Source of the DNA: a virus
Strand: one strand, 5' to 3'
Virus record (IMG/VR): IMGVR_UViG_3300009128_000114
Coordinates: 1 to 26,734 of that record
DNA length: 26,734 nucleotides
Shown: positions 1 through 26,734 of the stretch, in pieces
How positions within the stretch are numbered: the stretch's first letter is position 1
Layout: each line of letters starts with the position of its first letter
Program-made: the position numbers and the translations under genes
Notes under the pieces: generated by a model
What the model was told of the DNA's origin: nothing
The model's database searches: none
Seen by the model: the letters and a program-made list of their open reading frames with translations, nothing else

Positions 1-3000
1 TTGATTTGAGGAATCTTAGGAACAGCAGTATTAAATGAGACGTTATCAACTGAAGTTACTCTAGTTGCAGCACCTGAAACCTGACCACGAACAAAACCGT
101 TTGCCCAAGTACCAGTCGTAGTATCTAAGTTAATCTTACCGTTTGTTGAATCTACAAACTTAACAAAACCACTGTTAGTATTAGCAGTAAATGAATCTAC
201 TTTACCTTTACCGTTTGTGAAGTTAGAACCTAATATAAGAACTGAATTATTACCAGTTGCCATAGTACCAAACTTCGTAGGGTTATATGGGTCTACTTTA
301 ACAATAACAGTACCGTTTGCATATTCGTTAACAATACTTCTTACAGTACCATTCGCAGCAGTTCCAGTTGTATTAGCAATTACTGTACCAACCGTAACAT
401 AATCACCTGCAGCATTACCAGTAATACCTTGTAATCTTAATACTGACTCAGCAACAACTTTCTCACCATGATTGAACGTTCCATAGAAGTTATCAGACGA
501 CATATATTCAATATCATCATTCTCAACATATACAGTACCTGTGCTTGTAGAGAAGTTTGCTTTATATAATTTATACTTAACATCTTCAGATTGAATTGGA
601 GACCAAGTCTTATTATCAGCAGAAGTAAACATAATACCAGAAGCAGGTTGCTTATGGATTAATTCGTTAGTATCAACATCCTTTCCACCTAAATCACCAA
701 CCCATAATGCATAATCGTCAGAATTACCGCCTGGGATAATAGTAAACGCATAGTCAGTATTATTCTTTAAGAATACTGGAGAATCGAATGTAAACGTAGT
801 TGCATTTGTAGCAACTGTTGAATTAGCAGTTACCGAACTTGGTTGTAAAGTTTTAGAACCATAAGGAACGATAGTTGTAGTAGGGAAACCATTTTCAACT
901 TCTCTAATTTGCACAGTGATAGGATAAGTGCTAGACTTCTTACCAAAGTATAAATCCATTTTAGTAATAAACGCACCATCAGACTCACCAGCAACCATTG
1001 TAAATGTTTGTGATAATGGATCTGACGAAGGAGGACTTCTTCTCCAAGTAGTTACATTTCTAGAAGAAACAGAAGTTAAAGTTCTATTATCAGTTACATT
1101 ATTATCTGCAATCTGTGGAACTTTCATATTGATATTAGAACCACGTTGTGTAATATCTAAACCGATACTCGTATAATCACCATGAGCAGAAGTAGATAAT
1201 AGATCTGCTTGAGTAGTAGTATTTGAAATGTCTTTTAATTCAAAACGTCTAGTACCAACACGGAATTTTAATGCATCATCATTAGGAATACGGAACATAC
1301 CATAAACATTACCAGAAGCATCAGTCGTTAGACTAGAACCCTCTGATGCAGTATTTGCAAATGATGAATTAGCAGGTGTACAATATGCACTTACTGCTTC
1401 GTCATCAAAGTATGGGTAAACACGTGTGTTAGGTTTTAATCTAGTACCAGTAAATTGAACCATTCTAGAACGGATGTAATCACGAACAGCAACGTTTTCT
1501 ACAAAGTTACCGATAGAGAAAGTTTCTGTCGACGGACTTACTGATGTTTGAATACCGTTTCTGATTTGATCAGTTTGTGTAGTAGTAGTTTGAGTTGTAC
1601 CACCACTCCAAGTTCCACCCCATGTTCCAGTTTGTTGAGTTGAAGAAGAAACTGAAGTAGTATTCCAATTTCCCCAATCAGTACCAGTGATACCAGTTCT
1701 ATCAGCAATGTCTGCAATAGCATCATACATACCGTTGAAGTCCATTTGGATATCAGGTAATGTAGTTGTATCGCCAGTATTATCAGCAGAAGGATTAAGT
1801 GTCACTTCACCTTTCCAATTAAACGATAATTCTTGTACTGGGTTTCTTAACTTACTTGCATATGGTTGACCATGTAATTCAGTATTAGTATAAGAAAGCG
1901 AAATTAAATCGCCAGTCTTAGTAATATTTGAAGAAGATAAAGATAAGTCTTTAGAGAAACTTACATCAGTTCTATTAAATGTAGGTCTTAATTCAGATTT
2001 ATTTCTATCAATCGCAGCACGATATCCAACCTTACTTGTATCAGCAATATTATGACCATCGAAGTTATCAACTAAGAAACCATTCTTAAATCTATCAATA
2101 CCAGTGCTACCAAAGATTTGTTTATTCTTAGCAGATGCTTCTAAAGCATTAAGTGATGAATAGTATTCTAAATTCTTAACACGTTGCTCTACAGAACGTA
2201 GATCCTTCATAGTATATCTACGATTGTTTTCCAAGTCCATTGTAACTTGATAATCACGTCTGCTATATTGTTTAGCAACATACGGTGATAACGATGGATA
2301 TACTGGAATGTTCAATACAGATAATGTCATTGAACCTGCTAATTCGTCAGGGGTTCTCGGAGTTAGAGCAGGAACACCTTTAGTTACTTCTACCTTACCC
2401 TCTTTAGTTAATACTACACGATCCTTTCTAGGCAAGTAATATTGAATATCTGCTTGGAAGTTCTCGTCAGGAGTCGGCATATGAGCACCAGTAGAGTCAA
2501 TACTAAATGCAGTCAACTCAGCAGGGTTAGTCGGTGCTGAAGCAACTGTACCAGTAGCAGATGGAGTTACAGTATTTGTTTTAATAGGTCTAAAGTCTAC
2601 AGAATCTCTCAAGTCATATACTTTACCAGTAGTTGGTGAAGTGTATAATGGAATCTCTTGTGTAACAATAGCAGTTGTATTTGCTGTATTTGTATCATCG
2701 ATTGAATAAGAATCAACAGACAAATAACCAATACCAGAAGAAGTATCTCTTCCCATATAATTAAACTTAACCATTAATCCAACGTTAGTTAAGTCTAAAG
2801 AACTTGTTGCTTTTTGCTTTAAGAATGATGTGTCATAGAATGCATCCTTTTGACCATCATCTAATTCAAAGTGAGAAGTAACATCGGTATCTGAAGTTGA
2901 AACACCAGTATTAGAACCCTTATAAACAGAAACTAATTTATATGCATCAGCAACACCTAATGACCAAGCACCATTTTTACTAGCACTATGTGAACCAGTA

Positions 3001-5168
3001 TTAATATGAATAAACTTATCTTTCAATACAGTCTTAGTAGTTTGAACAGCATCACTTCTTAAACGGTTGAAATAAACCGAAGCAGTAAATGTAGAAGCAA
3101 GGTTTGCTTGTTGTAAATTAATTTGATGTTGTGAAGAAGTTGATGTAATCGTACCATTAGCACTTGTATCAAAAATATAACCAGCAGGGAAAGTGGTCTT
3201 ATGAGCAAGACCAACAGCACTTCTAGTATATGCAAACGTATCAACAACTTTCAATGTAGTATCATTTGTAACACTTGATACAATTTCAGTTACAGTATTT
3301 GCACCATCAGCAATTGTGATCAAATCTCCTGCTTGATATTGAGTAGTAAATGTAGTACCAGAACCAGTTACAGTGTTACCAGTAAACGCAGATACTTGAC
3401 CAGTATGTGGGTCAGTAGTTACAGCACTTTTAGAAACAACAATAATATTCCTTTCATCGTTATTAGATAATGGAGATCCAGTATCATTATTAACTTCAGT
3501 ACCACCAGAGTGAGCAGTATTTGCAGTTACAGTTGATGTTCCATCAGTAGCAAATGTTACTGTCTTTTCAGTTCTATAAACAAATTGAGTATCAACGTTA
3601 TTAGATGAGTCTTTTAATGTTTTAGTACCTTTTTGTGTGAAAGGAAATACAAGACTATTAAGTCCAGGTTCTTGTAATTTAGCAGAACCGTTTGCTTCAA
3701 GTACAATATCACACATTGAATTTAAAGAACCACCGTTATTCTCGTAAATACCTCTTACGTCTGAGAACGACTTACCTGAATTCATTTGAACATCAAATAG
3801 GTAAATTCTAAATTGACCTGCAGCAGTTCCAGGAGTACCTGAATGATATTGGAATCCACGAATACGAGCAGTACCAATAGAAGAACCACTAGCACCAGTT
3901 GCACCAAAATTCTTTCCAGAAATACCATTTTGTTCTGCGTCATATAAAGCAACTTCTCTTAAACCTTGGAAGTCCCAAGTACCAACAACTTCTTTAGCAT
4001 AAACATAGTTACCAAATGCTTGACCAATTGTACGACCATTCTTAGTGTCCCAATCAGTTGCTTTATCAGCATCTCTGAATACTGAAGACTCAATAGAAAT
4101 TCTGTTACCAGAAACATAACCGATACCTTTTTCTACTTCACAAACAAGTTTGTTTCCATCACCACCATCAGTAGAATCGTAACGACCAAGGTTATTAGTG
4201 CCTTTTAAGTGTTCTCTAATTCTTAGATTAAATGGTTCGATAGCAAAGTTACCACTTGTTTCATAACTTCTTTCGTTAATATAAGAACCTAAATCTGAAT
4301 AAGTTGTATCTGTAAACTTCTGAGCAATTTGTCCATTTTCAATTTCAGCAATTGTGAAGAATGTTGTAGTATTCGCAGCAGTCAAACTTCTTACTGCTAA
4401 AGTAGGAGTCATCTTAAGACGAGTTGCTCCAGGCGCAGCAAAGTTAGTAGAACCAGTCGAATTATCAAGTAATGAAGAATCAGCATTAGAATCTACAATA
4501 GTTTCAGTTGTTTCAAAACCAATTTTCTTACTAGGATTAGTTGAATATTTTTCAACAATAACACTTTGTGGATCTACTCTTACAAAGTTACCTTTATGGT
4601 AAACAATACCATCTGATACTGATGCTTTAAAACCTAAACCAGTTGCACTTGAAGAAATTGTATTACCAGCAACAACGAAATCGTTATTACCTGAATGTCT
4701 TACGATTAATGTTTCGTTATCAGTAAACGTTTTAGTTGTATTATTAGAACCAGAGTTTGTGTAGTTTACAAATAATGATAAGTAGTTTGGTGCTGCTGCT
4801 TCAGAACCCTCTTTAACATCTACTAATTTAGCAGTTATACCTGATGTAGCACCAGTAATAATTGTATTAGATATTTTGCTTCCAGTAAAGAAATCACCCA
4901 ACAACAATACACGGTTGTTAGCATCCTTATCTCTCAACTTAACATATTCAACAGTATCAGTTGAAACACCAACACCACTAATAACTGTTCCATCTACAAC
5001 TACTTCATTAGCAAAACGTTCTACTTGGTTTTGTAGAATAGATTGTAGTTGAGTTAATTCTCTTGCTTGAACAGAATAACCTGGACGGAAAAGAATTCTG
5101 TGAAAATTCTTTGTTTCGTCGAAGTCGTCAAAATAAGGAGATTGGTTTAAGTTTGTTTCAATTGCCAT
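1..5168 (-). CDS. Giant DUF4815-type virion structural protein, 3'-partial
   Basis: One frame stays open from an ATG at 5168 to the left window edge, giving at least 1,722 residues with no stop; the C-terminus is outside. The N-terminus (about residues 10-60: SPYFDDFDETKNFHRILFRP, then GYSVQARELTQLQSILQNQ) matches what I know of DUF4815 proteins of marine T4-like phages, which lie next to gp8 and are probably baseplate-peripheral or fibre-related. Near residues 1160-1190 is a Trp/Thr/Gly-rich low-complexity segment (TDWGNW, then runs of T and Q), followed by YIRSRM and KPNTRVYPYFDD around residue 1250, a pattern I recall from the same family. Composition is rich in Asn, Thr and Ser. An AAAGG ribosome site overlaps the gp8 stop, so it is probably the last gene of the gp25-gp6-gp7-gp8 unit. 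Its exact place in the virion is inference. Confidence 0.8.
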   Translation of the reverse strand, partial: MAIETNLNQSPYFDDFDETKNFHRILFRPGYSVQARELTQLQSILQNQVERFANEVVVDGTVISGVGVSTDTVEYVKLRDKDANNRVLLLGDFFTGSKISNTIITGATSGITAKLVDVKEGSEAAAPNYLSLFVNYTNSGSNNTTKTFTDNETLIVRHSGNNDFVVAGNTISSSATGLGFKASVSDGIVYHKGNFVRVDPQSVIVEKYSTNPSKKIGFETTETIVDSNADSSLLDNSTGSTNFAAPGATRLKMTPTLAVRSLTAANTTTFFTIAEIENGQIAQKFTDTTYSDLGSYINERSYETSGNFAIEPFNLRIREHLKGTNNLGRYDSTDGGDGNKLVCEVEKGIGYVSGNRISIESSVFRDADKATDWDTKNGRTIGQAFGNYVYAKEVVGTWDFQGLREVALYDAEQNGISGKNFGATGASGSSIGTARIRGFQYHSGTPGTAAGQFRIYLFDVQMNSGKSFSDVRGIYENNGGSLNSMCDIVLEANGSAKLQEPGLNSLVFPFTQKGTKTLKDSSNNVDTQFVYRTEKTVTFATDGTSTVTANTAHSGGTEVNNDTGSPLSNNDERNIIVVSKSAVTTDPHTGQVSAFTGNTVTGSGTTFTTQYQAGDLITIADGANTVTEIVSSVTNDTTLKVVDTFAYTRSAVGLAHKTTFPAGYIFDTSANGTITSTSSQHQINLQQANLASTFTASVYFNRLRSDAVQTTKTVLKDKFIHINTGSHSASKNGAWSLGVADAYKLVSVYKGSNTGVSTSDTDVTSHFELDDGQKDAFYDTSFLKQKATSSLDLTNVGLMVKFNYMGRDTSSGIGYLSVDSYSIDDTNTANTTAIVTQEIPLYTSPTTGKVYDLRDSVDFRPIKTNTVTPSATGTVASAPTNPAELTAFSIDSTGAHMPTPDENFQADIQYYLPRKDRVVLTKEGKVEVTKGVPALTPRTPDELAGSMTLSVLNIPVYPSLSPYVAKQYSRRDYQVTMDLENNRRYTMKDLRSVEQRVKNLEYYSSLNALEASAKNKQIFGSTGIDRFKNGFLVDNFDGHNIADTSKVGYRAAIDRNKSELRPTFNRTDVSFSKDLSLSSSNITKTGDLISLSYTNTELHGQPYASKLRNPVQELSFNWKGEVTLNPSADNTGDTTTLPDIQMDFNGMYDAIADIADRTGITGTDWGNWNTTSVSSSTQQTGTWGGTWSGGTTQTTTTQTDQIRNGIQTSVSPSTETFSIGNFVENVAVRDYIRSRMVQFTGTRLKPNTRVYPYFDDEAVSAYCTPANSSFANTASEGSSLTTDASGNVYGMFRIPNDDALKFRVGTRRFELKDISNTTTQADLLSTSAHGDYTSIGLDITQRGSNINMKVPQIADNNVTDNRTLTSVSSRNVTTWRRSPPSSDPLSQTFTMVAGESDGAFITKMDLYFGKKSSTYPITVQIREVENGFPTTTIVPYGSKTLQPSSVTANSTVATNATTFTFDSPVFLKNNTDYAFTIIPGGNSDDYALWVGDLGGKDVDTNELIHKQPASGIMFTSADNKTWSPIQSEDVKYKLYKANFSTSTGTVYVENDDIEYMSSDNFYGTFNHGEKVVAESVLRLQGITGNAAGDYVTVGTVIANTTGTAANGTVRSIVNEYANGTVIVKVDPYNPTKFGTMATGNNSVLILGSNFTNGKGKVDSFTANTNSGFVKFVDSTNGKINLDTTTGTWANGFVRGQVSGAATRVTSVDNVSFNTAVPKIPQI

Positions 5169-5179
5169 TTTAATTACCT

Positions 5180-6964
5180 TTAAAAGTCTAGGATGATTTT
5201 AATATCTTCCGTTTGTTCTGGATCTCTTGTTACTGGTTGAACATTTTCAGTGAATAGAATTTCTCCTGAAAATGTATTTGCCTCTGGACCTTTGATTGCC
5301 TCTACAGTAGCAACTTTTGTGTCACTTACACTTGTTAAAATTGTATCGTCTTTTGTAAATGGTGCATAACCGTTATAACTATCAATATCATTTACATATA
5401 ATGAATAGAAAGATGGATCTGACTCGGTTTCATCTTCTCTGATATAAACGATATTAGCATTAGCACCTTTAACAGCATTTACTAATGCCGAAGATGCTCT
5501 TGCTGCTGGACCTAATTCTGTAACGAATTCTAAATCGCCCAATTCAGCACGTAATCTATTTCTTTCGTTTGTAATAATATCATTAACAGTTAATGTATTC
5601 TTTGGTGTAGAACCATCCATTTGATTGTATGATATTTGCATTCTAGTTGTCAATCTTAACATCTGAGGAGTATTAGATGTATTAGCAACATGTTCAGTAG
5701 TACAATGATTATTATTTGCGTCTACTTTTAATACTGGATCTTTCAAAATACTAATAGTTCTAAATGATGTATTACTTGGAATATAACCATTACCGTTTGC
5801 AGAAACACCATCGTTACCGTTGAACATAACGTTTAATAATAATTTATCGCCACCTAATTCTCTTACTGGATCTGAACCATGTCCACCAACTGGACTAATA
5901 ACAGCATTAGCAGTAGCACCACCACCATGAACTGAGTTAGATGAAATAACAACACTTGCTCTTGTATAATCTGTACCAACACTAATAACAGATACATTAG
6001 AAATAGCACCAGTTGAAGTGTCTACTCTTGAATATGCTTTAGCACCTTCACCATCACCAATAAGTGTTACAGTCGGTGATATAATAACTTTAGAATCTGT
6101 ATTACAAGTTGTAGAGAATGCAGTATTTACTGTTAATGTTTTAGTCGAACCTGCATAATCTGTAATTCTTCTTAATTGACCAGCACCTGTGCCTGATAAA
6201 ACATAAACACTTTCTCCATTATAAAAATTATCAATCGGTGATGGAGGATTCGCACCTGCTGCAGATAATTTTAATGTCAACCTACCGCCTGCTTCTACAA
6301 CACCATTAGCAACATAGTTATAACCTGAACCAACATTAACAGTTTCGACGACTTCGATTGAACCGTTTACTGCAGCATTTTGTACAGCAAGTTGTCTATC
6401 AGATTCAATAGAACCATCACCAGTAGAAATAGTTTTAACTGGCATATGAGAAGGAGTTAAAAACTTATCTGCTTCACCTAAAGAAATTGAATATAAGTAT
6501 TTCCAAGTATAACCATCAGAAGTAGTAAACGGTAATGTCGAGAAACCACTAGGTTTAATAGTAGAAGCACCACCTTTATTATTATATAAACATTTATATA
6601 CATTATACTCGTCTGTCATCACCCAAGTTGCACGGTAATAAACGTCCACATCAGTATCTCTATATTGAGAATATGCAGTACCAGAAGTCCAATCATATCT
6701 TGTTGCGATGTGAGAACAACCACTGTTTTCAACTTTCTTCGCACCAATAGCATCTCTAAAGATAGTATATCTTAAATATTGATCATTATCAATTGGTTCT
6801 ACTGGAGTTGGTTCGTCTGTCCATTCTTTAGACCTTCCAAGAACACAATAAAGAATAGTAGATTTTTTAGATGTGCTTGTGTCCCCTGCAGCATTCAATG
6901 CTTGAACGAATGCTTTAGCATTGTTTATTGATAATTCTTTTGTTACGTATGTATAATTCGGCAT
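5180..6964 (-). CDS. 8: Baseplate wedge protein gp8
   Basis: 594 residues, longer than T4 gp8 (334). The N-terminal region resembles gp8: a start rich in beta and helix signals, then ILYCVLGRSKEW (compare the FxxxGRSExW type motif in T4 gp8) and a conserved wedge core to about residue 180. The extra length comes from a middle part with repeated short glycine motifs (VGSGYNY near 211, VGTDYTR) and Asn/Ala-rich stretches, as in marine T4-like relatives. In T4, gp8 dimers sit on the outer wedge and contact gp7 and gp10. The start overlaps the stop of the gp7-like gene by one base (TAATG), so translation is probably coupled. Identification rests on motif and on the gp25-gp6-gp7-gp8 order. Confidence 0.85.
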   Translation of the reverse strand: MPNYTYVTKELSINNAKAFVQALNAAGDTSTSKKSTILYCVLGRSKEWTDEPTPVEPIDNDQYLRYTIFRDAIGAKKVENSGCSHIATRYDWTSGTAYSQYRDTDVDVYYRATWVMTDEYNVYKCLYNNKGGASTIKPSGFSTLPFTTSDGYTWKYLYSISLGEADKFLTPSHMPVKTISTGDGSIESDRQLAVQNAAVNGSIEVVETVNVGSGYNYVANGVVEAGGRLTLKLSAAGANPPSPIDNFYNGESVYVLSGTGAGQLRRITDYAGSTKTLTVNTAFSTTCNTDSKVIISPTVTLIGDGEGAKAYSRVDTSTGAISNVSVISVGTDYTRASVVISSNSVHGGGATANAVISPVGGHGSDPVRELGGDKLLLNVMFNGNDGVSANGNGYIPSNTSFRTISILKDPVLKVDANNNHCTTEHVANTSNTPQMLRLTTRMQISYNQMDGSTPKNTLTVNDIITNERNRLRAELGDLEFVTELGPAARASSALVNAVKGANANIVYIREDETESDPSFYSLYVNDIDSYNGYAPFTKDDTILTSVSDTKVATVEAIKGPEANTFSGEILFTENVQPVTRDPEQTEDIKIILDF

Positions 6965-9786
6965 TAAATGTTTCCAGTTGTATAATAAGTATTAGCACCA
7001 GACAAATTAGTATTCGCCCAAGCAATTTTCACGTTAGCAGAAGTGTCGTTCGATACTATATTTAGTGGAACTGAATAGAACGTTTTCGGTTCATACTCAA
7101 TTATAATTGTATCGTTATTTGCAAATTCTGATAAGAATGAAGTGCCAGCACCAGTTATTGTATAACTTCCATTATTTATACTGATTGTACCATTAGATTG
7201 AGCACGTTTTTTATTATGTGAAGATACAGCAATATTAACAAACGCATTACTTTGCGAACGATATTTACCAAATAATGCTTGACCTGCAGGATGTACAAGT
7301 TTTAGTGCATAGTCACGGTATCTATCAAGGGAAATTGCTGAAATAATTTCATATGAATATTCTTGATAATATTCACTATCTTGAATATAACCTCTAGCAG
7401 AAGATATATGACTTCTTGTAGTAGCATAATATCCTTCAGCATTAGCAACACCACTTAATCCTAATGTAACTTCACCACTTGTAGCAAGTGGACGGCCAGT
7501 AGATTCTAATGTAACTCTTTCGCCATGCTTATATGCATAACCTGAATCTAAAACTCTTAGTCCAGTAATTGTACCATTAGCACCAACACCTGCATTAATA
7601 ACAGCATTATCACCTAATACACCCTCATCTTTAATAGATGTAATAGTAGCACTACCAGTGTCAATAACACTTCTTGTATCTGCTTCTAGTCCATGAGTAT
7701 AAGACGAATTAAATGATTGAAGAGAAACAATTGCATTGTTAGCAAAATTGATATTTCCTGGAGTTCTTTGTAACATGTCTTGCCAAACTCTAACAGTCAT
7801 TTCATATTTACCGTCAGGGTTTACAATTACATTAATCGATTCGTTTGGACCAGCACCACCTTTAACGTGAGCAGTAGCACCAGTAGATGTTTGAACTAAT
7901 TTATCATTAGTATCTAATTTAGTGAAACTTGAGTTACCAGTTCCCCAGTTTACATTGTTACTTTGTAAAGTAATATATGCCTCACCAATACCTAAAGAAG
8001 CAATATCATTATCCCTCACACTAACAGTAGGTGCAACAGAATAACCTGCACCACCAACAACTAATGATAACTTATCAATAGATCCGATAGTTTCTGCTGA
8101 GAATAATAATGAGTCTGATAATTTAGTGTGGATATTTTCAATCTTTGTATTAGCAGTACCATTTGCTGTGTTACCGATATTAGTACCAGAACCAACAATT
8201 CTTATTCCTTCATTCTGAACAAATGCTTTTAATGGACCATTATCAAATTGGTTAGATGCATTAGCAGTTGTATTAGCAGTAACAATTAAATGTAATAAAG
8301 TTCTATCATCAGCACCACCAGTGTTAGCAGTATAACCATTAGCAGTTGCTGCAACAACTTTTTTAACAACACCAAACGACCCAGAAATTGCTCCAACCAA
8401 TTCATCACCCTCGTTGATTGTTGTTCCTGCGTTATTTCCAACTTGTAACACGTGGTATCCAATTGTATTACTTTGGAATGAAATAGATGTTCCTACTGTA
8501 TTACCTGATGTGTTAGCAAAACGGGAACGAATAGTATGACCAGTTGTAAAGTTTTTATATCCATCAACACGAACAGCAGTATTACCTGCAGTTGTGTCTA
8601 CAATACTTAATACTGTTGCATTTGCAGAATTGTTAGCAGAATATAATGAATCGCCGACTTTAATAGTTTGAGTGTTTGCTATTCTGAATACAGCATTAGC
8701 ATTATCCCTATAATCTGTTTGTGATACTTCTTCGCCCATTTCTGGGAATCCGAAATTTGGACTACTTAATAAAGTGTTTGCGAATGTTGATGTTAAACCA
8801 TAACCCGATACAATTGGAGCAAGTTTACCAAATAAGTTATTACTAGCAATTAAGTTGGTGTTCATTGTAACAGCAAATGTGTCACCAATATCACCATTAT
8901 CGATTCTAAAACTAGCAGGAGATGAACCATCACCACCTTCTAACTTAATTACAGAACCACCTGGAGCAGTTGATGGTGTATAACCTGAACCGCCATCTGC
9001 CAAAGAGAATGTAAGTGTGCCACCTAAATCGGAAATTCCAGTAACAACAACTTTACCAAATTCTCCGATATCATCTGAAATAAGGTTGACACTATCACCT
9101 GGAGCATATTCTCCACCTGGAGTATCGATTGTAAGGTTATTAATACCTGCTTCAATAATAGGTGCGTGACCAGTTCCTGATGTATCTGTTAATAATCTTA
9201 CTGGTTCTAGATTGTTGAATGTTCCTTTTACATTTGATACAAGAATCTGCATAAGATCCCTGCCTCGAATAACTCTACGAACAACATCTTCAACTAGACA
9301 TTCAGCACCTGACTCAGCACCTTTAATTGTTTTACCAATAAATGAATAATTAGCAGAATTATAACTTGTAACCAAGTATCTATCAATTCTCCAATCACCG
9401 TCTGATACTTTAAGAATTTGATCAGCAGGATAACTTAATTCTACATCTTCATTATATACTGAACGGAATAATAGTTTATAAGAAGCAAGTGTACCTCTAG
9501 CAATGTTAAAGTATTTAATTGCTTTTGCTAAATTCTTTTTATCAGCAACTGTAGATGCTGGAATAGAAGGAAGTAAATCCTTTCTGAAATATTCAAGATA
9601 CTCATCAAGAGTAGTGTCGATATCTCTATAATCTCTTAAGTTAGCAATTCCATCAGTTAATTTTCCATTCTGTTCAAGATACTCATAGTATGCTTCCATG
9701 AACAATAGAAAATTCTCTCCATCCTCTTTATAGAAGTCAGGAAATTGATTTTGAACAAGAGTAGATATCTTATTTGATACAGACAT
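6964..9786 (-). CDS. 7: Baseplate wedge protein, gp7-like
   Basis: 940 residues. The N-terminal 130 residues (NQFPDFYKEDGENFLLFMEA onward, ending YKLLFRSVYNEDVEL) align well by eye with the internal segment of T4 gp7 that reads FEAFCEAYIQYL and YKFLFKVLYNEEVEI. A C-terminal piece around residues 815-860 (EIISAISLDRYRDYALKLVH, then PAGQ) matches the T4 gp7 segment containing RFVHPVG. The large N-terminal part of T4 gp7 is absent, so the core begins at residue 1. Between the two conserved parts are many Asn/Thr/Ala-rich repeats and glycine motifs of the GGxGYxxxP type. Position between gp6 and gp8 is the T4 order. In T4, gp7 holds the wedge together with a gp6 dimer. Start and stop each overlap a neighbour by one base. 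Confidence 0.8.
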   Translation of the reverse strand: MSVSNKISTLVQNQFPDFYKEDGENFLLFMEAYYEYLEQNGKLTDGIANLRDYRDIDTTLDEYLEYFRKDLLPSIPASTVADKKNLAKAIKYFNIARGTLASYKLLFRSVYNEDVELSYPADQILKVSDGDWRIDRYLVTSYNSANYSFIGKTIKGAESGAECLVEDVVRRVIRGRDLMQILVSNVKGTFNNLEPVRLLTDTSGTGHAPIIEAGINNLTIDTPGGEYAPGDSVNLISDDIGEFGKVVVTGISDLGGTLTFSLADGGSGYTPSTAPGGSVIKLEGGDGSSPASFRIDNGDIGDTFAVTMNTNLIASNNLFGKLAPIVSGYGLTSTFANTLLSSPNFGFPEMGEEVSQTDYRDNANAVFRIANTQTIKVGDSLYSANNSANATVLSIVDTTAGNTAVRVDGYKNFTTGHTIRSRFANTSGNTVGTSISFQSNTIGYHVLQVGNNAGTTINEGDELVGAISGSFGVVKKVVAATANGYTANTGGADDRTLLHLIVTANTTANASNQFDNGPLKAFVQNEGIRIVGSGTNIGNTANGTANTKIENIHTKLSDSLLFSAETIGSIDKLSLVVGGAGYSVAPTVSVRDNDIASLGIGEAYITLQSNNVNWGTGNSSFTKLDTNDKLVQTSTGATAHVKGGAGPNESINVIVNPDGKYEMTVRVWQDMLQRTPGNINFANNAIVSLQSFNSSYTHGLEADTRSVIDTGSATITSIKDEGVLGDNAVINAGVGANGTITGLRVLDSGYAYKHGERVTLESTGRPLATSGEVTLGLSGVANAEGYYATTRSHISSARGYIQDSEYYQEYSYEIISAISLDRYRDYALKLVHPAGQALFGKYRSQSNAFVNIAVSSHNKKRAQSNGTISINNGSYTITGAGTSFLSEFANNDTIIIEYEPKTFYSVPLNIVSNDTSANVKIAWANTNLSGANTYYTTGNI

Positions 9787-11552
9787 TAGGTGTTCTCGCC
9801 AACGATAGTAATATTAGCATCACCTGATTCCATTAATAGTATTTGTTCTCTTACTGGAATAACATCAAGTCTATCAGGTTTTATTGAAACTTTTAATTCG
9901 ATATCCGCATAAGCAGATGGTTTAAACCCATCAACATTAATAGCACCAGTTTCATAATTAACTGTACCAGCATTAGCAACAATATTTACTTTTTGTTTTT
10001 CATCATTAAAACGATAGATATTAATATTACCTAAACCATCATCATCTAGATATGCTAAGAACCCATTATATGTAAATTGAGTAGAATCTACAGAATTTTT
10101 TCTGATAGGGTTGTTAAACTTCAATTCAACCTTTTGTTGATTGTTAACATCAGGCACAAAACGTTTTTCTAATTTAAGAGATACATCATTATTTAAAATA
10201 TATCCATTAGAAGTATTATCTAATGCTCTTATAAACCTAGAGAATCTTAAACGGTTTCCAAACCTTTCTAAATTATTAGTTGAGAAAGACGAAACTGCAT
10301 CTCTAATATTTTGTTCAATAGCAGATGTTGTTACTGTTGTTGATGTTAAATCATAGTATGTTGTAATAGTAGGAACAACATAAGTATAATCAGCATCAAT
10401 TACAACTGGGTCGATTGCTAGAGGAACTCTATCTGAAATTCCTTCTTTAATTTGTTGTTTACGAGTATTAGTAGCAAACTTTTCAGCAAAAGGTTTTACA
10501 GCAATATAAACTTTACCATAAACTGGAGGAGTTGCTTGTTCACCACCAAAAGCAATTACTGATTGTAGATCTGAATTTTCTGCTAGGATAATTCTTTGAT
10601 AATCATTATCAATTACAGCACGGTTTTGTGTTTGATAGTTTCTAGGAGCATTGAATTTAATTGAATCAATACTTTCTGCTTGACGTCCACCACTTGCTTT
10701 AGTTACTGTTGAAACAGAAACATTTGTATATGATGTACCAATATTCATTGTGTCAACTGAGAAAGTATCAGCACCATTAGTTACATCACCATTATTAACC
10801 AAGTATGAAACGATAACAATATTACCATTTTTAACTGGTTTACCTAAAGAACCATTACCAAAAATAATTTCATATTTTTCGTCTGCTGCTTCTTGGATTG
10901 TGTAAATTGCAGATGTTGAATAGATTTGACGGATATTTGATAATCTTGTATGTTCTGTTGTAGTTGTATCTGAAACAGATTCTTGAACATTAACAGTAAT
11001 ACTTGATGTATCAATATTTTTATTCGGTAAAATATATCTAACTGGGTTGTTAGAATCTACAACAAATCTATGTTGTAATGGAGTTCCTTCCCTAATAGCA
11101 ACATTTGTTGAAAATGTATTTGCGTTATTAATTACTTTAGTTGCTTCTGTTGTAACATAAGTATATGTAATATCATCAATAGTAGTTGAGAACTTCGATG
11201 CCAACGGAATAGTGAACTGCGACACGGTATTAGCAATACCATTGAAATTCAAATTAACAACAGCAGTAGAACCAACTGCAGAAACTGGAGTATAACCTAA
11301 TTCCTTTGCTCTAGATACAACAGAATCCCTTTGTTGAGCAGTATCTAAGAACATCTCATTAGCAACCATATTTAAGTAGTATGCGTTATAATGAGTGTTG
11401 TAAGCAAGAACATCCAAAATGGTTGCCATTGCTGAACCCTCAAAATTATAATCTTTGAATTGGTTTTGTGTACTTAGATATGATTTAAGGTTATTTCTTA
11501 TATCATCAAAATCTAATTCTGATACTTGTAAATATGTATTTGCTGATGCCAT
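9786..11552 (-). CDS. 6: Baseplate wedge protein gp6 (baseplate J family)
   Basis: 588 residues (T4 gp6 has 660). The N-terminus carries the conserved wedge motif FEGSAMATILDVLAYNTHYN followed by YYLNMVANEMFLDTA and RAKELGYTP (residues about 38-93), typical of gp6 and Baseplate_J proteins. The middle (YEIIFGNGSLGKPVKNGNIV) is the conserved beta core. In T4-like phages gp6 forms the inner iris ring that ties six wedges around the hub. It sits directly after gp25, the usual order, with TAATG overlaps at both ends. I see no truncation. Confidence 0.92.
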   Translation of the reverse strand: MASANTYLQVSELDFDDIRNNLKSYLSTQNQFKDYNFEGSAMATILDVLAYNTHYNAYYLNMVANEMFLDTAQQRDSVVSRAKELGYTPVSAVGSTAVVNLNFNGIANTVSQFTIPLASKFSTTIDDITYTYVTTEATKVINNANTFSTNVAIREGTPLQHRFVVDSNNPVRYILPNKNIDTSSITVNVQESVSDTTTTEHTRLSNIRQIYSTSAIYTIQEAADEKYEIIFGNGSLGKPVKNGNIVIVSYLVNNGDVTNGADTFSVDTMNIGTSYTNVSVSTVTKASGGRQAESIDSIKFNAPRNYQTQNRAVIDNDYQRIILAENSDLQSVIAFGGEQATPPVYGKVYIAVKPFAEKFATNTRKQQIKEGISDRVPLAIDPVVIDADYTYVVPTITTYYDLTSTTVTTSAIEQNIRDAVSSFSTNNLERFGNRLRFSRFIRALDNTSNGYILNNDVSLKLEKRFVPDVNNQQKVELKFNNPIRKNSVDSTQFTYNGFLAYLDDDGLGNINIYRFNDEKQKVNIVANAGTVNYETGAINVDGFKPSAYADIELKVSIKPDRLDVIPVREQILLMESGDANITIVGENT

Positions 11553-11941
11553 TATCGTACTCTTTCTAATATTACATCCAGAATAACTGGATCTGGGTCA
11601 TTTAATATCATAAATGCTACTGATACAGTTAATGCATTTAAGTCTGGTCTTTCTTCTACTAAAACCTCAAACACATCTGCTCGTGGTTCATAGTTTTTAA
11701 TTACTTCTTTAACTGCTCTCTCCATTTGTTGTTTAACTGGTGGAGTGAACAATTCAAATAAGAAATATCGAATACTACATCCAATGTCCGACTTAAATGG
11801 ACGTTCGAAATAATCAGTTAAGATTAAAGATTTAACAGATTGCCTTACTGCTTCTCTGTTTGTCTTCCTACCAACATTCCCAGTTATGGGATGGGCAATA
11901 AAACCTAAATCTAAATCACTGAATATTTCTTTTTGCGACAT
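11552..11941 (-). CDS. 25: Baseplate wedge protein gp25 (lysozyme-like fold)
   Basis: 129 residues, close to T4 gp25 (132). Features of the gp25/GPW family: an N-terminal DLDLGFIAHPITGNVGR segment, RQSVKSLILTDYFERPFKSD (residues 33-52) and a C-terminal beta sheet ending in DVILERV. In contractile tails gp25 is the conserved wedge protein that contacts the first sheath ring and nucleates sheath polymerisation. It follows the Hc1-like gene with a TAATG overlap and is coupled in the same way to gp6. Confidence 0.93.
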   Translation of the reverse strand: MSQKEIFSDLDLGFIAHPITGNVGRKTNREAVRQSVKSLILTDYFERPFKSDIGCSIRYFLFELFTPPVKQQMERAVKEVIKNYEPRADVFEVLVEERPDLNALTVSVAFMILNDPDPVILDVILERVR

Positions 11942-12114
11942 TATCCGTTATTTTTTTGTTCTTGTATTTCTTTTCTACGTTCTTTACAAAGTTTTGTTAT
12001 CTCAGATAGTGCTTTTCTAGCACGTGTACCTGCTGATTTATTACCAGTTTCAAACTTCTCGTTCTCTGCTTTGTAAGTGTCAAATAAGTTTACTATGTTA
12101 TCATGATTATTCAT
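11941..12114 (-). CDS. Small basic Hc1/histone-H1-like protein
   Basis: A 57-residue ORF read directly on the minus strand. It starts MNNHDNIVNLFDTYKAENEK and contains GNKSAGTRARKALSEITKLC and a charged Lys/Arg/Glu tail (KERRKEIQEQKNN). The GNKxAGxRARKAL..I.KL...RKE pattern resembles the N-terminal helical part of chlamydial Hc1-like proteins and small proteins of T4-like marine phages. It is short and charged with no membrane segment. A good ribosome site (AAGGAAAGAG) precedes the ATG, and a TATAAATA late promoter lies 37 bases further up. The stop overlaps gp25 (TAATG). Function is unknown; a DNA- or assembly-related late role is only a guess from family and position. Confidence 0.75.
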   Translation of the reverse strand: MNNHDNIVNLFDTYKAENEKFETGNKSAGTRARKALSEITKLCKERRKEIQEQKNNG

Positions 12115-12150
12115 TTCTCTTTCCTTATCATTTAAAAATTATTATCAATA

Positions 12151-12158
12151 TATTTATA
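12151..12158 (-). promoter_or_regulatory. T4-type late promoter for the Hc1-gp25-gp6-gp7-gp8 unit
   Basis: Exact TATAAATA on the minus strand, in the gap between the PAAR stop (12167) and the Hc1-like start (12114), with an AT-rich leader of about 30 bases leading to a strong ribosome site. TATAAATA is the -10 element of T4 late promoters, read by gp55-type sigma with gp33. Matching box, intergenic position and orientation support it. Confidence 0.7.
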
Positions 12159-12166
12159 CTAATTTA

Positions 12167-12463
12167 TCAACCGTTAGCATAAACATTTGGAGAACCTTGA
12201 GTCAAGGATATACCACAACCATATGGGTCTCCGAGTCTTGCTAAAGGTTTTCCGTTTACATATACGTTAGGAGAACCTTTAACGAGTGCTGTTGAGTGTG
12301 TTGGGCAAGTAACTGGAGTATGTGGGTGAGCAGTATTTACATCCCCAACCCTATGTACTGCTATACCATTACAATAAACATCAGATGATCCAGTTGCTGC
12401 AGTTGGAACTACACCACACTCGTGTACTGATATTGTATCTCCAATTCTACTTACTTTAGGCAT
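12167..12463 (-). CDS. PAAR-repeat spike tip protein (gp5.4-like)
   Basis: 98 residues, close to T4 gp5.4 (97). It shows the PAAR pattern: MPKVSRIGDTISVHECG at the start, VYCNGIAVHRVGDVNTAH, then CPTHST, GSPNVYVNGKPLARLGDPYG and a final GSPNVYANG. The repeated G(S)xNVYxNG and RxGD units and the His/Cys residues (H14, C16, further His and Cys in the middle) are those that bind a metal ion in the cone. PAAR proteins cap the trimeric spike and sharpen its tip for piercing the outer membrane. The ATG lies inside the gp5 stop region with an 8-base ATGCCTAA overlap. Confidence 0.9.
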   Translation of the reverse strand: MPKVSRIGDTISVHECGVVPTAATGSSDVYCNGIAVHRVGDVNTAHPHTPVTCPTHSTALVKGSPNVYVNGKPLARLGDPYGCGISLTQGSPNVYANG

Positions 12464-14327
12464 AATTCACATCATATGCTGGTTTATAATTATCAGGCAC
12501 TTTTCTATTCAAACCTAAACTTACCATATCAGCATCAATTGCTTTAACAGTTTTCTCTGATAATTTAACACCCAATCTACAAAGAGTAGGATACATATCA
12601 ACCTCAAAGGTTGTACATCTATTTACTGCAAGATATCCAAGTACTCTTGATAAGAATTCGTCTTCCATTTGAAATGGTTGATAAGCACTTAACATTAAGA
12701 AATCCTCAGCAAGTCTAGATGGATTTTTAATTGAATTCTTATGTTCAGGAGTAATCGTTTTAATTAAAGATTCAACTTCAGAATCTGTTAATAAGTTTAC
12801 ATTTCCCTTTCCCCATTTTGCAACGTGATAATCATGACCACCTAATTCGTGGATAAATGTTTGTAGTAACGAATGTCCGTCTAATTTAACAAACAACATA
12901 ATATCGAATGCTTCATACCATCCACCACCTAATACTTGGTATGATTGTTTTGGTTCCATTTTACCTTTCGGTGCAGTTGGTTTTTCAACACCAGCATATA
13001 ATAATTGCCTAATAGGGAAAACTGGAATCTTAGTATCGATAATATTTTTTAATAGATTATATAATTCTTCACCATCACCTTTTGCACGAATTTCTCTTGC
13101 CATTATTTCAATAGAAGATCTAATTTCTTCTAAAAATTCTTTATCTCCTTTTGTGTATTCTATTATCGTGTGTTTTCTTTTTCCAGTAGGTTCGTTTTCC
13201 TCAATCCTGACCATGTTCATTCTAGAATTTCCAGTTTCAAGATGGAAATCTATATCTCCTAATTGTGGGAACCTCTTATAATACTTAGACCAATAACCCA
13301 TTAAACGAGAACCTCTTGTCCATTTCATTTTAGACCAGATCTCTGTGATAATTTTGGTTATCCATGCAGTTTCATTATCATAGTCCAATTGTGGGCAATT
13401 GGAAATTTCAGTTGCAACTGCAGTTGGGTTTTTATCAGCAACAAATTCTACCGTTCTTGCACTAACGTCTACTGATCCATATTTCGTGTCAGTAGGAATT
13501 GCTCCAACAGTCGGATTAATAGAAGTAGGATTCCAATCAATTCTTGGTGCAATAAATCTCATATTACCACCACTAACTATATCGCAAGTTCCACCAATAT
13601 CTGCTCTATAATCACCAGTCACTTTTAAGTTGACGTTTCCATCAACATATACATTCACATCACCTTTAACACGAACATTATCATCACCAGCAATAACCAC
13701 ATAATTATTACTTACTATATGTTGCGATTTTGTTCCATCAGGATGTATTTCGTAAAACGTTCCGGATCTATGATATTCTCTAATTCTTTCAGCACCCTCA
13801 GTATCATCATATTCTTTGAAATGACCTGACTCAGTTTCCATTACATGATTGTATGGGTACTTTGCGTCATATGGTGTTTGTGGTTCTTTTAATAGTTGGT
13901 CTGGGGCATAGACTCTTGTGTTCTCCCCTCTCGCCAATTTGTTTACATCACTCTCATTAGTATATCTCGGGAATTTTTCGGTAGGATCGTTGAATCCAAA
14001 CGCACTGTTGGACTTCTCAGAAGGCATTCCAGGTATAGTGCCCATAATGGCAGGTTCTTGAGCACGATCTCCATCCATAAAGAATCCGAACACCCAACTA
14101 CCCTCAACCATACCAGTCGGAGATTTACCTACTCCACTTGTAGAAGCAGAATCAATACTATTAATAGGAACTGCCCAAGGAAGATCTTCAGTAGGAATTG
14201 CACTCTTATCGTCAGTGTGCCACCCGAATGCACGAACACGCACACGTCCGAGTTCTATTGGATCGTTTCGGTCTTCAACAACACCAACGAACCATTTAAA
14301 TCCATTTCTTCCTATAAAGTTTCTCAT
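12456..14327 (-). CDS. 5: gp5-like baseplate spike with C-terminal metallopeptidase-like domain
   Basis: 623 residues. Residues 1-105 form the gp5/VgrG OB-fold (FVGVVEDRNDPIELGRVRVR; later EGSWVFGFFMDGDRAQEPAI). Residues 160-205 (ESGHFKEYDDTEGAERIREY) lead into a short beta-helix at 205-265 with repeating V.G/V.V units (VRVKGDVNVYVDGNVNLKVT). I see no lysozyme domain such as T4 gp5 carries between these parts. Residues 315-623 are an added domain: a strand (FDIMLFVKLDG), then a helix with HELGGH at 493-498 and RLAEDF with E541 48 residues after H493. HExxGH plus a downstream Glu is the M49-type gluzincin arrangement. H501 also lies nearby. Peptidase activity is inference; the spike identity is firm from the OB-fold, beta-helix and adjacent PAAR gene. 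Confidence 0.85.
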   Translation of the reverse strand: MRNFIGRNGFKWFVGVVEDRNDPIELGRVRVRAFGWHTDDKSAIPTEDLPWAVPINSIDSASTSGVGKSPTGMVEGSWVFGFFMDGDRAQEPAIMGTIPGMPSEKSNSAFGFNDPTEKFPRYTNESDVNKLARGENTRVYAPDQLLKEPQTPYDAKYPYNHVMETESGHFKEYDDTEGAERIREYHRSGTFYEIHPDGTKSQHIVSNNYVVIAGDDNVRVKGDVNVYVDGNVNLKVTGDYRADIGGTCDIVSGGNMRFIAPRIDWNPTSINPTVGAIPTDTKYGSVDVSARTVEFVADKNPTAVATEISNCPQLDYDNETAWITKIITEIWSKMKWTRGSRLMGYWSKYYKRFPQLGDIDFHLETGNSRMNMVRIEENEPTGKRKHTIIEYTKGDKEFLEEIRSSIEIMAREIRAKGDGEELYNLLKNIIDTKIPVFPIRQLLYAGVEKPTAPKGKMEPKQSYQVLGGGWYEAFDIMLFVKLDGHSLLQTFIHELGGHDYHVAKWGKGNVNLLTDSEVESLIKTITPEHKNSIKNPSRLAEDFLMLSAYQPFQMEDEFLSRVLGYLAVNRCTTFEVDMYPTLCRLGVKLSEKTVKAIDADMVSLGLNRKVPDNYKPAYDVNYA

Positions 14328-14545
14328 TAACTATTAAGTCTAATTGCCATTTTTAATTGTGCTGTTCCCCAATTAGGTTTAACTTCAATACCTAACGATT
14401 CTGCTTTAGCAACTAATGATGACATATCATCATCATTGTTTATTTCAATTAAAGTTTCAACAACTGGTTCTACTGGTTGTTCGTGTTTTGGTTCTTTAAT
14501 TTCTTGTAGAAATTGTGGTTCTCTATGACTTCCTGGAAGTGGCAT
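14327..14545 (-). CDS. Small unknown protein with possible SAP/HeH-like C-terminus
   Basis: 72 residues, not recognised. The N-terminal half is Pro/Glu-rich and probably disordered (EPKHEQPVEPVVE). The C-terminal 35 residues (MSSLVAKAESLGIEVKPNWG then TAQLKMAI) look like a short helix-extended-helix unit such as SAP/HeH/LEM-like motifs, though this is by eye. The stop overlaps the gp5 start (TAATG), so it is co-translated with the spike gene. An assembly-factor role would fit the context but is not shown. Confidence 0.65.
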   Translation of the reverse strand: MPLPGSHREPQFLQEIKEPKHEQPVEPVVETLIEINNDDDMSSLVAKAESLGIEVKPNWGTAQLKMAIRLNS

Positions 14546-14555
14546 AATATATCTC

Positions 14556-14816
14556 CTATAAATATTTTTTCTTTAAATGGTCTGCTGTAGAATCATCCCC
14601 CTTTCTCCTAGCAGTGTCTATGTATGCTTGTACAGCATCATCATAATCAGAAGTCTTCAATAACTTTTGAAATAAGTTACTAATTTCTTGTGATTGTTTT
14701 TCACCTTTCTTATATACACTATGGTCATCAGAATAACTATACCACCAATCATATTTTGAAAGGAGTTGCCTGAATTTTTTTAAATCGTTTTCGAATAAGT
14801 TATTATATTTTTTCAT
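14556..14816 (-). CDS. Small unknown protein in the hub operon
   Basis: 86 residues, not recognised. It is mostly helical and charged, with an aromatic patch in the first third (YDWWYSYSDDHSVYKKGE, residues 21-38) and a Lys-rich C-terminus (DHLKKKYL). No signal peptide, membrane segment or cysteine. It lies between the gp27-like hub gene and the 72-residue gene, with gaps of 7 and 10 bases. The tight spacing supports it as a real gene; the aromatic DWWYSYSDDH stretch seems familiar from other T4-like marine phage hypothetical proteins, but no function is known to me. Confidence 0.65.
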   Translation of the reverse strand: MKKYNNLFENDLKKFRQLLSKYDWWYSYSDDHSVYKKGEKQSQEISNLFQKLLKTSDYDDAVQAYIDTARRKGDDSTADHLKKKYL

Positions 14817-14823
14817 TTTTCTA

Positions 14824-16164
14824 TTAAATTAATGCTGTGTCTTTAGAACATTCCATTATTGTTGTAAAAACATCATCCGTTATTTTTTGTCTTACTTTTG
14901 TTATTAAATAACTACCTGATAATTGTTTATCAAGTTGTCCCTTTTCAGAATCGATATCGTTGTGTATAAAGAATTCTAAATCTATCACATTACCAACATT
15001 AATAGACGAGTTTCCTGGAATTGAAACTTCCATTATATTGTTAAATAATTGTTTTTGATAAGATCGTTTTTTATTATAAAATGTATTAACCTTTTTAGGT
15101 AAAGGTGTTTCCTTTTCAAATAATTTATCAGAATCGTGTCCAACTCTAGAAGTTGTTAAGTTAAGAATAGGTGTTCCTTCAATATCTGCCGAGAATATTC
15201 CATCACCCAAACCAACAAAGTTTTCCTTTTCCTTATCATAATCAAATACAACTTCATTCTTTTTCTTTTTAAGAATATCTATATTAACTGTTTTAGATTT
15301 ATATAAACCACCTTTAACATTTTCTAGTATGTTTGTGTCTTTTAATATATTATATGAAATAATTTTATATTGATCATCATACTTTATCCCCTCAGTGGTG
15401 TTGCTTTCTGCTACATTAGATATAAAATAAGTGTATGTGAAGTCTAAAGGTGCGTCGCTGATCATACTCGGGAGATTCTTAAATTTAAAACCATTACTAT
15501 CCTCATAAAAAATATAATATGGATAATGGTCTTCAGAATCTGCTTCGTTTGCAAGGAAGTCGATAGTTTCGTCTACTGATAATGATGGAATAATATATTT
15601 TTGTAAACCAGTTGTTTCATCAACCTCAACAGTTTTATATACTTTAGCAATACGGTATTGGTCTCTCATTGCATCTGTATAAACATACTCATCAATGATA
15701 CCTTTCATCATATTAGAAATAGTATTTCCAGCACCACGTCCATATGCTTTGCAAATCTTTTGTGGAATAGTTTGGTACGATTCCATACTAATACCTGACA
15801 TAACATATGCTTCAGTATTTTCGTTCATACGTTGTCTATCACTTATTTCATAGATTCCAAACATATGCTTTTTCCAAGGTATTTTAGAATCAGCACTTGC
15901 ATCTGTTCTTTCTCTATATGTGATTATTAATACTTCACCACCTTTAAATCCGGAAGCAATATTCTCGTCAATATTACCTTTAATAGCAGTACTTAAATTG
16001 AGAGCATCCTCAATAGCAACGTCGCATTGAAGATAATGATCAAATATACTTTGATAGATATTAATTTCCAACACCATACTTTGGATGTTGAATACTTCTC
16101 CACCCGCACCAGCAAGAGTGACAGCACCAATTTCTACATCACCTGGAAACCTATAACCTGCCAT
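14824..16164 (-). CDS. Baseplate hub protein, gp27-like
   Basis: 446 residues (T4 gp27 has 391). The N-terminal domain (MVLEINIYQSIFDHYLQCDV, then IEDALNLS, GGEVLIITYRE) and the C-terminal domain (MEVSIPGNSSINVGNVIDLE, then LSGSYLITKVRQKI and a final ECSKDTALI) follow the pattern of contractile-tail hub proteins of the gp27/gpD type: the SGxYLIxxVRHxI..xxxTxxexxKD ending is characteristic. The hub trimer adapts the sixfold baseplate to the threefold spike and forms the end of the tube channel. It lies between gp53 and gp5, overlapping the gp53 stop (TAATG). The exact T4 orthology is inferred from fold pattern and context, not clear sequence identity. Confidence 0.7.
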   Translation of the reverse strand: MAGYRFPGDVEIGAVTLAGAGGEVFNIQSMVLEINIYQSIFDHYLQCDVAIEDALNLSTAIKGNIDENIASGFKGGEVLIITYRERTDASADSKIPWKKHMFGIYEISDRQRMNENTEAYVMSGISMESYQTIPQKICKAYGRGAGNTISNMMKGIIDEYVYTDAMRDQYRIAKVYKTVEVDETTGLQKYIIPSLSVDETIDFLANEADSEDHYPYYIFYEDSNGFKFKNLPSMISDAPLDFTYTYFISNVAESNTTEGIKYDDQYKIISYNILKDTNILENVKGGLYKSKTVNIDILKKKKNEVVFDYDKEKENFVGLGDGIFSADIEGTPILNLTTSRVGHDSDKLFEKETPLPKKVNTFYNKKRSYQKQLFNNIMEVSIPGNSSINVGNVIDLEFFIHNDIDSEKGQLDKQLSGSYLITKVRQKITDDVFTTIMECSKDTALI

Positions 16165-16739
16165 TAGATACCGTTTCTAAGAACGTCTTTTACTTCTTCT
16201 TGAATTTGATTTAGATATCTTTTATCTAATAGTTTAACTTTTCTTTTCACGTCATTCTTTTCCACTTCATAATCATATTTTGAAATTAATTCTTTACTTG
16301 CTTCTGGTAATAACGAATAAGTTGTTAAGTCAACAACTACCCATCTTTTAGGAATACGTGTTCCGTCATTTAATACCTTTGCTTCGTTTAGAATTTGTCT
16401 ATACTCATGCACAGTTGCTTGAGCAGACGGGATGCTATTATACTTACCTTTAATATATTGTTCGAAGTTATAACCGAATAATGGCCACTCAAATACTGGA
16501 TCAATTATATCATTAAAATGAAGGACAATCCAAGCATATGCTGGACTACCATAATACTTTTCAGCAATAGTATCTGGTCTATCACCATCTTGAATATCAT
16601 AATCGTGATAAACATCAACACGGTCTTTAACAGCAGACTTAACTTTGAATCTTCTTAATATATTAGTTAGATCTACCTTTTGACCAATATTAGTTAAGTC
16701 GTGTTCCGTTTTTGGGAAGTATGAGAAATAATTTGACAT
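16164..16739 (-). CDS. 53: Baseplate wedge protein gp53 (LysM-like)
   Basis: 191 residues (T4 gp53 has 196). The motif DGDRPDTIAEKYYGSPAYAW then IVLHFNDIIDPVFEWPL (residues about 52-88) corresponds to the T4 gp53 segment PEELANAIYGNPQLYWVLLM followed by NDxxDPxxxW. This part has a LysM-like fold. In T4, gp53 joins neighbouring wedges around the hub. The gene follows gp48 with one base between stop and start and is coupled to the hub gene downstream. Confidence 0.9.
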   Translation of the reverse strand: MSNYFSYFPKTEHDLTNIGQKVDLTNILRRFKVKSAVKDRVDVYHDYDIQDGDRPDTIAEKYYGSPAYAWIVLHFNDIIDPVFEWPLFGYNFEQYIKGKYNSIPSAQATVHEYRQILNEAKVLNDGTRIPKRWVVVDLTTYSLLPEASKELISKYDYEVEKNDVKRKVKLLDKRYLNQIQEEVKDVLRNGI

Positions 16740-16740
16740 A

Positions 16741-17841
16741 TTAATTTTCCATATCTGGAGAAGAGAAATCTAGTGCCCAACCCTCACCGTCCATTTGTTC
16801 TTTAGTCATTAATCTTGTTTCCTGGAATGATAATGTTATTTCAACTGAAACTGGAGCACCAGTATCTTCAAAGAAAACTGGAATGTTCTCACCATTATAA
16901 TTTACATTAACACTCTTTAGCACACAAGTTCCAATTTTGAATAAATGTGTTTTGATTGCATCGGCAAATTCAATTTCGAATTCTTCAGGATATTCAAATA
17001 CTTCACCTGCTCCCCACTTACCTGTGGATGGATGCATAGCATAATTGAACACATCAATGATATTAGATATAGTTGCTGACTCTTTAGGGTTTCTTGCCAT
17101 AAATTTATAGGTAAATTGGAATTCCCTAAAATTCACATTATCAAATAAGACAGCAGTATGCGGGTTCATTGCAAGTCCTTCACTAACACCCATACCTTTA
17201 ATTGCTTGAGTAGCACCACCAACAGCACCTAATGTAGCAAATGCTCCAAGTTTAGTTTTTGCAAGTGCAGCAAGCCCTACTGTTGTTGTAGTTGCTTCTA
17301 CTTGACCTTTAGTATCATCACTCGAATCTCCACTTGCTATACCACCTAATTTTGACATAATTTTATCAACTACATCAGAACCTGCGTGTGCTGCATGACC
17401 CAAAGAAGTTCTACCTGCTGCAAGTCCACCAATAAATTCTAGGTTTTCATTATTATAACTAACACCATGTTGGTTGACTAAAGATGATGGAACTGGCAAA
17501 ACAATTGTTCTTAATGCTCTATCTTTAATAATATCTTCTCTGCTTGGACGTCTTCGATCCATCACATGAAACATCATATAATGCTCATTATCTAAATCTT
17601 GTGGGAATGTCATAGGTTTATGAGTTTTTCCACCATTGTTTTTATATAAATCTCTTAATGGGGAATTTGCCCTACCAGCACGTTGATGTTTTTTTATAAT
17701 ATTATTAAAATTGCCTGATAATGACTTCAAACCATTTGAATCGAAGTTTGCTTTTAACTTGCCTGCCATTCCAGCAGAATCAATTAGTTCGTCACCTATT
17801 TGATTGAGTGCTTGTGATTTTAATTGTTTAAGGGTTATCAT
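16741..17841 (-). CDS. 48: Baseplate tail-tube cap protein gp48
   Basis: 366 residues, very near T4 gp48 (364). The C-terminal half has the conserved tube-cap pattern: NPHTAVLFDNVNFREFQFTY then KFMARNPKESATISNIIDVF and FNYAMHPSTG (about residues 222-275), ending in a beta strand ETRLMTKEQMDGEGW. Residues 135-220 hold an Ala/Gly-rich helical insert (GLAALAKTKLGAFATLGAVG) that may be hydrophobic. In T4, gp48 and gp54 build the platform from which the tail tube grows. It is the first gene of the minus-strand late unit; no good ribosome site is seen at its ATG, 28 bases from the TATAAATA box. Confidence 0.82.
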   Translation of the reverse strand: MITLKQLKSQALNQIGDELIDSAGMAGKLKANFDSNGLKSLSGNFNNIIKKHQRAGRANSPLRDLYKNNGGKTHKPMTFPQDLDNEHYMMFHVMDRRRPSREDIIKDRALRTIVLPVPSSLVNQHGVSYNNENLEFIGGLAAGRTSLGHAAHAGSDVVDKIMSKLGGIASGDSSDDTKGQVEATTTTVGLAALAKTKLGAFATLGAVGGATQAIKGMGVSEGLAMNPHTAVLFDNVNFREFQFTYKFMARNPKESATISNIIDVFNYAMHPSTGKWGAGEVFEYPEEFEIEFADAIKTHLFKIGTCVLKSVNVNYNGENIPVFFEDTGAPVSVEITLSFQETRLMTKEQMDGEGWALDFSSPDMEN

Positions 17842-17849
17842 CGTCGTGG

Positions 17850-17857
17850 AATAAATA
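17850..17857 (+). promoter_or_regulatory. Possible variant late promoter for the gp4 unit
   Basis: AATAAATA on the plus strand differs from the TATAAATA consensus at the first base only and lies 31 bases before the gp4 ATG. It sits back to back with the minus-strand box at 17869-17876 in the same intergenic gap. No better plus-strand box is present there, so the plus-strand late genes probably start here, but one mismatch keeps confidence modest. Confidence 0.4.
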
Positions 17858-17868
17858 GATATTTAATG

Positions 17869-17876
17869 TATTTATA
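17869..17876 (-). promoter_or_regulatory. T4-type late promoter for the gp48-gp53-hub-gp5-PAAR unit
   Basis: Exact TATAAATA on the minus strand in the 46-base gap between the divergent gp48 and gp4 genes. It lies 28 bases before the gp48 start, the normal distance for a T4 late promoter with a short leader. Confidence 0.72.
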
Positions 17877-17887
17877 ACGGCAAGTGA

Positions 17888-18325
17888 ATGAAATTCTATC
17901 AAGGGAAGTTTAAACCAAAGTTTCCAAACAAATATAGAGGGGATCCGACTAAAATACAATATCGCAGTTCATGGGAACTATCGTGTATGTCATATTTCGA
18001 CAAGAATCCAGATATCATCTGGTGGGCAAGTGAAGAATTGATTGTGCCTTATGTATCACCAATAGATGGAAGAAAACATAGATACTTCCCTGACTTTATT
18101 ATTAAGACTGCTAAAGGTAAAACAATTATGATTGAGGTTAAACCTGCTGCTCAATCTAAAGCACCAAAGAAGAAAAAACGAATTACCAAGAAATACTTAA
18201 ACGAAGTTAAAACGTGGGGAGTTAATCAAGCAAAGTGGGATGCTGCAATCAAATTTTGTAAAAGAAAGGATTGGGAGTTCCAGGTAATAACTGAAGAACA
18301 TTTATTTGGTAAACGTTATAAATAG
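17888..18325 (+). CDS. 4: Head completion protein gp4 (gp50)
   Basis: 145 residues (T4 gp4 has about 150). It shows the family signature: YQGKFKPKFPNKYRGDPTKI, then YRSSWELSCMSYFDKN, WWASEELIVPYVSPIDGRKH and RYFPDFIIKTAKGKTIMIEV (residues 4-84). The E..IPY..P.D...RRYFPDF and IEVKP motifs are those of a TnsA/restriction-endonuclease-like fold, with candidate catalytic residues D70, E83 and K85. In T4, gp4 is needed to finish the DNA-filled head before tail joining. First gene of the plus-strand late unit; the next gene begins 3 bases after its stop. Confidence 0.9.
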   Translation: MKFYQGKFKPKFPNKYRGDPTKIQYRSSWELSCMSYFDKNPDIIWWASEELIVPYVSPIDGRKHRYFPDFIIKTAKGKTIMIEVKPAAQSKAPKKKKRITKKYLNEVKTWGVNQAKWDAAIKFCKRKDWEFQVITEEHLFGKRYK

Positions 18326-18328
18326 AGT

Positions 18329-18916
18329 ATGGCAACTGTATTTGACGATTTATTGGTAAGAGGTGTTCGTCAGGGTCATATCCCTGCAAGGACTAAAGAC
18401 GCACGTGAGTGGTTTAGAAATAAAGCAACCAAAGTTGGTAGAACTCGAGTACAACCTGAGGATATGCTCAGGGAAAATAAAAAGGTTGATAATGTTGAGA
18501 TTGGTCATATGTACCATTTCAAATATGATCCAAAAGGTAAAAAGACTTTACCATATTGGGATACATTTCCATTAATCTTTATGGTTGGTGCAGCAGAAGG
18601 AGGATTCTATGGAATTAATCTTCATTACTTACCACCCAAATTAAGAGCAAAGTTAATGGACGAATTATACAACCTAGCAAGTAATAATAGGTTTGATGAG
18701 AAAACGAAGTTAATGGTATCTTATAAGATACTTAAAAATGCAAGTAAAATGAAATATTTTAAACCTACTTTTAAGCACTACCTAGCAGACCATGTTAAGT
18801 CGAAGTTTATTAAAGTAGATTCAGCAGAGTGGGACATAGCGTTGTTCCTTCCGACTTCTAGATTTAAGTATGCTACAACACAGAAAGTTTATTCAGATAG
18901 TAGGAAACAATTCTAA
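18329..18916 (+). CDS. Conserved T4-like phage protein of unknown function
   Basis: 195 residues. The middle has a striking conserved-looking core: YHFKYDPKGKKTLPYWDTFP, LIFMVGAAEGGFYGINLHYL, PPKLRAKLMDELY (about residues 62-118). I recall this PYxDTFP...GxNLHYLPPKLR pattern from hypothetical or structural proteins of T4-like marine phages. Basic overall, no signal peptide or membrane segment. It lies between gp4 and gp54. T4 places gene 2 (DNA end protector) next to gene 4, so a gp2-like head role is possible, but the length (195 versus 274 for T4 gp2) and my lack of a sequence match leave it unassigned. The stop overlaps the gp54 start (TAATG). Confidence 0.75.
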   Translation: MATVFDDLLVRGVRQGHIPARTKDAREWFRNKATKVGRTRVQPEDMLRENKKVDNVEIGHMYHFKYDPKGKKTLPYWDTFPLIFMVGAAEGGFYGINLHYLPPKLRAKLMDELYNLASNNRFDEKTKLMVSYKILKNASKMKYFKPTFKHYLADHVKSKFIKVDSAEWDIALFLPTSRFKYATTQKVYSDSRKQF

Positions 18917-19926
18917 TGAGTTTTAATGTACAAGATATAGTATCATCTATTAATAAATCGGGAATTGCTCAATCGAGTCATTTTACGGTACAATTAACTG
19001 GACCAAGTATGAGAGGTGCTCAAGAATTAATGACACGTGCCGATTCAGTAAACTTGCCAGGAAGAACAATTACAACAGCAGAACATAAGTTTACGAACTA
19101 TGGTCCAATTAATAAAGTTCCTTATGGTCAAATATATGGCGACTCAACTATTACATTTTTATTGAGTGAAGATTTGAGGGAAAAGGACTTCTTTGAACAT
19201 TGGCAAGAACAAATGATTAACACTGGTGCTTATGAAGAAAACCTAGCATCTGTTAGTCCAGAAAGTAAATGGAACGTTAAGTATTTCCATGACTATATTG
19301 GTACAGTTACTATCAGGCAATATGGTGCTGCTGGAAACTTAAAAACTATTCACAAATTACAAGAAGCATATCCAATATTAATAGGTGATGTTTCAATGGC
19401 ATGGGGAAACAGTGATGCTGCGAAGTTATCAATTACCTTTGCTTATAAGAATTACACATACGTTACTGAAGATAATTCCAACCAACCTGGACTGGGAACT
19501 GGATTCTCGTTCAATTTGGGTAAAGATGGATTAGCAGGTGCGTTAAGAGTTCCAGGATTTGGAAATATATCAAGCATGGAAGGATTAGGAACAGTATTAT
19601 CTAACGACTTCTTAGGAAATGCTATTTCAAAAGGAACTGAATTACTTGGTCAAGGAATTGATGGAGTTAGCGATTTCTTTGGAGCAGAAGCACCAACAAC
19701 TGGTGGTGATGGTAGATCTAAGAAAATTGCTTCAGTAGTAGATCGTAGTGTGAGTAGTGGTGATCATTTAAGGTTGCCAGCATCGGGTAATGCGACCGAA
19801 AACCCTGCAGGTTATACAAACGAAATGGATGCTTACGTTAGAAACAATTCTTTCTCTAATATGAAAGATGTGTATGCAGAAAAGCAAAGAAGATTAGAAA
19901 AAAGGAAAAAAGAATTTTTTAAATAA
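18916..19926 (+). CDS. 54: Baseplate tail-tube initiator gp54-like
   Basis: 336 residues (T4 gp54 has 320). Residues about 15-195 have the tube-protein fold pattern: HFTVQLTG near the start, FLLSEDLREKDFFEHWQEQM (like T4 gp54 FRMDSEACNYRAMQDWVNSV), and YPILIGDVSMAWGNSDAAKL then SITFAYKNY (like T4 gp54 near TFDVTFAYR). In T4 gp54 sits on gp48 and templates the gp19 tube. Residues 200-336 form a Gly-rich, probably flexible tail with a Lys/Arg-rich end (KQRRLEKRKKEFFK). A gp19-type tube protein is an alternative, but length and the neighbours (gp48, gp26) favour gp54. The ribosome site AGGA lies in the previous gene's end. Confidence 0.78.
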   Translation: MSFNVQDIVSSINKSGIAQSSHFTVQLTGPSMRGAQELMTRADSVNLPGRTITTAEHKFTNYGPINKVPYGQIYGDSTITFLLSEDLREKDFFEHWQEQMINTGAYEENLASVSPESKWNVKYFHDYIGTVTIRQYGAAGNLKTIHKLQEAYPILIGDVSMAWGNSDAAKLSITFAYKNYTYVTEDNSNQPGLGTGFSFNLGKDGLAGALRVPGFGNISSMEGLGTVLSNDFLGNAISKGTELLGQGIDGVSDFFGAEAPTTGGDGRSKKIASVVDRSVSSGDHLRLPASGNATENPAGYTNEMDAYVRNNSFSNMKDVYAEKQRRLEKRKKEFFK

Positions 19927-19948
19927 TTTTATATGATAGGAGTATATA

Positions 19949-20644
19949 ATGGGTTTACCAAGTTTAGCAACACCACAATTTAGTACAAAGATACCATCGA
20001 CTGGTCAAGAAGTAGAATATAGACCGTTCTTGGTTAAAGAAGAAAAGGTTCTTCTTATGGCACTTGAGGGTGGCGACCAGAAAGAAATTTCAAAAGCAAC
20101 ACAAAATATTATTAAGTCTTGTGTTCTTTCTGATATTAATATTGATAAGTTAGCAACATTTGATATTGAATACTTATTTTTGAAACTGAGAGGAAAATCA
20201 GTTGGTGAGTTAGTTGAATTACAACTCGGTCATTCGGATTCTGAATGTGATCATAAGACTGAAATTCAAATCAATCTAGATGAGATAGAAGTTGTTGGTG
20301 ATATCTCTGATGGTAAGATTATGATTGATGATAAGATTGGTGTCAAAATGAGATATCCAGGAATCGATGATATTGCTGGTTTAGAAGAACAAAACACTGA
20401 ATCTATGTTTAGTGTAATAAATAATTGTGTAGAGTATGTGTTTGATGAGGAAAACGTTTATAGTGATTTTACCAAAAAAGAAATTGAAGAATGGACGGGG
20501 AATTTAAGTCAAAATCAATTTGAAAAGTTGACTGATTTTTTCCAATCAATTCCTAAACTATCTCATACAGTTGAATGGACTTGTGAGAAGTGTGGTGAAA
20601 AAGAATCCGTTACACTTGAAGGACTACAAAGTTTTTTTATGTAG
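19949..20644 (+). CDS. 26: Baseplate hub assembly / tail assembly chaperone gp26
   Basis: 231 residues (T4 gp26 has 208). N-terminus: LPSLATPQFSTKIPSTGQEV then EYRPFLVKEEKVLLMALEG (residues 3-41) is the signature of the T4_baseplate (gp26) family. It has C100 and H102 plus C212 and C215 (TCEKCGE), a possible zinc site. A strong ribosome site (AGGAG) precedes the ATG. The last sense codons read AGT TTT TTT ATG then TAG: a T TTT TTT heptamer sits just before the stop and the next frame is open in -1, so a 289-residue fusion with the gp51-like frame is predicted. Gene position before the tape measure is that of lambda G/GT-type tape-measure chaperones. Confidence 0.85.
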   Translation: MGLPSLATPQFSTKIPSTGQEVEYRPFLVKEEKVLLMALEGGDQKEISKATQNIIKSCVLSDINIDKLATFDIEYLFLKLRGKSVGELVELQLGHSDSECDHKTEIQINLDEIEVVGDISDGKIMIDDKIGVKMRYPGIDDIAGLEEQNTESMFSVINNCVEYVFDEENVYSDFTKKEIEEWTGNLSQNQFEKLTDFFQSIPKLSHTVEWTCEKCGEKESVTLEGLQSFFM

Positions 20645-20698
20645 CATTAATGCATGATTCGTTGGCGAATCTATATGAGTTAAATTTCGCATTAATGC
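20632..20698 (+). promoter_or_regulatory. Predicted programmed -1 ribosomal frameshift signal
   Basis: Bases 20632-20638 are T_TTT_TTT in the zero frame of gp26, an ideal X_XXY_YYZ slippery heptamer. After a 5-base spacer, GCATTAATGC at 20644-20653 can pair fully (10 bp) with an identical self-complementary GCATTAATGC at 20689-20698. Inside the loop, GATTCG (20656-20661) pairs with CGAATC (20666-20671) around a TTGG loop. After slipping, the -1 frame reads TAT GTA GCA TTA and continues into the gp51-like frame without a stop. The heptamer, spacing and structure are seen directly; the frameshift itself is inferred. Confidence 0.75.
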
Positions 20699-20817
20699 AA
20701 CACCATAAATACTCGTTGTCTGAACTTGATAATATGATACCTTTTGAAAGGGAGATATACGTCACCTTTTTGAAAAACTTTTTAGAAGAACAAGCAGAGC
20801 AACAGAAGAATGCCTAA
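20650..20817 (+). CDS. gp51-like C-terminal chaperone frame, probably made by -1 frameshift
   Basis: A 55-residue frame beginning MHDSLANLYELNFALMQHHK and continuing YSLSELDNMIPFEREIYVTF then LKNFLEEQAEQQKNA. The short His-rich, then S.xEL..M.PFEREIY pattern followed by a Gln/Glu-rich helix is typical of the C-terminal T part of tail-assembly chaperones. It corresponds in place to T4 gp51, but is much shorter (T4 gp51 has 249). There is no ribosome site before its ATG (the upstream is gp26 coding sequence), while it is exactly in the -1 frame of gp26 after the slippery heptamer, so it is probably translated only as the end of a gp26 fusion. Its stop overlaps the tape-measure start (ATGCCTAA). 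Confidence 0.7.
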   Translation: MHDSLANLYELNFALMQHHKYSLSELDNMIPFEREIYVTFLKNFLEEQAEQQKNA

Positions 20818-22648
20818 TACAAACGAAAAACTTAATCTACCAATTGTAAATGCAATTGAAGACTTAAAAGCATCTAATACTGATAATAGACAACGTCTAC
20901 AAAAAAGTATGCGAGCAGGTATGCTCAATATTAAAAAGTCGGTGGATTCTCTTAATGATAATTTCATCAAGGCATTCGAACTTCAAAAATTAAAAGACCA
21001 ATTTGACCGTGAGAGAGCATTAGAAGAATCACGTAAAGATACTAAAGAAATTCAAACTCAGGCAACTAAAGCAGATAAAAAAGGTGATGGAACAAGTCTT
21101 GTCAAATTAGGTTTATTGTTTGGTGGAATTGCTGCAGCATTGGGTGTTGCGAGTGGTTCGTTAGTTGCTTGGACGACTGGTGTCACAAAGGCAGGTAAAG
21201 CAATCACATCATTTGTAGGTAAACTTGTTGGAATCAGTCAGAGTGGTAAATTTGCAAAGATATCTGCTGGATTAGATAGTGCATTAAAATCAGTAAAAGG
21301 TTGGAATTCTAAAATCCTTGATGTATTAAAAGCAGGTGTTGGTAAATTGACTGGTGCAGTTAATGCAATTAAAAATTCTAAATTTGTTACTACAATCGGT
21401 AATTGGTTCGATGAAATTAAAACTCTTGGTTCTAAAGTAGCATCTAAATTTAAAGCATTTAGTAAAACAAGCGGAACTATCAATAATACTTTCAAAATGA
21501 TTAAAGGTTCGTTAAGTGCGTTCGGTGCAATCTTTAACACCATGAGTAAATTAGCAACTAAAGTATTTTGGCCAATTAGTATTATCCTTGCAAGTTTTAC
21601 AGCAATTAAAGATTCATTCCAACAATTTGCTGATGGTGATATTTTAGGTGGATTGAAGACAGTAGTTACAACTCTTGTTGATGAGTTATTCGCAAAACCT
21701 TTAGATATGGTTAAAAATGCTATTGCTTGGGTTATTGGTAAACTTGGGTTTGATGAAACTTCAGATGCTATTAAATCATTTTCTTTTTCGGATCTATGGA
21801 AAACAATGATGGATGGTTTGTTCAAAGGGATTAGTGCAGCAATTGATTGGGTTATATTATTATTCAAAGATCCACTTGCAGCATTTAAAAACTTATGGGA
21901 AGGAATGTATGGAAAAGAAGGAATTGTTACAAAATATATTTTCAAACCTATTAGCAAGGCAGTTGATTGGGTCGTAGATAAATTCAAAAACCCAGTAGAT
22001 ACTATTAAAGATTTGTGGGATGGAATGTATGGCGAGGGTGGTATAATTGACTGGTTAATCTTTCAACCAATCAGTGATGTTGTTAATTGGGTTAGAGGTC
22101 TATTCGGTTGGGACAAAGACAAAGACGGTAAAGAATTAGCAGAATTTAATTTAAGAGATTTTGTAGTTGGTGTTATTGATGATGTGTGGAAATCTATTAC
22201 TGATATCTTTGATAGTATTAAAAACTTTGATTTTTATTCAATAACCCCTGATTGGTTCCAAGAATGGAAAGGTGTTGGAAAGTATGCAAAAACCGCAGAA
22301 GACCATAAACAAGAGGGATTAGAAATTATAAGAAATGGGCATACACCTAGAACCGATTTAGATAATGAAGCAGAAGCGAATAATAGGTTGTTGGGAACTG
22401 AAGAAATTCGCCAGATGCGTCTTGCAATTGAGTGGTTAAAGAAAAACCCGACTCAGAATGCTCAAGCAATTAATGAGATGAGTAAACTTCTACAATCACA
22501 AGGACATAGTGTTAATGTTGTTGCACCAGTTACTAATACTGATGCAAGTCAAAGGGTTGTGAACCAAAGAAATGTTAGTATTCCTGCTGGTGCTGGAAGA
22601 AATAAAGGTAATCCTACTGTACAATATGAAGCAGTACCTGTTCTCTAA
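20810..22648 (+). CDS. 29: Tail tape-measure protein, gp29-like
   Basis: 612 residues, close to T4 gp29 (590), which sets tail length. The first 95 residues are charged helix; a hydrophobic segment spans about 98-121 (LVKLGLLFGGIAAALGVASG) and another about 248-265 (WPISIILASFTAI), with long Ala/Lys/Ser-rich helices between. Residues 346-385 and 386-425 are a tandem 40-residue repeat (DWVILLFKDP...NLWEGMYG then DWVVDKFKNP...DLWDGMYG), with a third start at 426 (NWVRGLFGW). Membrane-active stretches are usual in tape measures, which leave the tube first at infection. It lies right after the chaperone pair, as expected. At about 1.5 angstrom per residue a tail near 90-100 nm is predicted (inference). 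Confidence 0.78.
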   Translation: MPNTNEKLNLPIVNAIEDLKASNTDNRQRLQKSMRAGMLNIKKSVDSLNDNFIKAFELQKLKDQFDRERALEESRKDTKEIQTQATKADKKGDGTSLVKLGLLFGGIAAALGVASGSLVAWTTGVTKAGKAITSFVGKLVGISQSGKFAKISAGLDSALKSVKGWNSKILDVLKAGVGKLTGAVNAIKNSKFVTTIGNWFDEIKTLGSKVASKFKAFSKTSGTINNTFKMIKGSLSAFGAIFNTMSKLATKVFWPISIILASFTAIKDSFQQFADGDILGGLKTVVTTLVDELFAKPLDMVKNAIAWVIGKLGFDETSDAIKSFSFSDLWKTMMDGLFKGISAAIDWVILLFKDPLAAFKNLWEGMYGKEGIVTKYIFKPISKAVDWVVDKFKNPVDTIKDLWDGMYGEGGIIDWLIFQPISDVVNWVRGLFGWDKDKDGKELAEFNLRDFVVGVIDDVWKSITDIFDSIKNFDFYSITPDWFQEWKGVGKYAKTAEDHKQEGLEIIRNGHTPRTDLDNEAEANNRLLGTEEIRQMRLAIEWLKKNPTQNAQAINEMSKLLQSQGHSVNVVAPVTNTDASQRVVNQRNVSIPAGAGRNKGNPTVQYEAVPVL

Positions 22649-22920
22649 CCAATAACTGCAATAATATTTCCTTCACGCATAACCATATATTCAGATTCCA
22701 TTTCTGTTGCTTGTGCTAATTCAAACATAACAACATCACCTGCTTTAACAGTCATCTCAATCCAAGTGCCAGTGTCATACTTACCTGGACCAACAGCAAC
22801 TACCATACCTCTATTTGATTTATCAACTGCTGTTTGAGTTAAGATTAACCCTGACTCAGTTGTCTGTTCTGATTCTTCTACTTTTACGATAACTCTATCG
22901 TGTAATGGTTTCAAATTCAT
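22645..22920 (-). CDS. groES: GroES-type co-chaperonin
   Basis: 91 residues, near the length of bacterial GroES (97). MNLKPLHDRVIVKVEE at the start, the mobile loop TTESGLILTQTA (residues 20-31, like GGIVLTGSA in GroES), VAVGPGKYDTG (42-52), VKAGDVVMF (60-68) and EYMVMREGNIIAVIG at the end are all typical. T4 uses gp31, a GroES-like protein, to fold its capsid protein with host GroEL; this one probably does the same job with its own GroES. No GroEL is in the window. A good ribosome site (AAGGAG) precedes it. It overlaps the tape-measure gene tail to tail by 4 bases, and a terminator separates it from gp32 upstream, so its own promoter must lie close by or readthrough occurs. Confidence 0.93.
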   Translation of the reverse strand: MNLKPLHDRVIVKVEESEQTTESGLILTQTAVDKSNRGMVVAVGPGKYDTGTWIEMTVKAGDVVMFELAQATEMESEYMVMREGNIIAVIG

Positions 22921-22933
22921 TGTATTCTCCTTA

Positions 22934-22957
22934 TAAAAAAGGACTCCGAAGAGTCCT
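22934..22957 (-). terminator. Rho-independent terminator after gp32
   Basis: On the minus strand AGGACTC pairs with GAGTCCT around a TTCG loop, followed by six T. It begins 24 bases after the gp32 stop and lies before GroES. The stem of 7 bp, the UUCG tetraloop and the T-run are textbook; on the plus strand no T-run follows, so it works only for minus transcripts. Confidence 0.88.
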
Positions 22958-22980
22958 AGTCAAATTAAACCGTTTAAGGT

Positions 22981-23886
22981 TTAGTCCTCTTCAGCAAGTT
23001 TCTCAAAGAAACTCAATGACTCATCGTCATCATCAAACCCACCAGCAGTTGCCATTGCAGGTTCTTTCTTAGTTTCTTGCTTCGGTGCTTCCGCAACTTC
23101 TTCTGCTTTCTCAAAGTCTTCAGCAGTAGTTTTAGGTGCAGTACCATTAAGACCTAACACACGATTCAACTTTGTTTCTAACTCAGCATATGACTTAAAG
23201 TTCTTAGGATCTAAGAAGTCTTGTAACGAATGTAGAGAATTATATACTTTCTCTAATTCAGCATCATCGTCAAGTAAAGCACTTGGTTCGTCAAAGTCAG
23301 ACTTATCATAGTTTCTAAATCCTTCAACTTGTCGAATCTTCAACTTAAAGTCAGCACCTTCCCAGAAGTCAAATGGATTAACTGCTGTTTCATCCTCAAA
23401 CTCTGGATTCATTGACTCATTAATCTTATCCCAAATCTTCTTACCGAATTGGTATAACATAACTTTACCCTCATTAGCAGGGTTGCCTGGATCTTTAACT
23501 ACATAAATGTTAGCATAGTATTTAAGTCGACGTTTTTGTTTTCTTGCTTGTTCTTTACCAGCATCAGTGCCGTTGTTCCATAGTTGAGTATTGTACTCGC
23601 CCAATGGATCTTTCTCACCAATAGATGTTAAAGAATTTTCAATGTACCAACCACCTGGACCTTGGAAACCGTGATCAAAAACTCGTACCCATGGTAAATC
23701 TTCACCACTTGGTTCTGGTAAGAAACGAATAACAGCATAACCGTTACCCGACTTATCTACAGTAGGTTTCCAGATGCGTTCATCTGCTCCACCCCAACCA
23801 CCTTTGGTTTGTAGTTTCTCAGTTTCTTGGATTAGTTTATTAAGAGAGGAACCTCTTGATTTTTTTAGACTAGCGAAATCGCCCAT
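22981..23886 (-). CDS. 32: Single-stranded DNA-binding protein gp32, without the zinc-site cysteines
   Basis: 301 residues, the same length as T4 gp32. The N-terminal basic LAST-type motif (KKSRGSSLNKL, 8-18) is for cooperative binding. The OB core is conserved (FDHGFQGPGGWYIEN, 70-84; KYYANIYVVKDPGNPANEGK, 122-141; YQFGKKIWDKIN, 145-156; FWEGADFKLKIRQVEGFRNY, 174-193). The C-terminus is acidic (DDDDES, EKLAEED), as needed for contact with gp59 and other replication proteins. T4 gp32 binds zinc with H64, C77, C87 and C90; here the whole protein has no Cys, though H72 remains. Its promoter is at 23948-23976 and a ribosome site GGAGAAAATA precedes the ATG. Confidence 0.95.
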   Translation of the reverse strand: MGDFASLKKSRGSSLNKLIQETEKLQTKGGWGGADERIWKPTVDKSGNGYAVIRFLPEPSGEDLPWVRVFDHGFQGPGGWYIENSLTSIGEKDPLGEYNTQLWNNGTDAGKEQARKQKRRLKYYANIYVVKDPGNPANEGKVMLYQFGKKIWDKINESMNPEFEDETAVNPFDFWEGADFKLKIRQVEGFRNYDKSDFDEPSALLDDDAELEKVYNSLHSLQDFLDPKNFKSYAELETKLNRVLGLNGTAPKTTAEDFEKAEEVAEAPKQETKKEPAMATAGGFDDDDESLSFFEKLAEED

Positions 23887-23947
23887 ATTATTTTCTCCGT
23901 ATTATTTGTATTTTATCTTATTCACTTTATACATCATGTAGACTTAT

Positions 23948-23976
23948 ATTATACTATAAACTTACTCGTAAGTAAA
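23948..23976 (-). promoter_or_regulatory. Sigma70-like promoter for gp32
   Basis: Minus strand: -35 TTTACT at 23971-23976, exactly 17 bases, then -10 TATAAT at 23948-23953, preceded by TATAG. It leads to a leader of about 55 bases before gp32. The -35 lies in the end of gp59, so gp32 can be transcribed apart from gp33-gp59. Same design as three other promoters in the window. Confidence 0.78.
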
Positions 23977-24579
23977 GTTTTCAAGCACAATTCTTTTATA
24001 TTTTTTATTATCCAGTTGTATTCTATGATTAAGGAATGGTTTGTATTTCCTCATCATATCTACAAATTCATCAAGCAGTATATCTTTATATTTATACCAA
24101 CTGTCAGAGTAGTTCACAAGGTCGTCTAAGATAACCATTGTTTCTAAACTGACTTTACCTCTAAGATGTAATCTAAACAGCACTGGGTGTTGACCGTCAA
24201 TCATCTTGAATACATTGTTAAAGTTCTCTTCATAATTGTGTATTAAATCAATATCATTCTTAAAGGTGTAAGTCAATGCTTCAGTTACCTTCTGCCATTT
24301 CTTATAGTTGATTTGATTCTTTTCATTCATCATATTCCCAATCCATGTATCACTATTTCTTTGGGTGATGTTTGCTACAACATAGTCAATGAATTCCTCA
24401 TGCTTAAACTTCTTAGATGCTTTCTCAAAGAAGTATTTGTCTTTACGAGTTTCGTATGATGTAGGGGATGCTTTTACTTTGCCGTTATACTTAAAGAAGT
24501 CATAACTCTTACTTCTGAAGTGTTGCTTAATAGCAAGATATGTCTTATAGGTGTCAAATCCACTCATAGTTAAATTCAA
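23962..24579 (-). CDS. 59: Helicase loader gp59
   Basis: 205 residues (T4 gp59 has 217). The motif YKTYLAIKQHFRSKSYDFFK then YETRKDKYFFEKASKKF (about residues 11-58) corresponds to T4 gp59 VYKLYLMIKQH and RRDKYFFQKLSEKY; LLDDLVNYSDSW-type helices follow. gp59 loads the gp41 replicative helicase onto gp32-covered forks. The order gp33-gp59-gp32 is that of T4. Start choice is open: the long form begins with TTG at 24579, overlapping the gp33 stop and with GAGG 8 bases upstream; an ATG at 24567 would give a 201-residue protein starting MSGFDTYK but has no well-spaced ribosome site. I prefer the TTG weakly. Confidence 0.9.
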   Translation of the reverse strand: MNLTMSGFDTYKTYLAIKQHFRSKSYDFFKYNGKVKASPTSYETRKDKYFFEKASKKFKHEEFIDYVVANITQRNSDTWIGNMMNEKNQINYKKWQKVTEALTYTFKNDIDLIHNYEENFNNVFKMIDGQHPVLFRLHLRGKVSLETMVILDDLVNYSDSWYKYKDILLDEFVDMMRKYKPFLNHRIQLDNKKYKRIVLENFTYE

Positions 24580-24797
24580 ATCGGCAACCTCGCAGACTTT
24601 TCAAGGTAATTGAGATCTTGTGCTTCAACTTTAACCTTTTCTTTTATTAAAGGACATAATAATTTTGCTGTGTCTTCAATATCAAATTCATTTTCTTCAC
24701 ACCACCATACTATGGCATCCATATACGGTATCTTCTTTTCTATGACCAACCGTTCGATCATTTGTGAAAACTTTTCTTTATTTAAGACTTCAATCAT
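24576..24797 (-). CDS. 33: Late-promoter transcription accessory protein gp33
   Basis: 73 residues (T4 gp33 has 112). Pattern: FSQMIERLVIEKKIPYMDAI then VWWCEENEFDIEDTAKLLCP, LIKEKVKVEAQDLNYL and a final LPI. This short helical form with MDAI..CExxxIE...AKL and EAxxLNxL is what I know as gp33 of marine T4-like phages. gp33 bridges RNA polymerase and the sliding clamp for late transcription, which fits with TATAAATA boxes in the window. It heads the gp33-gp59 pair behind its own promoter (24826-24854), with a ribosome site AAGGAATT. Confidence 0.85.
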   Translation of the reverse strand: MIEVLNKEKFSQMIERLVIEKKIPYMDAIVWWCEENEFDIEDTAKLLCPLIKEKVKVEAQDLNYLEKSARLPI

Positions 24798-24825
24798 TTT
24801 AATTCCTTTTAAATGGTATTACTAT

Positions 24826-24854
24826 ATTATACTATAAAACTGGTTGAAAGTAAA
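24826..24854 (-). promoter_or_regulatory. Sigma70-like promoter for gp33-gp59
   Basis: Minus strand: -35 TTTACT at 24849-24854, 17-base spacer ending in TATAG, -10 TATAAT at 24826-24831. The predicted start site near 24819 leaves a leader of about 22 bases that contains the AAGGAATT ribosome site. Nearly identical to the gp32 promoter. Confidence 0.78.
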
Positions 24855-24855
24855 G

Positions 24856-24863
24856 TATAAATA
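24856..24863 (+). promoter_or_regulatory. T4-type late promoter for the AspH-like gene
   Basis: Exact TATAAATA on the plus strand, 28 bases before the ATG at 24891. It begins one base past the -35 element of the divergent gp33 promoter. The leader to the gene is made only of A and T with a single C and shows no ribosome site. Confidence 0.65.
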
Positions 24864-24890
24864 GTATTTTATATTATACTATATTATATT

Positions 24891-25490
24891 ATGTCTTTAA
24901 TCAAACTCGACACCTCTAAACCAGAGAATAAATTTCTTCAACCCTTTATAGAAAATTCTGAGAAAATCTTAAAGGAATATGAAGATAATAAGTCTAACCT
25001 TACCATATACGAATCGGGTTATTGTATTGGATGGTGGTTAGTTCTTCCGTACAGACAAGGCGAAGTTGAAGAATCAAAATATTTCCCTACACTCAAATCA
25101 ATCATTGACGATTTACCTGAAGATATAACACCAGTCAATTTCTATATATCTGATGTTATTCCTAATCTCCCACAAGCACCCCATAACGAAGACCTACCGA
25201 AAGGTATTCAGAGATATCACATCCCATTAAAACATAATCCTAATGCAAGATTAAATGTATTGAAGGATGATTGTTGGTTTCAATATCAATGGGAAGAGAA
25301 GAGCGTATTCCAGTTTTTAGATTTTGAGAATATACATTATATTTCTTCAGACGGTGGTGGAGAAAATCGAATAGTTATTATGCTTGATGTGTTTAAAGGT
25401 GATGTTACAGAACAACAATTAGCAGATGCTAAACAATGGTATGATAACTGGGAATCTGTTGGTAATTTTCATACTGTTGATGTAAAATGA
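24891..25490 (+). CDS. Aspartyl/asparaginyl beta-hydroxylase-like (AspH) 2OG-Fe oxygenase
   Basis: 199 residues. The central part lines up by eye with human AspH: APHNEDLPKGIQRYHIPLKH (97-115) with the AspH segment HTGPTNCRLRMHLGL, and FLDFENIHYISSDGGGENRI then VIMLDV (142-166) with FDDSFEHEVWQDASSFRLIF then IVDV. H98 and H149 would be the iron ligands, with R160 binding 2-oxoglutarate; E100 stands near the place usually held by a carboxylate or glycine. R108 and H110 are also family-typical. Such enzymes hydroxylate protein Asp/Asn or other small substrates; here the target is unknown. It is a single gene behind a late promoter, so a late role (virion or host protein change) is inferred. No ribosome site is seen. 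Confidence 0.72.
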   Translation: MSLIKLDTSKPENKFLQPFIENSEKILKEYEDNKSNLTIYESGYCIGWWLVLPYRQGEVEESKYFPTLKSIIDDLPEDITPVNFYISDVIPNLPQAPHNEDLPKGIQRYHIPLKHNPNARLNVLKDDCWFQYQWEEKSVFQFLDFENIHYISSDGGGENRIVIMLDVFKGDVTEQQLADAKQWYDNWESVGNFHTVDVK

Positions 25491-25492
25491 AT

Positions 25493-25569
25493 TGGTTCCC
25501 CAGAATGGAGTCGAACCATTAGTCTATTGCTTAGAAGGCAATTGCATTATCCTATTATGCTACTGAGGA
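25493..25569 (-). tRNA. tRNA-Arg(UCU)
   Basis: 77 bases with encoded CCA. Acceptor TCCTCAG pairs with CTGGGGA (one T-G pair), D-stem GCAT/ATGC, anticodon stem ATTGC/GCAAT with loop CTTCTAA (anticodon TCT), T-arm AATGG-TTCGACT-CCATT, discriminator A then CCA. Decodes AGA/AGG Arg codons, expected to be frequent in a low-GC phage. The 3' end is 2 bases from the end of the AspH-like gene on the other strand. Confidence 0.93.
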
Positions 25570-25571
25570 AT

Positions 25572-25646
25572 TGGCATTCGGTAGGGGAATCGAACCCCTC
25601 TTGCCAGGATGAAAACCTGGAGTCCTAACCGATAGACGAACCGAAC
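25572..25646 (-). tRNA. tRNA-Glu(UUC)
   Basis: 75 bases with encoded CCA. Acceptor GTTCGGT pairs with ACCGAAT (first pair G-T), D-arm with GTC...GGAC, anticodon stem CCAGG/CCTGG with loop TTTTCAT (anticodon TTC), T-arm AGGGG-TTCGATT-CCCCT, discriminator G then CCA. Overall close to bacterial tRNA-Glu. Only 2 bases separate it from each neighbouring tRNA. Confidence 0.95.
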
Positions 25647-25648
25647 AA

Positions 25649-25722
25649 TGGAGCGGATAGTCGGAATCGAACCGACCTTAATGGGTTGGAAACCCAGTGT
25701 ATTACCGATATACGATACCCGC
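25649..25722 (-). tRNA. tRNA-Gly(UCC)
   Basis: 74 bases with encoded CCA. Acceptor GCGGGTA pairs with TATCCGC (one G-T), anticodon stem CTGGG/CCCAT (outer pair C-T mismatched) with loop TTTCCAA (anticodon TCC), T-arm GTCGG-TTCGATT-CCGAC, discriminator T then CCA. First of the three-gene cluster, a few bases after the predicted start site of its promoter. Confidence 0.93.
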
Positions 25723-25732
25723 ATCAAGTTAT

Positions 25733-25761
25733 ATTATACTATACTTTTGATTAAAAGTAAA
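25733..25761 (-). promoter_or_regulatory. Sigma70-like promoter for the tRNA cluster
   Basis: Minus strand: -35 TTTACT at 25756-25761, 17-base spacer ending in TATAG, -10 TATAAT at 25733-25738. The expected start near 25726 is 4 bases before tRNA-Gly. Same design as the gp32 and gp33 promoters. The -35 lies one base past the stop of the membrane-protein gene. Confidence 0.8.
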
Positions 25762-25762
25762 G

Positions 25763-26176
25763 TTAGAATGGCATAAAACTTCTCATCATACCTTGAGGAC
25801 TGAATTTATCATCAATTCCAGAAACAGCACCGTTCATCATATATACGTTACGATTCATTGCATTTAATTGACTATTCATACTGCCGATAGTGGTGTTTAG
25901 GTTATTGACATGTACTTCCATTTTTTTGGAAACATCAATACCAACCTCTACTTGAGTTTTCATATCATCCATATCTTGGTTGATAGATTCCATTGAATAC
26001 GCAATTGTATTCATATTTTGTCTAATTGAATGTAAGTCTTCAGAACCTCTTTGAAAAGATGCTGACCAAGACTCCATATGAGAATTTACTACCCACCCAG
26101 CATAGATTAAAACACATGCTACTGCTAGTTGAGAGATTGCTTGTAGTGTTGAACACCACTTAGAATGACATGACAT
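25763..26176 (-). CDS. Small membrane-anchored coiled-coil protein, unknown function
   Basis: 137 residues, not recognised. N-terminus MSCHSKWCSTLQ, then a hydrophobic segment at about 11-31 (LQAISQLAVACVLIYAGWVV), most simply one membrane helix, followed by about 90 residues of helical, heptad-like sequence rich in Met, Asn, Ser, Asp (SMESINQDMDDMKTQVEVGI, VNNLNTTIGSMNSQLNAMNR) and a Met/Phe-rich end (GMMRSFMPF). This suggests an anchored coiled-coil oligomer. Three Cys (3, 8, 21) are near or in the membrane part. Its promoter at 26187-26215 puts the start site only about 4 bases before the ATG, so the message may be nearly leaderless. A host-membrane role is possible but unproven. Confidence 0.72.
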   Translation of the reverse strand: MSCHSKWCSTLQAISQLAVACVLIYAGWVVNSHMESWSASFQRGSEDLHSIRQNMNTIAYSMESINQDMDDMKTQVEVGIDVSKKMEVHVNNLNTTIGSMNSQLNAMNRNVYMMNGAVSGIDDKFSPQGMMRSFMPF

Positions 26177-26186
26177 AGTAGTATTT

Positions 26187-26215
26187 ATTATACTATATTA
26201 TGCCGTGCCAGTCAA
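26187..26215 (-). promoter_or_regulatory. Sigma70-like promoter for the membrane-protein gene
   Basis: Minus strand: -35 TTGACT at 26210-26215 (best match of the four to TTGACA), 17-base spacer ending in TATAG, -10 TATAAT at 26187-26192. It lies between the TusE-like stop (26226) and the ATG at 26176; start site predicted near 26180. Confidence 0.78.
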
Positions 26216-26225
26216 GTTTTATTGG

Positions 26226-26516
26226 TTATACGCAACCAGTTGGTTGAGGCATTCCTCCATACTTTGTGATAGGTTTCATTGGACCAGTTAACCATTCTTT
26301 GAATAGAATCTTCTTATCAATACCAACATACTTTGAGAAAGTTCGGATTGGTGGCACTGAAGAGTTCTCTGAGTAATACTCACGTGCTTTAAGGATTTGA
26401 TCAATCATTGATTCTGTTAATGTCAAATCGTCTTCCTTTGCCATTTCTAACATTACTTCTTCCGACCATATAGTCGGGTCAACCAAATATCCATTACTTG
26501 TTCTTTCTAAACTCAT
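26226..26516 (-). CDS. tusE: TusE/DsrC-family sulfur relay protein
   Basis: 96 residues. NGYLVDPTIWSEEVMLEMAK (residues 8-27), EDDLTLTESMIDQILKAREY (28-47) then YYSENSSVPPIRTFSK and the C-terminal arm YGGMPQPTGCV match the DsrC/TusE family (compare E. coli and sulfur-oxidiser forms with DGYL, W..VA, EMAK, REYY and GLPKPTGCV). C95, the penultimate residue, is the universal reactive Cys. The second Cys of true DsrC, 11 residues upstream, is replaced by T84, so it is TusE-like and not fit for the DsrAB trisulfide cycle. In E. coli TusE passes sulfur from TusBCD to MnmA for 2-thiouridine at tRNA position 34. The start overlaps the stop of the upstream ORF (TAATG). Confidence 0.88.
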   Translation of the reverse strand: MSLERTSNGYLVDPTIWSEEVMLEMAKEDDLTLTESMIDQILKAREYYSENSSVPPIRTFSKYVGIDKKILFKEWLTGPMKPITKYGGMPQPTGCV

Positions 26517-26734
26517 TATCTTAACTCCTCCAATTCTTCTTGTGATTTCATTCTTTCTTTATATGTAGACGCAACCTTTGGTGGGATTGTATGATCTCTA
26601 TTTCTTGGGTTGTCATCTTGCGACGATGCATTTGTTAATGGACCACGTACATATGGTTCTTGTACTGGTCGTGCTTTCATAACTTTTAGAATTTCTCCAT
26701 TAGTCATTACTGCGTGTTCTACTGGACAACCACA
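26516..26734 (-). CDS. Unknown protein, 5'-partial at the window edge
   Basis: The frame is open to the right window edge, giving at least 72 residues. An internal ATG at 26707 would give 63, but it has no ribosome site, and the frame continues upstream with CGCPVEHAV, so the true start is probably outside. The visible part is polar and probably disordered (NASSQDDNPRNRDHTIPPKV, then KERMKSQEELEELR). Two Cys at the edge (CGC) may belong to a metal or redox site. Not recognised. It overlaps the TusE-like start by one base (TAATG), so the two are co-translated. Confidence 0.55.
   Translation of the reverse strand, partial: CGCPVEHAVMTNGEILKVMKARPVQEPYVRGPLTNASSQDDNPRNRDHTIPPKVASTYKERMKSQEELEELR

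Follow-up and report, generated by a model that had tools for sequence, protein, structure and literature searches.

A predicted zinc metallopeptidase domain at the C-terminus of a T4-like phage spike protein

The last 309 residues of a gp5-type spike protein, encoded by a T4-like phage that is known from environmental sequence alone, probably form a spike-tethered zinc metallopeptidase of the gluzincin type that opens an envelope barrier after contraction; we put the probability of this reading at about 0.6. The domain follows the beta-helix of the spike and belongs to a family with spike-borne and PAAR-borne members that share a set of invariant residues, and its position is held by other enzymes in related spikes.

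Architecture and genomic context of the spike protein

The window analysed here is the complete 26,734-nucleotide stretch of the virus record. Its minus strand, to which all coordinates of the window refer unless stated otherwise, encodes a tail-tube-cap protein, gp53, a hub-type tail protein, two small genes, the spike, a PAAR protein, gp25, gp6 and further wedge proteins, and by gp6 its nearest relatives are T4-like phages from the sea, such as those akin to Melnitz and HTVC008M. The spike gene (12456..14327) encodes 623 amino acids and was assigned from its open reading frame and from Pfam and PHROG matches: the protein has a Gp5 N-terminal OB domain (aa 39-140, 13908..14213; Pfam PF06714, E 7e-34) and a short beta-helix (about aa 200-265, 13533..13730), and lies in a T4-like baseplate operon with gp53, PAAR, gp25 and gp6 as neighbours, as expected of a gp5-type spike. 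The beta-helix is seen weakly by Pfam (Gp5_trimer_C, E 0.06) and PHROG tail-spike families align at this stretch. Pfam found no Phage_lysozyme match in the 623 residues, and the protein is thus not a tail lysozyme of the T4 type. A first-pass annotation, made from the DNA letters, had described a gp5-like spike in which OB-fold and short beta-helix, with no visible lysozyme insert, are followed by some 310 additional residues carrying HELGGH at 493-498 and E541 within RLAEDF; this description holds, with all positions exactly as claimed and E541 lying in SRLAEDF.

The N-terminal part of the spike (OB domain and beta-helix) has matches in more than 2,300 phage records. A second contig encodes an identical spike protein and two more contigs encode the same architecture at 77% identity; because these copies are on other contigs, the fusion is no assembly artefact. 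The C-terminal domain (aa 315-623, 12459..13385) is under purifying selection, with dN of about 0.22 and dS of about 1.2. The linker between helix and domain (about aa 266-314, 13386..13532) is the fastest-evolving part of the spike (dN about 0.38 for aa 266-310, versus 0.10 for the N-terminal and 0.22 for the C-terminal part), as expected of a tether, which it probably is.

Two further open reading frames of the window were noted. One encodes 86 amino acids (14556-14816), lies between the hub gene and a conserved small gene of the MPLPGS type and has no counterpart at the corresponding place in loci L002, L009, L017 or L021; it was considered as an immunity protein, and no supporting evidence was found. 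The other, of 612 amino acids (20810-22648, plus strand), has no PHROG match and adjoins tail-tube and baseplate-hub genes.

Invariant residues of the C-terminal domain

HELGGH (aa 493-498, 12834..12851) is the sole HExxH or HExxxH motif in the translated window, 8,331 residues in all, whose composition predicts 0.007 occurrences of HExxGH. Relatives of the C-terminal domain were found on viral contigs as an identical copy (L001) and at 73% identity (L002, L003); scanning viral contigs with spike N-termini added members at 31% (L020/L022) and 29% identity (L103 and near copies). All of these domains are placed after the beta-helix of a spike.

Eight residues, H493, E494, H498, Y549, E555, E557, R561 and C571, are constant in all members of the family, whether spike- or PAAR-borne, while for G497 and H501 this holds only among the spike-type domains, where the motif reads HELGGH, HEIGGH or HEVLGH. 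With the two His and the Glu of the motif invariant in eight of eight members, as in gluzincins, H493 and H498 are predicted to bind zinc and E494 to act as general base. Gluzincins (clan MA(E)) take as third ligand a conserved Glu that lies on a helix tens of residues further on, and both Glu of E555-D556-E557 (12657..12665), invariant in 8/8 members, are candidates: they sit 57 and 59 residues past H498 on a predicted helix, in a block with pLDDT of about 79 within an overall weak model. Y549 (12681..12683) may possibly stabilise the transition state. The earlier candidate for the third zinc ligand was E541 (12705..12707); this position reads E/D/N/N/K/G/S/G across the eight members and, lacking conservation, is not the third ligand, a role now predicted for E557 or E555. 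Of the four residues for which the first-pass annotation had called for a conservation check, the two His and E494 are thus conserved and E541 is not. The metallopeptidase reading is supported by the invariance of this residue set among spike domains of only 29-31% identity and among the PAAR-borne ones, which are further removed, and also by the purifying selection on the domain.

Database and fold searches

Residues 315-623 have no convincing match in Pfam, NCBIfam, PHROGs, PDB sequences or phage or plasmid records; no relative of the domain was found by tblastn of the phage and plasmid records or in the genome contigs scanned. A DNA pattern for HE-x-GGH-xx-H returned two further contigs that look like chance matches, one of them antisense to a portal-type gene. 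AlphaFold gave pLDDT 29 for the whole spike (three-sequence alignment) and a mean pLDDT of 52 with pTM 0.57 for the C-terminal domain (eight sequences), with the N-terminal half of the domain below 50. Foldseek against PDB and BFVD, and VIA-align, returned neither a zincin nor any other convincing match for this weak model with pLDDT 52. We count both the absence of database recognition and the weak model without zincin match against the metallopeptidase reading.

The motif spacing had suggested M49 (DPP III) peptidases, with which the domain shares HExxGH and a later Glu. This tie did not survive: none of the eight members matches the Pfam M49 profile at E up to 10, the PAAR-borne relatives have a plain HExxH and nothing else in common was found. 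DUF4157, the family of VgrG2bC-ter, likewise gave no Pfam match, and no match was obtained among PDB sequences.

Probably related domains fused to PAAR tip proteins

The PAAR tip protein of the window (12167..12463; Pfam PF05488) has 98 amino acids and its gene overlaps the spike gene by 8 bases. Four other loci (L008, L009, L010 and L011) encode spikes with N-termini 77-78% identical to that of the window which end where the beta-helix ends, and the next gene encodes a PAAR protein of 780-819 amino acids in the complete copies. The PAAR fusions of these loci contain HESVH or HETTH and, further on, a block that reads EDEFLAR or ENEFLAR, whose first Glu comes after 52 or 66 residues; fusions carrying a domain that is probably related to that of the spike are those of L008-L010 and L089.

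Comparison of the spike domain with the PAAR region by hhalign gave P between 3e-5 and 6e-4, depending on the alignment. Among 581 different ORFs of the loci, P was below 0.02 only for the PAAR ones and for the spike domains themselves, and 150 column shuffles gave a best P of 0.009; a high score that arose among random, supposedly unrelated ORFs probably belongs to L107, a truncated family member, to judge from the full scan. The PAAR fragments were trimmed to begin just before HExxH, and the alignment at HExxH is thus partly anchored, which we weigh against the metallopeptidase reading: untrimmed MAFFT aligned the EDE block and not HExxH, although one untrimmed profile comparison did pair HELGGH with HESVH. 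Going by these profiles, the spike and PAAR domains are likely related, mainly on account of the Glu block.

Three of the PAAR proteins (L009:4802-7144, L010:3588-6044 and L089:2-2293; about 764-819 amino acids) have two successive HExxH regions. The second region (HEYSH/HEYGH) showed no profile relation to the first, no recognition by Pfam and no convincing profile alignment with the spike domain. The PAAR fusions of these phages deserve notice, because the PAAR proteins of jumbo phages are described in a survey as standalone and fused to no effector domain (PMC7824862).

Different enzymes occupy the slot after the beta-helix

The position of the domain past the beta-helix had been called structurally odd. 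It is not odd for this lineage, because related spikes bear other enzymes at this place: L077 has Phage_lysozyme, L029 and L121 have CHAP, L082 has a GH19-like match that stays below the cut-off, and phage Melnitz has an M15-like C-terminus, again below the Pfam cut-off. Evolved VgrGs of type VI secretion systems (T6SS) have the same order, with the enzyme after the beta-helix, and in the window a fast-evolving linker joins the domain to the helix. In the annotation of Melnitz-3 (L174, MZ577098.1 76363-79406) the spike is split between two abutting genes, and the downstream part ends in an M15-like motif (SQHNTGNAVDL ... WIHISL). Long spikes with unrecognised extensions past the beta-helix are also encoded by L046, L073, L074 and L084 and may hold further cargo.

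A tree of spike N-termini unites the window, in one well-supported group of 17 rows, with L020/L022, the phages that have PAAR fusions, spikes that bear CHAP and spikes in which no cargo was recognised. The mixed cargo within one group indicates repeated exchange, gain or loss, in an order that the tree does not give.

Proposed function and alternatives

We propose that the two His of HExxGH, together with E557 or E555, hold a zinc ion and that E494 serves as base. The flexible linker would hang the domain on the end of the beta-helix, with three copies per trimeric spike, and on sheath contraction the spike would take it across the outer membrane, as the T4 gp5 spike passes the outer membrane on contraction with its enzyme working in the periplasm. 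There the domain may cut an envelope barrier, most likely stem or cross-link peptides of peptidoglycan, and so fill the role of the lysozyme, CHAP or M15 domains on related spikes. Stem or cross-link peptides are our first guess for the substrate because the enzymes sharing the slot attack peptidoglycan. Peptidoglycan-cutting HExxH zincins are uncommon, and for this reason a protein substrate is quite possible.

The leading alternative, to which we assign a minor share of the likelihood, is a metallopeptidase that acts on an envelope or S-layer protein or, like a T6SS effector, on a protein of the host into which it is injected. The spike-borne gluzincin VgrG2bC-ter, toxic in the periplasm with its substrate not found, offers a precedent (PMC6899460), and the two HExxH regions on sister-phage PAAR proteins are seemingly more than opening a wall needs; however, wherever cargo was recognised in this slot on related spikes it is a wall hydrolase, and no dedicated immunity-like gene was seen beside the spike, the small gene before it being shared with relatives that lack the domain. 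Improbable is a virion-maturation protease, whose target in the assembling particle would be the spike or a baseplate partner: T4 gp5 undergoes processing as it assembles and a zincin-like peptidase has been proposed for virion maturation in jumbo phages (PMC7824862), but the domain is absent from most related spikes, some of which carry unrelated enzymes there, and a PAAR-borne relative suits cargo better than a maturation step. Just as improbable is a structural or non-catalytic metal-binding domain, either a tip or adhesion module whose zincin fold has degenerated or a domain that is no zincin, which would suit the low-confidence fold model and an activity that is only predicted, but not the retention, in spike domains of about 30% identity as well as on PAAR proteins, of both His and of the base E494, which a structural metal site does not need, nor that of the Tyr and the Glu pair.

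A peptidase delivered by the spike, as the first-pass annotation had suggested, thus gains from the invariant H-E-x-x-(x)-H on spikes and PAAR proteins and from the wall-hydrolase slot, and loses E541 and M49 as arguments.

Comparison with known spike-borne enzymes

The closest analogy, which also speaks for the proposed reading, is VgrG2b, a T6SS spike protein of Pseudomonas aeruginosa with a C-terminal gluzincin whose toxicity in the periplasm depends on HExxH (PMC6899460). Both proteins have an effector past the beta-helix of a gp5-like spike and an HExxH-type motif with a later Glu; periplasmic action is demonstrated for VgrG2b and proposed for the domain of the window. No sequence relation between the two showed up in Pfam or among PDB sequences, the HExxGH of the window has one extra residue, and the window belongs to a phage rather than a T6SS, with no immunity gene evident beside the spike. 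Like T4 gp5, the spike would take an enzyme into the periplasm on an OB and beta-helix protein; in T4 gp5, however, a lysozyme lies between OB domain and beta-helix, whereas in the window a predicted metallopeptidase comes after the beta-helix. Methylophilales phage Melnitz (MZ577098.1), the closest cultured relative by gp6 and one of the closest by spike, has the same order of OB domain, beta-helix and C-terminal peptidase-like domain, but with an M15/VanY-like motif (Pfam below cut-off) and no HExxH.

Implications

In the literature searched, no zincin turned up on a phage gp5 spike; such absence is no proof. The odds seem to us even that the domains described here are an undescribed metallopeptidase family that serves T4-like phages as exchangeable cargo of spike and PAAR proteins, PAAR-enzyme fusions included, and that is delivered by contraction like a T6SS effector. 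If this is true, contractile phages would enter by more than the cleavage of wall sugars or amides, and would swap whole peptidases on spike and PAAR tip as T6SSs swap effectors. The family may then offer a new enzyme against Gram-negative envelopes, and it would give the evolved VgrG and PAAR effectors a direct counterpart among phages, with a bearing on where these effectors originated.

Follow-up and report, generated by a model that had tools for sequence, protein, structure and literature searches.

In phage lambda, the tail tube, tail assembly chaperone and tape measure genes lie in that order, and a -1 frameshift at the slip site G_GGA_AAG, near the end of the short chaperone ORF, produces gpGT, in which gpG is prolonged by a C-terminal extension that has no start of its own. 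Frameshifting is reportedly conserved in several groups of T4-like phages as well, T4 itself being said to use genes 26 and 51. The locus described here shares with lambda the gene order, the place of the shift near the end of the short ORF and, in many relatives, an extension without its own start; it differs in its slip site (T_TTT_TTY) and in an upstream Shine-Dalgarno-like (SD-like) element, and the lambda proteins have no detectable sequence relation to gp26 or gp51. The dnaX gene of Escherichia coli combines an upstream SD-like element, a heptamer of the form X_XXY_YYZ and a downstream stem-loop (PMC5009743), all of which have predicted counterparts here, but the dnaX heptamer is A_AAA_AAG and its slipped product is short, whereas the slipped product here would be the long one. 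In the Vandenendeviridae and Andersonviridae, a -1 frameshift at the T-rich site GTTTTT likewise precedes the tape measure gene (phage Adele; PMC12846349), although these are other phage families and the T motif is shorter. The tail assembly chaperone genes of T4-like phages have themselves been identified (Vladimirov, Gautam and Davidson, 2022, Virology 566:9-15); in the passages of later papers that refer to it, this work is cited for T4-like phages with separate short and long genes (PRFect, PMC10885494) and credited with polyT slip sites in T4-like TAC-N genes (the Adele paper, PMC12846349). As far as those passages go, it concerns the same gene pair, T4-like gp26/gp51, and the same assignment of short and long tail assembly chaperones. 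A preliminary description of the present sequence had taken the device to be undescribed for T4-like gp26/gp51, a claim that these publications overturn. The frameshift reading is correct but largely known in T4-like phages; what may be new is the SD-like element upstream and the replacement of one downstream stem by another, both recognized computationally.

The DNA analysed here (the window), a viral contig 26,734 bases long, is part of the genome of a marine T4-like phage. A tail tube gene (18916..19926, plus strand; phrog_45, E 1.5e-29) is followed on the same strand by a gp26 homologue of 231 codons and a TAG stop (19949..20644), which matches PF12322 (T4_baseplate) at E 8e-65 and phrog_150 at E 7e-70 and would be the short tail assembly chaperone (TAC-N). 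Beyond it lies a gene of 612 aa (20810..22648, plus strand), assigned as the tape measure by position and size only and without a family match in Pfam or PHROG searches; in phage HTVC008M, gp51 is followed by one short ORF and then by a gene annotated as a putative tail tape measure. With that assignment, the order is tail tube, chaperone, tape measure, and a short ORF lies between the tail tube and putative tape measure genes, as in the lambda G/GT type. The gp26 gene ends in AGT TTT TTT ATG TAG, with the stop at 20642-20644 and the slippery heptamer T_TTT_TTT, which is kept in relatives, at 20632..20638 of the plus strand (zero frame AG[T TTT TTT]). The preliminary description had placed this heptamer correctly in the gp26 zero frame near the TAG, but two codons before it, where a single codon, ATG, intervenes. 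In the -1 frame, a gp51-like extension (TAC-C; 20638..20817, plus strand) would add 59 residues to residues 1-230 of gp26; as described earlier, the frame is open to 20817, where TAA ends it, and the product lengths of 231 residues for gp26 and 289 (230 + 59) for the fusion were confirmed. Read from the ATG at 20650, the extension matches phrog_634 (E 4e-24) and also positions 239-277 of phrog_150, and both parts belong to the T4 gp26/gp51 family, gp26 by PF12322 and the extension by phrog_634. The 612-aa gene begins before the -1 frame has closed, the two overlapping at its ATG (ATGCCTAA). The lack of a ribosome site before the ATG at 20650 was also borne out, no SD-like sequence being found there (AAGTTTTTTTATGTAGCATTAATG). 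The window contains 13 copies of the motif TTTTTTY where about 41 would be expected. A second in-register T_TTT_TTC occurs within gp26 (20536-20542, GAT TTT TTC CAA), where slippage would soon reach a stop; the heptamer by itself therefore proves nothing.

Our working hypothesis, which from the sequence comparisons below we consider very probable, is that -1 slippage at T_TTT_TTT yields a short tail chaperone of 231 aa and a long one of 289 aa from gp26. Most ribosomes would read gp26 to the TAG and release the short form (TAC-N, like lambda gpG). A minority would pause, GAAGGA pairing with the anti-SD of the ribosome while the downstream stem strains the mRNA; the two Phe tRNAs on TTT TTT would then slip back one base on T_TTT_TTT, and the slipped ribosomes, bypassing the stop in the -1 frame, would add 59 residues to give the long form (TAC-NC, like gpGT). 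Acting jointly, the two forms would cover the tape measure protein and recruit tail tube subunits. It is the occurrence of slippage, its efficiency and the roles of both products that we infer here; U_UUU_UUU is known to be less shift-prone than A_AAA_AAG in E. coli (PMC5009743).

Computation shows the identity and order of the genes, how their frames relate, that the heptamer is conserved and, for the family as a whole, selection at synonymous sites of the upstream element and of the structure downstream. IMG/VR was scanned twice with peptide patterns from gp26 and gp51 that did not contain the slip site; including the window, this gave 160 usable loci, among which some contigs occur twice. 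A second set of 83 further loci came from a more distant scan based on alignment, together with two small scans that started from a protein of Rhizobium phage I34 (one locus) and a KVP40-like protein (two loci). The total of 243 loci represents about 200 distinct junctions (201 in the start-codon count), relatives that are not independent, so that the counts are not to be read as probabilities. The gp51 sequence lies in the -1 frame in 160 of 160 pattern-found and 83 of 83 distant loci. All 124 distinct junctions of the first set have an in-register T_TTT_TT[C/T/A] a few codons before the gp26 stop (77 TTTTTTC, 45 TTTTTTT and 2 TTTTTTA), and an in-register T_TTT_TTN is present in 82 of the 83 loci of the second. 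The sole exception (L185, about 2190-2210) reads TCG TTT TTT TAA, with seven T's one base out of register and an intact extension. A locus in which the heptamer is gone and a ribosome site precedes the second ATG, named in the preliminary description as the case that would contradict it, was sought in the 243 loci and none was found. Among isolates, the in-register T_TTT_TTN and the -1 extension are present in twelve from outside the Tevenvirinae and Ackermannviridae, namely P-SSM2, S-PM2, ACG-2014d, HTVC008M, phi-Grn1 (KVP40-like), Aeh1, Aeromonas phage 65, phiM7, Milchi and the Rhizobium phages I34, AF3 and IC12.

Not mentioned in the preliminary description is an SD-like element, GAAGGA (20618..20623, plus strand), 8 nt before the slip site, which we propose as a stimulator of slippage and which pairs with the anti-SD at -5.4 kcal/mol. 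Elements of this type stimulate -1 slippage in dnaX and in many insertion sequences (PMC5009743). Across relatives, anti-SD pairing peaks 8-15 nt before the heptamer, where the best-placed 8-mer averages about -6.3 kcal/mol in the first set and about -6.9 kcal/mol in the second, most neighbouring positions being near 0; like dnaX, the junction has its SD-like element upstream at a fixed distance. The pairing exceeds that of codon-preserving randomizations in both sets (p 1e-6 and 1e-7), while control offsets show no difference or a slight deficit. In the Glu codon of a conserved Glu-Gly pair, GAG outnumbers GAA 66 to 18 and 48 to 22 in the two sets, against 681 to 2008 and 442 to 1431 for Glu codons elsewhere, where GAA predominates. 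Across the family as a whole, two proposed stimulators show selection at synonymous sites, the upstream SD-like element and the downstream RNA structure. The literature searched, with the 2022 Virology paper standing outside it, yielded no report of an SD-like element at T4-like chaperone genes. The element offers a simple hypothesis for how the ratio of short to long chaperone may be set in abundant ocean viruses.

Downstream of the slip site, the elements of the two-level stem put forward in the preliminary description are all present in the window. The arms of the predicted outer stem are two copies of GCATTAATGC (20644..20653 and 20689..20698, plus strand), the first reached after a 5-base spacer as originally stated, and the predicted minimum free energy (MFE) structure places an inner hairpin between them (20656..20671, plus strand; GATTCG at 20656-20661 and CGAATC at 20666-20671). 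GCATTAATGC is absent from the rest of the window (0.02 expected). The stem has an MFE of -20.4 kcal/mol and a z of -2.7 against dinucleotide shuffles; against a null that keeps the protein and codons, its z is -1.26 (p 0.13), which is not exceptional in this genome. Its conservation beyond a small clade was not upheld: the outer stem is kept only in the clade of the window (L161, L001 and L008) and the inner hairpin also in L001 and L008. The paired stem changes that were to be looked for found no support for this stem across 15 relatives, and as a structure conserved beyond the clade of the window it was rejected, with 70% of cells paired and a covariation score reached by 65 of 500 shuffles. 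A different hairpin in the same alignment begins 9 nt beyond the slip site; three of its pairs are changed on both sides and, in sister lineages, its covariation score and percentage paired lie above those of all 500 shuffles. It is partly lost in the clade of the window. A third hairpin, in a cyanophage-like clade, is 96% paired with covariation no better than shuffles.

When folding was compared with a null that keeps the encoded protein and codon usage, the 72 nt after the heptamer had a mean z of -1.11 in 54 dereplicated loci (p 1e-5), and the next 72 nt -0.04; for 67 loci of the second set the values were -1.51 (p 4e-10) and -0.49. Some upstream control windows are mildly structured (z -0.2 to -0.6), and the downstream excess over background is therefore smaller than the raw value. 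About one-third of sampled lineages have no predicted excess of downstream structure. From these predictions, downstream structure of some kind is favoured, and the stem concerned differs between lineages.

Other readings of the junction may be weighed against ribosomal slippage. In most database records gp51 stands as a gene of its own, and in the window it might be made as a small protein from the ATG at 20650, which begins 5 bases beyond the TAG, perhaps by translational coupling in which the SD-like element holds stopped ribosomes that restart nearby; SD sequences a little upstream of a gene end could keep 30S subunits in place for such a restart (PMC5009743). However, the first 12 codons of the extension, which is at least 50 codons long in 200 of the 201 distinct junctions, contain no ATG in 118 of them and none of ATG, GTG or TTG in 77. 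GAAGGA stands 26 nt before the window ATG, too far for normal initiation, and no start codon lies at normal SD spacing from it, that place falling inside the T run. T4 gp51, moreover, carries a gp26-like domain and the extension in one chain, and restart leaves unexplained why T_TTT_TTN is invariant at the junction and variable at internal Phe-Phe pairs. A separately translated gp51 is, in our estimation, quite improbable. Transcriptional rather than ribosomal slippage could also make the fusion, given the seven consecutive T's of the window, and it is possibly for this cause that UUUUUUU is under-represented in genes (PMC4066793); yet 142 of 206 heptamers are TTTTTTC, with six T's, judged too short for efficient polymerase slippage, and the fixed codon register with the selected SD-like element and downstream structure are features of ribosomal slippage. 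We regard polymerase slippage as highly improbable.

Lastly, slippage might play no part, the T run being a by-product of AT-rich codon usage together with a conserved Ser/Asp-Phe-Phe peptide. Phe-Phe near the gp26 C terminus is indeed conserved as protein, T4 included, and the genes are AT-rich. In the first set, however, T is without exception the last base of the codon preceding Phe-Phe, although seven codons are used there (56% T elsewhere), and the first Phe codon at the slip site is always TTT (77% elsewhere). At other Phe-Phe pairs within 60 codons before the slip site in the same genes, the heptamer is formed in 8 of 71 cases, which disfavours a simple amino-acid or codon-bias explanation, and T4 and EnC07, whose gp51 is a separate gene, encode their Phe-Phe as TTC TTT and TTC TTC. 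We give the by-product reading next to no credence. The -1 frameshift from gp26 to gp26-gp51 is strongly backed by the conserved frame, the heptamer and the missing start codons; as in the lambda G/GT type, many junctions combine a -1 extension lacking its own start with a conserved in-register slippery sequence. We further lean, on sequence comparison, towards a dnaX-like three-part signal (SD-like element, U_UUU_UUY and stem-loop) across most non-Tevenvirinae T4-like phages, in which the slip site and SD-like element would be fixed and the stem repeatedly replaced by unrelated hairpins, T4 having duplicated genes. If this three-part reading is true, the upstream element and the stem turnover are new, though the frameshift is known.

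T4 and the other Tevenvirinae would make both products as well, one PF12322 protein lacking the C-terminal extension and one carrying it, but from two divergent genes, and T4 gp26 ends without a slip site (TTC TTT, in GLKEFF). Both T4 proteins match the PF12322 profile from end to end (E 9e-64 for gp26 and 4e-52 for gp51) and each other by plain BLAST (E 2e-6); gp51, but not gp26, spans the extension, covering positions 13-280 of 282 in phrog_150 and matching an extension profile built without T4 at E 3e-5. The earlier statement that T4 has two separate genes stands, with the correction that the second does not encode a free gp51 tail: T4 gp51 is a gp26-like domain plus the extension, so that in T4 the short form and the long form each have a gene. 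Sullivan et al. (2010; PMC3037559) described a cyanophage gp51 of about 20% of the normal length, in which the first 200 residues are missing, and reported Aeh1 as the only phage without gp51. A frameshift would supply the missing residues from gp26 and so account for this published puzzle. In Aeromonas phage Aeh1 (L167), an unannotated -1 extension follows T_TTT_TTC (4230-4410, E 1e-9). No joined gp26-gp51 gene was annotated in the regions examined, and in ACG-2014d and Aeh1 the extension is wholly unannotated. Marine T4-like gp51, listed as a tiny gene or missed, is probably the tail of a gp26 fusion, which would correct a common annotation problem.

A chaperone identity agrees with the order of the genes and with PMC3004832, where T4 gp26 and gp51 are listed as hub assembly chaperones. 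An AlphaFold model of the window gp26 (pLDDT 93.5) has an N-terminal domain (residues 1-94) that, among solved structures, best matches 3fgx (Z 8.0) and then 2ob9, a tail assembly chaperone of HK97 (Z 7.3), the next chain being at 4.5, although Z values near 8 can be fortuitous. Foldseek alone found no significant match for this model, and a gp26 profile found none among the sequences of solved structures (best E 0.1). The predicted structure supports, but does not prove, that gp26 is a tail assembly chaperone.

Some relatives depart from this design. In the Ackermannviridae CBA120, Phi_10, phi1_175010 and 2050H1 (L169, L257, L258 and L259), the match of the -1 extension is weaker and mostly unannotated, and the junction has RTTTTCAT before the stop and no canonical heptamer; some relatives must therefore express the extension otherwise. 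In Vibrio phage K447 (L173, 4080-4095), gp26 ends in AAG TAA TGG, with an ATG overlapping the stop in the -1 frame, and stop-restart coupling rather than frameshifting is possible there; the extension match in K447 is not significant (E 0.6).

Elsewhere in the window, an Rfam search returned three tRNAs and nothing else; these form a cluster on the minus strand (25493-25722) for Arg (TCT), Glu (TTC) and Gly (TCC). Also on the minus strand are a gp5-like spike protein with an OB domain (12456-14327; PF06714), in which HELGGH, resembling the zinc metallopeptidase motif HExxH, lies in a C-terminal part without a Pfam match, and a phage-encoded GroES-like co-chaperonin (22645-22920; PF00166, E 1e-25) that adjoins gp32. 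A putative aspartyl/asparaginyl beta-hydroxylase is encoded at 24891-25490 (PF05118, E 3.5e-7).
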